Shown: positions 1 through 53,767 of the stretch, piece by piece | Layout: each line of letters opens with the position of its first letter | Position numbering within the stretch: the stretch's first letter is position 1 | Source of the DNA: a virus | DNA length: 53,767 nucleotides | Strand: one strand, 5' to 3' | IMG/VR virus record: IMGVR_UViG_3300021963_000162 | Location: 1 to 53,767 of that record | Notes under the pieces: generated by a model | The model's database searches: none | What the model was told of the DNA's origin: nothing | What the model saw: the letters and a program-made list of their open reading frames with translations, nothing else | Position numbers and translations under genes: made by a program

Positions 1-121
1 TGATAAAGATGAAATTGTGAAAGTTGGATTACAGGTTGCTGTATTTGAACATGATAATTATGGTGGCAGACAATTGCGCCAAGATTTTGTTGATGTTGAA
101 CGAGTGAAAATTAAATTATGA
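1..121 (+). CDS. C-terminal end of an unidentified phage protein (partial)
   Basis: An open frame enters from the left edge and stops at TGA 119-121, giving the last 39 residues of a protein that ends in VDVERVKIKL. The stop overlaps the next start codon (ATGA), so the two genes are probably translationally coupled. The fragment is too short to identify. Its reading is supported only by the absence of stops and by the tight overlap. Confidence 0.6.
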   Translation, partial: DKDEIVKVGLQVAVFEHDNYGGRQLRQDFVDVERVKIKL

Positions 122-675
122 ATATCTTTTATCTCCACAATGACCCAAAAGTGTGTGCAGAAATGCACAATGATAAACATTGCATTAAGATGATCCTTGA
201 ATATGCTCAATTACTTTCTACTGCTCATCGTGTCCTTGATGGTACTCTTACCGTTGGTCTCTCAACATCTGGACGCAAAAAAACTTCATATGTGCTTATG
301 GATCAGCGTGACTCTGTTCTTTACTCTGCTACTCATATCAATCATCCTTCTGCTATTTGGGTGAGACATTCATATGAAAATTATGAATGGCTGTATAAAA
401 TGTTCATTGCATTGATGAACGAATATACCTATCGTTATGGTAAAAATCACGCCTGTGAAAAATTGATTGATGCTCTGTATACACCACCAACACATATACC
501 CAAAGGCGTTGGTTTCACAGAACCTACACCAGCAATGCCTGATGATGTAAAGATTGCCGGTGATTCAATCAAGTCATATCGTAATTACTATATAAATAAT
601 AAGACACACCTTGCTTCATGGCGAGGCAAAGTCAATTCTCGTAATACTCCGGAGTGGTTCAATGCCGTCATATGA
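118..675 (+). CDS. conserved phage protein of unknown function (NDKH family)
   Basis: A 185-residue protein beginning MNIFYLHNDPKVCAEMHNDK. Proteins with this opening (D-P-K, then NDKH and a KMILEYAQLLSTAHRVLDG-like helix) are, from memory, common in cyanophage-type T4-like genomes and have no assigned function. No signal peptide or membrane segment is visible. His and Asp residues in the first 30 positions and the SYRNYY and W-R-G-K segments near the C-terminus look conserved and could form a catalytic or metal site, but this is inference. It overlaps both neighbours (ATGA at the start, 14 bases at the end), as expected in a phage operon. Confidence 0.75.
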   Translation: MNIFYLHNDPKVCAEMHNDKHCIKMILEYAQLLSTAHRVLDGTLTVGLSTSGRKKTSYVLMDQRDSVLYSATHINHPSAIWVRHSYENYEWLYKMFIALMNEYTYRYGKNHACEKLIDALYTPPTHIPKGVGFTEPTPAMPDDVKIAGDSIKSYRNYYINNKTHLASWRGKVNSRNTPEWFNAVI

Positions 676-940
676 TTTTCGTAACAAAGAGACAGGTGAA
701 ATTACAGAACACCGTATGTCCTACACAGTCCTTGACCAATTCAAGGCTGACAATCCACACCTAGAACAATACCATTCAGCAGAAAATCTACCGATTATGT
801 CTGATGCTACTCGTATGTCAGTTCCAGGTACTAAACGCAACGATTCAGCATTTGAAAAATATGTTATCAATCGTATCAAAGAAAAAGTACCACAGAACAC
901 ATTAGCAGGCCACAAAACCGCAGGCAGTCGTGAATGGTAA
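662..940 (+). CDS. small conserved phage protein (FmdB-like without zinc cysteines)
   Basis: A 92-residue protein starting MPSYDFRNKETGEITEHRMS. The ATG at 662 was chosen over an upstream start because GGAG lies just before it and the MPxYxF opening is typical of the family. That opening resembles FmdB-type zinc-ribbon proteins, but the CxxC pairs are missing, so zinc binding is unlikely. The C-terminal half is basic (NRIKEKVPQ) and ends HKTAGSREW. From memory, similar proteins sit beside PhoH in cyanophage-like genomes; function unknown. The stop codon overlaps a further small frame at 934. Confidence 0.7.
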   Translation: MPSYDFRNKETGEITEHRMSYTVLDQFKADNPHLEQYHSAENLPIMSDATRMSVPGTKRNDSAFEKYVINRIKEKVPQNTLAGHKTAGSREW

Positions 941-1083
941 AACAAATCCCCGCATTATTTCTTCCAAAGAGAGGTGACGATGAGCAAAAGACCTCCGTGA
1001 AACAAACTTCAAAAAAGCGAATGTTTAATAAGAAACAAGAGCAAAAGAAAAATAAAAAGGAAGCATTTCTTTTGCAAGTATAA
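934..1083 (+). CDS. small lysine-rich protein, hypothetical
   Basis: A 49-codon frame starts at ATG 934, overlapping the stop of the preceding gene (ATGGTAA), and ends at TAA 1081-1083, 17 bases before phoH. The product begins MVKQIPALFLPKRG and continues into a strongly basic KKRMFNKKQEQKKNKK stretch. It fills the gap between two conserved genes and could be made by translational coupling. The basic tail suggests nucleic-acid binding, but no family is recognised. The AT-rich, A-rich composition could also give such a frame by chance. Confidence 0.45.
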   Translation: MVKQIPALFLPKRGDDEQKTSVKQTSKKRMFNKKQEQKKNKKEAFLLQV

Positions 1084-1100
1084 AAATAACAGGGGTATTG

Positions 1101-1865
1101 ATGGTAACCAAAAAAATGCCAGCTCGTTCTAGAGCTGAGATAATCGAAAATGAAGAACAAGTAACTAGACACCAACCATCAGTTTCTAACTCATTAAAAA
1201 TAAAATTAGACCACTTAAAAACTTTTGATGCTCTGACAAACAATCAACAAAAGTTCTTTGATGCATACAAAACAGGTGATTACTTTATAGGTCTATTTGG
1301 ATCACCAGGCGTAGGCAAGACATTCTTAGCAATGTATCGTGGCCTAGAAGAAGTCCTAGATAAAACCAACCCATTTAAACAAGTCGTTGTAGTTCGTTCA
1401 GCGGTACAAGTTCGTGACCAAGGTTTCGTTCCTGGTACATTGGATGAGAAGATGGAGATATATGAAACACCTTACAAAGAAATCTGTGAAACTTTGTTTG
1501 GTAGACCAGATGCATGGGATAGGTTAAAGGAACAAGGTCACGCTAGGTTCATTTCTACCACGGCAATTCGTGGTATTTCTATTGATGATGCTATCATTTT
1601 GGTGGATGAATCACAGTCAATGACATTCCATGAGTTATCGTCAGTTATTTCCCGTGTCGGACATAGGTCTAAAATCATTTTCATCGGTGACCTGAAACAA
1701 AATGACCTAATTAAATCTAAGAATGATGTTTCTGGTCTGAAAGAATTTTTGAATGTTGCAAGACATATGACCGAATTCACTGAGATTACATTCACTCCGG
1801 ATGATATTGTTCGTTCTTCTTTGGTTAAATCCTTTATCGTGGCCTGTGATAAGTTAGGAATTTGA
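1101..1865 (+). CDS. phoH: PhoH-like P-loop ATPase
   Basis: A 254-residue PhoH-family protein. The Walker A loop GSPGVGKT lies at residues 67-74 and the Walker B segment IILVDESQ at about 165-172 (Asp169-Glu170). The SVISRVGHRSKIIFIGDLKQ segment that follows is typical of the family. ATG 1101 is preferred to the TTG three bases upstream because AGGGG at 1091-1095 is well placed. PhoH is widespread in aquatic myoviruses and was named for phosphate-starvation control in E. coli; its phage role is not settled (RNA helicase/nuclease or phosphate-stress roles have been proposed). No Pho box was recognised upstream. Confidence 0.93.
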   Translation: MVTKKMPARSRAEIIENEEQVTRHQPSVSNSLKIKLDHLKTFDALTNNQQKFFDAYKTGDYFIGLFGSPGVGKTFLAMYRGLEEVLDKTNPFKQVVVVRSAVQVRDQGFVPGTLDEKMEIYETPYKEICETLFGRPDAWDRLKEQGHARFISTTAIRGISIDDAIILVDESQSMTFHELSSVISRVGHRSKIIFIGDLKQNDLIKSKNDVSGLKEFLNVARHMTEFTEITFTPDDIVRSSLVKSFIVACDKLGI

Positions 1866-1868
1866 CGA

Positions 1869-1875
1869 ATAAATA
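1869..1875 (+). promoter_or_regulatory. candidate T4-type late promoter (ATAAATA)
   Basis: ATAAATA just after the phoH stop, 33 bases before the fibre-like gene at 1909. It matches the core of the T4 late consensus TATAAATA and its spacing leaves room for a leader with a GGAG ribosome site. The window is AT-rich, so single copies are weak evidence; the support is that the motif recurs before other structural genes. Confidence 0.45.
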
Positions 1876-1908
1876 CTCTATAAAGTCTTTTATACGGAGA
1901 ATAATTAA

Positions 1909-2286
1909 ATGGCAACAAAGATGGTAAACGCAGGAATAACTTTTCCTGATGGGACAACACAAGCAACTGCGGCTACAAGTTCCGGCCTCGGTGTGGTTGG
2001 TTATGGGCAAACATGGGCAAGCCAAACCAGATCCCTTGGTACCACATATACAAACAGCACAAGCAGGCCAATTATGGTTCTTATCACCATTTCGGTTCCA
2101 TCACAAAATAATAGTTATGTATATTTTCAAATTAATGGTGTCACTGTTGGTGGATTTGGTGAAACTTCAGCATCACAACCAGCAATGATTAGTTCACATT
2201 CTTTTATTGTTCCAGCTGGAGCAACATATGCTGCAGTAAAACAAGTCGGTGCTCCATCAATTTGGGCTTGGTGGGAACTTCGTTAA
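1909..2286 (+). CDS. short tail-fibre-like structural protein
   Basis: A 125-residue protein. Residues 8-25 (AGITFPDGTTQATAATSS) are the FPDGTxQ-TA segment that recurs in phage tail-fibre and collar proteins. The rest is beta-rich with alternating Ser/Thr and hydrophobic residues, ending IWAWWELR. There is no signal peptide. It is preceded by a candidate late promoter and GGAG, and followed by a fibre-associated protein, so it is most likely a small virion decoration or fibre-tip component. The receptor or partner cannot be read from sequence. Confidence 0.7.
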   Translation: MATKMVNAGITFPDGTTQATAATSSGLGVVGYGQTWASQTRSLGTTYTNSTSRPIMVLITISVPSQNNSYVYFQINGVTVGGFGETSASQPAMISSHSFIVPAGATYAAVKQVGAPSIWAWWELR

Positions 2287-2295
2287 GGATAAAAC

Positions 2296-2574
2296 ATGAA
2301 ACACTATAAAGATTTAGATAACAACATTTATGCTTATGAACTTGATGGTTCACAGGATCATATTATTCCAACACATTTTATACAAATTACTGATGCTCAA
2401 GCAAAAGAAATTTTGAATGAAAAGGATAAGAAAAACCAACCTGTATTGACATATGCAGATAAAAGAAAATTAGAGTATCCACCTATTGACAAACAGTTGG
2501 ATACCTTGTATCATGGTGGTTATGATGTGTGGAAAGCATCAATCAAACGAATCAAAGATAAGTATCCAAAATAA
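2296..2574 (+). CDS. tail-fibre-associated protein with EYP-QLD C-terminal motif
   Basis: A 92-residue protein whose C-terminal third carries KRKLEYPPIDKQLDTLYHGG followed by a KASIKRIKDKYPK helix. This R-x-x-EYP-x-x-x-QLD-x-LYH pattern is common in small phage proteins encoded beside tail fibres, some annotated as fibre-assembly or XkdW-like. AAGGA precedes the ATG. Immediate linkage to a fibre-like gene supports a role in fibre assembly or as a minor structural part. The exact function is not known. Confidence 0.65.
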   Translation: MKHYKDLDNNIYAYELDGSQDHIIPTHFIQITDAQAKEILNEKDKKNQPVLTYADKRKLEYPPIDKQLDTLYHGGYDVWKASIKRIKDKYPK

Positions 2575-2589
2575 AATTATGAAAATATT

Positions 2590-3243
2590 ATGTTCAATTA
2601 TTGTCCTCCTATAAAATTACCAGACTTAACATCACAAACATTCCCAGACGGCAAACGATATTATGTAACGCCAGCTGGTTCAAGGTTGCCTTCTGTAACC
2701 ACAGTCATTGGTGCCCAAAAGAAAGCATCAATCATGGCTTGGCGCAAACGAGTTGGTGAAGAAGCAGCCAACAAAATCTCCAGACAGGCATCATCAAGAG
2801 GTACAAATGTTCATACATTATGTGAACGGTACCTAAATAATGATAAACTTGGCGATATTATGCCAGATGCTAAAGAAATGTTTGTTGCTTTGGTACCATA
2901 TCTGGACAGAATTGACAATATACATTATCAGGAACAGGCCTTGTGGTCTGAACAATTAGGGTTGGCTGGTCGTGTTGACTGTATTGCTGAGTTTGATGGT
3001 GTTCTATCAGTCATTGACTTTAAAACATCAAAAAGAATCAAACAGCGTGACGATATTTTAGATTATTTTTGGCAAGAAACAGCATACGCTTTGATGTATG
3101 AAGAATTGGTTGGTACACCTATCCACCAATTAGTTACTATCATGGCAATTGATAATGAACCGCCTGGATTGTTTATTGAAAAAACGGAAGACCACATAGA
3201 TGGTCTAGTAAAAGCAATACAATTTTACAAAGAACAAAAATGA
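2590..3243 (+). CDS. PD-(D/E)XK exonuclease (RecB-like, cyanophage type)
   Basis: A 217-residue nuclease. The PD-(D/E)XK core is visible as GRVD (Asp130), then VIDFKTSK with Asp143 and Lys145, followed by a QETAYALMYEE helix that supplies the conserved Gln/Tyr of RecB-type domains. The N-terminal LPSVTTVIGAQKK segment and RGTNVHTLCERYL helix are also typical. Such proteins are found throughout T4-like cyanophages, where they are annotated as exonucleases and probably act in DNA degradation or recombination. Its stop overlaps the next ATG (ATGA), although the downstream gene is structural. Confidence 0.85.
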   Translation: MFNYCPPIKLPDLTSQTFPDGKRYYVTPAGSRLPSVTTVIGAQKKASIMAWRKRVGEEAANKISRQASSRGTNVHTLCERYLNNDKLGDIMPDAKEMFVALVPYLDRIDNIHYQEQALWSEQLGLAGRVDCIAEFDGVLSVIDFKTSKRIKQRDDILDYFWQETAYALMYEELVGTPIHQLVTIMAIDNEPPGLFIEKTEDHIDGLVKAIQFYKEQK

Positions 3244-4145
3244 CAACTCCTGCAACAGGTCCAATATCTCTACTAGACTTACAAAATGAATTTGGTGGAA
3301 CCGCACCTATAAGTTTTAGTGAATACTATAGAGGTGGTGTATTTGTCAATCCACTTGTTTCTGGAGTACCTGCATCCGGTACTTTAGACTTAAATGCGTA
3401 TCGAGGTAAGCAAAAAATCACGGGAGGAAACAGTGGCATTTTAACATCAGGCACTTCATACACATTACCAATAACCAGTGGCACATCTATTAATGTTCTT
3501 GTAATTGGTGGCGGCGGTGGTGGCGGTGGCGGATCTGCTCGCCGAACAAACGCTGGATATTCGACTGGTGGCGGTGGCGGTGGATCAAGTACAGCTATGT
3601 ATGTATTAAATATTCCTGTGACGCCTGGTCAAACAGTCAATTATGTAATTGGTGCTGGAGGTGGCGGCGGCGGTGCCAGAGATGGAAGGTATACTTCAGG
3701 TTCAAATGGTGGCGCAGGTGGACTTACATCGTTTTCTGTGAATGGAGTAGTAAAAGCATCATCAGCAGGCGGCAGCGGAGGTATAAATTCACCAACAGGT
3801 ACTGGCGGTGCCGCAGGTAGTGTTGGTAGTAGTGTCGGAGTTGTGGCACGTGCTGGCACAGCAGGATATAATGCAGGTTCTGGCACAACAATAGGTGGCC
3901 AAGCTGCAAAAGGATTTACAATCACCGACACAGTTGGTTTAACAAGTATAACTTCGATTGTTGGATATGGTGTTGATGGTACTTTAGGTGGCAGATACGC
4001 TTCTGGTGTGCGTGGAACATCCGGTACAATTTATGGTGCTGGAGGTTCAGGTGGTGGCACTGCTCAAAGTGATGTTGAAAATTTCACAAATATGTATTCC
4101 AGTGCTGGTACAACAGGGGCAGTATTCATCTGGTGGGGTGTTTGA
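3240..4145 (+). CDS. glycine-rich tail-fibre/adhesin protein
   Basis: A 301-residue protein with a short N-terminal module (GPISLLDLQNEFGGTAPISF, residues 7-26, then LNAYRGK) that occurs in many phage fibre proteins. From residue 75 on it is extremely glycine-rich, with runs such as GGGGGGGGGS and GAGGGGGGAR, interrupted by beta strands (VLNIPVTPGQTVNYVIGAGG). Glycine-rich tips of this type form packed polyglycine-II helices in known phage adhesins and carry variable receptor-binding loops. It is followed by a second protein of the same type, with a TGATG overlap. A host-recognition role is inferred. Confidence 0.75.
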   Translation: MTTPATGPISLLDLQNEFGGTAPISFSEYYRGGVFVNPLVSGVPASGTLDLNAYRGKQKITGGNSGILTSGTSYTLPITSGTSINVLVIGGGGGGGGGSARRTNAGYSTGGGGGGSSTAMYVLNIPVTPGQTVNYVIGAGGGGGGARDGRYTSGSNGGAGGLTSFSVNGVVKASSAGGSGGINSPTGTGGAAGSVGSSVGVVARAGTAGYNAGSGTTIGGQAAKGFTITDTVGLTSITSIVGYGVDGTLGGRYASGVRGTSGTIYGAGGSGGGTAQSDVENFTNMYSSAGTTGAVFIWWGV

Positions 4146-5737
4146 TGGCATTACCAACAGGTCAAATTAAATTCAGTGATTTAAATAGAGAACTCGGTAA
4201 ATCACTATCAACTACAATCAACCTAAATGATTCTATCGTCCAAGTGGTGGAGGGAAATCCATCCGATGGTGTTAGCATGTCCCAGTTGCGTGGAAAATCA
4301 AAAACTTATACCTCACTTATCGCAACAAATCAAAAAAATTTAAATATTTACAATACTTTGGTTGCACAAGGATGGGACAAACAATCGTATGTTACATTCA
4401 TAATAGAAAATGGTGTTTACATTTGGAGTGATAATATATCATTACCTGCTTTGACTTCTGGTGGCCCTTTTCCAAATGGATTGACTATAGTTAATAAAGG
4501 TTATATCATGGGTAAAGGTGGTGCCGGTGGTGGTCCAGCTGCTGCCGGTGAATCGGGAGGACCTGCAATATCTATAACTACAAATGTTATTATAGACAAT
4601 ACATACGCCAGTGCTTATATTGGTGGTGGAGGCGGAGGTGGTGGGTCTGGTGGTTATGGAGCATATAATTATGCCGGTGGCGGCGGCGGTGCTGGTGGCG
4701 GTGTTGGTGGTGCTGGGTTTGGATCGACCACATATGCAGGTGGATCTGGCGGCGCAATTGGTCAAGTTGGCGCAAATGGAGTTAATGGACAATCAACAAT
4801 ACGAGCGCAACAATCATATGGTGGTGGTGCTGGTGGTGGCGGCGGTTATCAACGAGTAGGCGGTGGCGGTGGTGGCCGAATTTTCCCTGGTACTAGTGGT
4901 GCAGGAGGTTATGAATACGCTCCAGTTAGTGCGCCAACCAAATACACCTATGCGGGTAAGGGTGGTGCCAGCAATCTGCCAGGAGAAAATTCTTATTTGG
5001 TTAATGGTGGAACCTCAGGATATTTGTCTGCTGGTGGCGGTGGTGGTTGGGGTGCTGCAGGCGGTCAAGGTGTTGCAGCAGGCGGTGCAGGCGGCAAAGC
5101 GGTTGAAACTAATAGTTATACTGTTACTTGGGTTAATAATAATACTACAAGAGTTTATGGTTCTGTTGGTGGAGTGTTCAAAAATCCATTTTCTTCATAT
5201 AGTTTTACTACATCTGGTGTCGATGCTGGTGGTGGTGGACCAATATCAGCACCAGGAAAAATTAAGCCTACATCAGGAAGTTTTGTAGGCCAGTCAGTTT
5301 CTGTTCCTGTTGCGTTAACACTGACAAGTTATTGGGCTGATAGTAATGCTGGATCACAAACATATAATTCACCAAGAGATTCGGTTTTTGTGTCTTCTAC
5401 AACAAACTGGACAGTTACAGACCTTATCAATTTGGGAATTAATCATACCAATGTTCACACAACATCAACTACCAGAACAGTAAGTCTTGTATTTGACGTA
5501 GACGAATCTATGAATGCTGGATATTATATTATTACTAGGTCAGGCGCAGTCACATCTATATCTCTGTGGGCCACTGGTACATATACAGGGGTATACTCAA
5601 CACGACAAGTTGCTGGCGGCCGTCAAAGAAATATATCTGGTTCTTGGACATTGCCAATATTAAATGATAATCAACTTTTAGTGCCTGCTTGGGGTGATGG
5701 TACTGGCACAAATAACCTTAGATGGTCAATAACCTAA
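4145..5737 (+). CDS. glycine-rich tail-fibre/adhesin protein
   Basis: A 530-residue protein. ATG 4145 is chosen because it overlaps the previous stop and gives the fibre module MALPTGQIKFSDLNRELGKS. Residues 70-130 look like a PF-type beta module (YVTFIIENGVYIWSDNISLP), residues 120-335 are glycine-rich (GGGGGGGGSGGYG, GGGGGAGGGVGG), and the last 190 residues form a non-repetitive beta-rich domain ending NNLRWSIT. The layout suggests a fibre tip with a polyglycine sandwich followed by a separate C-terminal domain. It is the last gene before the accessory cassette. Receptor unknown. Confidence 0.75.
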   Translation: MALPTGQIKFSDLNRELGKSLSTTINLNDSIVQVVEGNPSDGVSMSQLRGKSKTYTSLIATNQKNLNIYNTLVAQGWDKQSYVTFIIENGVYIWSDNISLPALTSGGPFPNGLTIVNKGYIMGKGGAGGGPAAAGESGGPAISITTNVIIDNTYASAYIGGGGGGGGSGGYGAYNYAGGGGGAGGGVGGAGFGSTTYAGGSGGAIGQVGANGVNGQSTIRAQQSYGGGAGGGGGYQRVGGGGGGRIFPGTSGAGGYEYAPVSAPTKYTYAGKGGASNLPGENSYLVNGGTSGYLSAGGGGGWGAAGGQGVAAGGAGGKAVETNSYTVTWVNNNTTRVYGSVGGVFKNPFSSYSFTTSGVDAGGGGPISAPGKIKPTSGSFVGQSVSVPVALTLTSYWADSNAGSQTYNSPRDSVFVSSTTNWTVTDLINLGINHTNVHTTSTTRTVSLVFDVDESMNAGYYIITRSGAVTSISLWATGTYTGVYSTRQVAGGRQRNISGSWTLPILNDNQLLVPAWGDGTGTNNLRWSIT

Positions 5738-5742
5738 GGCTG

Positions 5743-5771
5743 TTGCCAAAATTTATAATTTAATGTATAAT
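5743..5771 (+). promoter_or_regulatory. sigma70-type promoter for the tmRNA
   Basis: TTGCCA at 5743-5748 and TATAAT at 5766-5771 with exactly 17 bases between them. Predicted start of transcription is near 5778, just ahead of the acceptor piece of the permuted tmRNA. This is a host-style vegetative promoter, unlike the TAAATA elements before structural genes. Confidence 0.75.
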
Positions 5772-5841
5772 GTGAAGATATGGTTGTATGAAGCAACTAG
5801 AAATGTGTTCTGGACGCCGGGGCAGTGCCGGCCAGGTCCAC

Positions 5842-5912
5842 CAAAAGAACTTTTGCATTAGCCACACCAGTAATGCAGTATGTGGGGGGAATGTTAGTCA
5901 ATAGTTCTTTTG
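5842..5912 (+). repeat. inverted repeat in the tmRNA intervening segment
   Basis: CAAAAGAACT (5842-5851) is perfectly complementary to AGTTCTTTTG (5903-5912). The pair lies directly beyond the acceptor stem, so in the precursor it would extend that stem by ten base pairs and close the intervening loop. A smaller hairpin, GCATTA/TAATGC, sits inside. Such a structure would present the ends for processing into two pieces. Confidence 0.75.
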
Positions 5913-5997
5913 ATGGGCCTGACACAGTTTCGACAGGGCAAATAGTACAGAAGTGGACAACTCACCAGAGTAGGTGTAAAAACTAAATCAAGTAAAC

Positions 5998-6030
5998 GCA
6001 AACGATGAAAAGTTCGCATTGGCAGCCTAA
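5998..6030 (+). other. tmRNA tag reading frame ANDEKFALAA
   Basis: From the presumed resume codon GCA at 5998 the frame reads ANDEKFALAA and stops at TAA 6028-6030. It has the length of the E. coli tag ANDENYALAA and the same ALAA terminus recognised by ClpXP. Only residues 5 and 6 differ. The tag is intact, so the RNA is probably functional. Confidence 0.9.
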
Positions 6031-6103
6031 ACGCTGACTAGGGTTTTTGGTAGTTTATCCTCGTAACAGAATTAAACTACTACAGAATAATGATTTTCGC
6101 TAC

Positions 6104-6133
6104 TTGACATTTCATATCTTTTCAATATATAAT
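6104..6133 (+). promoter_or_regulatory. sigma70-type promoter for pqqA
   Basis: A perfect TTGACA box at 6104-6109 and a perfect TATAAT box at 6128-6133, separated by 18 bases. Transcription would start near 6140, leaving a leader of about 35 bases before the pqqA start. It appears designed for the host RNA polymerase. Confidence 0.8.
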
Positions 6134-6174
6134 CCAGTTGCAACATTTCGTTGTGACATTATAGGAGAACTAAT

Positions 6175-6249
6175 ATGAAATGGTCTACACCTGCAGCAAG
6201 CGATATGCGTTTTGGTTTTGAAATCACTATGTATATTGCTAATCGTTAA
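6175..6249 (+). CDS. pqqA: PqqA, PQQ precursor peptide
   Basis: A 24-residue peptide beginning MKWSTPAASDMRF and ending FGFEITMYIANR. PqqA is the ribosomally made substrate for pyrroloquinoline quinone: PqqE, with chaperone PqqD, crosslinks a Glu and a Tyr, and the linked pair becomes the cofactor. Here Glu16 and Tyr20 are present with the required E-x-x-x-Y spacing and the same numbering as in 24-residue bacterial PqqA, and the flanking GFE-TMY-NR and N-terminal K-W are typical. AGGAGA lies 7 bases before the ATG. No pqqB-E genes are in the window, so host enzymes must process the peptide. The gene stands alone between a consensus promoter and a terminator-like hairpin. Being so short it is easily missed by gene callers. 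Confidence 0.92.
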   Translation: MKWSTPAASDMRFGFEITMYIANR

Positions 6250-6257
6250 AAGAGTTT

Positions 6258-6295
6258 TGATGGGTTTACTCTAAAAGAAACCCATCATTTTGTTT
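6258..6295 (+). terminator. hairpin terminator after pqqA
   Basis: TGATGGGTTT (6258-6267) and AAACCCATCA (6278-6287) form a perfect 10-bp stem with a 10-base loop, followed by TTTTGTTT. It lies 8 bases after the pqqA stop. The U-run is interrupted, so some read-through to the gene at 6314 is likely; the hairpin could also stabilise the short pqqA message. Confidence 0.75.
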
Positions 6296-6313
6296 AACAA
6301 CTAGGAGTTAATT

Positions 6314-6856
6314 TTGAAAAAATTGAGTTTATTTTTGGCCACTTTGGTCGTGAGTGTTTCAGCAATGGCACAAGGTTATGCATCATTGGAGTATTCTGAT
6401 GAAACTAATCGTGCAACAGACGCATCTAACATTAAAGAAGCGTTGGTTGTAGGTAATAAAGTTGGTTCTACTGACTATAGCCTTAAAATGGAAAACAGCC
6501 AAACTGCATTTGGAAGTGGTTCACTTTCACAAGGTTTGGAAGTTCGTGTAAAACAATCTATCGGTGCTTTCTATGTTGGCGGCCGTTTGGGTGAAAAAGT
6601 TTCTAGTTCATCACACTTCAGCCACTATGCAGTTGATGCTGGTGTTAAGTTCCCATTGGTTGCTGGTTTTACTGGTGATGTTGGTGGTCGTTACCGCAAC
6701 GCATTTGATACTGCAAATGAATATCAAACAACCCGTGTTCATGCAGCAGTTGGTTACGATTTAACCAAACAAGACAAAGTTGCAGTTCGTTGGAGCCGTT
6801 CATACGGTGACGAAGAAAAAGATGCATGGCGTCTACAATATACTCGTAGTTTCTAA
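6314..6856 (+). CDS. secreted outer-membrane beta-barrel-like protein
   Basis: A 180-residue protein with a clear signal peptide (MKKLSLFLATLVVSVSAMA, cleavage probably AMA-QG). The mature part alternates polar and hydrophobic residues like a small beta barrel (GAFYVGGRLGEKV, AVDAGVKFPLVAG, HAAVGYDLTKQ) and ends LQYTRSF, with the C-terminal Phe typical of barrels inserted by BamA. The start is TTG with AGGAG six bases upstream. No own promoter was seen, so it is probably expressed by read-through from pqqA. It may alter the infected cell surface, for example by masking a receptor, or act as a pore. This is inference; no named family was recognised. Confidence 0.75.
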   Translation: MKKLSLFLATLVVSVSAMAQGYASLEYSDETNRATDASNIKEALVVGNKVGSTDYSLKMENSQTAFGSGSLSQGLEVRVKQSIGAFYVGGRLGEKVSSSSHFSHYAVDAGVKFPLVAGFTGDVGGRYRNAFDTANEYQTTRVHAAVGYDLTKQDKVAVRWSRSYGDEEKDAWRLQYTRSF

Positions 6857-6861
6857 TCGAC

Positions 6862-6868
6862 TAAATAA
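6862..6868 (+). promoter_or_regulatory. candidate late promoter (TAAATAA)
   Basis: CTAAATAAG just after the beta-barrel gene and 69 bases before the gene at 6937. The core matches the TAAATA element seen before structural genes. It overlaps no coding sequence. Confidence 0.35.
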
Positions 6869-6936
6869 GTATATGGGTTCGGTGGAACCCATTCAAAAAA
6901 CCACCGCTACACTTACACATTACACAGGAGAAAACT

Positions 6937-7215
6937 ATGTCAAACATGACACCTTTTGAAATTCGTCTTGAACTATTAAAAATGGCTAGAGACATGTTAT
7001 ATGATTCTTATAACGCAGAACGAGACCGTCTATCACAAGACTGGAACATCAAATGCGATACGGCAAAGGCCAAAGGTGAAACACCACCTGAACATCCACC
7101 ACTGCCAACAATCCCCTCAGAACAAGACATTATCAACAAGGCACAAACCTTGAATGGATTCGTGTCTAATATTTCTACAGCACCTGAAGTCAAGGTCACC
7201 AGAAAAACTACCTGA
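6937..7215 (+). CDS. conserved T4-like phage protein, unknown function
   Basis: A 92-residue soluble protein beginning MSNMTPFEIRLELLKMARDM. This opening is, from memory, a frequent small protein in cyanophage-type T4-like genomes, without an assigned role. The first half is a long amphipathic helix containing YNAERDRLSQDW. A proline-rich hinge (PPEHPPLPTIP) follows, then a second helix and a basic tail. AGGAG lies just before the start. It may be a small oligomeric factor. It is followed by a GC-rich hairpin. Confidence 0.7.
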   Translation: MSNMTPFEIRLELLKMARDMLYDSYNAERDRLSQDWNIKCDTAKAKGETPPEHPPLPTIPSEQDIINKAQTLNGFVSNISTAPEVKVTRKTT

Positions 7216-7220
7216 GGGTT

Positions 7221-7238
7221 AAGGGGGTTCACCCCCTT
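7221..7238 (+). terminator. GC-rich hairpin, possible terminator
   Basis: AAGGGGG and CCCCCTT pair around a TTCA loop, four bases after the stop of the gene at 6937. There is no T-run, so it is not a classical intrinsic terminator. It may instead be an RNA processing or stability element between two genes. Confidence 0.4.
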
Positions 7239-7259
7239 TAACACACACAAGGAGAACAG

Positions 7260-7748
7260 ATGAACAAGTTATTGTCATCAATAATACTTTCAACTTTAGT
7301 TTTTTTACCTTTAACATCACAACAACAAACATTTTCGTTTGAATCTGCCATATCACAAGACATAGGAAAACAAGTACTATGCATGGCAAAAAATATCTAC
7401 TATGAAGCCGCAAGTGAATCCTTTGAAGGCAAACTCGCTGTAGCACAGGTTACAATGAACCGTGTAAATAGTAATAAATTCCCATCTAATGTTTGCGATG
7501 TTGTTTACCAAAAAACAGGCAGCACATACCAATTCAGTTGGGTTGGTGAAAATGTTAGTCCTGTTAGAAACAAATATGCATGGGAAGAATGCCTAATTGT
7601 TGCAAAAAAGGCCTTGACAGAAAAACGCCTACATGATACAATCTACAAAACAAAGTCAATGTACTATCACAACACATCGGTAAATCCGGCGTGGAAGTTA
7701 AAGTATGTTGCAAAGATAGGTAACCATTTATTTTATACGAGAACTTGA
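7260..7748 (+). CDS. SleB-type cell-wall hydrolase
   Basis: A 162-residue protein with a hydrophobic N-terminal signal (residues 4-19) and a SleB/Hydrolase_2 domain. The hallmark IYYEAASESFEGKLAVAQVT motif begins at residue 46 and is followed by MNRV and CDVVYQ; Glu49 is the expected catalytic residue. The C-terminal SMYYHNTSVNPAW and IGNHLFYT segments are also family-typical. It probably cleaves peptidoglycan in the periplasm and may act as the endolysin, exported by the host Sec system. No holin or spanin was recognised nearby. AAGGAG precedes the start. Confidence 0.85.
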   Translation: MNKLLSSIILSTLVFLPLTSQQQTFSFESAISQDIGKQVLCMAKNIYYEAASESFEGKLAVAQVTMNRVNSNKFPSNVCDVVYQKTGSTYQFSWVGENVSPVRNKYAWEECLIVAKKALTEKRLHDTIYKTKSMYYHNTSVNPAWKLKYVAKIGNHLFYTRT

Positions 7749-7749
7749 A

Positions 7750-7974
7750 ATGCCAACAAAGAATGAGATTAGTGAATTCAGTGAAATGATTGAAAAGAAG
7801 TTTACAACTGGTAATGATGTAAATATTATGGACACAATCGTTCACTACTGTGAAACAACTGGTATGGAAATTGATGTGGCTTCTACTCTAATATCTCCTG
7901 CATTAAAGGCCAAGATTAGAGAAGAAGCCGAAAACTTGAACATGATGAAAAAGAGTGCTAAACTACCACTATGA
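7750..7974 (+). CDS. gp33-like late-transcription co-activator (putative)
   Basis: A 74-residue protein resembling the small gp33 family of T4-like cyanophages: an N-terminal helix ending in EMIEKKF, then NIMDTIVHYCETTGMEIDVA, SPALKAKIREEAENLNMM and a KLPL end. In T4, gp33 links the late sigma factor gp55 and the sliding clamp gp45 to host RNA polymerase. The assignment rests on remembered family similarity, size and setting. The TAAATA elements in the window would be its targets, but gp55 itself is not in the window. It begins one base after the wall hydrolase stop and overlaps the next gene. Confidence 0.6.
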   Translation: MPTKNEISEFSEMIEKKFTTGNDVNIMDTIVHYCETTGMEIDVASTLISPALKAKIREEAENLNMMKKSAKLPL

Positions 7975-8552
7975 TTGAATTAGTTGAAGTAATAACACCA
8001 GAACAAAAATTGTTGGTGAAGAATATTATTGAAAACAATCATTCTTATGTACCAACAAATTCATCTGTTGGTCGCAGGATTGATTGGTTAATTTACCACG
8101 ATGATGGTTCATCTTTATTTCCTGAATGTATTGGTATGATAGGCATTGGTTCATCGGTCTACCCACCACCAAAAGATATATTGAGATATCTTGGTCTATC
8201 TAAGGAAGAATACAAAAATAAATTCAATTCAATTGCCAATAATTGGCGGTTCTGTTTCAGTAAATCTATTAAGAATGCTGGAACACAAACACTCAAACAG
8301 TTGAGGTTAAAGTCAGCTGATGCTTGGAAAAGAAGATATGGTGATGATTTAACACACATCATTACCTTTGTTGGTGCAGGTAAAAATGGAGCAGTTTATC
8401 TAGCGGATAATTGGAGTCAAATAGGTGAAACTGCCGGTTTACCAAAACATAAATCTTCTTCCATGAAATGGAACAACAGCACCGAATTGAAAGAACTTTT
8501 TGTTAAACCTACAGGTGAAAATAAAAAGATAATTTTTATTAAAAAGATTTGA
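7971..8552 (+). CDS. possible Mom/DUF4338-like DNA-modification protein
   Basis: A 193-residue soluble protein. The segment AVYLADNWSQIGETAGLPKH (about residues 141-160) resembles the Y-x-A-x-NW-x-x-x-G-x-T-x-G signature of DUF4338 and Mom-like GNAT-fold proteins. Its first half, with IGMIGIGSSVYPP and RRYGDDLTHIITF, fits the same fold. Mom of phage Mu modifies adenine and protects DNA from restriction. The next gene may encode a nuclease, which would suit a modification role. The evidence is one motif plus context, so another GNAT-like function is possible. The ATG overlaps the preceding stop (ATGA). Confidence 0.45.
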   Translation: MIELVEVITPEQKLLVKNIIENNHSYVPTNSSVGRRIDWLIYHDDGSSLFPECIGMIGIGSSVYPPPKDILRYLGLSKEEYKNKFNSIANNWRFCFSKSIKNAGTQTLKQLRLKSADAWKRRYGDDLTHIITFVGAGKNGAVYLADNWSQIGETAGLPKHKSSSMKWNNSTELKELFVKPTGENKKIIFIKKI

Positions 8553-8559
8553 GTATCTT

Positions 8560-9294
8560 ATGCCAAGTAAAGAATATTATGAAGGACATGATATGGAGAA
8601 AAACAACATTCTCCATAAACACCTAGTTGAATTTTTTAAATTCGATGAAATAACTACAGATGGTTCAACTAGAACTAAGTCAGATATTATCGGGTTAAAA
8701 AATAAAAAAAGAGTCAACATATCTGTAAAAAATGCCTCAGGTAAAAATACACAGGTACATTTAACGACATTGAAAAAACTTGCAGAAGATTTGAGTATGC
8801 CTAAAGGTGTTGTTTCTAAATTAACTCTTTGGTTTGGTACAAATGATTTTGAAGAATTTAAAAGTTGGTCAAAAGATATACAATTAACAGAATATGAATA
8901 TGACCATGCCCGACTATGTAGTGAGAATATTCCAAATTGGAAAAATGTTGAAACTTGGTTCAATGAAAACAATAAAAACATTTCCAGTTTACTATTGGAA
9001 AGTTTAAGTGGTGATGAAAAATCAGAATACTTGGTTTGGGTAAACAAGCGCCAGAAAAATGTTCAAATAGTTAGTATACCTAAATTGATTAAATATATTG
9101 AAGAACATTGTGTTTGGATAACTATGCCAAGTGGAACAATTCTAAGGTGTATTACACCAAACAATAAAGCAATAATGTGGTTACAAATGAAAGGTAATCG
9201 CACAGATGATGGTTACAATAGATGTCCACAATTTCATTTGGTAGAAAATTGGCCGGAAAATCTTATATTAAATAAAGATATTATAAACCTATGA
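8560..9294 (+). CDS. putative PD-(D/E)XK-type nuclease
   Basis: A 244-residue protein. Asp42 in KSDIIGLK followed by NISVKNASGKNTQVH (Ser55-Val56-Lys57, Gln64) fits a D-x(n)-(D/E/S)-x-K nuclease core as in some restriction enzymes. The acidic residue of the second motif is replaced by Ser, so activity is uncertain. The C-terminal half (FHLVENWPENLI) is unrecognised. ATG 8560 lacks a clear ribosome site; ATG 8593 (Met12) has AAGGA six bases upstream and may be the true start. Location beside a Mom-like gene suggests a DNA attack or protection pair. Confidence 0.5.
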   Translation: MPSKEYYEGHDMEKNNILHKHLVEFFKFDEITTDGSTRTKSDIIGLKNKKRVNISVKNASGKNTQVHLTTLKKLAEDLSMPKGVVSKLTLWFGTNDFEEFKSWSKDIQLTEYEYDHARLCSENIPNWKNVETWFNENNKNISSLLLESLSGDEKSEYLVWVNKRQKNVQIVSIPKLIKYIEEHCVWITMPSGTILRCITPNNKAIMWLQMKGNRTDDGYNRCPQFHLVENWPENLILNKDIINL

Positions 9295-9911
9295 GTTTCA
9301 CTTTTGAGGAAGGGTCTGGCTTTTCAGCCTATGCTTTATTCAATGCAGTCAAATTACATTTTACCTCTGATAGTTATGATTATTTTAAGTATGGCGGTAA
9401 AACCAATGTTTCAAGAGACAACTTTGCCCAGCGAAAAGATAAGTATACCTTCTACAGGTTATCCCGCAATTACAAACTAGATGAGTTACGGGATTTCTAT
9501 GTTGCCAATTTTCTGGTTAAATCTGTAAACTGGATTGGCGATATTGCCAATGCAGAAGGTGAAGAAAACTACAAAAACTGGCAAAAAAGAAACCAGAGCT
9601 TGACATATCAGTTCGAACAAGATATAATGGGACTACTTAACGCAACACAATCACCAAATGAAATGTTGATGGTTGAAAATGGACAATACCCATTGTTGTT
9701 GAGAGAAGTGATGCAAGGCACTATCAATATTGAAACGATGGTTATACTGAATGATATTATGAATTTCTTTCCAATGTGGTCAAAAAAGATATCAGATACG
9801 ATTGTCTGGCCAGAATATGAAAAGAAATGTTTGAGTTATCAACCATTCATCAATTACGATAAAAATAAATTTGTAAGTATTTTGAAAGAAAGTATCAAAG
9901 ATTATGCATAA
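9291..9911 (+). CDS. 59: gp59, loader of the replicative helicase
   Basis: A 206-residue protein that aligns by eye with T4 gp59 along much of its length. Matching landmarks are QRKDKYTFYRLSRNYKLDEL, WIGDIANA, then FEQDI, and a C-terminal VW-x-Y segment (T4: QKRRDKYFFQKLSEKYKLKEL, WIGDISDA, FEEDI). Gp59 binds fork DNA and gp32 and places helicase gp41 onto the lagging strand. The gene overlaps both neighbours by a few bases, and gp32 lies close downstream. Length is near that of T4 gp59 (217). Confidence 0.9.
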   Translation: MSFTFEEGSGFSAYALFNAVKLHFTSDSYDYFKYGGKTNVSRDNFAQRKDKYTFYRLSRNYKLDELRDFYVANFLVKSVNWIGDIANAEGEENYKNWQKRNQSLTYQFEQDIMGLLNATQSPNEMLMVENGQYPLLLREVMQGTINIETMVILNDIMNFFPMWSKKISDTIVWPEYEKKCLSYQPFINYDKNKFVSILKESIKDYA

Positions 9912-10395
9912 ACAATTTATTAAGACCATTTACTTGGACATGGATGGTGTGATTGCTGACTTTGAGAAACGATACAAAGAATTGTATCAAATAGAACCTC
10001 ATCAAGCAGAAAGAAAAAAACAGTTCGGCAAACTCTTTAATGACTTTATTGAGACTAGGCAATTTGCAACACTTGATATGATGCCTCAGGCTGAACAGTT
10101 GATTAGTTTCTTAAAAGGTATTGATATACCAACAAAGATTCTTTCTTCTACTGCAAGTCAGGAAAGACATGAATTTATTGCACCACAGAAAGAAGAATGG
10201 CTTGATGCACATGGCATTACTTTTGAACGCATCTTTGTACCTGGCAAAAGTCTCAAGTACAAGTATGCAGATTCCGAATCACTAATTATTGATGATACTG
10301 TAAGTGTTATTGATGATTGGCGTAGAAATGGTGGACATGCAATTTGGCATAACAATGTGCCAGCCACCTTGGCAATGTTGAAACTTTATGTTTGA
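9904..10395 (+). CDS. HAD-family 5'(3')-deoxyribonucleotidase-like phosphatase
   Basis: A 163-residue HAD phosphatase. The nucleophile motif YLDMDGVIADF has Asp12 and Asp14, motif II is the SSTAS region near residue 80, and motif IV is IIDDTVSVIDDW with Asp130-Asp131. The small alpha-helical cap between motifs I and II resembles the NT5C group that dephosphorylates deoxynucleoside monophosphates. A role in balancing nucleotides for phage DNA synthesis is likely. The stop codon lies within the -35 region of the gp32 promoter. Confidence 0.8.
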   Translation: MHKQFIKTIYLDMDGVIADFEKRYKELYQIEPHQAERKKQFGKLFNDFIETRQFATLDMMPQAEQLISFLKGIDIPTKILSSTASQERHEFIAPQKEEWLDAHGITFERIFVPGKSLKYKYADSESLIIDDTVSVIDDWRRNGGHAIWHNNVPATLAMLKLYV

Positions 10396-10420
10396 CAACG
10401 CCTAAATAAAAGTATATAAT
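10392..10420 (+). promoter_or_regulatory. perfect-consensus sigma70 promoter for gp32, with embedded TAAATA
   Basis: TTGACA at 10392-10397 and TATAAT at 10415-10420 are separated by exactly 17 bases, a full consensus. The TTGACA box overlaps the stop codon of the nucleotidase gene. The spacer also contains CTAAATA (10402-10408), the late-promoter-like element. The arrangement could give both early and late transcription of gp32, which is needed in large amounts. Confidence 0.82.
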
Positions 10421-10480
10421 GCATAATGTGGACAATCCGTTTTAAAATTTTATATTCCGTTTATACTAGAAAGGTAAATT

Positions 10481-11359
10481 ATGGTAGATTTCTCTAAATT
10501 GAAAACCGGTTCAGGCAATCTGGACAAGTTGAAAAAATCAATCGAAGCTCTTAACGCTTCATCAGGCGATGCCTCCGACAAAGAAAAATTCTGGCGACCA
10601 GAAGTCGATAAAGCAGGCAACGGCATGGCAACAATCCGATTCTTACCCGCAGCACCAGTAGATGGTGACGATGGTTTGCCTTGGGTTAAAATCTTTGGTC
10701 ATGGTTTTCAGGGACCAGGCGGTTGGTTAATCGACAACTGTTTGACAACTAAGAACCAACAATGTCCAGTTTGTGAACACAACAACAAATTGTGGAACTC
10801 TGGCATTGAAGCAAACAAAGATATTGTACGCAAACAAAAGCGTAAACTAAACTATATCTGTAATGTGTATATCGTTTCTGATCCTAAGCATCCAGAGAAC
10901 GAAGGACAAGTTAAATTGTTCAAGTTCGGTGCCAAGATTTTTGAGAAGATTACAGAGGCAATGAACCCTCAGTTTGAAGATGAAACACCAATCAATCCAT
11001 TTGATTTGTGGAAAGGTGCTAACTTCAAGTTGAAGATTACTAAAGTTGCAGGTTATCAGAACTATGATAAGTCTGAATTCATGTCTCCATCACCATTGTC
11101 TGACGATGATGCGGAACTTGAAAAGATTTGGAAGTCTGAAAACTCTTTGGCTGAGTTGGTTGCTGACAAAGAATTCAAATCATATGATGCTTTGAAAGAC
11201 CGTTTGGAAAAGGTTCTTGGCTTGAATGGTGATGCTCCTGCTGCAAAAACAACAGTCGAACAATTGAAGGCTGCACCTAAGAAAACAGTTGCAGAACCTG
11301 ACCTTGCATCAGAAGATGATGACGATATGGCATACTTTGCGAAGTTAGCCGAAGAATAA
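10481..11359 (+). CDS. 32: gp32, single-stranded DNA-binding protein
   Basis: A 292-residue gp32 homologue that coats single-stranded DNA in replication, recombination and repair. The zinc site is visible as His74, Cys87, Cys95 and Cys98 in WVKIFGHGF and NCLTTKNQQCPVCEHN, close to the T4 arrangement (His64, Cys77, Cys87, Cys90). A basic N-terminal segment should mediate cooperativity, and the C-terminus is highly acidic (SEDDDDMAYFAKLAEE), the part that contacts other replication proteins. AAAGG precedes the ATG. A strong promoter and a strong terminator isolate the gene as its own transcription unit. Confidence 0.95.
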   Translation: MVDFSKLKTGSGNLDKLKKSIEALNASSGDASDKEKFWRPEVDKAGNGMATIRFLPAAPVDGDDGLPWVKIFGHGFQGPGGWLIDNCLTTKNQQCPVCEHNNKLWNSGIEANKDIVRKQKRKLNYICNVYIVSDPKHPENEGQVKLFKFGAKIFEKITEAMNPQFEDETPINPFDLWKGANFKLKITKVAGYQNYDKSEFMSPSPLSDDDAELEKIWKSENSLAELVADKEFKSYDALKDRLEKVLGLNGDAPAAKTTVEQLKAAPKKTVAEPDLASEDDDDMAYFAKLAEE

Positions 11360-11391
11360 ACTAAAGCTCCTTTCTCAGAACTTAGTTTGGA

Positions 11392-11414
11392 CCCCGCCTA
11401 GTGCGGGGTTTTTT
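11392..11414 (+). terminator. strong intrinsic terminator after gp32
   Basis: CCCCGC (11392-11397) and GCGGGG (11403-11408) form a stem around CTAGT, followed by six T residues. It lies 32 bases after the gp32 stop and at the end of the converging minus-strand operon. The T-run is on the plus side only, so it serves gp32. Confidence 0.92.
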
Positions 11415-11419
11415 ATTGC

Positions 11420-12904
11420 TTAGACTACTCTTGTGGAGTTAATTATCATTCGTTGGAATGAGTCCTCCAAGTTCCTAACAGAAGGTATAGGAATCTTTTT
11501 AGAACCACTTCTTTGTGGTGTATTAATTACCTTATTTACCGATGCATCTTGTAATGCTTTGTCTGTGGTATTGCTTGGTAAATTCAAAGAAACATTCTCT
11601 TTAGTTACAGTATTCAATACTTCACTCTTTGGTGGTTGATTTACAACTGGTGGAGTAACAATAGTTGGTTCAGGTACCTTTGGCATCTGTGTGTCCAACC
11701 TTCTTGGATCGTAGGTTGCATTTCTTTGACCTGGTACTTGATTGCCTTGTTTCATCAGGTTGTTGTCTGCCATCTTCTTATCAGCATACGCCTGTGCTTC
11801 ATCCCATGTCTTTTTGTCAGGTCTTTCACCCGTCAACATATTCTTATAATTCTTGTTTCCAGTGTTATCATAGAAACGCTTAGAATTCATATATTCATCA
11901 AGGAATCTTTTTTCAGTTTTAGGTCTTAGTCCTTCATCTTTCTTCTCAATATCTGTCAAAGCTTGTTTTGCAGGTTCAGCACCAGACTTAGCAGCCTTGT
12001 TTAAATAATATCGTACTTCATCATCAGGATTAACATATAGTTGCGCTTCACCTGATTGTGTATCTTCAATTTTCTTTTGCAATCCTTGAACATCACCTTT
12101 GGCCGCAAGTTCTTCTTTTTCTTTTTCTGTGTCTTTAAGTAACTTATAAACACCATATAAAGTTGCAACACCTATGGCAGCTGCAAGGAAAAGTGGGTTG
12201 CCTAATAAACCTAATATACGGAAAGCAGCAGAAATTCCTACACTTTTAAATACACTGAATAGATTTTTTGAAAATTCAAGCACATCTTTGATACCATCAA
12301 TAAATGATGTTAATTGATTTTTTAAATCATTAATCATACTCAAAATGCCAGATAAGAACCCATTACCACTTTCTTTTACTTTGGTTGCAGTACCAGTAGT
12401 TTTTACATTAGCACCCAAAGCTTTCAATAAATCTTTATGTCTCCTATCATCAGCAAGTTTATTGCTTTCTCTAAGGTTATTTTCTTTTTCACGGAGAATC
12501 ATATCATCTTCATGACTCTTATTTAAGAAAGTCAATATTTGATTCAATACTGCTTTCATTCCAGTGGTATCTTCACCACTAGTTGAAGGCAATGCACCTA
12601 TTCTTTTTTCTCTTGAACCTATTGCTTTTGCACGACCAGTAAAGTATTCAATATCTTTTCTGGAACGACCAAAAAGTCTGCCATATAATGCAGGACCTAA
12701 ACGAGAACCAAATGTCAGAAACTTTACAATGTTTAAAGGATCAAATTTTTCTTTGATACCTTTGACTCTTGCCTGTGTTCTTAAACTAATTGCACCACCA
12801 ATGGCACCACCAATACCTTTACCACGAATCAACTCATCCGCAATAAGGTCCTTTAAGGATGTGTTTCTAACACCTTTTGCTTGTTGGTAATTTAATTTAT
12901 CCAT
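11420..12904 (-). CDS. tape-measure-like or baseplate hub structural protein
   Basis: A 494-residue protein, last gene of the minus-strand tail operon. It is rich in charged helices (about residues 120-165) and contains a glycine/hydrophobic segment near 235-270 (GLLGNPLFLAAAIGVATLYG) able to span a membrane, a combination usual in tape-measure proteins. The C-terminal third is Pro/Asn/Gln-rich and low in complexity. T4 gp29 (590 residues) is the likely functional counterpart. The setting supports this: gp26 and a small gp51-like gene lie upstream, as chaperones do before tape measures. Direct similarity to gp29 was not seen. The ATG overlaps the previous stop (TAATG). Confidence 0.6.
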   Translation of the reverse strand: MDKLNYQQAKGVRNTSLKDLIADELIRGKGIGGAIGGAISLRTQARVKGIKEKFDPLNIVKFLTFGSRLGPALYGRLFGRSRKDIEYFTGRAKAIGSREKRIGALPSTSGEDTTGMKAVLNQILTFLNKSHEDDMILREKENNLRESNKLADDRRHKDLLKALGANVKTTGTATKVKESGNGFLSGILSMINDLKNQLTSFIDGIKDVLEFSKNLFSVFKSVGISAAFRILGLLGNPLFLAAAIGVATLYGVYKLLKDTEKEKEELAAKGDVQGLQKKIEDTQSGEAQLYVNPDDEVRYYLNKAAKSGAEPAKQALTDIEKKDEGLRPKTEKRFLDEYMNSKRFYDNTGNKNYKNMLTGERPDKKTWDEAQAYADKKMADNNLMKQGNQVPGQRNATYDPRRLDTQMPKVPEPTIVTPPVVNQPPKSEVLNTVTKENVSLNLPSNTTDKALQDASVNKVINTPQRSGSKKIPIPSVRNLEDSFQRMIINSTRVV

Positions 12905-14445
12905 TATTGTTTAGCCTTCTTGTTCATTGGACTTCTATCATCTTCTTTTTCTACATTAGGTGAAGCACCAGATGGTATATTGTTAATTACAATTGTATTG
13001 TTTCTTGTTGTTTGTGATTGAGCATTTAATTCTTTTTTCATTTGAGCATTTTCCTCAGAAGAAGATTTTAATGAACTGCCAGTTTTATTTGAAGAATGTG
13101 GTACATTAGTTCCTTTTTTAACACGCTCTGCCAATACATTTTCAAAATTTGAAGCCTTAATTTTTTTTAGTTCTTCATTGGTTTTACCATGTACTGGATC
13201 CGGCAATTTAGCGTCAATTAATGCTTGTTGTACAGTCATATCAGTATTTCTTCTGACATAAATTGCTTTAGCTCCACCTGCGCCAATATAATGAGCCATA
13301 TACTCATAACCAGGAGTAATTGGCACACCCAATCTTTTTAATGTTGCAATATCTTGTTCATGCAACTTCTTGTATAATTCTTCTTGTATATCTGGTGTGA
13401 ACTTTGTAGTTTTCATATCATAACCTTTTTGTTGCACCAGGCCTGGTTTGCCTTTGCTTCCAAATAAGGTTGAATTCATAAACTGATATTTACCCATAGC
13501 GCTAGTGCTAGGAGAAACTTTATTTCTTTCTTTGCCCAACATATCTATTTCTTCAAGTGTTAGGTCAGTCAAATCTCTTCCATTAAATCTTTTTTCTGGA
13601 CTAAGATTTTTACCACGAATTACTTTACCATTTTTATCTATTGAATCACCAAAAGTTATATTGTATTTTCCACCAGATTCTGCTGCGCCGATGCCAACAG
13701 AAGTTGCACCAGCAACTGCACCAACCGCAGCAACTTTAGGAATTATTGATGTTGGTGTTGCAACTGGCGGTGTTGGTGCAGGTGGTGTCGGTGCAGTTGT
13801 TACTGGTTTTGCAGTTGCAACTGGTTCATTTGTAATTTTTTTATTTGGTTTAGTTGCTGGTTTTTTAATTGCAGTATTAGGTTTTTTCGGTGATTCAACT
13901 GTTTTTGCTGGTTGGCTAGGTTTCTCTGGTATTTTTGTTGGTTGGCTAGGCTTTGCTGGTGGTTGAACAGGTGTACTAGGCTTTGCTGGTGGTTGAACAG
14001 GTGTACTAGGTTTTGCTGTTGATGTTACAGGTTCACCGCCTTTTGTTGGAGTTGTAGGTTGTTCTTTACCAGGTTCTTTTTTAAACCTACCTTTTTCATC
14101 ACGATAGACTTGACGAATTTCTTTTTTTGTTTTTCTACCAGTTAATGCTTTAATGATTTCCTGGTTTCTTTTATTTTTTTCCAGTTCTTCTTCTTCTAAA
14201 AAACTGTTAGCCATTTCATGGTTGAGTTTCTTATCCTCATCCATTATTTTCATCATCTTGTATATTTTACCTAAGACTTCAACTGGCGTTTCCTTTTCGT
14301 CAGCAACAAACTCTGATGTTGGTGTCTTAGTAATCAATTTCTTAACGGCTGAGAAAGACTTTTTAACACCAGTAAACGCAAGTTTGGCACCACTCATTGC
14401 CATTTTACTAACGGTACTTTTTGTTTCTTCTGATGGTGTTGCCAT
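12904..14445 (-). CDS. baseplate hub/tail protein with lysozyme-like muralytic domain
   Basis: A 513-residue protein with three parts. Residues 1-110 are helical and charged. Residues 115-235 form a Pro/Lys/Thr linker with repeated PSTPVQPPAK and PSQP units. From about 250 a transglycosylase-like domain begins: GAAESGGKYN carries the likely catalytic Glu, followed by SAMGKYQFMNSTLF, a motif of phage lysozyme/SLT enzymes, and AHYIGAGGA. The enzyme probably opens peptidoglycan during DNA entry. In T4 this activity is in gp5, but here the gp5 parts are separate genes. The tail end is Asn/Ser-rich. It could alternatively be the tape measure. Confidence 0.7.
   Translation of the reverse strand: MATPSEETKSTVSKMAMSGAKLAFTGVKKSFSAVKKLITKTPTSEFVADEKETPVEVLGKIYKMMKIMDEDKKLNHEMANSFLEEEELEKNKRNQEIIKALTGRKTKKEIRQVYRDEKGRFKKEPGKEQPTTPTKGGEPVTSTAKPSTPVQPPAKPSTPVQPPAKPSQPTKIPEKPSQPAKTVESPKKPNTAIKKPATKPNKKITNEPVATAKPVTTAPTPPAPTPPVATPTSIIPKVAAVGAVAGATSVGIGAAESGGKYNITFGDSIDKNGKVIRGKNLSPEKRFNGRDLTDLTLEEIDMLGKERNKVSPSTSAMGKYQFMNSTLFGSKGKPGLVQQKGYDMKTTKFTPDIQEELYKKLHEQDIATLKRLGVPITPGYEYMAHYIGAGGAKAIYVRRNTDMTVQQALIDAKLPDPVHGKTNEELKKIKASNFENVLAERVKKGTNVPHSSNKTGSSLKSSSEENAQMKKELNAQSQTTRNNTIVINNIPSGASPNVEKEDDRSPMNKKAKQ
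13951..14010 (-). repeat. perfect 30-base tandem repeat in the proline-rich linker
   Basis: The unit at 13951-13980 is repeated without change at 13981-14010. It encodes the ten-residue unit PSTPVQPPAK twice in frame. Degenerate GTTGGCTAGG copies flank it. Such a repeat can vary in copy number and change linker length without breaking the frame. Confidence 0.85.
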
Positions 14446-14446
14446 T

Positions 14447-14596
14447 TTACTTTCTCATTCGTTCTTTTATCTTTTGGTTTTCTTCCTCAATATATTGTAT
14501 CAACATTGCAACATAAATGTCCCTTTCCCATGGCATCATATTGTCTAATTCAAACAAACTATACTTATGGTGTTGCATCAATGAGAAATTCGTCAC
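14447..14596 (-). CDS. small gp51-like tail/baseplate assembly protein
   Basis: A 49-residue protein in the gap between gp26 and the hub gene. The core HHKYSLFELDNMMPWERDIY is, from memory, the signature of a short cyanophage protein at this position, often compared with gp51 (hub assembly). It is followed by an amphipathic EEENQKIKERMRK helix. GTG 14596 is chosen because a GAGAA ribosome site lies about 8 bases upstream and the extra TNFSLMQ fits the family; ATG 14578 would give 43 residues. Its place before hub and tape-measure-like genes is that of a tail assembly chaperone. Confidence 0.65.
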   Translation of the reverse strand: MTNFSLMQHHKYSLFELDNMMPWERDIYVAMLIQYIEEENQKIKERMRK

Positions 14597-14628
14597 ATAA
14601 TAATTTCTCAAATTGTCATGGCGAAAGG

Positions 14629-15354
14629 TTATCCGAAAAAACTTTCTAGGCCTTCTACATTAATCTCATGGTGAAAACCACATTTGCTGCAAGTCATTTC
14701 AACTTTCTCTTTTAACTTTGGTAAGTTATTAAAGAACTTTTCAATTTTTTCAAATTGTGCTTGATTTAAATTCTCAACAAACTCTACCATTTCTTCAATC
14801 GGTGTTTCGTGTGCGTAATAAAACTGGTCACCATCATAAATGTGTTCTATACTGCGAGCCAACATATTGAAGGTAATTTCAGTTTCATCTTCAATATTGA
14901 TTGAATCTTTAACAATAGAAAATTCAGGATACTTCATCTTAATTGAAAGTTTGTCTGTCAACTTAATGTCAGGTGAAATACTATCATCCATTTGAACTTT
15001 AATGTTTGTCAAATCAACTTTAGATTCCATTGTGTTACCACATTCTTTACCGTCAACTTCATTGTTGCAACGATACTTTGAATCAATCATTTCACCAACT
15101 GATTTTGCTCTCAAGTTGATAAAGTAATATTCTATGTCAACAATTGGTAATTTACCAATATCCACATTTTCAGTCAATGTACAATTATTTAAAATGTCAC
15201 TAATTGCATTGTGTACTGAACCAGAATCAGATGATTCCATGGCCATTAAAAGGTTTCTTTGTTCTTTAACTAGAAACGGACGAAATTTAATTTTCTTCTT
15301 TGAAACTGGTAAATCCAATTCATATGTTGGCACATCAATTTTTGGTAAAGCCAT
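14629..15354 (-). CDS. 26: gp26, baseplate hub subunit
   Basis: A 241-residue protein of the T4 gp26 family. It opens LPKIDVPTYELDLPVSKKKI and continues KFRPFLVKEQRNLLMAME, a conserved start in T4-like phages. Cysteine pairs (CNNEVDGKEC near residues 95-104 and CSKCGFHH near 224) suggest a bound zinc. T4 gp26 (208 residues) takes part in assembling the central hub of the baseplate. GGAG precedes the minus-strand ATG. Neighbours on both sides are tail genes. Confidence 0.85.
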   Translation of the reverse strand: MALPKIDVPTYELDLPVSKKKIKFRPFLVKEQRNLLMAMESSDSGSVHNAISDILNNCTLTENVDIGKLPIVDIEYYFINLRAKSVGEMIDSKYRCNNEVDGKECGNTMESKVDLTNIKVQMDDSISPDIKLTDKLSIKMKYPEFSIVKDSINIEDETEITFNMLARSIEHIYDGDQFYYAHETPIEEMVEFVENLNQAQFEKIEKFFNNLPKLKEKVEMTCSKCGFHHEINVEGLESFFG

Positions 15355-15374
15355 AATAACTCCTTATAGTAAAA

Positions 15375-15890
15375 TCAGTTTTGTTCCCATCGTGTGTACG
15401 CAAATGTCACAGCCAATTTATGGTAACCATCGGAACTCCAATCTAAATCAAGTTGATTGATAGATATTGGGTAAGCTTGAATAATACGAGCTGAGTAAGT
15501 CAGCCTATTAGTCAAATCATATTGATTAATCAACAAATCTGTTGAATATTCTTCTTTGTATTTGTAATTGTTAGTACTTTTTGGATTGATATATTCAAAC
15601 CAATCATCAAAAAAATACTTTTCAGCCATATCACCACTAACAATAAAAGTCAAATCTAAGTCATTGTATGTGGTAAGATATGGAAATTTTTCAACTGGAC
15701 CATATGTTCTTTGGTCCGCTGTGGCAAAGGTGCGACCTGGAAGTTGAGCAGCCTCACAACGATATGCCAATTGAACCATATTGTAGATTGAACCTAGGCC
15801 TGCTGGCGGAAACAAATAAACATCAAAACGATTAGGTCTTGATAGTTCTGTCCTGAAACTTGATTTAAAATTATCTAAACTCTTGAACAT
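15375..15890 (-). CDS. tail-tube-like baseplate protein (gp54/gp19 fold)
   Basis: A 171-residue protein with the tube-protein pattern: SRPNRFDVYLFPPAG near residue 18, CEAAQLPGRTFAT near 45, YLTTYNDLDLTFIVSGDM, DDWFEYINP, and a C-terminal DGYHKLAVTFAYTRWEQN. This conserved layout is typical of cyanophage proteins related to tail-tube and tube-initiator subunits (gp19, gp54). Since it sits among baseplate genes rather than next to the sheath gene, a gp54-like tube-initiator role is likelier than the main tube. T4 gp54 is longer (320), so identity is not certain. Stop and start overlap the upstream gene. Confidence 0.65.
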   Translation of the reverse strand: MFKSLDNFKSSFRTELSRPNRFDVYLFPPAGLGSIYNMVQLAYRCEAAQLPGRTFATADQRTYGPVEKFPYLTTYNDLDLTFIVSGDMAEKYFFDDWFEYINPKSTNNYKYKEEYSTDLLINQYDLTNRLTYSARIIQAYPISINQLDLDWSSDGYHKLAVTFAYTRWEQN

Positions 15891-16510
15891 TAATTTTTCC
15901 TTATTTCTGCAACCGATTCTTTCCAGACCGTATTAACTGGTGTTTTCTTGAATTGTTGTACTGGCAAGTATGTTGCAATGTCCCATTCGTTTGGTTGAAC
16001 CGCAAGAATTCTTGATTTTATATGTGTATACAGATACTTTTTAATACAAGGTCTGAATTCTTTATATCTACTAGATGCGTTCAAAATTGGATATGTGATA
16101 CGAATTCTTTTAATTTCATCTTCATCATTGTATAATGCTAATGGCATTAACTTACGCAAAAAATTCACTCTATATTTGATTGGCAAATAATGTAAGTTTA
16201 AACCAAGAAAACCATCAGCCTCTCTTTTCAATGGCATCACTAAAGGAAAACGGTCATAATATGGTAATTCATTTTTTCCTAGTGGGTCATATACAAAATA
16301 ATATAAACCACCCATTAAAAACTTCTGACGGTCTGACGGCCTTGTAAATCTGGTTTTTTCTTTGGTTATAGGAACAATCAAACGAGTTGGGTTACGCAAC
16401 TCAGCAACTTTTTTAGTCAACCAAAGTGCAGATTCACGGCTCATCGTCTGCATATCTTTTGCAGATTTTTCCCCGGCCAGGCTTGTAAGTATAGATGGTT
16501 TTATTGTCAT
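15890..16510 (-). CDS. conserved T4-like structural-region protein
   Basis: A 206-residue protein with strong conservation features: GGLYYFVYDPLGKNELPYYD (about residues 68-87), FPLVMPLKREADGFLGLNLH, then SSRYKEFRPCIKKYL and AVQPNEWDIATYLPVQQF. From memory this is a widespread protein of cyanophage-type T4-like genomes, located between gp4 and tail-tube genes, with no settled function. No signal peptide or membrane segment. The placement suggests a virion or assembly role. Confidence 0.7.
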   Translation of the reverse strand: MTIKPSILTSLAGEKSAKDMQTMSRESALWLTKKVAELRNPTRLIVPITKEKTRFTRPSDRQKFLMGGLYYFVYDPLGKNELPYYDRFPLVMPLKREADGFLGLNLHYLPIKYRVNFLRKLMPLALYNDEDEIKRIRITYPILNASSRYKEFRPCIKKYLYTHIKSRILAVQPNEWDIATYLPVQQFKKTPVNTVWKESVAEIRKN

Positions 16511-16521
16511 GGTCTATTTAG

Positions 16522-16956
16522 TTATAGACCTAGGTGGTCTTCCGTGATAAGTTTGAATTCCCAGCCACGATCCAAACAATATTCTGTGGCCGCCTTGAAT
16601 TTGGCCTGATTGACACCCCATGTAGTAACTTCTGTGATGTATCTTTTAGTAACTCGCCTTTGTGGTATTGGTGGTTGTGTTTGTTTCTTTGGTTTGACTT
16701 CTAACATCATGGTTCTAAGTTGACCGTTTTTGTCTTTAACTTTAACAACGAAATCTGGAAAGTATCTGTGCCAACGGCCATCAACTGGAGAAATATACGG
16801 AATGATAATTTCCTCTGAAGCCCAAGAGACAATATTTGGATTTTTGTCGAGCCAATTCATCACTCTAGCTTCCCAACTTGAGCGATAAATGATGTTTTTA
16901 TAATCCCCAACATATTTTTGTGGGTTTGTGGGCTTGAATGTTCCTGAATATGCCAT
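16522..16956 (-). CDS. 4: gp4 (gp50), head completion protein
   Basis: A 144-residue protein matching the gp4 head-completion family: YRSSWEARVMNWLDKNP, IVSWASEEIIIPYISP, then HRYFPDFVV and MMLEVKPKKQ. Glu29, Asp68 and Glu86-Val-Lys88 form a TnsA/PD-(D/E)XK-like nuclease triad, a known relation of this family. In T4 it acts on filled heads before tail joining. It is the first gene of the minus-strand operon, and its start codon abuts the divergent gp48 transcription region. Confidence 0.9.
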   Translation of the reverse strand: MAYSGTFKPTNPQKYVGDYKNIIYRSSWEARVMNWLDKNPNIVSWASEEIIIPYISPVDGRWHRYFPDFVVKVKDKNGQLRTMMLEVKPKKQTQPPIPQRRVTKRYITEVTTWGVNQAKFKAATEYCLDRGWEFKLITEDHLGL

Positions 16957-16961
16957 AAATA
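16955..16961 (+). promoter_or_regulatory. candidate late promoter for the baseplate operon (ATAAATA)
   Basis: ATAAATA, 30 bases before the gp48 start, overlapping the start codon of the divergent gp4 gene. AGGA at 16982-16985 follows as ribosome site. Both operons must begin within about 35 bases of each other; no clear minus-strand promoter was found. Confidence 0.5.
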
Positions 16962-16991
16962 CTATATATAACTTTTTTCAACAGGAAAAAA

Positions 16992-18020
16992 ATGGCAACA
17001 CCACAATTAGTTGAATCCGGCGAACAAATGGTAAATAATACCAATGCCAGTATTTTATCGGCGGTAACTACTGGACCAACTTCTGCTTTGTACAAAAGCA
17101 AGTACAATACATTCAATTTAAAATATCCAAGAGATTTAGATTCTTCAACCAAAGGACACTCTGTGAGGTTTGATATCTATGAATCTTTGCCAGCAGACTT
17201 AACTGCTTTGAAAGAAGGTTTCAATAAAGCTGTTAGTTATGGTTTAAATACAACAGGGGCAGAAGCAACATCAGACCTTGGCAACGTTGCCACCAAAGCT
17301 TGGGATGCAACTAAAGAAGCCTACAACCAAATAGGTGGAAATCTACAAAAAGCCATTAATTCTGGAGATCCAGGTGGTGCTTTAGGTGAAACTGTAAGTA
17401 GTGGATTAAATAGTGCCGTAGGTTTTGTAAAAAGAAATGTATCAAAATCTTCTGTTGGAGCAATCACACTTTATATGCCAGAAACACTTGAATTTAATTA
17501 TGCTGCACAATATAATAATTTAAGTTTGGCAACTGCTGCAGAATCAGTGAGTGGTGTTGCTTCTGCTTTAACTTCTATTTTAAATAGAGGTGCAGTAAAA
17601 TTAGGTTTAAATTATGCGGGTTATGTTTTTAACCCACAAGAACAAGTGTTGTTTGAAGGTATAGACTTTAGAACTTACAATATGTCTTTTACATTTACAC
17701 CATACTCACAACAAGAAGCAGAAGAAGTTAGAAACATCATTAAGAATTTCAGAAAATATGCTGCACCAGAGTTGATTACAAAATCAGCAGGTTTCTTTAT
17801 GACACCTCCAGCAATTTTTCAAATAAGTTTTCTCAACCGAGGTCAAGAAAACGCAAACATAAACAAATTGAAACAAAGTGTATTACAAAATATTGATGTT
17901 AATTATGCACCGAACGGATGGTCTGCACATGAAGATGGTGCACCAGTACAAACAACATTAACACTACAATTCAAAGAAATTGAACTAGTAGATAAAGCAG
18001 CAATTGATAGCGGATACTAA
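16992..18020 (+). CDS. 48: gp48, baseplate tail-tube cap
   Basis: A 342-residue protein of the gp48 type. The centre holds SVGAITLYMPETLEFNYAAQ (about residue 155), followed by EGIDFRTYNMSFTFTPYSQQ and EAEEVRNIIKNFRKYAAPEL, a conserved block in tube-cap proteins that share the tail-tube fold. The region 70-145 is helical and Ala/Gly-rich. Gp48 closes the baseplate and starts tube growth together with gp54. It begins the plus-strand baseplate operon, with gp53 directly after it. Confidence 0.85.
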   Translation: MATPQLVESGEQMVNNTNASILSAVTTGPTSALYKSKYNTFNLKYPRDLDSSTKGHSVRFDIYESLPADLTALKEGFNKAVSYGLNTTGAEATSDLGNVATKAWDATKEAYNQIGGNLQKAINSGDPGGALGETVSSGLNSAVGFVKRNVSKSSVGAITLYMPETLEFNYAAQYNNLSLATAAESVSGVASALTSILNRGAVKLGLNYAGYVFNPQEQVLFEGIDFRTYNMSFTFTPYSQQEAEEVRNIIKNFRKYAAPELITKSAGFFMTPPAIFQISFLNRGQENANINKLKQSVLQNIDVNYAPNGWSAHEDGAPVQTTLTLQFKEIELVDKAAIDSGY

Positions 18021-18021
18021 A

Positions 18022-18621
18022 ATGAAATATTTTGAAACATTACCAAAAATAGTCGTTACTGAAAATAAAGTATCTAAAGTATTCACAAACCTTTTGGCAA
18101 GAACAAATGTCATTCAAGGTTTGATAAACAACCCACTGTTGTTTTACACATATGACATTCAGGAATCAGATACTCCTGAAATAATTGCTCACAAATACTA
18201 TGATGATATTGATAGGTATTGGATTGTTCTACTGGTCAATCAAATATTCGATCCACAATGGAACTGGCCATTAACACCAACTAATTTTGACAAATATGTT
18301 TTAGCTAAGTATGATGGTTCACTGGACAATATACATCACTATGAAAAAATCGTAACAAAAACAAACAGGAGTCCATTGGGATCAACAATAACTGTTGACA
18401 CCGAAATAATTTCTGAAGAAACTTACGATGATTTACCATACAATTCTGACAATACCTATACAATAGGTTCTGAAATTGTAGATGTTAACATCAAAACTAA
18501 AATTGTGACAATTCGTGAATATGAACTTGAATTAAATGAATCAAAGAGAAATATAAAATTGTTGAATGTAGACTATGTTCAAAAAATCGAAAGTGAATTG
18601 TTTAATTTGATGAGTAGGTAA
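18022..18621 (+). CDS. 53: gp53, baseplate wedge subunit
   Basis: A 199-residue gp53-like wedge protein. It starts MKYFETLPKIVV; ATG 18022 is used because it follows the gp48 stop by one base, whereas a longer reading begins inside gp48. The LysM-like segment YDIQESDTPEIIAHKYYDDI with DRYWIVLLVNQIFDPQWNWP (residues 45-90) is typical of the family. Gp53 joins wedges around the hub. Position between gp48 and hub genes fits. Confidence 0.85.
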   Translation: MKYFETLPKIVVTENKVSKVFTNLLARTNVIQGLINNPLLFYTYDIQESDTPEIIAHKYYDDIDRYWIVLLVNQIFDPQWNWPLTPTNFDKYVLAKYDGSLDNIHHYEKIVTKTNRSPLGSTITVDTEIISEETYDDLPYNSDNTYTIGSEIVDVNIKTKIVTIREYELELNESKRNIKLLNVDYVQKIESELFNLMSR

Positions 18622-18622
18622 T

Positions 18623-19921
18623 ATGGAAGATATAGATAGAAATTTATTTCCCCAGTCGATAAGTGTTAATGACTTAACCATATATCCGGCGAATAAACAA
18701 CCACAAAATATTAAATCTCTTTTGGTCGATTTGTCTTATTTTGAGGACATTTATAGTTTTGCAATTTCTGGTTATGTAAAATTAAGAGATGCAACAGGCA
18801 TTATTGAAAAACTAAATTTGTCTGGAAACGAAACAATATCTTTATCTTTTGACACATCAAGCACTGGTACACGAAAGAAACAGTTTTTTAAATTGTATAC
18901 TATCCCTAGTAGACAACCTATTGGACCAATGAACAGTGAGTTTATTAAATTGTATTTTTGTTCGGAAGAATTGTTGTTGTCTGAACAAATAAAGGTAACA
19001 AAAGCATATTCAACAGAAATATCCAATATTGTTAGAAATATATTGAGTGAAAAATTAAGGGTTCAAAAACCCATGTTTATAGATTCCACAACAGGAACCT
19101 ATAACTTTAACATACCGACATTGAAACCATTTGAAGCAATTAGTTGGTTGTCAATCTATGCACGACCAACATATAATAATTTGATTGGTGCAGATATGTT
19201 ATTCTATGAAAATAAAGATGGGTTTTATTTCAAATCTTTAAGTAACTTATATCAACAACAAATATATAGAACATACAAATATCAACAACAAAATGTAAGC
19301 AAATCAACTTTACCTGAATCCAGCATCACTGTTTTGGATTTTGAATTCGTTAAAGCATTTAACTCGTTGGAAGATATTGAAGCAGGAACTTTTGCAAATA
19401 GGTTGATTACTTTAGACCCATTGACGAGAAAAGTGAATGTCAAAGATTTTAAATATAGTGATTATGGCGGTAAAAAATTAAATGAAGGTACTGTTTTAGA
19501 AGAAACACAAAACAGATTAGGAAAAACGCAAAGTGAAGCCGTGACAGGAAAAATTAAACTTGCAATATCCAATTCAGACCAAAGAAAAAAGTCTTGGGCT
19601 CAAAATGCACAAAACAATAGTGTGGCACCTGACATTTTTGTTGAAACATTCATTCCTAATAGAACCGCACAAATGGCTTTGGCAAATTACACATTGGTCA
19701 AAATAAAAATACCTTGTGACCCAGGTTTAAAAGTTGGTGATGTAATTAACTTTCAATTACCATCTATTTCCAGTAAAGAATTAGATATGACTTATTCTGG
19801 CAGATATTTGGTGACCGCAATACGACACATTATAAGGTCAGAAGGTGGTTCCGAATCTGTATTGGAAATAGCAAAAGATAGTGAAACAAATAGAATTGTA
19901 GCAAACAACCCCTTAGGATGA
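18623..19921 (+). CDS. baseplate hub protein (gp27/VgrG-like, putative)
   Basis: A 432-residue protein. Features of gp27/VgrG/gp44-type hub proteins are visible: an N-terminal sandwich (LLVDLSYFEDIYSFAISGYV), a helical insert SNIVRNILSEKL, a Phe-rich FEAISWLSIYARP segment near 170, and a C-terminal PCDPGLKVGDVINFQLPS part with SGRYLVTAIRHII. The next gene encodes an OB-fold like the gp5 N-terminal domain, and gp27 binds gp5 in T4. The assignment rests on fold-like pattern and context. Confidence 0.65.
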   Translation: MEDIDRNLFPQSISVNDLTIYPANKQPQNIKSLLVDLSYFEDIYSFAISGYVKLRDATGIIEKLNLSGNETISLSFDTSSTGTRKKQFFKLYTIPSRQPIGPMNSEFIKLYFCSEELLLSEQIKVTKAYSTEISNIVRNILSEKLRVQKPMFIDSTTGTYNFNIPTLKPFEAISWLSIYARPTYNNLIGADMLFYENKDGFYFKSLSNLYQQQIYRTYKYQQQNVSKSTLPESSITVLDFEFVKAFNSLEDIEAGTFANRLITLDPLTRKVNVKDFKYSDYGGKKLNEGTVLEETQNRLGKTQSEAVTGKIKLAISNSDQRKKSWAQNAQNNSVAPDIFVETFIPNRTAQMALANYTLVKIKIPCDPGLKVGDVINFQLPSISSKELDMTYSGRYLVTAIRHIIRSEGGSESVLEIAKDSETNRIVANNPLG

Positions 19922-19928
19922 TTAGAAG

Positions 19929-20246
19929 ATGCAAAACTTTTTAGGAAAAGATAGTTTTATATGGTGGGTGGGAGAAATAGTGGACCGTATGGATCCATTG
20001 GGATTAGGCCGTTGTAAGGTTCGTATCTTTGGTTGGCATACAGACGGTTCTGAAACATCCAAGATAGAAATAAAAGTAGAAGATTTACCTTGGGCGATGC
20101 CTTTGTTGCCATTGAATAACAGAAATTCTTTTTCTTCACCTTTAGTTGGTGACTGGGTAGTTGGATTTTTCTTTGATGGTGAAGCAGGACAATTTCCAGT
20201 TATGATGGGTGTGTTACCTGCGTTCAATCCAAACACACAAAAATGA
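19929..20246 (+). CDS. 5: gp5 OB-fold domain as a separate small protein
   Basis: A 105-residue protein that consists of the OB-fold of the spike protein gp5: FIWWVGEIVDRMDPLGLGRC, KVRIFGWHTDG, DLPWAMPLLPLNN and VGDWVVGFFFDG. In T4 this fold is the N-terminal domain of gp5 and seats the spike in the gp27 ring. The lysozyme and beta-helix parts are absent. A spike-like gene follows after one unrecognised gene, and a muralytic domain is in the minus-strand operon. Thus the OB-fold is likely a free hub ring. Confidence 0.82.
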   Translation: MQNFLGKDSFIWWVGEIVDRMDPLGLGRCKVRIFGWHTDGSETSKIEIKVEDLPWAMPLLPLNNRNSFSSPLVGDWVVGFFFDGEAGQFPVMMGVLPAFNPNTQK

Positions 20247-20253
20247 GGACAAA

Positions 20254-21153
20254 ATGGGATATTCAACATCAGTAAATTTAGGCGATACCGAAATTATCAA
20301 TTTTAAGGTGGTGGAGAGATTTTCACCAAATTCACCTTTTGCAGCATTGTCAAAAAGACCAGATGTACAGACAACACCACAGTTGGCCAGAGGGTATATG
20401 CCTGGTTCTTCAATTGATTTATTAAATAATAATCTGTCTCATGTTTGTGATTTTAAATTTATATTTAATTTACAAGGTAACCTTAGTCTAGGCATATTGA
20501 GTCCTGTTGAAGCTTTACAAAAGGCTATTAGAGGTGCAAAATTAAAGGCAGCAAATACACTAAGAAGTCTAGTACAAGATGGAGTTCAAGCCTTTAGAAA
20601 AGCATTAGATTTCATCATTAAAGCTTTAGGTTTGGATCCAAGTGGTGAGATATCTTATTATTGGTCATTGGGTAAAGACATAGTAAGAAAAATCAATGAA
20701 GTTATAGAATTCATTGCAGAAAAAGTTGAAATTGTTTTGGAATATATATTTTTGGCTCAACAAATTAAAGAATTAGTTGAATGGATTTTGAGTTTACCAG
20801 ATAAATTAAAAGCATTGTTAGCGGAATGTATTAAAAATTTTACAAATTCAATTCAACAAGTTGCAACAAGCATTGGTTCTATACCAGAACAAATTGCGAG
20901 TTTGACTGAAGCGCAAACACAATCAATTGCCAACGAATTCACACAAGCATCAAATTTACTATTAACTTCTGTCACAGAATCACAGAGCACTTCGGGTATA
21001 CCACCAGCAGTTTCAATGGCACTAAGTAAAGGCACAACGGATCCTGAACATATTGGTTTAATCAATAAATATATAATTGATTCCACACCTAGTGCAGATA
21101 GTCTTACATCAAATACGACTTCTTATCAATTCTCAACATCGCAATCACCATAA
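20254..21153 (+). CDS. unrecognised hub-region structural protein
   Basis: A 299-residue protein. ATG 20254 is used because GAGGA is 4 bases upstream and it follows the gp5-like stop by 7 bases. Residues 1-90 form a beta-rich head (MGYSTSVNLGDTEIINFKVV). Residues 95-215 are a long helical, hydrophobic region with several Leu/Ile-rich stretches (ALDFIIKALGL, VEIVLEYIFLAQQIKELVEW). The C-terminus is Ser/Thr-rich. It lies between the OB-fold and spike genes, so it may connect them or be a tip or inner-tube protein. No family recognised. Confidence 0.7.
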   Translation: MGYSTSVNLGDTEIINFKVVERFSPNSPFAALSKRPDVQTTPQLARGYMPGSSIDLLNNNLSHVCDFKFIFNLQGNLSLGILSPVEALQKAIRGAKLKAANTLRSLVQDGVQAFRKALDFIIKALGLDPSGEISYYWSLGKDIVRKINEVIEFIAEKVEIVLEYIFLAQQIKELVEWILSLPDKLKALLAECIKNFTNSIQQVATSIGSIPEQIASLTEAQTQSIANEFTQASNLLLTSVTESQSTSGIPPAVSMALSKGTTDPEHIGLINKYIIDSTPSADSLTSNTTSYQFSTSQSP

Positions 21154-21155
21154 TT

Positions 21156-22001
21156 ATGACAACTAAACCGAGTTTTGTTACCGCATGGACTGAACCAGAA
21201 TCAGCAGCGAACACAAATTACCAACCAGTATACCCTTATAATAATGTTACCCAAACTGAGGGTGGTCATTCTTTTGAGATGGACGATACTCCTACAAGAG
21301 AGCGTGTACGCATACAACATGGTAAAGGAACATTCTTGGAAATGCATCCTAATGGTGATGAGGTGCATAAAATCATTGGTGATGGTTATACAATTACCTT
21401 GGGTGACCATAATATTGCTATCGGTGTTGATGACGGTAAACTTGCCAAAAAATTGAACATTACCGTTTATGGTGACGCATACTTCAATGTCAAAGGTGAT
21501 AAGATTGAAGAAATTGATGGTAATTTTGAACAACATGTAAAGGGCAATTACACACAAACAGTAAATGGTATTAGTACCGTTTCTTCTTTAGGTGATATGC
21601 GAATATTTGCAGGTTCGGGTATTGCAGGAAAATTGGTTATTAATGTGCCAGACCATGTTCGCATCAATGGTGATTTAAGTGTTTCTGGTGAAGCCAAAGC
21701 CGATAAGATAACATCTACAACAAGAATTGATGCAGGCACAGGAGTAAGAGCTGGTAAATTAGGATTTGTAACTGTAACTGGTGGTTTATCTGTAGGTTTG
21801 CCAATTGCAATTCCTTTGCAAATTAATTGTGCAGGACCAATCAACTCACTTACAAGTATGTCAGCGCCACTTGGAAGTTTTGGTATTATGGGTGCAATTC
21901 TTGCTGGTGATATTGTAAACGAAACGATTCGTGCATTTCACAATCATCCAGCACCAGAGGGTGTAACAGGTTCACCATTCCAGAAAGAATTGAGGGCATA
22001 A
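21156..22001 (+). CDS. baseplate central spike protein (gp5 C-terminal/VgrG-like)
   Basis: A 281-residue protein. GHSFEMDDTPTRERVRIQHG and GTFLEMHPNGDEVHKI match the beginning of the gp5/VgrG beta-helical needle. From residue 75 to 150 short strands with regular Gly/Asp/Asn turns follow (ITVYGDAYFNVKGDKIEEID), continuing the triple-stranded beta-helix. The C-terminus has FHNHPAPEG, whose His residues could bind a metal at the tip. The protein is probably the membrane-piercing needle; the OB-fold that caps it in T4 is a separate gene at 19929. Confidence 0.78.
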   Translation: MTTKPSFVTAWTEPESAANTNYQPVYPYNNVTQTEGGHSFEMDDTPTRERVRIQHGKGTFLEMHPNGDEVHKIIGDGYTITLGDHNIAIGVDDGKLAKKLNITVYGDAYFNVKGDKIEEIDGNFEQHVKGNYTQTVNGISTVSSLGDMRIFAGSGIAGKLVINVPDHVRINGDLSVSGEAKADKITSTTRIDAGTGVRAGKLGFVTVTGGLSVGLPIAIPLQINCAGPINSLTSMSAPLGSFGIMGAILAGDIVNETIRAFHNHPAPEGVTGSPFQKELRA

Positions 22002-22002
22002 T

Positions 22003-22845
22003 ATGAGTAGTATATACGCAAGGCTTGGTTTTAACTCATCAGACCCATTGACCAAATCAACAACACAAGATTTATCAGCAAATGTTAAAACTCAATTGAA
22101 TATGTTGCCTGATTTACTAACACCTTGGCAAATTCAAGATGTTGCAACATCCAATACATCAGGATATTATGTAAATCCAGTCGCCAATATCATATCTTAT
22201 ATTACAACAACTGCAAGCAATATGCTGAGTATTGCTGGAGGAGTATCTGGAACAACAAATGCTATAACTCTTTTAATAAGAAATACAGCGAATGTGTCTA
22301 ATACAATCATCCAAAGCACAGCACCAGGTTTCTTATATCACACAAATAGGTTATCAAATGTGATACCACCAGATACTAATATGGATGAAGTACACTATCA
22401 AACAGCAATTGGCACAGGTAAAATTATGGTATACATTGTCAGTCAATCTGACGGCATACAAAATAATTCACCAATTATGGGCAATTTCACAAGTCTATAC
22501 ACATCCAATACACTAACGCAACAAAAAATAACTGTAGATGATTGGGCTGTTACATTAAATAATAGTATAACCATCACTCAAAGGTTGGTTGATGGAAATA
22601 CAGTGATTGACAAAGATTCAAGTTTGAGTTTATCACAGGCACAAAGTATGTACGACAGTGTTTCTGCATTAAATCAAACCATGGTTAATTATAGAAATCA
22701 AGATAATACATTTTATCAAAATTCCAAAGCAGTATTAGACGATTTCAATAAAGTTAGAGATTTTTCAAAACTTGGGCAATCCGAAACCGACATGATAATG
22801 AACGCCATCGGTTCCGACAAGATTAAACAAAGGTTGAACTCATAA
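22003..22845 (+). CDS. unrecognised baseplate-region protein
   Basis: A 280-residue protein starting MSSIYARLGFNSSDPLTKST. It is rich in Ser/Thr/Asn and helical at the C-terminus (ISITQRL-like strands, then SLSQAQSMYDSVSALNQTMV). No signal peptide or catalytic motif was seen. It sits one base after the spike gene and just before gp25, in the middle of the baseplate operon, so a virion role is likely. A family was not recognised. Confidence 0.7.
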   Translation: MSSIYARLGFNSSDPLTKSTTQDLSANVKTQLNMLPDLLTPWQIQDVATSNTSGYYVNPVANIISYITTTASNMLSIAGGVSGTTNAITLLIRNTANVSNTIIQSTAPGFLYHTNRLSNVIPPDTNMDEVHYQTAIGTGKIMVYIVSQSDGIQNNSPIMGNFTSLYTSNTLTQQKITVDDWAVTLNNSITITQRLVDGNTVIDKDSSLSLSQAQSMYDSVSALNQTMVNYRNQDNTFYQNSKAVLDDFNKVRDFSKLGQSETDMIMNAIGSDKIKQRLNS

Positions 22846-22846
22846 A

Positions 22847-22933
22847 ATGGAAATTTCGAATTTTTGCGTTCCGGCCCAAGAATTTTCTCCCACAGCTTCA
22901 AGATTCCAAAAAAGCGTTTTACTCCTACGATAA
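22847..22933 (+). CDS. possible 28-residue peptide, doubtful
   Basis: An ATG one base after the preceding stop opens 28 codons (MEISNFCVPAQEFSPTASRF ...) ending at TAA 22931-22933, eight bases before gp25. No ribosome site is visible. The interval is locally richer in GC than its surroundings. It may be an unknown peptide or a leader for gp25; chance is a fair alternative. Confidence 0.25.
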   Translation: MEISNFCVPAQEFSPTASRFQKSVLLLR

Positions 22934-22940
22934 ATAAAGA

Positions 22941-23333
22941 ATGGCAACCTTAACTAAAATATACTCTGACATAGACTTCACCTTCACCAGAAAACCGGTG
23001 ACGAATGATGTTGCCCTTAGTTATGATGCACAGGCCGTAGCAAGGTCTATAAGAAATTTATTGTCTTGTAAACACTATGAAAGACTTTGGAACCCGGATT
23101 TAGGTTCAAATATTGAAGCTATATTGTTTGAACCAATTTCACCTTCTTCAAAATCTTCTTTAGAAAATGAAGTTAGAGAAATGATTGACAAGTATGAACC
23201 TAGGGTAAATTTAAAAAGTGTAGTTGTAACATCTAGTCCAGACTCAAATTCATACAGTATATCTATAACTTATTATCTGGTAAATGCAACGATTCCGACA
23301 ACAATAACAATTCTTTTAGAGAGAAACAGATAA
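22941..23333 (+). CDS. 25: gp25, baseplate wedge subunit
   Basis: A 130-residue gp25 homologue. The family hallmark is present: DAQAVARSIRNLLSCKHYER, then LWNPDLGSNIEAILFEPIS, and EPRVNLKSVVV near residue 88. Gp25 sits next to gp6 in the inner baseplate and starts sheath polymerisation; it is related to TssE of type VI secretion. Length matches T4 gp25 (132). gp6 follows after one base. Confidence 0.93.
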   Translation: MATLTKIYSDIDFTFTRKPVTNDVALSYDAQAVARSIRNLLSCKHYERLWNPDLGSNIEAILFEPISPSSKSSLENEVREMIDKYEPRVNLKSVVVTSSPDSNSYSISITYYLVNATIPTTITILLERNR

Positions 23334-23334
23334 A

Positions 23335-25416
23335 ATGGCTGGTGCTAATTCAAACATTCAAATGACAGAATTGGACTTTAATGCAATAAAGAACAATCTG
23401 AAAACCTATTTACAATCACAAGATACTCTAAAAGATTACAACTATGATGGTTCTGCATTATCTGTTCTCTTAGATATTTTGGCGTATAATACACAGTACA
23501 ATGCATATTACTTGAATATGATTGGCAACGAAATGTTTTTGGACACTGCAATACAAAGAAATTCTGTGGTTTCACAAGCTAAGATGTTAAATTATGTACC
23601 AAAAAGTGCAATTGCACCGGTCGCTACAGTTAATTTGACCGTAAACCAAGTTACTGATTCGTCTTTGACATTACCAAAATTTACAAGTTTCATGTCAGAG
23701 GCCGTTGATGGAGTCAACTATACTTTTGTGACAACAGACGCAACAACAGTAAATGTTGTAAATAATCAAGCAGTTTTTAATAATCTTTCAATCAGACAAG
23801 GCAATCCAACAACAATGTCTTATGTTGTTGACTCAACGACTAACCCATCATACACATTCAAAATACCAAGCACAAATATAGATACAACCACTCTAGAAAT
23901 TAGTGTTCAAACTTCTTCAACGAACAATTCAACTGAAATTTATGAATCAGCATCAGATTTTCTGACAATTAGTAAAGATTCTGCTGTTTACTTCTTGCAA
24001 GAAGGAATGGACAATTACTATGAAGTATATTTTGGTAAAGGTGTATTAGGTAGAAAATTAAATGATGGTAATATTGTCAGAATGACATATTTGACCACAT
24101 CAGGCACAGCAGCATATCAGGCTAATAGTTTTGTTTTGATGGATTCAATTAATAGTTACTCAAATACCACCACACAATCAGTTGTGGCGGCCACAAAAGG
24201 TTCAGCAAAAGAATCAATTGACTCTATCAAATTTCATGCACCTAAATCATATGCAGCACAAAAGCGTGCAGTTACTAAAGAAGATTACATCAACGCAATT
24301 CAGCAAAACAAATTAGGATATTCTTTTGATGCAGTAAATGTTTGGGGTGGGCAAGAGAATTCATCACCAGTTTATGGTCAGGTATTCATTTCTGTTAAAC
24401 CATCTGGTGCATATACATTAACAGACACACAGAAACAAAAGATGATTAATGATATCATCAAACCAATTTCTGTGATGACAGTTGAACCTACTTTGGTTGA
24501 TCCAGACTATACTTACATACAAATTACAGCAAATGTTTTGTATGATGCAAAGAAAACCACATATACATCTGGTCAAATTCAATCACTAGTTAAGACTGCA
24601 ATTGCCAACCTGGCTGCGTCTTCATTGAACACATTCAATTCAACATTTAAAGCTGCCGATTTCAATAATGTTATCAATGGTGTAGATAAATCAATCATTA
24701 CCAACGAAATTAGTTTGCAGTTGCAGAAAAAATTCTTACCAGTTTTGACCAATGCAACAACATACAATTTATATTATGGTGCACCACTCAAAAGAGGTAT
24801 CAACCTAAGTGGTGTAAATAGTTCACCATCTGTTATTTACAGAAGTCCAACAAACATTGATTTAACTATTGATAATGTATACCTTGATGAAATGCCAGCA
24901 CAAACTGGAGGAGTAGAATCAATCACTGTTTTAAATCCAGGATTTGGTTATTCTTTAACTTCACCACCAACAGCAACAATTTTAGGTGACGGAACTGGTG
25001 CCACAGCTAGCGTATTATTGGATGGTAACGGATCAATCAAGTCTATTACTGTCACAAATGCTGGAACAGGATACACCAGTGCAATAGTAAAGATAACCAA
25101 TTCATCTAGTGATACAACAGGTTCTCTTGGTGCAGGTGCAGTTACTTTACAAGGTCGTTATGGAACATTAAGAACCTACTACAACAATACTGAAAATGTA
25201 AAAAGTCTTTTGAACTTGAATATGGGTACTATAGATTATCAAGAAGGTATATTGACATTAAATTCTTTTGCACCATTGGGTGTTAATAATGATTTGGGAC
25301 AACTAACCGTTTCTGTTAACCCAGCATCAACAATACTATCTTCTTCATATAATAGAATCATAACTGTTGATCCTTTCGATTCAAATGCAATTATTGTTAA
25401 TGTAACTGCAAAATAA
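23335..25416 (+). CDS. 6: gp6, baseplate wedge ring protein
   Basis: A 693-residue gp6 homologue. The N-terminus (LDFNAIKNNLKTYLQSQDTL, then LLDILAYNTQYNAYYLNMIG and EMFLDTAIQRNSVVSQAKML) is the conserved start of the gp6/gpJ family. The middle carries YYEVYFGKGVLGRKLNDGNI and AQKRAVTKEDYINAIQ. Residues about 520-600 form an extra GxGY-type module (ITVLNPGFGYS, then ITVTNAGTGYT) that recurs in gp7, gp8 and the 729-residue protein. Gp6 forms the inner ring of the baseplate. Confidence 0.92.
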   Translation: MAGANSNIQMTELDFNAIKNNLKTYLQSQDTLKDYNYDGSALSVLLDILAYNTQYNAYYLNMIGNEMFLDTAIQRNSVVSQAKMLNYVPKSAIAPVATVNLTVNQVTDSSLTLPKFTSFMSEAVDGVNYTFVTTDATTVNVVNNQAVFNNLSIRQGNPTTMSYVVDSTTNPSYTFKIPSTNIDTTTLEISVQTSSTNNSTEIYESASDFLTISKDSAVYFLQEGMDNYYEVYFGKGVLGRKLNDGNIVRMTYLTTSGTAAYQANSFVLMDSINSYSNTTTQSVVAATKGSAKESIDSIKFHAPKSYAAQKRAVTKEDYINAIQQNKLGYSFDAVNVWGGQENSSPVYGQVFISVKPSGAYTLTDTQKQKMINDIIKPISVMTVEPTLVDPDYTYIQITANVLYDAKKTTYTSGQIQSLVKTAIANLAASSLNTFNSTFKAADFNNVINGVDKSIITNEISLQLQKKFLPVLTNATTYNLYYGAPLKRGINLSGVNSSPSVIYRSPTNIDLTIDNVYLDEMPAQTGGVESITVLNPGFGYSLTSPPTATILGDGTGATASVLLDGNGSIKSITVTNAGTGYTSAIVKITNSSSDTTGSLGAGAVTLQGRYGTLRTYYNNTENVKSLLNLNMGTIDYQEGILTLNSFAPLGVNNDLGQLTVSVNPASTILSSSYNRIITVDPFDSNAIIVNVTAK

Positions 25417-25419
25417 AAA

Positions 25420-28206
25420 ATGACAGCAGATAACCACAAAACATCTCTACTGATAAAGTCACAATTACCTGAGTACATTCGTGACAATCCTGATTATAAC
25501 AATTTTGTTTTGTTTCTAGAAGCTTACTATGAGTGGATGGAACAAAACAATAATGTCTTAAACAGAACCAAAAATTTATTAAATTACAAAGATATTGATA
25601 ACACAACAAATGAATTTTTGGATTACTTTACAAATGAATTCTTACCTTATTTTCCAAAAGACACACTATTAAGTAAAGAAGAAACAATTAAAGTTGCTCG
25701 TGAATTATATCAATCAAAAGGTACACCAGCTTCTTACAAATTTCTATTCAGAATACTTTTCAATTCAGATGTAGATATTTTCTACACTAAAGATGCGGTG
25801 ATGAGAGCATCAGGTGGTGCATGGTATATACCAAAGAGTTTAAAGTTAGCCACAAGCAATGTCAACTTCAGAAATATAAAAAATCTAAGGTTGTTTGGTG
25901 AAACTACCAAATCAATTGCAACAATCGAATCCTCAGTTTTGGCTGGTACAAAGACAGAAGTTTTCATCTCAAATATTGAACGACTGTTTCAATCAGGTGA
26001 ATTTGTTCGTGTTGTTGATTCACAAAACCAAGATTATTTGGTAAACGGCCAACCACTTAGAGCAAAAATTGTTGGTCAAATCAGTCAAATCAAGATTGAT
26101 CCAAAAAATCGTGGACTATTGTACAAAGTTGGAGATCCTGTTGTTGTTACTGGTGGGTTGAACTATGCAAACAGTATTAGTGCAACGGCCGCTGTCAGTG
26201 ATGCAACAAGAGGATCAATAAGAAAAATTGAAGTTGTTGATGGTGGATTAGGTTACAGACTTTCACCAAATACAAATTTGGAAATCTCAGGTGACTCTGG
26301 TGCAAATGCAATTGTAGGCACAATCTATAGTAGTGCCGATCCAAGGTCAATGAATGTTTCTAACATTCCAACTGATACAATTCAATTAAAAAGAAACATC
26401 ACAATAGGAAATACTTCTTATAATTTTAGTAATTTATTAACTGCAAATGCAAATACTAAGTTATCGGATGCATTTACTTTTACTTCTTTCTACACTGCAC
26501 CAATTTCATCTGTAATTATTATGAATTCTGGTGGTGGTATCACAGAAGTACCAACAATAACTCCACATTCAAATTATAATAATGACCTTTATAGTACTGC
26601 CGAACTTTCTTCTTTAGGTATACTTGGTCCAGTACTGATTCAGAATGGTGGCCACGGTTATGTTGTTGATGATGAGGTATTAATTTCTGGTGGAACAGGT
26701 CGTGGTGCCAAAGCCAAAGTAACAACTGTGTCTGCTAGTGGTGCAATCACAAAGGTGACATACTATAATGATAATCTTTATCCAACAGGTGGTATGGGAT
26801 ACAGCAATCAATATTTACCAACCGTAACAGTTGATTCTGCGAATAATCAGGCAGCAAATGCATCACTATATGTAACAGGTACCTTAGGAACTGGTGCTGA
26901 CTTTGATACATTTCTCGACCGTGTTGGTTCAGTCACAACAATTAAGGTCATGGAAACTGGTGAAGATTATATCTCAACACCAAATGTTTCATTAAAGGTA
27001 CAGGATATCATCGTATCTAATGTGTTTATTGCAACACCACCTGTAAAGGGCGATGTAATATATCAAGGTGACGATCCAAACAACTCAATATATCTTGCAA
27101 AAGTAGATTCAAGTTACTTGTTGTCTGCTAATGCAGAACCTACATCTTCATTGTATAATTTACGAGTTTATGATTACACATCTTTACCTAATACAAGCAT
27201 TGAATTAAAAATTGTAGATAAGAATATCAATTTAGTTCCTGCAAATACCAATATAAATTTCACCAGTAGTTACAATAAAAATGGTGTCAAAACATATGGT
27301 GATGGTACCGCCAAGGCAACCGCAACATTCTTAAATGGTTTGGTTGTTGGCCAAGGACAATACCTATCATTACAAGGACAAGCAAGTTCATTTGATGTGT
27401 TGCAGAACGATGTTTACAATAACTTTACATATCAAATTACAGTTGAAAAAGAAATTGCAAAATACAGAGATGTATTGTTAAGTCTATTACATCCAACTGG
27501 TATGAAAGTCTTGGGTCGTTATGCGTTGAAATCGAAAAACAAATATGATTTCCACGGTTTGGAAGCGGTAAACCAAGGACATACATTAGATTACTATACT
27601 GGTTATCCTGCGTCAAAGGCAGTAATCAAAACAGATTTCACAACCAAGAGTAATAACACAGTAACATTTGAGAATTTGGTTGGTGCTGATATTACCACTT
27701 TCATATTTGAGGGTGATTTAATCACTATGAGAAATGCTAATAACAATGTTATTAGTTCAAAGGTGAATGAAGTAATTTCAAATACACAAATTGTAATTGA
27801 CGAAACACCTTGGTTAACATATTCAAATGTGGCAACTGTAACTGCATTGGCCAATTCGAACACTATAAATATAACATCATTGACTGATGCCTATAATATC
27901 ATTAACAATGGAGCATTTAGTAACACTGATTACCCATTGAAAGATATTGTATATGCTGGAGATAATGTTTTAGTTGCCAATAATACAAGTAAGAAAGTTA
28001 AGTCAGTTGATTATGAAAATGGTATAATCACTTTAACAAGCAACCTATCATCTAATGCAAATTCATATTTGACTGTGAATAGAACTTTCGAAGCAACAGA
28101 TGTAACAATTTTCGGACCAATTGGTTTACAATATATTCCAGAACTCATCACAGAAAATGGTGAATCATTAACAACAGAAGATAACAGAATCATCCTATTG
28201 GGGTAA
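25420..28206 (+). CDS. 7: gp7, baseplate wedge protein
   Basis: A 928-residue protein. Its first 130 residues match the C-terminal part of T4 gp7: a YNNFVLFLEAYYEWM helix, then ARELYQSKGTPASYKFLFRI (T4: FYSTKGIEASYKFLFKVLYN). Near residue 690, ISKYRDVLLSLLHPTGMKVLG-like sequence (here IAKYRDVLLSLLHPTGMKVL) corresponds to the following gp7 segment. Between them lie at least two GxGY modules (VVDGGLGYRL, LIQNGGHGYVV). The N-terminal portion of T4 gp7 is missing. Order gp25-gp6-gp7-gp8 fits T4. Gp7 links gp6, gp8 and gp10 in each wedge. Confidence 0.82.
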   Translation: MTADNHKTSLLIKSQLPEYIRDNPDYNNFVLFLEAYYEWMEQNNNVLNRTKNLLNYKDIDNTTNEFLDYFTNEFLPYFPKDTLLSKEETIKVARELYQSKGTPASYKFLFRILFNSDVDIFYTKDAVMRASGGAWYIPKSLKLATSNVNFRNIKNLRLFGETTKSIATIESSVLAGTKTEVFISNIERLFQSGEFVRVVDSQNQDYLVNGQPLRAKIVGQISQIKIDPKNRGLLYKVGDPVVVTGGLNYANSISATAAVSDATRGSIRKIEVVDGGLGYRLSPNTNLEISGDSGANAIVGTIYSSADPRSMNVSNIPTDTIQLKRNITIGNTSYNFSNLLTANANTKLSDAFTFTSFYTAPISSVIIMNSGGGITEVPTITPHSNYNNDLYSTAELSSLGILGPVLIQNGGHGYVVDDEVLISGGTGRGAKAKVTTVSASGAITKVTYYNDNLYPTGGMGYSNQYLPTVTVDSANNQAANASLYVTGTLGTGADFDTFLDRVGSVTTIKVMETGEDYISTPNVSLKVQDIIVSNVFIATPPVKGDVIYQGDDPNNSIYLAKVDSSYLLSANAEPTSSLYNLRVYDYTSLPNTSIELKIVDKNINLVPANTNINFTSSYNKNGVKTYGDGTAKATATFLNGLVVGQGQYLSLQGQASSFDVLQNDVYNNFTYQITVEKEIAKYRDVLLSLLHPTGMKVLGRYALKSKNKYDFHGLEAVNQGHTLDYYTGYPASKAVIKTDFTTKSNNTVTFENLVGADITTFIFEGDLITMRNANNNVISSKVNEVISNTQIVIDETPWLTYSNVATVTALANSNTINITSLTDAYNIINNGAFSNTDYPLKDIVYAGDNVLVANNTSKKVKSVDYENGIITLTSNLSSNANSYLTVNRTFEATDVTIFGPIGLQYIPELITENGESLTTEDNRIILLG

Positions 28207-28209
28207 ACA

Positions 28210-30270
28210 ATGTCAACAGTAAAAATTTCACAATTAGCACCTATTCCATCAATTCGTGCCAATACTTCCAACACCATAATGATAGGTGTGGATATTCCAA
28301 CGGGTGTAACAGGTAGATTCACCGCAAGAACATTAGCTCGTGACCTATACGCAAATGATTTATTGAATGTTGGTAACAATGCAACTGTTTTACCTAATAC
28401 GGTGGCACAATTTGCATTGTCAGGTAATTCATACATTCAAACCAACCTTGTAAATTCTAATGATGGTGGTACTGCCGACATGGTAATTACTGCCAACACA
28501 GGTACAGATACAACATACTTTGTTGATTTTGGTTTTGCAAATAAAGATTTTGTACCTGGCACAGAATATAATAGTCTAGGCACCGCAATTTATCCGTTAG
28601 ATGCATACATGTATGTACAAGGTGATGAAGGAGAACTTGGTGGTAACTTAACAATAGGTACAACCACAAGCAATACAGAAATTAAATTTATTGCAGGTGG
28701 TGGTGCATCAGGAAATGTTGTTGCAAAGATTAAACATGGCGGTTTTTATTTGGTAAATGACCATGCAATTACATTCTCTGATGGTACAGTACAGGATACA
28801 TCACCAGCGGCAGCAGGTTTATCTGCCAATGCAGCATTCTCAAAAGCAAATTCATCTTATCAATCACAGAATACTACAGGAACATATGCAAACTCAGCAT
28901 ATGCATCTTCAAACTCTGCATCATTGTATGCCAACAGTGCTTTTGTTCAATCAAACGCAGCTTATTTGCAAGCAAATACACCAACTCATGTAGCCAATTC
29001 TGCGGCCTTATATGCAAATAATTCTTTTGTTCAATCAAATGCGGCATTCATTTACGCCAACTCAGCATATGCAATGGCAAACTTGGCATATACTAATTCA
29101 GCAGACGCAGCATTTTTACAATCTAATGCATCATTCTTAAAGGCCAATTCTGCATATGGCAGCCAGAATACAACTGGAATTTATGCCAACTCTGCATATG
29201 CTCAGGCAAATACTGCAACTTCTGATGCCTCTGGTGCTTCTCTGTATGCTAATACTGGATTCAACTATGCAAACTCTGCATACACTAAGGCCAATTCTGC
29301 ATACACTATTGCAACATCGGCAAACGGTCAATTAGCAATAATTACTCCAATCGCACAACAAGCATACACATGGGGTGAAGGTGCATTACAAAATACTTCA
29401 GGTACATTTGCTGGTTCTTTGGCAATCACAGGCAACTTATCATTATTGAATGGTTCATTATCATCATCAGGAAATATGACTGTTAATGGTACGATTGTTA
29501 TGGCCAACTCCAACTTCTCTGCAACAGAGGCGGCACTAACAATCAAAGCAACTGCAAATGTGGCACTACCATCCAACGATGGTTATATGTTACATATTTC
29601 CGGTAAACAAAACACTGCATCACGTATTGTATTTGATTCTTATAGTGTGACAGGTAATGCTTACTCTGTTATTGCTGGTCGTACTGCAAGAGGTACAGTC
29701 GATGCACCACTACCAGTGGCCAATGGCGACATTCTGATGCGTGTTTCTGGTAATGGTAGAGGTAATACAGATTGGCAACAATTTGGTGTTGCTCGTATAG
29801 ACATTGTTGCAACAGAAGATTATACGGATGCACACCGTGGTTCTCAGATTCAATTATGGAATTGTCCAATCGGTTCAAACACACTACAAAAAATTGCATC
29901 ATTTAATGGTGACGATGTTCATTTTGCTGGTGTGGTTAATCCTGCAAAAGGTTTTATCTATACACCTAGAATTTTACAAGGCGCTCAGACTGCGATTACA
30001 ATCGACTTTACAACCGACTCTATGATTCGTGGCACATTCTCAGCAACAGTAACAAATTCTTTCTCAAACTATGTTGCAGGTAAAGTCGTTGAAATGTGGT
30101 TGACCAATACCGCAGGTAACGGACAAACTGTTGTGCATGGATGTTTGGCAAACAACTCAACTATTGGCGCAACATCATTGTCGGTTGCATCTGGTCGTTC
30201 AGTCTACTTAAAGTACTTTAGTGTTGATGGTGACCAAGCAAATACTTTTGTTGCAGTAACATACGCTTAA
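28210..30270 (+). CDS. fibre-like structural protein with NSAY repeats
   Basis: A 686-residue protein inserted between gp7 and gp8. The N-terminus (STVKISQLAPIPSIRANTSN) is a module common in aquatic phage fibre proteins. Residues 185-200 hold FSDGTVQDTSPAAAG. Residues 200-375 consist of YANSAY-x-x-AN-type repeats of about 11 residues, likely an elongated shaft. The C-terminal 300 residues are beta-rich, with WQQFGVARIDIVATE and a final barrel-like QTVVHGCL segment, probably a head domain. There is no T4 counterpart at this position; it may be a short fibre fixed to the wedge. Confidence 0.7.
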   Translation: MSTVKISQLAPIPSIRANTSNTIMIGVDIPTGVTGRFTARTLARDLYANDLLNVGNNATVLPNTVAQFALSGNSYIQTNLVNSNDGGTADMVITANTGTDTTYFVDFGFANKDFVPGTEYNSLGTAIYPLDAYMYVQGDEGELGGNLTIGTTTSNTEIKFIAGGGASGNVVAKIKHGGFYLVNDHAITFSDGTVQDTSPAAAGLSANAAFSKANSSYQSQNTTGTYANSAYASSNSASLYANSAFVQSNAAYLQANTPTHVANSAALYANNSFVQSNAAFIYANSAYAMANLAYTNSADAAFLQSNASFLKANSAYGSQNTTGIYANSAYAQANTATSDASGASLYANTGFNYANSAYTKANSAYTIATSANGQLAIITPIAQQAYTWGEGALQNTSGTFAGSLAITGNLSLLNGSLSSSGNMTVNGTIVMANSNFSATEAALTIKATANVALPSNDGYMLHISGKQNTASRIVFDSYSVTGNAYSVIAGRTARGTVDAPLPVANGDILMRVSGNGRGNTDWQQFGVARIDIVATEDYTDAHRGSQIQLWNCPIGSNTLQKIASFNGDDVHFAGVVNPAKGFIYTPRILQGAQTAITIDFTTDSMIRGTFSATVTNSFSNYVAGKVVEMWLTNTAGNGQTVVHGCLANNSTIGATSLSVASGRSVYLKYFSVDGDQANTFVAVTYA
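28802..29330 (+). repeat. NSAY repeat shaft in the fibre-like gene
   Basis: Repeated codon blocks encode A-N-S-A-Y/F-x-x-A/S-N units, for example YANSAYAQANTATSDASGAS. Similar units occur in the genes at 49500 and 50838, with close DNA similarity such as the words for GSQNTTG and ATSDASGASLYAN. Their regular 11-residue spacing suits a trimeric coiled or solenoid shaft. Confidence 0.75.
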
Positions 30271-30280
30271 TAAATAAACC

Positions 30281-31681
30281 ATGTCAAATAAAAATACTAT
30301 CACATACGGTGCCAAAGTATCACAAATAGAACAGGTGTATTACGGGCCTGTTTCTGTGATTCCACCTTCAACTACAATACCAGTGACAACAACATATTGT
30401 TTTTTGTCTAAGGCAGAACCTTGGGAAGATGATTTAAATCCACCTGTACCAAATTCAGACCAAAAGGCAATCAAACAAATCTTTAAAAATATGTTTGTTG
30501 CCAAGAAAATTAAGTCAAATGATATTTCTCCTGTGATTGAGAGAATTGATTGGTCTAATGGTACAATATACGATATTTACCGTGATGATATTGATGTTTT
30601 AGAAAAAGATGTAAATGGTTATGTAAGATATCATTTTTATGTTAAGAACTCTTATGACCAAGTTTTCAAATGCCTTTGGAATAACAATGACGATGAGTCA
30701 ACTGATGAACCTTATTTTGAACCAGGTTCTTATGACACAAACAACATATTCAAAGGTTCGGATGGTTATAAATGGAAATACATTTACACAATTGATCCAG
30801 GTAAAAAAGTAAAATTCATGGATTCAGAATGGATGCCAGTGCCTGTTGGTGCAAATACTCCAAACCCATTAGTTACCAGTGCAGGTGCAGGAAGTATAGA
30901 CTCCATTAATGTGATTAATGGTGGGTCAGGATACGATCCAGGTAACTCCGTTATTACAGTTGTTGTAACTGGTGACGGAACAGGTGCGGCTGCCGTAGCC
31001 GACATATCTGGTGGTGTAATACAAGATATTTTAATAACAAATCCTGGTACTAATTACACATATACCGAGGCTCACATCAGTTCAACTACTGGTTCAGGTG
31101 CAGTATTGCAAGCCAATTCTTCTCCTATTGGTGGCCATGGGTTCGATCCTATTTCTGAATTGGGTTGTGCTCATGTAATGTATACTTGTGAATTCAATGG
31201 TGATGAAGATGGTGCCATACCAACCGATATAGATTTTCACCAACTTGGGTTACTAATCAACCCAACAACGCAAAGCAGATATTTGGATGCCAAAAACGAT
31301 TTATCACCAACACCATATCCAGCAAATGGTGATATATATAGAACAACCACAGATGTGATTGTTGCACCAGGTTTTGGAGAATATGAAAGTGATGAGTTTG
31401 TTTATCAAGGTGGATTAACAATAGAAACAGCCACATTTACAGCAAGAGTTTTAAGTTTTGACACCTCAAGCAATGTGGTTAAGTTGATAAATATATCTGG
31501 AAGTCCAATTACAAACGCACCACTTTTCAGCAATACATCTAAAACAACAAGAACATTACTAACAACTAGTGAACCAAATTTTACAATACATTCAGGATAT
31601 ATTTCCTTTATTGAAAACAGAACTGGTGTCACAAGAAGCGCTGACGGAATAGAACAAATTAGATTTGTATTAGGTTACTAA
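30281..31681 (+). CDS. 8: gp8, baseplate wedge subunit
   Basis: A 466-residue gp8 homologue. T4 landmarks are present: CFLSKAEPWEDD (T4 GRSEPW), RIDWSNGTIYDIYRDD, FKGSDGYKWKYIYTIDPG (T4 GDGYVWEYLFEIPP), and a C-terminal ENRTGVTRSADGIEQIRFVL. T4 gp8 has 334 residues; the extra length is largely a GxGY module at about residues 205-285 (VINGGSGYDPG, ILITNPGTNYT). Gp8 dimers bind gp7 and gp10 in the outer wedge. The ATG follows an AATAAATAAA stretch without a strong ribosome site. Confidence 0.87.
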   Translation: MSNKNTITYGAKVSQIEQVYYGPVSVIPPSTTIPVTTTYCFLSKAEPWEDDLNPPVPNSDQKAIKQIFKNMFVAKKIKSNDISPVIERIDWSNGTIYDIYRDDIDVLEKDVNGYVRYHFYVKNSYDQVFKCLWNNNDDESTDEPYFEPGSYDTNNIFKGSDGYKWKYIYTIDPGKKVKFMDSEWMPVPVGANTPNPLVTSAGAGSIDSINVINGGSGYDPGNSVITVVVTGDGTGAAAVADISGGVIQDILITNPGTNYTYTEAHISSTTGSGAVLQANSSPIGGHGFDPISELGCAHVMYTCEFNGDEDGAIPTDIDFHQLGLLINPTTQSRYLDAKNDLSPTPYPANGDIYRTTTDVIVAPGFGEYESDEFVYQGGLTIETATFTARVLSFDTSSNVVKLINISGSPITNAPLFSNTSKTTRTLLTTSEPNFTIHSGYISFIENRTGVTRSADGIEQIRFVLGY

Positions 31682-31690
31682 AGGAAAAAA

Positions 31691-34600
31691 ATGGCTATCA
31701 ATTTTAATGTCAAACCGTACCACGATGACTTTGATCCTTCAAAGAATTTTCATAGAATCTTATTCAAACCAGGTTCTGCGGTTCAGGCTCGTGAATTAAC
31801 TCAATCACAAACAATACTACAAAGTCAAATTTCTAAGTTTGCTGATAACATTTTTTCACAAAATACACCAGTAACTGGTGGTAAAGTTACAACAAACTTA
31901 AATTGTAGTTACATTAAGTTAAACAAACAACAAAACAATATTGATATTGTTGCGTCAGATTTTAAGAATAGATTGATTCAAGATGCTAGTGGCACTATTC
32001 TTGCAAAGGTTGTTGCAACTGCTGAATCAATTGGCACAGATATTTCTTCTACTGAACCACCAACTTTGATTGTTAACTATCTGTCTGGTGTTCAGTTCAC
32101 AGACAACATGACTATCTATACAGCTGATGATTCTAATTACACTGCAACAACAATTGGTGTTGATGGTGAAACAACATGCACTGGGTTGGCATCAGTATCA
32201 TCCATTTCAGAAGGTGTTTTCTATGTTAGAAATGGTTACTACTCATCTCCAACACAAAATGAAGATGGTACATATAGCAAATATTCTATTGGTAATTTTG
32301 TTTCAGTTCAACCACAGACAACTATATTAAGCAAGTATAGTAATACACCTTCATTCCGTATTGGTTTACAAATTTATGAAACAATTGTGGACTATGTTGA
32401 TGATTCTTCATTATTGGATCCAGCAATTGGTGCATCAAATTATCAAGCACCAGGTGCAGACAGATATCAAATCAATTTAATATTGACCGCATTACCATTA
32501 ACAGTTGGTAATGATGACCAATTCATTGAGTTAGTTCGTATTGATAATGGTAAGATTGTTAAACAAGTTGACGGTACGGTTTATTCTGTAATTGATGATT
32601 ACTTTGCAAAGCGTGATTATGAATCCAATGGTGACTATATTGTTACTGAATTTAAAATTACACCATCAACAAACACAATCAATTCTTCTACATATGATTT
32701 GGGTATTGGAAAAGGCCTTGCATATGTACACGGTTATAGAATTGAAAATCAATCGAATCTTGTTCTTACAAACGACAGAGCTAGAACAACAGATAGTATT
32801 TTAAACAATGCCATCTTTATTGATTATGGTAGTTATTTGACCGTCAATAGTGTAAAAGGTACTTTTGATGTTACTACAATGCCAAAAATTGATTTGCATT
32901 GTGTTGGTAACTCAGGTATCTCTACGGCAAATACAACAACATATAATTCGACATTGGTTGGTTCTGCTAATATTAGAAACTTACAATATGTAAGTAGCAC
33001 CTCTGATAGTAATACCGCAACATATGTTTACAGAGCATACATCTCTGATGTTAGCACAACAACATTAACTGGTACTGCTGTGACTGGTACTGCAACAACC
33101 ATTTCATTGCCAGTTACTGCACAATTCTCTACTGTAACTGATGCATATTATGGTGCATCTATCACAGTCAATACTTCTGGTACAATAGATACTAGAAAAA
33201 TTACTGCATATAACGGTACAACTAGAGTTGCCACTGTTGATTCAGCGTTTACAATTAATCCAACAAATTCAAGCACCTTTACAATATCATTTTCTACCTC
33301 AACAGTAGAATCTATTGTTCGTAGAAACTCAAGTGATGTTATTATTTCAACTGCAAACATTGATTTGTCTGGTAAAAGAAATGGACTTGTTACTGGTGAT
33401 ACGATTCTAGAAAATCCAAACACACCTGAGTTGGTATTCCCTATTGGATACTCATACATAGCTAATGTATCCAATAGTAACTATGTTTCCACAAAAGTAT
33501 ATCGTGACCAAACAATCTCCGGTGGTGAATTATCAATTGCAATACCATCAGGAACACCATATACATTCTTAGGTACTTCTGGTGCATTATCATCTGATGT
33601 TAAAAAACAAAACTTTATTGTTATTGATAGAACATCAGGCCAAATTTTAGATTTTATTTCCAGTGGAAATACAATATCTCTTTCATCAGATAAAAAGACA
33701 GCAACATTTGCATCAAGCACTTATTCGGGTTATAATGTAGATGTTATTTGTGATTTGAATGTTTCAAATGCTGATAACACAAGCAGTATTTTGAAAATTA
33801 AAAACCTAGTTGAAGGTAACACAGGTGGTGTTCACATCAACGGCACACTTGTAAATACAAATTTCTATGTTGATTTAACCAACGGCCAAACATATATCAA
33901 AAGAGCTGGCATAACTAAAACAACCAGTTTATATGTGTCTGATGTTAAACAAATTGTTAAAATTATTGACACTAAGGATCCTACAGTCGATCCAACAGTT
34001 GCAATGTTAACTGATGCATCATATGATGTAACAAATCTATTCACATTGGATAATGGTCAAAGAGATAATTATTATGACCATGCATCGGTTAAATTAGTTT
34101 CTGGTGCAAATCTTCCAAAAGGTAACTTATTGGTCATATATGATTTCTACTCACACTCTGGTGGTGATGGTTACTTCAGTATCAAATCTTATTTGTCACC
34201 AAATTCTTCCTCTCCAGAAGTTTATCAAGAAATACCTACTTTCATAAGCAGACGAGGAACCAAATATAAATTATCCGACTGTGTTGATTTCAGACCAGTT
34301 AGAAAAAATGCTGTATCAACTTTAACATACAGATATACAGGAAACCCAACTGTTGACGATTCTGGTATTATGTTACCACAAAACTTGAATGAATATGTTA
34401 GTGATTATAGTTACTATCTTGGCAGAAAAGATAAATTGGTTTTGACCAAGGATCGTTCATTTAAAATTATTAGTGGCACACCTTCTGTAACGCCAGTATA
34501 TCCAACAGAACCTGATGGTTCATTGGTGTTGGCAAAATTAGACCACAATCCATACACTGCATTTATTCCAGGTGAAATTAGTGGACAAATCAACTCAGAC

Positions 34601-37084
34601 TTGTCTATTGAGAAAGTACTTCACAAAAACTGGGTCAAACGAGACATTACTGATTTGCAGACCAGAGTTAACAACCTTGAGTATTATTCATCATTGAGTT
34701 TGTTGGAATCTAATGCACAATCATTACAAGTACCAGATGTTAATGGTTTGAATCGTTTCAAGAACGGTATTCTTGTTGATGACTTCTCATCATACTCAAC
34801 AGCCGATACAGAAAATGCAGACTATGCTGCTAAAATTAATGTAAGAACTAAACAACTTACACCATTGACTTTGGTTGACAACTTCCAATTGCAAAACCCA
34901 ACTGTGTTGAATTCTTTAGGAACATTAAAGAAAACAAACAACTTTGCAATTTCAAGCATTTCTGGTACTAACACGAATGTATTTACTCTACCTTACACAA
35001 GTTCAAATGTTGTTATTCAACAACTAGCATCAAGCACAGTTAGTTTGAATCCATTTGGTGTTGCCATTTATGAAGGTGTTGCTAGACTTAACCCTCCAAT
35101 GGACAATTGGGTTGATAACACTCAAGCACCAGCCATTGTTGTGGTTGATCCTTCTATCGAAGTATACCAAGAAACAAATGGTGTAAACATTTTAAATGCT
35201 GGAGATTTTGCAACAATTCCAGGAACTTCTAGTTCATCATCAAGTTCATCTACAAGTGGACGAACAGTAACAACTACCACAAAAAATTATGCTGACCAAC
35301 TGAGAAATATTACTTCAGGAAGTTATTCACAAGTTTCTTCTACAATTGGAAGTGAGAATGGTTATCTGACCAATATTGCTGTTCTTCCATATATCAGAGC
35401 ACAACAAATTGTTTTCAAAGCTAAAGGCCTATTGGTTAACACTCCAGTAAACGCATACTTTGATGGTCAAGATGTTAGCCAATACATTCAAACACCAAAT
35501 ACAATTGAGTTGAAAGATGTTACTGGTACATTCAATGAAGATGATGTTGTTGGATTCTTTTACACAAATAAATTTTATCCAACAGCTCGTGTAGTTTCAA
35601 CATACAAATATCCAAACACAACAAAAGTTAGATTGTATGTTGCTAACTTACTTGGTGCACCAAATTATTCACCAACAAACTCCATTAGAAATGCTACATT
35701 CGATTCAAGTGGTGTTTATAGTGGCACAACCGCAAATGGTACAATTGATGATTCTGTTATTCCTTTATCAACATCGGGTGTAATTAGTGGCATTGGTGGA
35801 AGTTACACTGCTAACAATGAGCCTAATTTACAAATCTATAGGGTAAAAAACAGTCATGATTGGGGTACATTCTTAAATCAATATGGTGTTTGGGGTGATT
35901 TAAAACACACTGCAAGTTATTCAGCTTCATTTGTGTATGCACCACCAGAAACAGGAACATATACAATTCAATGTTCTTCAACAGGATCAGCAACTGTTAA
36001 ATCTAATACAACCACAATTGTTACATCTAGTGATCCAAAAACTGTAACTACCGCAACATTAAATATTACTAATTTAAATACTAGAACATTGTCTTGGACT
36101 GTTACTGGTTCAAATACAGGTTCTTCTGGATTTGCTTTGGTTATTAAAGATCCAAAAGGCAAAATTGTATTCCAGTCAACAAATCCTCCAAATTTAAATT
36201 ACGATTCAGTTGCACAGGAAATTATTTTGCCTCAAGGTGGTGCTTGGTTTACTGGTGTGACTAGATTGAAATTAGATTCACGAGCAACAAACATTGATGA
36301 TTATTATGTTGGTGCAAAAATCAATATAACAAGTAAATTCATACAAGAATATATTACCGAAACAGCCACATATGTTGCACCTAAAGCATCTAGTGGTGGT
36401 GGAGGTGGCGGCGGTTCAAATTGCTTTACATCAGAAACTATTGTTGATACCATAACTGGTAAAAAGAAAATTGTTGATATTAAAATTGGCGATAAAGTGT
36501 GGAACAAAAACAAAACTGAATTGAATACAGTTACTTTTGTCGAAAAAGCTTTGGATACAAATTTTGGTTCACTGTACACACCATCAAAAGATTTTGAACC
36601 GTTTGCGACTATCGAACATCCTTTGTATATTGATGGTAAATTGTCTGCTGTTGATCCTAAGGTGGTAGAAAATTATTATCCATGGTTAGGTAAAATGGAA
36701 AAAATTGATCCAGTGAAAGTTTCTCCGTCAGAAGGCAAAATGGTTTATAACCTATGGACCGATGGTGATGGAACATATACAGTTAATGGATATGGAACAA
36801 CAACAATCATTGGTGATGGTGGGGTGTTGAGATTGATGTTAGAAAAAGAAGTTGTGACTAACGATATTGTCGAAACGGTATTGAACACATGTATTTCTGC
36901 CGGAAAAGATACATCATATGGTGCTTATCTAATAAACAACACATTCGGCAAATTGAATGTCAGTCTTGTGAATAATTTACTGGTCAAAGCATTCAAAGAT
37001 GATACAAGTCCAAACACACGAAAAACTGTGATGACAATATTTAAACTGGTTGGAAAAATTGCTTGTATTATCAACAATAAATAA
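31691..37084 (+). CDS. giant baseplate/tail protein (DUF4815-type) with C-terminal Hint domain
   Basis: A 1797-residue protein with a good ribosome site (AAAGGAAAAAA). The start, NVKPYHDDFDPSKNFHRILF then VQARELTQSQTILQSQISKF, is the DUF4815-type opening of large structural proteins in T4-like cyanophages. Residues 30-1560 are mostly beta structure with Ser/Thr/Asn repeats, and a Ser-rich run near 1180. A GGGGGGGS hinge (about 1569-1576) leads to a Hint domain: Cys1578 in NCFTSETIVD, KIVDIKIGDKVW, TIEHPLYIDG (His1643) and DGDGTYTVNGYG (about 1691-1702). About 95 residues follow. Possibly the role of T4 gp10 or of a fibre anchor; not settled. Confidence 0.75.
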   Translation: MAINFNVKPYHDDFDPSKNFHRILFKPGSAVQARELTQSQTILQSQISKFADNIFSQNTPVTGGKVTTNLNCSYIKLNKQQNNIDIVASDFKNRLIQDASGTILAKVVATAESIGTDISSTEPPTLIVNYLSGVQFTDNMTIYTADDSNYTATTIGVDGETTCTGLASVSSISEGVFYVRNGYYSSPTQNEDGTYSKYSIGNFVSVQPQTTILSKYSNTPSFRIGLQIYETIVDYVDDSSLLDPAIGASNYQAPGADRYQINLILTALPLTVGNDDQFIELVRIDNGKIVKQVDGTVYSVIDDYFAKRDYESNGDYIVTEFKITPSTNTINSSTYDLGIGKGLAYVHGYRIENQSNLVLTNDRARTTDSILNNAIFIDYGSYLTVNSVKGTFDVTTMPKIDLHCVGNSGISTANTTTYNSTLVGSANIRNLQYVSSTSDSNTATYVYRAYISDVSTTTLTGTAVTGTATTISLPVTAQFSTVTDAYYGASITVNTSGTIDTRKITAYNGTTRVATVDSAFTINPTNSSTFTISFSTSTVESIVRRNSSDVIISTANIDLSGKRNGLVTGDTILENPNTPELVFPIGYSYIANVSNSNYVSTKVYRDQTISGGELSIAIPSGTPYTFLGTSGALSSDVKKQNFIVIDRTSGQILDFISSGNTISLSSDKKTATFASSTYSGYNVDVICDLNVSNADNTSSILKIKNLVEGNTGGVHINGTLVNTNFYVDLTNGQTYIKRAGITKTTSLYVSDVKQIVKIIDTKDPTVDPTVAMLTDASYDVTNLFTLDNGQRDNYYDHASVKLVSGANLPKGNLLVIYDFYSHSGGDGYFSIKSYLSPNSSSPEVYQEIPTFISRRGTKYKLSDCVDFRPVRKNAVSTLTYRYTGNPTVDDSGIMLPQNLNEYVSDYSYYLGRKDKLVLTKDRSFKIISGTPSVTPVYPTEPDGSLVLAKLDHNPYTAFIPGEISGQINSDLSIEKVLHKNWVKRDITDLQTRVNNLEYYSSLSLLESNAQSLQVPDVNGLNRFKNGILVDDFSSYSTADTENADYAAKINVRTKQLTPLTLVDNFQLQNPTVLNSLGTLKKTNNFAISSISGTNTNVFTLPYTSSNVVIQQLASSTVSLNPFGVAIYEGVARLNPPMDNWVDNTQAPAIVVVDPSIEVYQETNGVNILNAGDFATIPGTSSSSSSSSTSGRTVTTTTKNYADQLRNITSGSYSQVSSTIGSENGYLTNIAVLPYIRAQQIVFKAKGLLVNTPVNAYFDGQDVSQYIQTPNTIELKDVTGTFNEDDVVGFFYTNKFYPTARVVSTYKYPNTTKVRLYVANLLGAPNYSPTNSIRNATFDSSGVYSGTTANGTIDDSVIPLSTSGVISGIGGSYTANNEPNLQIYRVKNSHDWGTFLNQYGVWGDLKHTASYSASFVYAPPETGTYTIQCSSTGSATVKSNTTTIVTSSDPKTVTTATLNITNLNTRTLSWTVTGSNTGSSGFALVIKDPKGKIVFQSTNPPNLNYDSVAQEIILPQGGAWFTGVTRLKLDSRATNIDDYYVGAKINITSKFIQEYITETATYVAPKASSGGGGGGGSNCFTSETIVDTITGKKKIVDIKIGDKVWNKNKTELNTVTFVEKALDTNFGSLYTPSKDFEPFATIEHPLYIDGKLSAVDPKVVENYYPWLGKMEKIDPVKVSPSEGKMVYNLWTDGDGTYTVNGYGTTTIIGDGGVLRLMLEKEVVTNDIVETVLNTCISAGKDTSYGAYLINNTFGKLNVSLVNNLLVKAFKDDTSPNTRKTVMTIFKLVGKIACIINNK
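36422..36822 (+). other. Hint (hedgehog/intein-type) domain
   Basis: Block A starts at Cys1578 (CFTSETIVDTITGKKK), block B is TIEHP with His1643, and the last block is VYNLWTDGDGTYTVNGYG. The usual terminal Asn and following Cys/Ser/Thr splice junction is not present as HN-C; TTT follows instead. This suits self-cleavage at Asn1577-Cys1578 or ester formation rather than full protein splicing. Confidence 0.75.
37077..37083 (+). promoter_or_regulatory. candidate late promoter (ATAAATA)
   Basis: ATAAATA covers the stop of the giant gene and lies 22 bases before the next ATG (37106). Transcription would start about 12 bases ahead of the gene, with TTGGAAAA near the ribosome site. Confidence 0.4.
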
Positions 37085-37105
37085 TAGATTACTTGGAAAA
37101 AATAA

Positions 37106-39295
37106 ATGGCATATACATACAAAATATCACCAGCACAAATTATTCAAAGTGTTTCGACCTACACAGCTAATGTAACAGCTTACGATGCAGATACTGGTAT
37201 AGTCACACTCGACAAAGGTGTGAATATATCACTAGGCCACAATGAATCTGTTGGTGACTTAACCTCACAATACAGTTTAATTGGTAACATCACGAATGTC
37301 TCTAGTGCTATTAAAAATGGAACAGGATTACCTCAATTGTCTACAGATGAGGGTGGTAATTTTGTTGGTATCTTTAATGTACCATCAGGTGTATTTCAAA
37401 CAGGACAAAGAGTATTTCGTGTAGATAATAGAAGTGTTCCATCTCAACCAACAACTGCAACGACTTTTGCAGAAGCAACATTTACTGCATCTGGACTTGC
37501 AACAACTTCTCAAAAATTAGAATTTTCACCATCAATTGATTCTGCTGCATCTTCTTTTACGCAAGTTGGTCAAAGAAACAATCAATTAATAAGCACAACA
37601 GTGATTACAAGGCAACTTCCTGGAGATCCTGTTGCACAGTCTTTCATTATACAAAAAGACAATTTCCCAAATGGTCTTTTCCTTAAATCAATCAAAGTAT
37701 TTTTCTATTCTAAACCAACAACAGATGTACCAGTTAAGTTATCTATTGTTAATACATTGAATGGTTATCCTAATGGTCAAAGATTGGATCATTCAACAGT
37801 TGTTTTAAGTTCAAGTCAAGTTGTTACATCTAAAACACCACACTATTTGGATTCTTCCACATATACTGAGTTTGTTTTTGAAGCACCAGTATACATTCAA
37901 CCTGGTATATTGTATGCATTTATGTTGGAAACCAGTTCACCTGATTACCAAGTTTACTATGCACAACAAAATTCAACAGCTGTTTTATCAACAGCAAAAG
38001 AGAAACCAACCGATGCAAATCCAACAAACCCAACAAAAATTGGTGCTTCACCATATGTTGGTGCATTATTTGAATCACAAAACTCAATAACATGGACTGC
38101 TGACCAAACAAAAAATATGATGTTTGTTATTGATAGATGTGTATTCGATACATCTAAAAATCCAACAATTGATTTCACATTACAAAAAGGTTTACCATAT
38201 AGAAAAATTGGTTCAAATGACATTCAACATTTATTGGATGCAAATAATGTCAGCAATTTGCATGGCAATTTCTCCGACACTACTTGGTCTGACGCAGTTA
38301 ATTTGACCACAACAGATTTCACACCTGCTGCGACAGGAATTAACTATAGTTACTCAGCAACACTTGCAGAGGACAATTCTGTTATAGGACCATTTGAAGT
38401 ATCTCCTGGAAAATTAGGTTCGCCAACACCTGAGAACATAGATTTTGATGATGGACAAGGACAAAGAGTATTCTTGAAAGAAAGTAATACTTCATTTAAA
38501 TTATCAGCATCACTATTATCAACTGATGACAGTGTAACTCCAATCATTTCAGATGATGGTGTATCTGTATACAATATTCGTTATATTATTAACAATATGG
38601 AAATACAAAATAATGTAATTTCATTGGTTGAAGTTGGTGCAGGTTATGATGATGCAGCAAATACAATAGCAGAAATTTCTGCACCAGATATTGGATCAAA
38701 CCAAGCAACATTGGGTGTAAATGTTGCAAACAACGGAACATCAAATGTTGTTTCTTCCTTATATGTTATTAATCCAGGTTCTGGTTACATTACAACACCA
38801 ACAATTACCATTTATGGTGCCAATACAACACAGGCTACTGCGGTTGTATTTGGTGAAACATCACCAAAAGGTGGTAATTCTTATGCCAAGTATTTCACTA
38901 AGAAAGTTGTGTTGACTCCAGAAAATGATTCTGGTGATTTGAGGGTGTTCTATACCGCATACAAACCACTAGGCACAAGAGTGGATGTATATTACAAAAT
39001 TCTAAATCGTAACGACACACAAGATTTTGATGATGCAAATTGGAACTTGATGACTCAAGTTGGAAACCAAAACGCATACTCACAATCAAAAACAAATTTG
39101 ATTGAGTTTGAGTGTGCGCCAGGAACTTTAGGTAAGGCTGATAATTTCATTTCTTACACAAGTGAAACTGGTGAAACATATAGTCAATTCAGTCAGTTTG
39201 CAATCAAAGTTGTAATGTCTTCCGCTGATAGTACTATTATTCCTATAATAACAGACATTCGTGCATTGGCATTACCAGCTGGAACAGGCATTTGA
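37106..39295 (+). CDS. baseplate/tail structural protein with GxGY module
   Basis: A 729-residue protein. The centre (DPVAQSFIIQKDNFPNGLFL, then KSIKVFFYSKPTTDVPVKLS, residues 180-230, and SSPDYQVYYAQ) resembles C-terminal parts of large DUF4815-type cyanophage proteins, so this and the preceding giant gene may be two halves of one ancestral unit. Residues 495-580 carry the GxGY module (LVEVGAGYDDAANT, YVINPGSGYITTP). The last 140 residues are a beta-rich domain (KYFTKKVVLTPENDSGDLRV). It is part of the baseplate-to-fibre run; exact location unknown. Confidence 0.7.
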   Translation: MAYTYKISPAQIIQSVSTYTANVTAYDADTGIVTLDKGVNISLGHNESVGDLTSQYSLIGNITNVSSAIKNGTGLPQLSTDEGGNFVGIFNVPSGVFQTGQRVFRVDNRSVPSQPTTATTFAEATFTASGLATTSQKLEFSPSIDSAASSFTQVGQRNNQLISTTVITRQLPGDPVAQSFIIQKDNFPNGLFLKSIKVFFYSKPTTDVPVKLSIVNTLNGYPNGQRLDHSTVVLSSSQVVTSKTPHYLDSSTYTEFVFEAPVYIQPGILYAFMLETSSPDYQVYYAQQNSTAVLSTAKEKPTDANPTNPTKIGASPYVGALFESQNSITWTADQTKNMMFVIDRCVFDTSKNPTIDFTLQKGLPYRKIGSNDIQHLLDANNVSNLHGNFSDTTWSDAVNLTTTDFTPAATGINYSYSATLAEDNSVIGPFEVSPGKLGSPTPENIDFDDGQGQRVFLKESNTSFKLSASLLSTDDSVTPIISDDGVSVYNIRYIINNMEIQNNVISLVEVGAGYDDAANTIAEISAPDIGSNQATLGVNVANNGTSNVVSSLYVINPGSGYITTPTITIYGANTTQATAVVFGETSPKGGNSYAKYFTKKVVLTPENDSGDLRVFYTAYKPLGTRVDVYYKILNRNDTQDFDDANWNLMTQVGNQNAYSQSKTNLIEFECAPGTLGKADNFISYTSETGETYSQFSQFAIKVVMSSADSTIIPIITDIRALALPAGTGI

Positions 39296-39296
39296 T

Positions 39297-39524
39297 ATGT
39301 TGGTTAAAGTTACAGGCACCCCTTTTGTTAGAGATAGCAACAGTATGGGACTTATTAACAATGATGACCATGCAAGAAATGATTACTATAATAAAGTCCG
39401 TATGATGAAATCACAAAAAGACGAAATAAATAAAGTAAAGACAGAAGTGGAAAGCATCAAGAATGATGTATCTGAAATCAAATCTCTGTTGTTACAACTA
39501 ATGGATAAAGGTTCAAATGGCTAA
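39297..39524 (+). CDS. small conserved coiled-coil protein
   Basis: A 75-residue protein. ATG 39297 is used since it follows the previous stop by one base and gives MLVKVTGTPFVRDSNSMGLI, a conserved opening in cyanophage-type genomes. Residues 30-72 form a heptad-rich helix (KDEINKVKTEVESIKNDVSE), probably an oligomer. The gene overlaps the large fibre gene by 8 bases and may encode a fibre-assembly or linking factor. Function unproven. Confidence 0.7.
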   Translation: MLVKVTGTPFVRDSNSMGLINNDDHARNDYYNKVRMMKSQKDEINKVKTEVESIKNDVSEIKSLLLQLMDKGSNG

Positions 39525-42500
39525 TACAGTTTCCTCATTAAGTTATGCCAATACATTTGGTGAATGGATGGTTGCAACGGATGCTCTCATTAATGAGAAC
39601 AATATTCTTGCAACCGACAATTACACCAAAGATTCTGGTACACTTTACCTTAACGAATCAACAGCAGTAGCACTACAGACAACAGGTTCGGTTGTCATAC
39701 AAAAAGAATTGTTGGTTCAAGGTGTTGGTTCATCTGCAACAATCGAAAATAACTTAACTGTTGAAGGCCAAGTATATTTCTCCAACACTGAATTAGGTTT
39801 AACAAATGCCGGTCAGGCAAACATCAATGGTTTGTTGGTCGCAAGAGGAAGTGGTATAGGTTTATCTGTTTCTAATAGTGCTTATATTGGTGGCAACACT
39901 ACTATAAAATATGATACAATTACAAATAACTTACAAGCCAACTCAAGTGTAAATACTGCAACCTTATCAGTAACTGGTAATGTATATACAAATACATTAG
40001 AAGCAAATGCACACATCAGTGCAACCACAGTTTCTGCTTCAGATTTCACACATACACATTACTTGAGAGCTAATATATCCACATCTACAGTAACATCAGT
40101 TGTTTCTGGCACAGCATACGCAAATGTTTTGCAAGCCAATACTTCTACCAATACTGGTAATGCTTCCATAACTGGTACAGTTTATACAAAAAATTTACAA
40201 TCAAACACATCAGTTAATACCGCAACATTGTCTGTAACAGGGAATACATTTACGGATTTATTGCAAGCAAATAGTTCAGTTAATACCGCTAATGCTTCCA
40301 TAACTGGTACAGTTTATACAAATATATTGGAAGCCAATACTTCCACAAATACTGCAACAGCTTCCGTAACAGGTACAACATACACTGATATATTAGAAGC
40401 AAATACAATTGTAAGTACAGTTGATTTAACTGCATCTGGTGCAATCATTTCAGATACTTTAGAGTCAAATACATCTATTGATTCACCATATATTTCAACA
40501 ACTAATTTAAATAGTTCTGATATTGTTTATGCAAATGTGTTACAAGCAAATACATCTACAAATACCAGTAATGCTTCTGTAACTGGAACTGTTTATACAA
40601 AAAATTTGCAAGCAAACAATACAGTTAACACTTCAACAATCTCTGTTACAAATGAAACTATAACTAATGTTTTAAGAGCTAATAGTAGTGTTGGTGCTGT
40701 TGATGTTCTTGGCACAAATATCACTGCCAATACAGTTGTAACTACACCAAAAATTACAATCACTGAGTTGATTGATGCGAATAATGCCAACTTGTTTGTA
40801 AACAACATAACATCTGAAGGCCAATTTTCTATTGGTGGTAATTTTGTTGTTAGAGGAACAACAGTTTATACCTCAGATTCATTTGCATTGAATTCTGACA
40901 TAGACCAAGCGGCAGATGCTGAGTACACAGTAGACCGTGGTGTCACAGGTACAGATGCTTCCATTCGTTGGAAAGAAACATCAAAGTATTTTGATATTAA
41001 AAATGTAACAAGCGGTATATATTACAGAATTCTTACAAATGAGCATTTAGATTCTACATTAACTTCTACAAGTACAACATCAGTTGCAACAGCCAGTGCG
41101 GCGAACAATCTGAATAATATTATAACCGCAGCAAATACATTCTTACAATCTGCGGTTGTTGCTGCTGGAAGTTATGCAAACTCATCGTTTGTTAAAGCCA
41201 ATTCAGCATTTGATGCTGCAAACAATGTTGGTCCACAAATTGCACCAACATTTACTAAGGCCAATTCTGCCTATGCACAAGCTAACACATCATCAAATAC
41301 ATTTGTTGGAACAACAGGTTCAGTTACTCCAAACGGTGGTGTAGTATCATTTACAAGTAACAATGGTGTTACTGTTGTTGCAACGACTGCTAATAATTTT
41401 GCAATCAGTACACCACAAGACTTACAAACAACTGCAAATGTAACATTTGCAAGATTACAATTAACTAATGCATTACCTATTAATCAAGGTGGTACTGGTG
41501 CAACATCAGCAACAGGTGCATTAACAAACTTGTTACCAACTGGTACAACCGCAGGTTATGTTCTAACAACTGGTGGTCCAGGTAACTTCTCTTGGGCTGC
41601 ACCAACAGGTGGTGGTGATGGCGGTACCGCACCAGGAACAACAATCAATTCTACAAGATTGACCTATTATGGTGATGATGCAAATACAAAATTCACCACA
41701 CCAACATTCAATAACACAACACAATTGAGAGCATACATTAATGGTTTGCGTCAATTTGAAGGCAATTATTCCGCAAATAGTTCAAACTCAACTATTATTT
41801 TCACTGAAGCACCAGATCCTGGTGATGAAATTTTGATTGAAGTTGATGGATATATTTTAAATCCATATTATGCAAACAATATTACATTTACTGCACCTTT
41901 TGGTAGCATTATTGGTTCTGCTAATACTATTCAATTGGCAATACAAGACTTAGAAACTAGAAAAGCTCCATTATCTGGAGGTGAATTTACTGGTACAGTT
42001 TATGGTTTAACAGCAGCAACAACTACAAATGATAACACATTTGCAACAACGGAATTTGTTAATAACCTATTAGGTTCTAGTCAAACATTTTCAATTAACA
42101 CTTCTGGTAATGCAGGATCAGTAACGAATGGTGTTTATAACAACGGCAGTTATTCTAATCCTTCTTGGATTACATCACTTGCAACCAGTAAACTTACTGG
42201 TACAATTTCTGCAACACAATTAGCATCAACAACTGTCACAGCAGCATCAAATGGTTCTGCAACTCATGTTCCTCGTTTCACAGTTGATGCACAAGGTCGT
42301 TTAACTTCTGCAAACTCTGTTGCAATTGCAATTTCTTATTCTGCTGTTTCTGGTTTGGCCACATCGGCAACTACAGATACAACCAATGCAAGTAATATTA
42401 CTACTGGTACATTGAATACTGCAAGATTAGGAACAACACAAGATGTTCAATTTGCAAACACATATGCGAAAGAAATAACTTCAAATACATCATCCACATC

Positions 42501-43242
42501 AGGTACTTTCTTCTTTGGTGATAGAAGTAAATTCATAAGATTTGATGGCACAAATTATTTAATGCCAGGTGCAAACCTATTTTCAAATGGAACACAAGTT
42601 GTTACTAATACAGGTACTTGGGGTATTAATATTTCAGGCAAAGCAGCAACTGCTGGTAATGCTGACACAGTAACTAATGGTGTATATACATCTGGCGCAA
42701 CACTTTCAAATGCATTTTATTTTACTTCAGGATTGTCAGTAGGATCAACATCAATATCAGGCAATCTTATTGCTTTGGGTAGTTCAACAACAGCTGCAAC
42801 CATGACTTTTAGAAGAAGTGATTTGTCTTCAGTAAATATGGGTTTAGATACTGATGGTACATTCCGTTTAGGTGGTGGAACTGACGGGGCAACCACTTAT
42901 AGATTTACTTCAGATACATCAGGTAACTTCGTTTCAAGAGGTAATGTAACGGCATACTCTGATGAACGAAACAAAACTAATTGGCAAGTTCTTCAGAATA
43001 ATTTTGTAGAAGAACTTGCTAAAGTTAAATCTGGTACCTATGATAGAGTTGATACAGGTGAAACTCAAGTTGGTGTTGGTGCTCAATCATTACAAAAACT
43101 TATGCCAGAAGCAGTTATGTCTGATGCAGAAGGCAATCTTTCTGTTGCATATGGTAATGCTGCATTAGCCGCATGTGTTAAAATGGCACAAAAAATTGTA
43201 GAACTAGAAGCCAAGATTGAAGAATTGACCAAAGGAAAATAA
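39517..43242 (+). CDS. long tail fibre with C-terminal S74 chaperone domain
   Basis: A 1241-residue fibre. Residues 135-400 contain 22-residue repeats such as NASITGTVYT-x-x-LQANTS. Around 410-500 are beta units with WKETSKYFDIKNVTSGIY. NSAY-type units follow, then QGGTGATSATGALTNLLPTG and a VPRFTVDAQGRLTSANSV unit. From about residue 1147 a Peptidase_S74-type intramolecular chaperone begins: YSDERNKTNWQVL, GVGAQSLQKLMPEAV, LSVAYGNAALAACV and a terminal coiled coil. Such domains trimerise the fibre and cut themselves off; the Ser-Asp of YSDERNK is the usual cleavage site. Likely a main tail fibre. Confidence 0.8.
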   Translation: MANTVSSLSYANTFGEWMVATDALINENNILATDNYTKDSGTLYLNESTAVALQTTGSVVIQKELLVQGVGSSATIENNLTVEGQVYFSNTELGLTNAGQANINGLLVARGSGIGLSVSNSAYIGGNTTIKYDTITNNLQANSSVNTATLSVTGNVYTNTLEANAHISATTVSASDFTHTHYLRANISTSTVTSVVSGTAYANVLQANTSTNTGNASITGTVYTKNLQSNTSVNTATLSVTGNTFTDLLQANSSVNTANASITGTVYTNILEANTSTNTATASVTGTTYTDILEANTIVSTVDLTASGAIISDTLESNTSIDSPYISTTNLNSSDIVYANVLQANTSTNTSNASVTGTVYTKNLQANNTVNTSTISVTNETITNVLRANSSVGAVDVLGTNITANTVVTTPKITITELIDANNANLFVNNITSEGQFSIGGNFVVRGTTVYTSDSFALNSDIDQAADAEYTVDRGVTGTDASIRWKETSKYFDIKNVTSGIYYRILTNEHLDSTLTSTSTTSVATASAANNLNNIITAANTFLQSAVVAAGSYANSSFVKANSAFDAANNVGPQIAPTFTKANSAYAQANTSSNTFVGTTGSVTPNGGVVSFTSNNGVTVVATTANNFAISTPQDLQTTANVTFARLQLTNALPINQGGTGATSATGALTNLLPTGTTAGYVLTTGGPGNFSWAAPTGGGDGGTAPGTTINSTRLTYYGDDANTKFTTPTFNNTTQLRAYINGLRQFEGNYSANSSNSTIIFTEAPDPGDEILIEVDGYILNPYYANNITFTAPFGSIIGSANTIQLAIQDLETRKAPLSGGEFTGTVYGLTAATTTNDNTFATTEFVNNLLGSSQTFSINTSGNAGSVTNGVYNNGSYSNPSWITSLATSKLTGTISATQLASTTVTAASNGSATHVPRFTVDAQGRLTSANSVAIAISYSAVSGLATSATTDTTNASNITTGTLNTARLGTTQDVQFANTYAKEITSNTSSTSGTFFFGDRSKFIRFDGTNYLMPGANLFSNGTQVVTNTGTWGINISGKAATAGNADTVTNGVYTSGATLSNAFYFTSGLSVGSTSISGNLIALGSSTTAATMTFRRSDLSSVNMGLDTDGTFRLGGGTDGATTYRFTSDTSGNFVSRGNVTAYSDERNKTNWQVLQNNFVEELAKVKSGTYDRVDTGETQVGVGAQSLQKLMPEAVMSDAEGNLSVAYGNAALAACVKMAQKIVELEAKIEELTKGK
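40130..40650 (+). repeat. 22-residue (66-base) repeats in the long fibre
   Basis: Units such as TSTNTGNASITGTVYTKNLQ and SVNTANASITGTVYTNILEA recur every 22 residues. A 32-base word is identical at 40159-40190 and 40291-40322, exactly two periods (132 bases) apart. The pattern of alternating Thr/Val/Asn suggests a beta-solenoid shaft. Confidence 0.75.
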
Positions 43243-43245
43243 TAA

Positions 43246-44601
43246 ATGACAACAAAAGTAACACCTTCGATGTTGGCCAATACGGCCGTAACAAGAGGTA
43301 CATATGGTGGTGCAACTGTCATACCAGTTGTTACTGTTGACCAACAAGGTAGGTTGACATATGCAGCCAATGCCACACCAAGTATTGCTAACACACAAAT
43401 TACTGGTAAAATTATTGCAACACAATTAGCAAACACAACCGTAACAGCAGGTTCTTATGGTTCACCAACTGCTTATCCAGTTATTTCTGTTGATGCTCAA
43501 GGTCGTGTCACAGGTGTAACAACACAAACTGTTACTACAGTTACCAATCAGACAACTTTTGGTGTTACATTAGAGTATGAATATTTTAATGGTACTGGTT
43601 CACAAACAATTTTCAACTTGTCTCGTTCAGTTTCTAGTGCAAATACAATTGGCATATATGTAAATGGAACCAAACAATATCCAACCATATTTTCAGCAAC
43701 AGGTGCTCAATTAACATTCACAATTGCACCGCCAGCTGGTACCAATAATGTGGTCGTAGAATATGTGATTCAACCAGGTGCTGTTGCACTTATAGACAGT
43801 GTTGCGGATACATCTGGTGTTTCTGATGGTCGTGCAGCAACACCAAACGCAGTTAAAAAAGCATATGATACAGGTATTGCAGCAGGTTCTTATGCCAATG
43901 CAGCATTCACTAAAGCAAACACCGCTTCATCACTATCAGGAAATGTTATTGGTGGACAAACAGGCACCGTGTTATATCAAAAAGGTACTGACCAAACCGG
44001 ATTCACAACAGTTGGCACAGCAGGTTATGTATTAACAAGTGGTGGTGCAGGCGCTCCAGTTTGGACTGCACAAACTTCTATGTTTGTTGCAAATTCATCA
44101 TATGCTACTACTGCTGGTTCTGCTGGCAGTGCTACTACAGCTGATAGTGCAACAACAGCAACAACAGCAACAACAGCAAATGGATTAAATACAAGTAACA
44201 ATTATCAAGTTAATTCTCTAGGTGTTGGTACTGCTGCATCAGGAACTGCTGGTGAAATTCGTGCAACAAACGATATCACTGCTTACTATACATCTGACAT
44301 TAGATTCAAACAAAATGTTCGTTCTATTCCAAATGCACTAGATACAGTCGATGCAATTGGTGGTAAATTGTTTGATTGGACTGACGAATATATTGATAGT
44401 CGTGGTGGTGAAGATGGTTACTTTGTTCGTAGAGAAGATTTTGGTGTTATTGCGAATGATGTACAGGCAGCATTTCCAATTGCCGTCAGAACAAAACCAA
44501 ACGGTACACTTGCAGTTGATTATGAAAAATTATGTGCGTTAGCATTTGAAGCCATCAGAGAATTGAAAGCGGAAATTGCAGAAATTAAAGGAAAAATGTA
44601 A
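43246..44601 (+). CDS. tail fibre protein with C-terminal S74 chaperone domain
   Basis: A 451-residue fibre protein. Two N-terminal units share G-T/S-Y-G-x-P-V-x-(T/S)-VD-x-QGR-x-T (residues 17-90). A middle module (YFNGTGSQTIFNLSRSVSSA, near 110-175) resembles fibre head domains that occur in other genes here. NSAY-like and Ala/Thr-rich stretches lead to an S74-type chaperone from about residue 347: YTSDIRFKQNVRSIPNALDT, REDFGVIANDVQAAFPI, LAVDYEKLCALAFEAIRELK. It lies four bases after the long fibre and shares repeats with the next gene. Confidence 0.78.
   Translation: MTTKVTPSMLANTAVTRGTYGGATVIPVVTVDQQGRLTYAANATPSIANTQITGKIIATQLANTTVTAGSYGSPTAYPVISVDAQGRVTGVTTQTVTTVTNQTTFGVTLEYEYFNGTGSQTIFNLSRSVSSANTIGIYVNGTKQYPTIFSATGAQLTFTIAPPAGTNNVVVEYVIQPGAVALIDSVADTSGVSDGRAATPNAVKKAYDTGIAAGSYANAAFTKANTASSLSGNVIGGQTGTVLYQKGTDQTGFTTVGTAGYVLTSGGAGAPVWTAQTSMFVANSSYATTAGSAGSATTADSATTATTATTANGLNTSNNYQVNSLGVGTAASGTAGEIRATNDITAYYTSDIRFKQNVRSIPNALDTVDAIGGKLFDWTDEYIDSRGGEDGYFVRREDFGVIANDVQAAFPIAVRTKPNGTLAVDYEKLCALAFEAIRELKAEIAEIKGKM
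43339..43367 (+). repeat. 29-base identity shared with the next fibre gene
   Basis: This 29-base stretch is identical to 44724-44752 in the adjacent fibre gene; both encode the DQQGRLTYAA part of the fibre unit. Such direct repeats are potential sites for fibre-domain exchange or deletion. Confidence 0.8.
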
Positions 44602-45761
44602 TGTCATTTAATCAGTTAGACTTTTCTTATTTGACAGGTAATGTATCTGCCAGCCAAATTGCAAACACAGCAGTAACACCAGGAACATATGGTGGTGTTG
44701 GTGTTGCACCAGTAATCACAGTAGACCAACAAGGTAGGTTGACATATGCAGCTAATGCTTCTCTGACACTTTCAAATACAAGTATCAGTGGTTTGATTAC
44801 CAATGCACAAATCGCAAGTGTTGCTACATCTAAATTAACTGGCAATATTTCATCAAGTCAGTTGGCAAATACAACAGTCACACCAGGAACATATGGCGGT
44901 TCAGGTAAAGTATCCGTTGTAACTGTAGACCAACAAGGTCGTATTACAACTGCTGCAAATGTTGCTTTAAGTAACACTGATATTATCAGTGCTTTAGGTT
45001 ACACACCAATATCAGCAGATGGTGGTGGAAGTTATTCAGGTCCCCGTTATCAATTATTTCAATCAGGTGGAACATTTACTGTACCTGCTGGTGTTTCAAG
45101 TGTTAAAGTTACCCTTTGGGGTGGCGGAGGCGGTGGTGGCGGTGGTACATATGGTGCTGGCGATACACGATATGGCGGCAACGGTGGCAATGGCGGTGCA
45201 GGACAAGCAATCGTATCTGGTCTTACACCAGGATCAACCATAAATGTCACAGTCGGTGCCGGCGGTGATGGTGGTTATGCGTCTAGTGCAGGTAGAATCC
45301 AAGGTTATAACGGTGGTTCCAGTTCATTCGGTAATTATGTTGTTGCATCTGGTGGTGTTGGCGGTACATTACGCAGTTCAAGTAATTTACCACCACCGTC
45401 AAATGGTGATGTTTATGTTACTGGTGCTGTACTATTATCTAAATTCTCACCAATTGGAGCAGGTACTGTTGGCAGTGTAGATATTCAACTAGGTGCTGGC
45501 GGTGCAGGCGGCGGCGGTCTTTCTGGCGGTGGTGCTGGTGGTACAGGTAACGGCACATTGACAAATTTAGGTGGTACAATCACCTGCGGATTAGGATTTG
45601 CAGGTTCAAGTTCAACATCAAATAATGCAACTGGTGGTGCAGGTGGTGGTATTTCAGGAGGTGCTGGTGGAAATGGACAAACATTATCAGTTGCACCAAA
45701 TACTGGTGTTGCTGGTGGTGGCGGAGGCGGTGGCGGCGGTGGTGTATTCGTTGAGTGGTAA
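44601..45761 (+). CDS. fibre protein with glycine-rich tip
   Basis: A 386-residue protein starting with TAATG overlap. Residues 1-125 contain two G-T-Y-G/VDQQGR units and a YLTGNVSASQIANTAV-type repeat. Residues 150-170 (FQSGGTFTVPAGVSSVKVTL) begin a glycine-rich domain, WGGGGGGGGGTYG and others, that ends GGGGGGGGGGVFVEW. The type is the same as in the genes at 3240 and 4145: a polyglycine tip on a fibre shaft. Probably a third receptor-binding tip. Confidence 0.77.
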   Translation: MSFNQLDFSYLTGNVSASQIANTAVTPGTYGGVGVAPVITVDQQGRLTYAANASLTLSNTSISGLITNAQIASVATSKLTGNISSSQLANTTVTPGTYGGSGKVSVVTVDQQGRITTAANVALSNTDIISALGYTPISADGGGSYSGPRYQLFQSGGTFTVPAGVSSVKVTLWGGGGGGGGGTYGAGDTRYGGNGGNGGAGQAIVSGLTPGSTINVTVGAGGDGGYASSAGRIQGYNGGSSSFGNYVVASGGVGGTLRSSSNLPPPSNGDVYVTGAVLLSKFSPIGAGTVGSVDIQLGAGGAGGGGLSGGGAGGTGNGTLTNLGGTITCGLGFAGSSSTSNNATGGAGGGISGGAGGNGQTLSVAPNTGVAGGGGGGGGGGVFVEW

Positions 45762-45778
45762 ACTCTATTCCATTATTA

Positions 45779-45785
45779 CTAAATA
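45779..45785 (+). promoter_or_regulatory. candidate late promoter (CTAAATA)
   Basis: CTAAATAATGG lies 18 bases after the fibre stop and 29 bases before the gene at 45815. The position is intergenic and the distance to the start is like that at 16955. Confidence 0.45.
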
Positions 45786-45814
45786 ATGGATAACAATTTT
45801 AACAGTAAAAAACC

Positions 45815-46159
45815 ATGGCAGCTGGATATCAAGAATTATTTTTGGAACAAGGTACCGATTTTGTCACATCAATAACATTAGATGATGCAAACGGTAATCC
45901 TTTTGACTTAACTGATTTCGTTGCTAAAGGCCAAATCAGAAAATCATATTATTCCACCAATACAACCGGTGAATTTATAATTACTATTATTGAACCAGAA
46001 ACAGACGGAACAATATCTTTAGGTATTAGTTCTGCTAACACAGCAAACATACCAGCAGGACGATATGTATATGATGTTGCTATTAAAAGTTCATCAAATA
46101 ATGTGACTAGAGTTTTAGAAGGAATTGTAAACGTTTTGCCTAGAGTTACTGTATTTTAA
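45815..46159 (+). CDS. small fibre/baseplate-associated beta protein
   Basis: A 114-residue beta-rich protein beginning MAAGYQELFLEQGTDFVTSI. The segment ITLDDANGNPFDLTDFVAKG with QIRKSYYSTN and the ending GRYVYDVAIKSSSNNVTRVL is typical of small immunoglobulin-like domains of phage receptor-binding modules. No signal peptide. It begins the last run of small structural genes, after a candidate late promoter. A partner is not known. Confidence 0.65.
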   Translation: MAAGYQELFLEQGTDFVTSITLDDANGNPFDLTDFVAKGQIRKSYYSTNTTGEFIITIIEPETDGTISLGISSANTANIPAGRYVYDVAIKSSSNNVTRVLEGIVNVLPRVTVF

Positions 46160-46168
46160 GGGTCTACT

Positions 46169-46702
46169 ATGACTAGAGTAACAGTAAATGCGCCAACTAC
46201 AATCAAAGTACGCACTGGTAGTCAACAGACAACCACGAAGGTACAATCAATCAATTACGGAACAACTAAATTAGCAGATGCTTCCGACTTAAGAATACCA
46301 CCATTCTCTCGTACTGGTGATTTTGTTGCGTACAATGCAAACACAAATGGGTTTGAAGTCACTCCAACACCAAAAATAAATGGTGATTTAGTTCCATCTG
46401 AAAATGAACTGTATGATTTAGGTGCACCAGATATGCGTTTTAAGTCTTTGTTTCTAAGTGGCAATACAATTACACTAGGAACAATGGCCATTAAAGCTGA
46501 TGCAACATCAGGTTCTATTGCATTTGTACCTCCAACTTCAATTGATGTTCCACATCCAACAGCAATCGTTATTACACAACAAGGTGGTATTACAACCGCA
46601 AATACAACTGATGGTGTATTGAATCCTGTTGTATTGCAACAAGTTATATCAAATTCAGTATCATATGTTGCCTTTACTGGTTCTGATTCAGGGTTCTTTT
46701 AA
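46169..46702 (+). CDS. fibre-associated structural protein
   Basis: A 177-residue protein beginning MTRVTVNAPTTIKVRTGSQ. Residues 35-60 (LADASDLRIPPFSRTGDFVA) and the LYDLGAPDMRFKSLFLSGNT segment (near 90-110) are common in aquatic phage fibre proteins. The remainder is beta-rich and ends VAFTGSDSGFF. The stop overlaps the next start (TAATG). It is likely a fibre shaft or collar domain. Confidence 0.65.
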   Translation: MTRVTVNAPTTIKVRTGSQQTTTKVQSINYGTTKLADASDLRIPPFSRTGDFVAYNANTNGFEVTPTPKINGDLVPSENELYDLGAPDMRFKSLFLSGNTITLGTMAIKADATSGSIAFVPPTSIDVPHPTAIVITQQGGITTANTTDGVLNPVVLQQVISNSVSYVAFTGSDSGFF

Positions 46703-46911
46703 TGGCAAATACAACAATTCAGATATTAAGGTCATATGCTAACACGGCACCATTAAGTTTGGCTGACGGTGAATTGGCATATTCTTTTGTATCGAATCAA
46801 CTTTTCATTGGTAATAGTAATAATGCGGTTATACCTGTTGCAGGTAACGGATACATTACACAAATTGTTACAGAAACATTACCCGTAGAATTTGACGGCG
46901 GCAGTTTTTAA
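46702..46911 (+). CDS. mini fibre protein (N-module plus DGGSF end)
   Basis: A 69-residue protein. It begins MANTTIQILRSYANTAPLSL and contains ADGELAYSFVSNQLFIG, the same module that starts the genes at 46957 and 49500. It ends in DGGSF, like the neighbouring products. It therefore looks like a minimal fibre with only the N-terminal module and the end tag, perhaps derived by deletion, or a capping protein in its own right. Confidence 0.7.
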   Translation: MANTTIQILRSYANTAPLSLADGELAYSFVSNQLFIGNSNNAVIPVAGNGYITQIVTETLPVEFDGGSF

Positions 46912-46917
46912 TAAATA
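46911..46917 (+). promoter_or_regulatory. candidate late promoter (ATAAATA)
   Basis: ATAAATA begins at the last base of the mini-gene stop and lies 39 bases before the gene at 46957. AAGGAAGAG follows as ribosome site. Confidence 0.45.
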
Positions 46918-46956
46918 CAGGATAATTATAACATCTAACCCTTATAAGGAAGAGAA

Positions 46957-48804
46957 ATGGCAAATACATCAATTTTAATTAAACGTTCTAGTAGTACAGG
47001 ACGTCCTAGTTCACTGAAAGCTGGTGAATTAGCGTATTCATACCAATCAAATACGTTATTTTTTGGTACAGCTGACGGTACTGGTGCCTTTAATATTGGT
47101 GGCCAATTCTATACATCCACTGTAGATTCTGCAACCGCAGCTAATGTTGCCTCAACATTAGTTAAACGGGATGAGAATAACGGTTTCTTTGGTGCATTAT
47201 ATGGTAACGCAAATAGTGCTACCAAATTATTAACCTCAAGAAACTTTGACATTTCAGGTGGTGATATTACTGCCTCAGCAGTTGGTTTTGATGGTACCGC
47301 TGCTGTTACATTAAATGCCTCTCTTAATACAGTTTCTGGTCTAAGTGCCGGCGTATATGGTGGTGCATCAGTTGTACCTATTGTTACTGTTGCAGCAAAC
47401 GGCCGTATTATGGCCATTGCCAACTCAACTACAATCTCTACTGCGTTGGGTATTGCTGGTGATTCTGGTACAGACACAGTTAACCTTGCATCCGACACAC
47501 TAACAGTTGCTGGCGGCGCAGGTTTAACATCAGCAGTTACAGATAACACAATTACAATTAATGTTGATAACACTGTTGTTCGTGCAAATACTGCTTCTTT
47601 GAATCAAACTATTGATGGTAACCTAACCGTCAGTGGTAACTTGAATGTTCTTGGTACAGAAACTATTGTTAATGTAAGCACATTCGAAGTTACCGACCCA
47701 TTAATTTACTTGGCTGGCGGAAACTATGTAAGTGATGCAGTCGATATTGGTTTTGTTGGTAACTACAACAACGGTTCTGCTAACCTACATGCCGGTTTGA
47801 TTCGTCATGCAGGTGATAAAGACTTCTACATTTTTGACAGTTACAATGTTGAACCAGATAGTAATGTTATTGACATTTCAGGTAATGGTTTCCATGTTGC
47901 AAACTTACATGCAAACATACTTGCTACAGCAATCACAACATCTACATTAGAAGTTTCTACTGTTGCAAAAATTGCTGAGTTGCAATTAACTACAGATTTA
48001 GCAGTATCACAAGGTGGTACTGGCGCAAGTTCATTCACAAATGGTGCAATTCTTATTGGTTCTGGAACAGGTGCATTATCAACACTTGCAAACAGCACAT
48101 ATACTGCAACAGGCAGTGGCGCATCAAACAGTACAGTTTCTTCTTTGACTGTTGACGATTATGGTCGTGTGACTGCTGCAACATTCAGTTCAATTTCCGG
48201 TCTAACAGTCAGCCAAGGTGGTACAGGACAATCTTCATTTACTGCTGGTCAATTAGTTATTGGTGATGGCACCAGCGGATTGAAACAGATTGCTAATGCA
48301 GGTTATACATTAACTGGTACATTAGGTGCTGCTAAGACAATTACTTCTCTAACAGTTGATGACTATGGTCGTGTAACAGCCGCAACTGCTGCTGACATTT
48401 CCGGTCTAACAGTATCACAAGGCGGTACTGGTGCATCATCATTGTCTGCTGGCCAGATGTTGGTTGGCAATGGTACTGGTGCAATTCAAACAGTTGCTAA
48501 TGTTACTTACACATTGACTGGTACATTAGGTGCTGCAAAGACAATCACATCATTGACTGTTGACGCATACGGCCGTGTAAGTGCTGCAACTGCTTCAGAT
48601 ATCTCTGGATTGACTGTTGCACAAGGCGGTACAGGTGCTTCTACATTTACTACAAACGGTATCGTTTATGGTTCAGGCACAAGTGCAATGGGTGTTACTG
48701 CTGCGGCCGGTACATCAGACCAAACATGGTCTAACCAGATACTTACAACAACCAATGCAGGTGTTCCAGTATGGACAACAACACTTGATGGAGGTCAATT
48801 CTAA
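46957..48804 (+). CDS. tail fibre with 68-residue repeats
   Basis: A 615-residue fibre. N-terminal module: MANTSILIKRSSSTG and SLKAGELAYSYQSNTLFFG. Residues 75-215 are beta-rich with NGFFGALYGNANSATKLLT. A shaft follows around 220-300 (SGNLNVLGTETIVNVSTFEV, DPLIYLAGG). Residues 345-565 contain four repeats of exactly 68 residues, each with LTVSQGGTG, G-x-GT, YTLTGTLGAAKTI and VDDYGRVTAAT. The protein ends LDGGQF. It is a likely tail fibre or tip; repeats may permit length variation. Confidence 0.77.
   Translation: MANTSILIKRSSSTGRPSSLKAGELAYSYQSNTLFFGTADGTGAFNIGGQFYTSTVDSATAANVASTLVKRDENNGFFGALYGNANSATKLLTSRNFDISGGDITASAVGFDGTAAVTLNASLNTVSGLSAGVYGGASVVPIVTVAANGRIMAIANSTTISTALGIAGDSGTDTVNLASDTLTVAGGAGLTSAVTDNTITINVDNTVVRANTASLNQTIDGNLTVSGNLNVLGTETIVNVSTFEVTDPLIYLAGGNYVSDAVDIGFVGNYNNGSANLHAGLIRHAGDKDFYIFDSYNVEPDSNVIDISGNGFHVANLHANILATAITTSTLEVSTVAKIAELQLTTDLAVSQGGTGASSFTNGAILIGSGTGALSTLANSTYTATGSGASNSTVSSLTVDDYGRVTAATFSSISGLTVSQGGTGQSSFTAGQLVIGDGTSGLKQIANAGYTLTGTLGAAKTITSLTVDDYGRVTAATAADISGLTVSQGGTGASSLSAGQMLVGNGTGAIQTVANVTYTLTGTLGAAKTITSLTVDAYGRVSAATASDISGLTVAQGGTGASTFTTNGIVYGSGTSAMGVTAAAGTSDQTWSNQILTTTNAGVPVWTTTLDGGQF
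48011..48690 (+). repeat. four 204-base direct repeats in the fibre gene
   Basis: The AAGGTGG/AAGGCGG word that encodes QGGTG occurs at 48011, 48215, 48419 and 48623, exactly 204 bases apart. Long parts of the units are nearly identical between copies two and three, including GGTACATTAGGTGCTGC. The strict period keeps the reading frame (68 residues). Confidence 0.85.
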
Positions 48805-48846
48805 CTTGACTATATAATTAATTATTCTACATAATAGGAGTTTGAA

Positions 48847-49494
48847 ATGGGTAATGAAAAATATTTGAATCATTATATTGAAACACTGACAAGTTCATTG
48901 ACTGATTGTGTTATTCGTAATGTTTCTATGCAAGCAAATGCAAAGGTCTCCGATGAAGTAATCGGGGACCTTTCTAAAAAACTTGAAGAATTGAATGGAG
49001 TTAAAGTAGAATTAGAAACTGCTCTCATTGAAGCTAGAAATAATAATAGCTTATCTGAAAGTAATCTAATTAAGGATTTAAAGGATAAAATTTCTGCACA
49101 CGAACAAACGATACAGAAATTAAATACCGATATATCCAATTTACAAAACACATACCGTGATTATGACAGTATCAAGAATCAGGCAACTCATGTTGACACA
49201 TTTAAAAGTGAGTTAATTAAAGCCCGAGAAGAAACTATGTCGGTTCGTAATGATTATGAGAAGAAAATTGTTGAGATTAGTTCACAAAATAATGGTAAAA
49301 TTGAAACACTAAATACACAACACAAAAATGTTGTTGATGGTTTACTAAAACAAATTGAAGAACTAAATTCAAAGATTGACTATTTACAATTACCTCCTGC
49401 CAAACGCAAAAAAATTGATGTGCTAAATAAATCAGACGAGACTGCAACTACAGTCACGGACTTAGGTATCATCAAAGATGGCGGAAGTTTTTAA
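48847..49494 (+). CDS. coiled-coil structural protein ending in DGGSF
   Basis: A 215-residue protein beginning MGNEKYLNHYIETLTSSLTD. Residues 40-175 are nearly all charged heptad-like helix (LSKKLEELNGVKVELETALI, KAREETMSVRNDYEKKIVEI), a long parallel coiled coil. The final segment LPPAKRKKIDVLNK is basic and the end is IKDGGSF. TAGGAG precedes the ATG. It may be a fibre connector or whisker-like trimer. No family recognised. Confidence 0.7.
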   Translation: MGNEKYLNHYIETLTSSLTDCVIRNVSMQANAKVSDEVIGDLSKKLEELNGVKVELETALIEARNNNSLSESNLIKDLKDKISAHEQTIQKLNTDISNLQNTYRDYDSIKNQATHVDTFKSELIKAREETMSVRNDYEKKIVEISSQNNGKIETLNTQHKNVVDGLLKQIEELNSKIDYLQLPPAKRKKIDVLNKSDETATTVTDLGIIKDGGSF

Positions 49495-49499
49495 AGTAA

Positions 49500-50480
49500 A
49501 TGTCAAACACCTCAATACAGTTAAAAAAATCAGGCGTAACAGGGAACACACCAACAAGTTTAACTTATGGTGAACTTGCTCTTAACTACGCCGATGGTAA
49601 ACTGTATTATAAGAATAGTGGTGGTGGTACATCTTATATCTCCAACCAATTCTCGTTTGACACAATCAACTCAAACAACTCCCTAATATTTGCAGGAAGT
49701 AGTTCAGACACCTTGTCTTTTGTTGCTGGTGATAACATAACAATCAGCACTAATACCACCACAAAAACAATCACAATCAATGCAACATCAGGTGGTGATC
49801 CTAGTTATGCTTTTAACAAAGCAAACGCAGCATTCACCAAAGCGAACAACGCACTTGCAAATACAAGTGGTACTACATTTGATGGTGATTTGTTAATTGG
49901 CAGTAGTGGTAAATTAACAGTATTGGCAGTTGGTGGTGATGAAGGTGGTGAAATACTTTTAGGTAAAGCTGTTAGTAATACGACTTTGAGTGGCACAGGT
50001 GTAACAATTGATGTATGGCAAAACAGATTAAGATTCTTTGAACAAGGTGGTAGTGCTCGAGGCGCATACATTGACCTGACTGCTGCGTCAGCGGGTGTCG
50101 GTAGTGATTTATTATCTGGTGGCGGTGGTGGTACAACAGACACGACTGCAAGAGCAAGTGCTGCAGCTGCATTTGAAGCTGCCAATTCAGCAGGTCTTTA
50201 TGCAAATGTGGCCTTCATTGCAGCCAATTCAGCATATGGTTCTCAAAATACTACAGGTACATATGCGAATGTATCATTTTCGTTTGCCAATTCAGCAGGT
50301 TCTTATGCCAATTCAGCTTATATTCAGGCCAATACAGCAACTAATGATGCCGCTGGTGCATCTTTGTATGCCAACAGTGCTTTAATTTTAGCAAATGCGG
50401 CCTATGCAAAAGCAAATACAGGAACAACTGCACTAGATGTAAATGCTGATATTGTTGCTTTCACAATCGCCTTTAGTTGA
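49500..50480 (+). CDS. fibre protein with GELA module and NSAY repeats
   Basis: A 326-residue protein. The start MSNTSIQLKKSGVTG with LTYGELALNYADGKLYY is a variant of the N-terminal module of the previous fibre genes. Residues 60-90 are a beta unit (LSFVAGDNITIST). The region 100-120 and 220-315 has NSAY-like repeats (NSAYIQANTATNDAAGASLY). A middle block (GTGVTIDVWQNRLRFFEQGG) resembles fibre head units. It ends IVAFTIAFS. Likely a fibre. Confidence 0.72.
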   Translation: MSNTSIQLKKSGVTGNTPTSLTYGELALNYADGKLYYKNSGGGTSYISNQFSFDTINSNNSLIFAGSSSDTLSFVAGDNITISTNTTTKTITINATSGGDPSYAFNKANAAFTKANNALANTSGTTFDGDLLIGSSGKLTVLAVGGDEGGEILLGKAVSNTTLSGTGVTIDVWQNRLRFFEQGGSARGAYIDLTAASAGVGSDLLSGGGGGTTDTTARASAAAAFEAANSAGLYANVAFIAANSAYGSQNTTGTYANVSFSFANSAGSYANSAYIQANTATNDAAGASLYANSALILANAAYAKANTGTTALDVNADIVAFTIAFS

Positions 50481-50484
50481 TGAA

Positions 50485-50491
50485 ATAAATA
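50485..50491 (+). promoter_or_regulatory. candidate late promoter (ATAAATA)
   Basis: ATAAATA five bases after the fibre stop, 18 bases before the ATG at 50510. The short distance leaves little leader, but AAGGAAA is still present before the start. Confidence 0.35.
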
Positions 50492-50509
50492 GAGGATAAG
50501 GAAATTTAA

Positions 50510-50836
50510 ATGGCAAATACTTTTAAAAATCAACTACAAGCAGCAGTCGGAACATCACCAACTACCATCTACACAGCAGGTGTGGGTGTGTCTACCACTG
50601 TTATTGGTATGACAATCGCAAACATATTGAACACCAGTATAACTGCAAATGTTATAGTAACTTCTGGTGGTTCAGATTATTATATGGTGAAGATGGCATC
50701 AATTGATCCAGGCAATTCACTAATCACAATAGGTGGTGAACAGAAATTAGTTTTGGAAGCAAACGATATTATTAAAGTTTCAACCAGTGACACATCAGCA
50801 GCAGATGTTATTGTGAGTTTATTAGAAATAACCTGA
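50510..50836 (+). CDS. small fibre-region beta protein
   Basis: A 108-residue beta-rich protein: MANTFKNQLQAAVGTSPTTI followed by TTVIGMTIANILNTSITANV and DPGNSLITIGGEQKLVLEAN, ending VSLLEIT. It has the same overall plan as the 119-residue protein at 51543 (N-terminal MAN, a strand-rich core, K-L/L-L-E-x-D, C-terminal LLEIT versus SFEEIS), so the two are probably paralogues. Possibly a small decoration or fibre-cap protein. Confidence 0.65.
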   Translation: MANTFKNQLQAAVGTSPTTIYTAGVGVSTTVIGMTIANILNTSITANVIVTSGGSDYYMVKMASIDPGNSLITIGGEQKLVLEANDIIKVSTSDTSAADVIVSLLEIT

Positions 50837-50837
50837 T

Positions 50838-51533
50838 ATGAAGTTTACTTACATAGGCGACCAATCAAACAAAGAAGTAAGAACGGCAGGTTCTTATGCC
50901 AACTCGGCATACCTGACCGGAAACTCTGCATTTGTACAAGCCAACTCAGCCTATGATTCGCAAAATACAACCGGTTCTTATGCTAATTCATCATACGGGC
51001 AAGCAAATACAGCAACATCAAATGCAGCTGGTGCCTCTCTATATGCCAATGGTGCTTTTATACAAGCCAATACTGCTACAGATAATGCAGCAGGCGCATC
51101 TCAATATGCCAATGCAGCCTTTATACAAGCCAATGCGGCGTTTGCACAAGCAAATACAGGTAGTGCAGATGCATATGCTAGAGACACTGCAAATGCGGCA
51201 TTTGACAAAGCAAACACAACATATGGACTTGTATCAAATAATGCATTGTCGGTATACACAGACCAATTTACCGCAAATGGTTCTACTACAACTTTCACTC
51301 TAAGTGCAAACCCACCAGATGAAAATTTTGTCACTGCTATAGTTGATGGTATCACACAACAGAGAAATACATATACAGTAGCAAACAACATAATTACTTT
51401 TAATTCTACATTTGAAAATGGTGCAAGTGTTGAAGTAACTACATTAAGTGGAAATGCAGTAATAAATACTGTATCAGGTGGTGGAGTTTCCACAGGAAAA
51501 TCTATTGCAATGTCAATAATATTTGGCATTTAA
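50838..51533 (+). CDS. fibre protein made largely of NSAY repeats
   Basis: A 231-residue protein starting MKFTYIGDQSNKEVRTAGSY. Residues 18-130 are NSAY-type repeats (ANSSYGQANTATSNAAGASL, ANAAFIQANAAFAQANTG). Residues 138-205 form a head module with DQFTANGSTTTFTLSANPPD and VTAIVDGITQQRNTYTVANN, as in other phage fibres where this module carries an IGxxG-like turn. The end is hydrophobic (SIAMSIIFGI). The gene starts one base after the previous stop. Confidence 0.7.
   Translation: MKFTYIGDQSNKEVRTAGSYANSAYLTGNSAFVQANSAYDSQNTTGSYANSSYGQANTATSNAAGASLYANGAFIQANTATDNAAGASQYANAAFIQANAAFAQANTGSADAYARDTANAAFDKANTTYGLVSNNALSVYTDQFTANGSTTTFTLSANPPDENFVTAIVDGITQQRNTYTVANNIITFNSTFENGASVEVTTLSGNAVINTVSGGGVSTGKSIAMSIIFGI
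50890..51215 (+). repeat. NSAY repeats
   Basis: About ten units of A-N-S/A-A-F/Y-x-Q-A-N type, with DNA words shared with the repeats at 28802 and 50160-50420. Together they form the third NSAY array in the window. Confidence 0.7.
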
Positions 51534-51542
51534 GGAATAAAA

Positions 51543-51902
51543 ATGGCAAATCCAAACATAGTCAATGTATCAACAATCAGTGGAAATACAGCAGTACAAT
51601 CTATAACTACATCTGCAACAGCAATTGTTGAAAACCCATCATCAAGTGGTAAAGTTTACAAAATAAACACTCTAATTATTTCCAATATTGATGGCACAAA
51701 TGCATCGGATATTACCGTGGATTTATATAGAAATACAACTGCATACAAAATTGTAAGTACAGTTTCTGTTTTGGCCGACACATCATTCACTGCAATAGAC
51801 AAAACACTATCTTTGTATCTTCTAGAAGGAGATGCATTACGATTAACAGCAGGCAATAATAGTAGGTTACAAGCGATATGTTCGTTTGAGGAAATTTCTT
51901 AA
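51543..51902 (+). CDS. small fibre-region beta protein, paralogue of the gene at 50510
   Basis: A 119-residue protein starting MANPNIVNVSTISGNTAVQS. Strand-rich core with VYKINTLIISNIDGTNASDI, DLYRNTTAYKIVSTVSVLAD and SLYLLEGDALRLTAGNNSRL. It shares its plan with the 108-residue protein at 50510. AAGGAAT precedes the start, and the stop overlaps the next start (TAATG). Likely a decoration or capping protein of the adhesion apparatus. Confidence 0.65.
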   Translation: MANPNIVNVSTISGNTAVQSITTSATAIVENPSSSGKVYKINTLIISNIDGTNASDITVDLYRNTTAYKIVSTVSVLADTSFTAIDKTLSLYLLEGDALRLTAGNNSRLQAICSFEEIS

Positions 51903-53767
51903 TGATTAATTCAGGTTCTAGAGGCAAGAGAGCCCGTGATGGTGTGGGTATTTTAGGTATTGGTGAACATTTCAATCAACAAACTTATCTAATACCAACA
52001 GTTACATCTTTTACTATCACAGATGGTTCTTATGTTCCATTGGATGATACATCTGTTGATCCAGCTGGCGGTCAAACTATTGTACTCAACGGTTCTGGTT
52101 TTTTACCAGGTGCAACAGTTCTTGTTGGTACCACAACCATATCAGTAGTAACATATATTGATCCAACGAGATTGTCCTTTACTGCACCTGCATTAGCATC
52201 AGGTAGTTACACCATTTATGTTAACAATGGACTTGGCAACATAGGTGTTTTAGTACCAGGTTTGGTATATTCTGGCCTACCAACATTCACTACAGCCGCC
52301 GGCTCGTTAGGTTCTGTTTATGAAACAACCGCAATCAATACAACGGTTGTTGCAACAGGTGATGCACCAATTACATATTCTTTGGCTTCTGGTTCTTTAC
52401 CATCAGGTTCATCAATAAGTTCTGGTGGTACTATTTCAGGTACTGCACCAGTCGATGGATCAAGTACAACATATTCATTTACAATAAAAGCAACTGATGC
52501 AGAAAATCAAGATTCAGTTCGTTCTTTTTCACTTACAATAAACACAGATGTTGTTTCTTTCTCCTCGCCAGCAAACAACACAACATACACTGTTGTTGGA
52601 AATACTGCAATATCAAATGTAACTTCTGTTGCAACATCAGCAGCAGGTTATGGTGTTTCATATTCATCTACTGGTTTACCTACCGGTTTAACAATTAATT
52701 CATCAACAGGTGTTATATCAGGAACACCAACAGTTGAAGGAAGTAACAGTTCAATTGTAACAGCAACATCAAACACAACAAATAGAACTAAACAATTATA
52801 TTTAAATTGGATTATTCAACTTGCAGATGTATTTTTCCAATATACTACATCATTATTGAGTGCTAATCCTAGCTTACAGAAAACAATTTTCACAAAAGAT
52901 GATAGTACAAACAACAGTTTATCAACTGTTTTTGGTTTAACCAAACCAAGTATTTTACACCCATACAATACAAATGGGTATTATAGTAATTATTTTGATG
53001 GTACTGGAGACCAAATAACGGTTGGTGCAACTGCTACTCAATGGGCAATGATGCATAATGGAAATGATTGGACTGTTGAATTCTTTATGTATTATTCCGA
53101 TATAACAACATCAACCATAATAGGCAATTCAGGTGCAACAAATAGTTATGGGTTTAGAATATTTGTTAACTCAGCGACCAATGATAAGATAGTTAATGTT
53201 AGACTTTACAATAATACAGCCTCTCCATTGAGTGAAGCATCTAGTGCTCATTTAGTGAGAAATGCATGGAATTATGTAGCAATAACATACACAGGAAGCA
53301 CAAAAACAATAGCGTTTTATATAAACGGACAATCTTCTGGTTCTAGTGTATCTGGATGGACACCCGCAACTAATGATGCTACGAATGCCACACTTATTGG
53401 ATATGGAGCAACTCCTCTATTAGGATATTTGTCAAACTTACGCATATCAACAAATGTAAGATATGTTTCTACACCTTCAATACCAAGTTCACCACTATCA
53501 TCTGATGGAAATACTTTCTTATTGACATGTCAGAGTAATAAATTTATTGATAACTCATCAAATGGGTTTACATTAACTGGTGCAGGTAATGCTGGTGTTT
53601 CACTTTCAAACCCATGGAATTACAATATTGATAGTAGTTATGGCAGTGGTTCTTTCAATGGCACAACAGATTATATAACATTCCCAGGAACAGGAAGCCC
53701 GTTTGCATTTGGCACAGGAAACTTCACTATTGAATGTTGGGCATACAGCACCTCTTTTGCTGGTGGT
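51902..53767 (+). CDS. multidomain adhesin (IPT/TIG, Ig-like, LamG-like), 3' partial
   Basis: An open frame of 622 codons from ATG 51902 runs off the right edge. It starts MINSGSRGKRARDGVGILGI. Residues 30-125 are an IPT/TIG domain (GGQTIVLNGSGFLPGATVLV, then TFTAPALASGSYTIYVNN-like strands). Two putative Ig-like (He_PIG) domains follow (LASGSLPSGSSISSGGTISG and TGLPTGLTINSSTGVISGTP). From about 365 a LamG/concanavalin-like domain has NDWTVEFFMYYSD, NAWNYVAITYTGSTKTIAFY and LGYLSNLRIS; a second begins near residue 580 (FNGTTDYITFPG, FTIECWAY). Such domains bind surface carbohydrates. It is likely a host-binding adhesin. Confidence 0.82.
   Translation, partial: MINSGSRGKRARDGVGILGIGEHFNQQTYLIPTVTSFTITDGSYVPLDDTSVDPAGGQTIVLNGSGFLPGATVLVGTTTISVVTYIDPTRLSFTAPALASGSYTIYVNNGLGNIGVLVPGLVYSGLPTFTTAAGSLGSVYETTAINTTVVATGDAPITYSLASGSLPSGSSISSGGTISGTAPVDGSSTTYSFTIKATDAENQDSVRSFSLTINTDVVSFSSPANNTTYTVVGNTAISNVTSVATSAAGYGVSYSSTGLPTGLTINSSTGVISGTPTVEGSNSSIVTATSNTTNRTKQLYLNWIIQLADVFFQYTTSLLSANPSLQKTIFTKDDSTNNSLSTVFGLTKPSILHPYNTNGYYSNYFDGTGDQITVGATATQWAMMHNGNDWTVEFFMYYSDITTSTIIGNSGATNSYGFRIFVNSATNDKIVNVRLYNNTASPLSEASSAHLVRNAWNYVAITYTGSTKTIAFYINGQSSGSSVSGWTPATNDATNATLIGYGATPLLGYLSNLRISTNVRYVSTPSIPSSPLSSDGNTFLLTCQSNKFIDNSSNGFTLTGAGNAGVSLSNPWNYNIDSSYGSGSFNGTTDYITFPGTGSPFAFGTGNFTIECWAYSTSFAGG

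What the first reader, a model, noticed from the sequence alone, without database searches (positions are those of the whole stretch)
6104..6295. Phage-encoded pqqA cassette with its own promoter and hairpin
A 24-residue frame has the Glu16/Tyr20 pair and flanks of the PQQ precursor PqqA, and stands alone between a TTGACA-18-TATAAT promoter and a 10-bp hairpin. PqqA is the substrate, not an enzyme, of PQQ synthesis, so a phage copy would supply more precursor to the host PqqD/E machinery and keep PQQ-dependent dehydrogenases (for example methanol dehydrogenase) running during infection. A tiny metabolic gene like this is easily missed by gene callers. The peptide and signals are seen in sequence; the metabolic role is inference.
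Basis: partly seen in the sequence, partly recalled or inferred. Interest (0 to 1): 0.92.

Follow-up and report, generated by a model that had tools for sequence, protein, structure and literature searches.

The report
Phage gene for PQQ cofactor precursor
This freshwater phage carries a real 24-residue gene for PqqA, the peptide from which bacteria build the redox cofactor PQQ; the same tiny, mostly unannotated gene turns up alone in well over a hundred viral contigs and in cultured phages, often behind an operator-like DNA palindrome shared with the hosts' own pqq genes, which suggests phages top up a cofactor ingredient during infection.

Summary
Observation confirmed: window 6175-6249 encodes a full-length PqqA (Pfam 37 bits, cut-off 21.1; NCBIfam equivalog 38.5, cut-off 20) with a perfect sigma-70 promoter, RBS and terminator-like hairpin, in a T4-like phage fragment. 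It follows a permuted phage tmRNA; related phages have the same site empty.
It is not unique. None of 47 pqqA-positive viral records has PqqE; one of 46 tested has a PQQ alcohol dehydrogenase. W, P, R, E and Y are invariant and dN/dS is about 0.12, so it is a maintained PqqE substrate.
Two corrections. The window's PqqA matches freshwater Comamonadaceae-type hosts (20-21/22), not Methylophilaceae (13-16/22), so methanol dehydrogenase is not the specific target. And a 17-bp palindrome (CTMAKGAWWWTCMTKAG), found de novo upstream of host pqqA and pqqB, is also upstream of most phage pqqA genes, suggesting that phages copied the host's PQQ operator.
Best reading: precursor-supply auxiliary gene. 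Phage pqqA was reported before (Lake Baikal 2020; reservoir viruses 2026); its breadth, host matching and shared operator appear new. No function was tested.

The parts
5720..6090 (+). permuted (two-piece) phage tmRNA directly upstream; tag ANDEKFALAA; neighbour, not part of the PQQ function
   Evidence: Rfam RF01850 110.6 bits and RF04321 121.7 bits; same neighbour in relatives
6086..6104 (+). candidate PQQ-box operator AATAATGATTTTCGCTACT (degenerate copy of CTMAKGAWWWTCMTKAG)
   Evidence: rank 6 of 53,749 window positions with a motif trained on other phages, at the modal position -95; just below the 5% control threshold with the host-trained motif (4.9 against 4.98)
6104..6133 (+). sigma-70 promoter TTGACA-18-TATAAT
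   Evidence: 12/12 match; kept in relatives L281, L311, L345, L376, with a changed spacer in the last three
6137..6157 (+). 5'-UTR inverted repeat GTTGCAAC...GTTGTGAC
   Evidence: direct sequence reading; different stem sequences at the same place in relatives; stems of 7 or more pairs in 62% of phage pqqA leaders against 35% of random segments
6164..6167 (+). ribosome-binding site GGAG
   Evidence: direct sequence reading
6175..6249 (+). pqqA, 24 codons plus stop: MKWSTPAASDMRFGFEITMYIANR
   Evidence: PF08042 37 bits, TIGR02107 38.5 bits
6258..6287 (+). terminator-like hairpin followed by ATTTTGTTT
   Evidence: RNA fold -13.8 kcal/mol, z -2.76
6314..6856 (+). downstream neighbour, 180-aa protein of unknown family, TTG start, leader-like N terminus; marks the insertion site
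   Evidence: 60 related loci; no Pfam or PHROG hit

Best explanation
A genuine pqqA auxiliary metabolic gene. During infection the phage transcribes it from its own strong promoter; the peptide is taken up by the host's PqqD/PqqE (Glu-Tyr cross-link), then PqqF/G, PqqB and PqqC, giving PQQ. Because PqqA is consumed one molecule per PQQ, while the enzymes turn over, one 75-bp gene is the cheapest way to keep PQQ-dependent periplasmic oxidation and respiration going. An operator palindrome shared with the host's pqqA and pqqB suggests that the phage copy can also answer to the host's PQQ regulator. Shown by sequence: the peptide, signals, conservation, isolation from the enzymes, host-type matching, shared operator (strong for phages as a group, suggestive for this phage). 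Inferred: expression, processing, raised PQQ, benefit to the phage, and the regulator.
For: Profile hits well over cut-off. All 120 contigs of a scan that fixed only GFE[IV]TMY encode PqqA; W, P and R, not fixed by the pattern, are 123/123 invariant. Tyr-replaced scan: 0 hits; Glu-replaced scan: 3 hits, none PqqA. dN/dS 0.117 in phages, 0.112 in hosts. 137 pqqA contigs fall into 27 neighbourhood groups. Six distinct cultured Methylophilales phage genomes carry it. No PqqE in 47 pqqA-positive viral records. Hosts multiply pqqA alone. PqqE in 7 of 8 host-like genomes. Palindrome found independently upstream of host and phage pqqA, and in whole genomes upstream of pqqA and pqqB.
Against: No expression or biochemical data. 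31 of 48 records of related phages show no pqqA (many are fragments), so it is dispensable. MEP401/402 lack a good operator, and the window's own operator is degenerate. The host of this phage is inferred from the peptide alone; two of the best-matching genomes (L172, L174) lack a clear palindrome at their own pqqA. In Acetobacter pasteurianus extra pqqAB raised PQQ by only 29% against eightfold for the whole cluster (PMC7936290), so precursor is not always limiting.
Confidence: 0.74

Rival explanations
1. Neutral passenger: a host pqqA picked up by chance next to the tmRNA, an acquisition hotspot, and not used.
For: Presence and absence at the same site in close relatives; 17 of 48 related records positive.
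Against: Low dN/dS, identical peptide in relatives whose next gene is only 72% identical, invariance of substrate residues, 27 neighbourhood groups, kept promoter and RBS.
Confidence: 0.07
2. Decoy or competitor: phage PqqA occupies PqqD/PqqE, or its operator titrates the host PQQ regulator, to shut down rather than feed PQQ synthesis.
For: Inference only: a high-copy phage operator could titrate a regulator, and the peptide is substrate-like.
Against: A decoy would be expected to lose the reactive Glu or Tyr; none found with either replaced. Phage and host peptides have the same invariant residues.
Confidence: 0.1
3. The peptide has been reused for another purpose, for example PQQ as an antioxidant or signal, or precursor for another radical-SAM peptide product.
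For: PQQ has roles beyond dehydrogenases in the general literature (from memory); the host's target enzyme here is unknown (one search shows PQQ alcohol dehydrogenase over cut-off in only 4 of 8 host-like genomes).
Against: Equivalog-level match; no phage-encoded radical-SAM partner of the PqqE family over cut-off.
Confidence: 0.09

Closest known systems
Lake Baikal phage population VP_266 pqqA (PMC7678222)
   Same: pqqA on a T4-like phage contig of presumed methylotroph phages, proposed to support methanol oxidation
   Different: There it comes with phage methanol dehydrogenase; here pqqA is alone, Comamonadaceae-like, in a tmRNA-linked cassette with operator-like site and promoter; the wide spread in cultured phages is not in the passages read
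Virus-encoded pqqA/D/E listed as phosphate-solubilisation genes in reservoir viruses (PMC13188868)
   Same: viral pqqA noted among auxiliary genes
   Different: listed only; no peptide, context or regulation described in the passages read
Scattered multi-copy host pqqA of Methylophilaceae (PMC4109929)
   Same: stand-alone pqqA genes away from pqqBCDE, 3-12 per genome, with the same palindrome
   Different: chromosomal, Methylophilaceae sequence type
Cyanophage photosynthesis auxiliary genes (psbA), from general knowledge
   Same: phage supplies a fast-consumed host component to keep energy metabolism running
   Different: PqqA is a consumed peptide substrate, not an enzyme or complex subunit

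Membership tests
PqqA (PF08042 / TIGR02107) | profile match over curated cut-off | tested here: met
   37 bits against 21.1; 38.5 against 20
PqqA (PF08042 / TIGR02107) | Glu-x3-Tyr pair that becomes PQQ | tested here: met
   E16 and Y20 present; not replaced in any PqqA found by the viral scans made
PqqA (PF08042 / TIGR02107) | short (about 22-30 aa) stand-alone open frame with start, RBS and stop | tested here: met
   24 codons, GGAG, TAA
PqqA (PF08042 / TIGR02107) | cross-linked by PqqE with PqqD | not testable with these tools
   needs biochemistry
phage auxiliary metabolic gene | lies in a phage genome among phage genes | tested here: met
   gp32, gp59, baseplate, PhoH around it; cultured phage genomes
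phage auxiliary metabolic gene | host has the rest of the pathway | tested here: inconclusive
   host inferred only from peptide type; 7 of 8 such genomes have PqqE over cut-off; PqqB, C and D not searched in them
phage auxiliary metabolic gene | expressed in infection and changes host metabolism | not testable with these tools
   no expression data
pqqABCDE biosynthesis operon | pqqB-E next to pqqA | tested here: not met
   no PqqE over cut-off in 47 pqqA-positive viral records; in the window the larger frames scanned by profile show nothing PQQ-related

The most novel reading that the evidence does not exclude
Unrelated phages of several PQQ-making hosts have repeatedly taken the consumed peptide precursor of a redox cofactor, together with the host's pqq operator, so that a single 75-bp gene plugs the phage genome into an undescribed PQQ regulon of the host and sets cofactor supply in infected cells.
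Probability: 0.42. Interest if true: 0.84.

Novelty: new variant of a known kind. Interest (0 to 1): 0.7.

Why it matters
The gene is so short that it is unannotated as pqqA in cultured phage genomes, yet it is found in well over a hundred viral contigs and in all six Methylophilales phage genomes inspected. It points to PQQ supply as a bottleneck in infected methylotrophs and freshwater Comamonadaceae, gives a cheap host marker (PqqA type), and exposes a candidate PQQ regulon operator in hosts. Cultured phage-host pairs (P19250A, Melnitz, Venkman, MEP301) make all of it directly testable.

Tried and rejected
Chance frame: rejected by profiles, invariance and recurrence. Bacterial contamination: rejected for the window (phage genes around it); accepted for the 'Acinetobacter phage MD-2021a' hit opened, where pqqA heads a full pqqBCDE operon. 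Methylophilaceae as host of this phage: disfavoured by peptide type; the tmRNA gave no host link (25 candidate host genomes searched, one 39-base match only). Fur box: the operator resembles a Fur core (AATGATAATCATT), considered from memory but not adopted, because whole-genome sites sit at pqqA and pqqB. Direct use of the 24-mer in the search for related loci failed (too short), so degenerate DNA patterns were used. A TTGAC-type promoter is not general: only 2 of 118 phage pqqA loci have one (TTGACN-16..18-TANNNT) within 160 bases.

Full report
CHECK OF THE OBSERVATION. The frame 6175-6249 (+) reads MKWSTPAASDMRFGFEITMYIANR. It passes the curated cut-offs of both PqqA models by a wide margin: PF08042 37 bits against 21.1 and TIGR02107 38.5 bits against 20. 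Searched over the whole record, PF08042 finds this place only, and nothing in 14 control genomes. The promoter TTGACA-18-TATAAT at 6104-6133 is perfect; a perfect promoter is expected 0.08 times in a window of this composition and three are present. A GGAG lies 7 bases before the ATG. The hairpin 6258-6287 folds at -13.8 kcal/mol, z -2.76, and is followed by a T-rich stretch. So the described cassette is there at the stated coordinates.

SURROUNDINGS. G000 is a virus record of 53,767 bases. Around the cassette are T4-like genes: gp32, gp59 helicase loader, baseplate hub and wedge proteins, PhoH, a cell-wall hydrolase. Nearest isolates by baseplate protein are Pelagibacter phage HTVC008M and the Methylophilales phages Melnitz, at about 40% identity; by gp32 they are cyanophages at 56%. 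Directly upstream is a permuted tmRNA, 5720-6090, whose tag reads ANDEKFALAA. Downstream is a 180-aa protein without Pfam or PHROG match, found in 60 viral loci.

THE SAME SITE IN RELATIVES. Upstream of that 180-aa gene, relatives show three states: tmRNA, then promoter-pqqA-hairpin, then the gene (L281, L311, and similar cassettes in L345 and L376); tmRNA followed directly by pqqA without its own promoter (L287, L292, L300, L314); and tmRNA followed directly by the gene, with no pqqA (L286, L288, L298, L303). tmRNAs were confirmed by Rfam in L281, L287, L298, L300, L303, L304, L311, L320, L345 and L370. Whole-record searches give pqqA in 17 of 48 related records, many of them fragments. The gene therefore behaves as an insertable cassette. 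In L310-L312 the PqqA peptide is identical to the window's while the next gene is 72% identical, and the three nucleotide differences in the 63 compared bases are silent.

HOW WIDESPREAD. A tblastn of the peptide against phage records finds it in Methylophilales phages Melnitz (four isolates), MEP301, MEP401, MEP402 and Venkman, in Methylophilaceae phage P19250A, and in an uncultured podovirus. In P19250A, MEP301, MEP401, MEP402 and Venkman no feature is annotated there; in Melnitz a hypothetical protein on the other strand is. Of the two Acinetobacter records, the one opened is bacterial DNA with a full pqq operon. Terminase large subunit was found in 23 of 50 viral records tested, and the largest pqqA contigs are 356 and 367 kb. 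By shared neighbouring proteins, 137 contigs fall into 27 groups, that is, many different settings; some singletons are short contigs. I did not settle whether phages MEP431-434 (listed in the taxonomy) carry it.

IS IT A WORKING SUBSTRATE? The scan fixed G-F-E-[IV]-T-M-Y only, yet Trp, Pro and Arg further upstream are invariant in 123 of 123 sequences. A scan for the same stretch with the Tyr codon replaced by codons starting A, C or G found nothing; one with the Glu codon replaced by codons not starting with G found three places, none of them PqqA. These scans cover most but not all substitutions. The pooled dN/dS is 0.117 for phage and 0.112 for host genes. This is what is expected of a substrate that must still be recognised and cross-linked, and it speaks against decay or an inert decoy.

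ENZYMES ARE LEFT TO THE HOST. No record among 47 pqqA-positive viral records has PqqE over the family cut-off, whereas two Methylophilaceae genomes searched alongside do. Only one of 46 viral records tested (L056, 72 kb) has a PQQ-dependent alcohol dehydrogenase over cut-off; that contig resembles the published Lake Baikal arrangement. Methylophilaceae genomes multiply pqqA alone: 100 of 100 have it, mean 4.33 copies, 97 with more than one; the literature gives 3-12 copies against usually one set of the other genes (PMC4109929). A bacterial lineage that raises only the precursor dose is good circumstantial evidence that precursor supply matters. Against a simple view, extra pqqAB in Acetobacter pasteurianus raised PQQ by 29% only, the whole cluster eightfold (PMC7936290).

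WHICH HOST? The peptide types separate. Methylophilaceae PqqA ends EVTMYV[MC]N[KR] and shares 13-16 of 22 residues with the window. The closest cellular sequences are genomes labelled Comamonadaceae, Comamonas, Rhodoferax, Burkholderiales or beta proteobacterium (L172, L174, L181, L153 at 21/22; L149, L152 at 20/22). P19250A, whose host is a Methylophilaceae isolate, carries exactly the Methylophilaceae/Methylopumilus type, which supports reading host from peptide. In a sample of 151 genomes of the Rhodoferax MAG's family only 32 have pqqA. Seven of eight best-matching genomes have PqqE over cut-off and four have a PQQ alcohol dehydrogenase over cut-off. The tmRNA gave no host link. So the likely host is a freshwater Comamonadaceae-like bacterium, and the dehydrogenase served is not necessarily methanol dehydrogenase. 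This host call rests on 22 residues and is the weakest link.

A SHARED OPERATOR. Comparing upstream regions showed a repeated element. Motif finding by expectation maximisation, run separately on non-redundant phage (114) and host (120) pqqA upstream regions, gave the same kind of top motif in both, far above shuffled phage sequence (log-likelihood 525 and 702 against 65). The host form is the palindrome CTMAKGAWWWTCMTKAG. In 14 whole genomes it occurs, with at most one mismatch, two to five times per Methylophilaceae genome against none for the reversed control pattern there, and many of the sites read lie upstream of pqqA copies and, in four genomes, upstream of pqqB. Trained on hosts only, the motif exceeds the 5% control level in 74 of 112 phage pqqA upstream regions. 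Trained on phages of the other peptide types only, it exceeds it in 19 of 25 of the window's type, and ranks the window site 6086-6104 sixth of 53,749 positions, at the modal distance of 95 bases before the Trp codon. With the host-trained matrix the window's site is just under the 5% level (4.9 against 4.98), so for this one phage the claim is suggestive; for phages as a group it is strong. Good matches are present in Melnitz, P19250A, Venkman and the podovirus, a weaker one in MEP301, none in MEP401/402. Some Burkholderiales hosts (L149, L152, L153, L181, L185) have it; L172, L174, and the few Burkholderia, Paraburkholderia and Methylomonas tested do not. The regulator is unknown. Two literature searches for a described pqq operator found none; that library is open-access only.

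MECHANISM. Most likely, the phage makes PqqA from a strong promoter; host PqqD/PqqE and the later enzymes convert it to PQQ; because the peptide is consumed and the enzymes are not, supplying it alone can hold up cofactor supply while host transcription fails. Expression, processing and benefit are inferred. The operator could mean activation under the conditions in which the host itself makes PQQ; titration of a repressor is possible.

KNOWN OR NEW? Phage pqqA was reported in Lake Baikal VP_266 with methanol dehydrogenase (PMC7678222) and listed among reservoir virus genes (PMC13188868). The papers on OM43 phages that I searched do not mention pqqA. What appears new is the breadth, stand-alone state, presence in cultured phages, host-type matching, insertion next to the tmRNA, and the operator shared with host pqqA and pqqB.

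Noticed in passing
window 5720-6090: Permuted phage tmRNA (tag ANDEKFALAA), missed by ARAGORN but clear in Rfam; no close full-length match in 25 candidate host genomes.
   Followed up: partly
host loci L491-L506: Palindrome CTMAKGAWWWTCMTKAG upstream of host pqqA copies and pqqB: a candidate PQQ regulon with unknown regulator.
   Followed up: partly
window 6137-6157 and the same place in L304, L317, L321, L007, L370: Inverted repeat at the 5' end of the pqqA transcript whose sequence changes while pairing is kept; possible mRNA-stabilising stem.
   Followed up: partly
L016, L018, L043, L051, L058: A separate phage PqqA type (I/V-RLGFE[IV]TMYF) whose host group was not identified.
   Followed up: no
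L056 (72-kb contig, G026:34049-35731): The only pqqA phage contig tested that also has a PQQ alcohol dehydrogenase.
   Followed up: no
L039 and L306 (356- and 367-kb contigs): pqqA on jumbo-phage-sized contigs.
   Followed up: no
window 6314-6856: 180-aa protein with leader-like N terminus, unknown family, widespread in related viral contigs next to the tmRNA/pqqA site.
   Followed up: no
CAKLQF020000010.1, CAKLQH020000055.1: Records labelled Acinetobacter phage MD-2021a; the first has a bacterial pqqABCDE operon at the hit and looks mislabelled, the second was not opened.
   Followed up: partly
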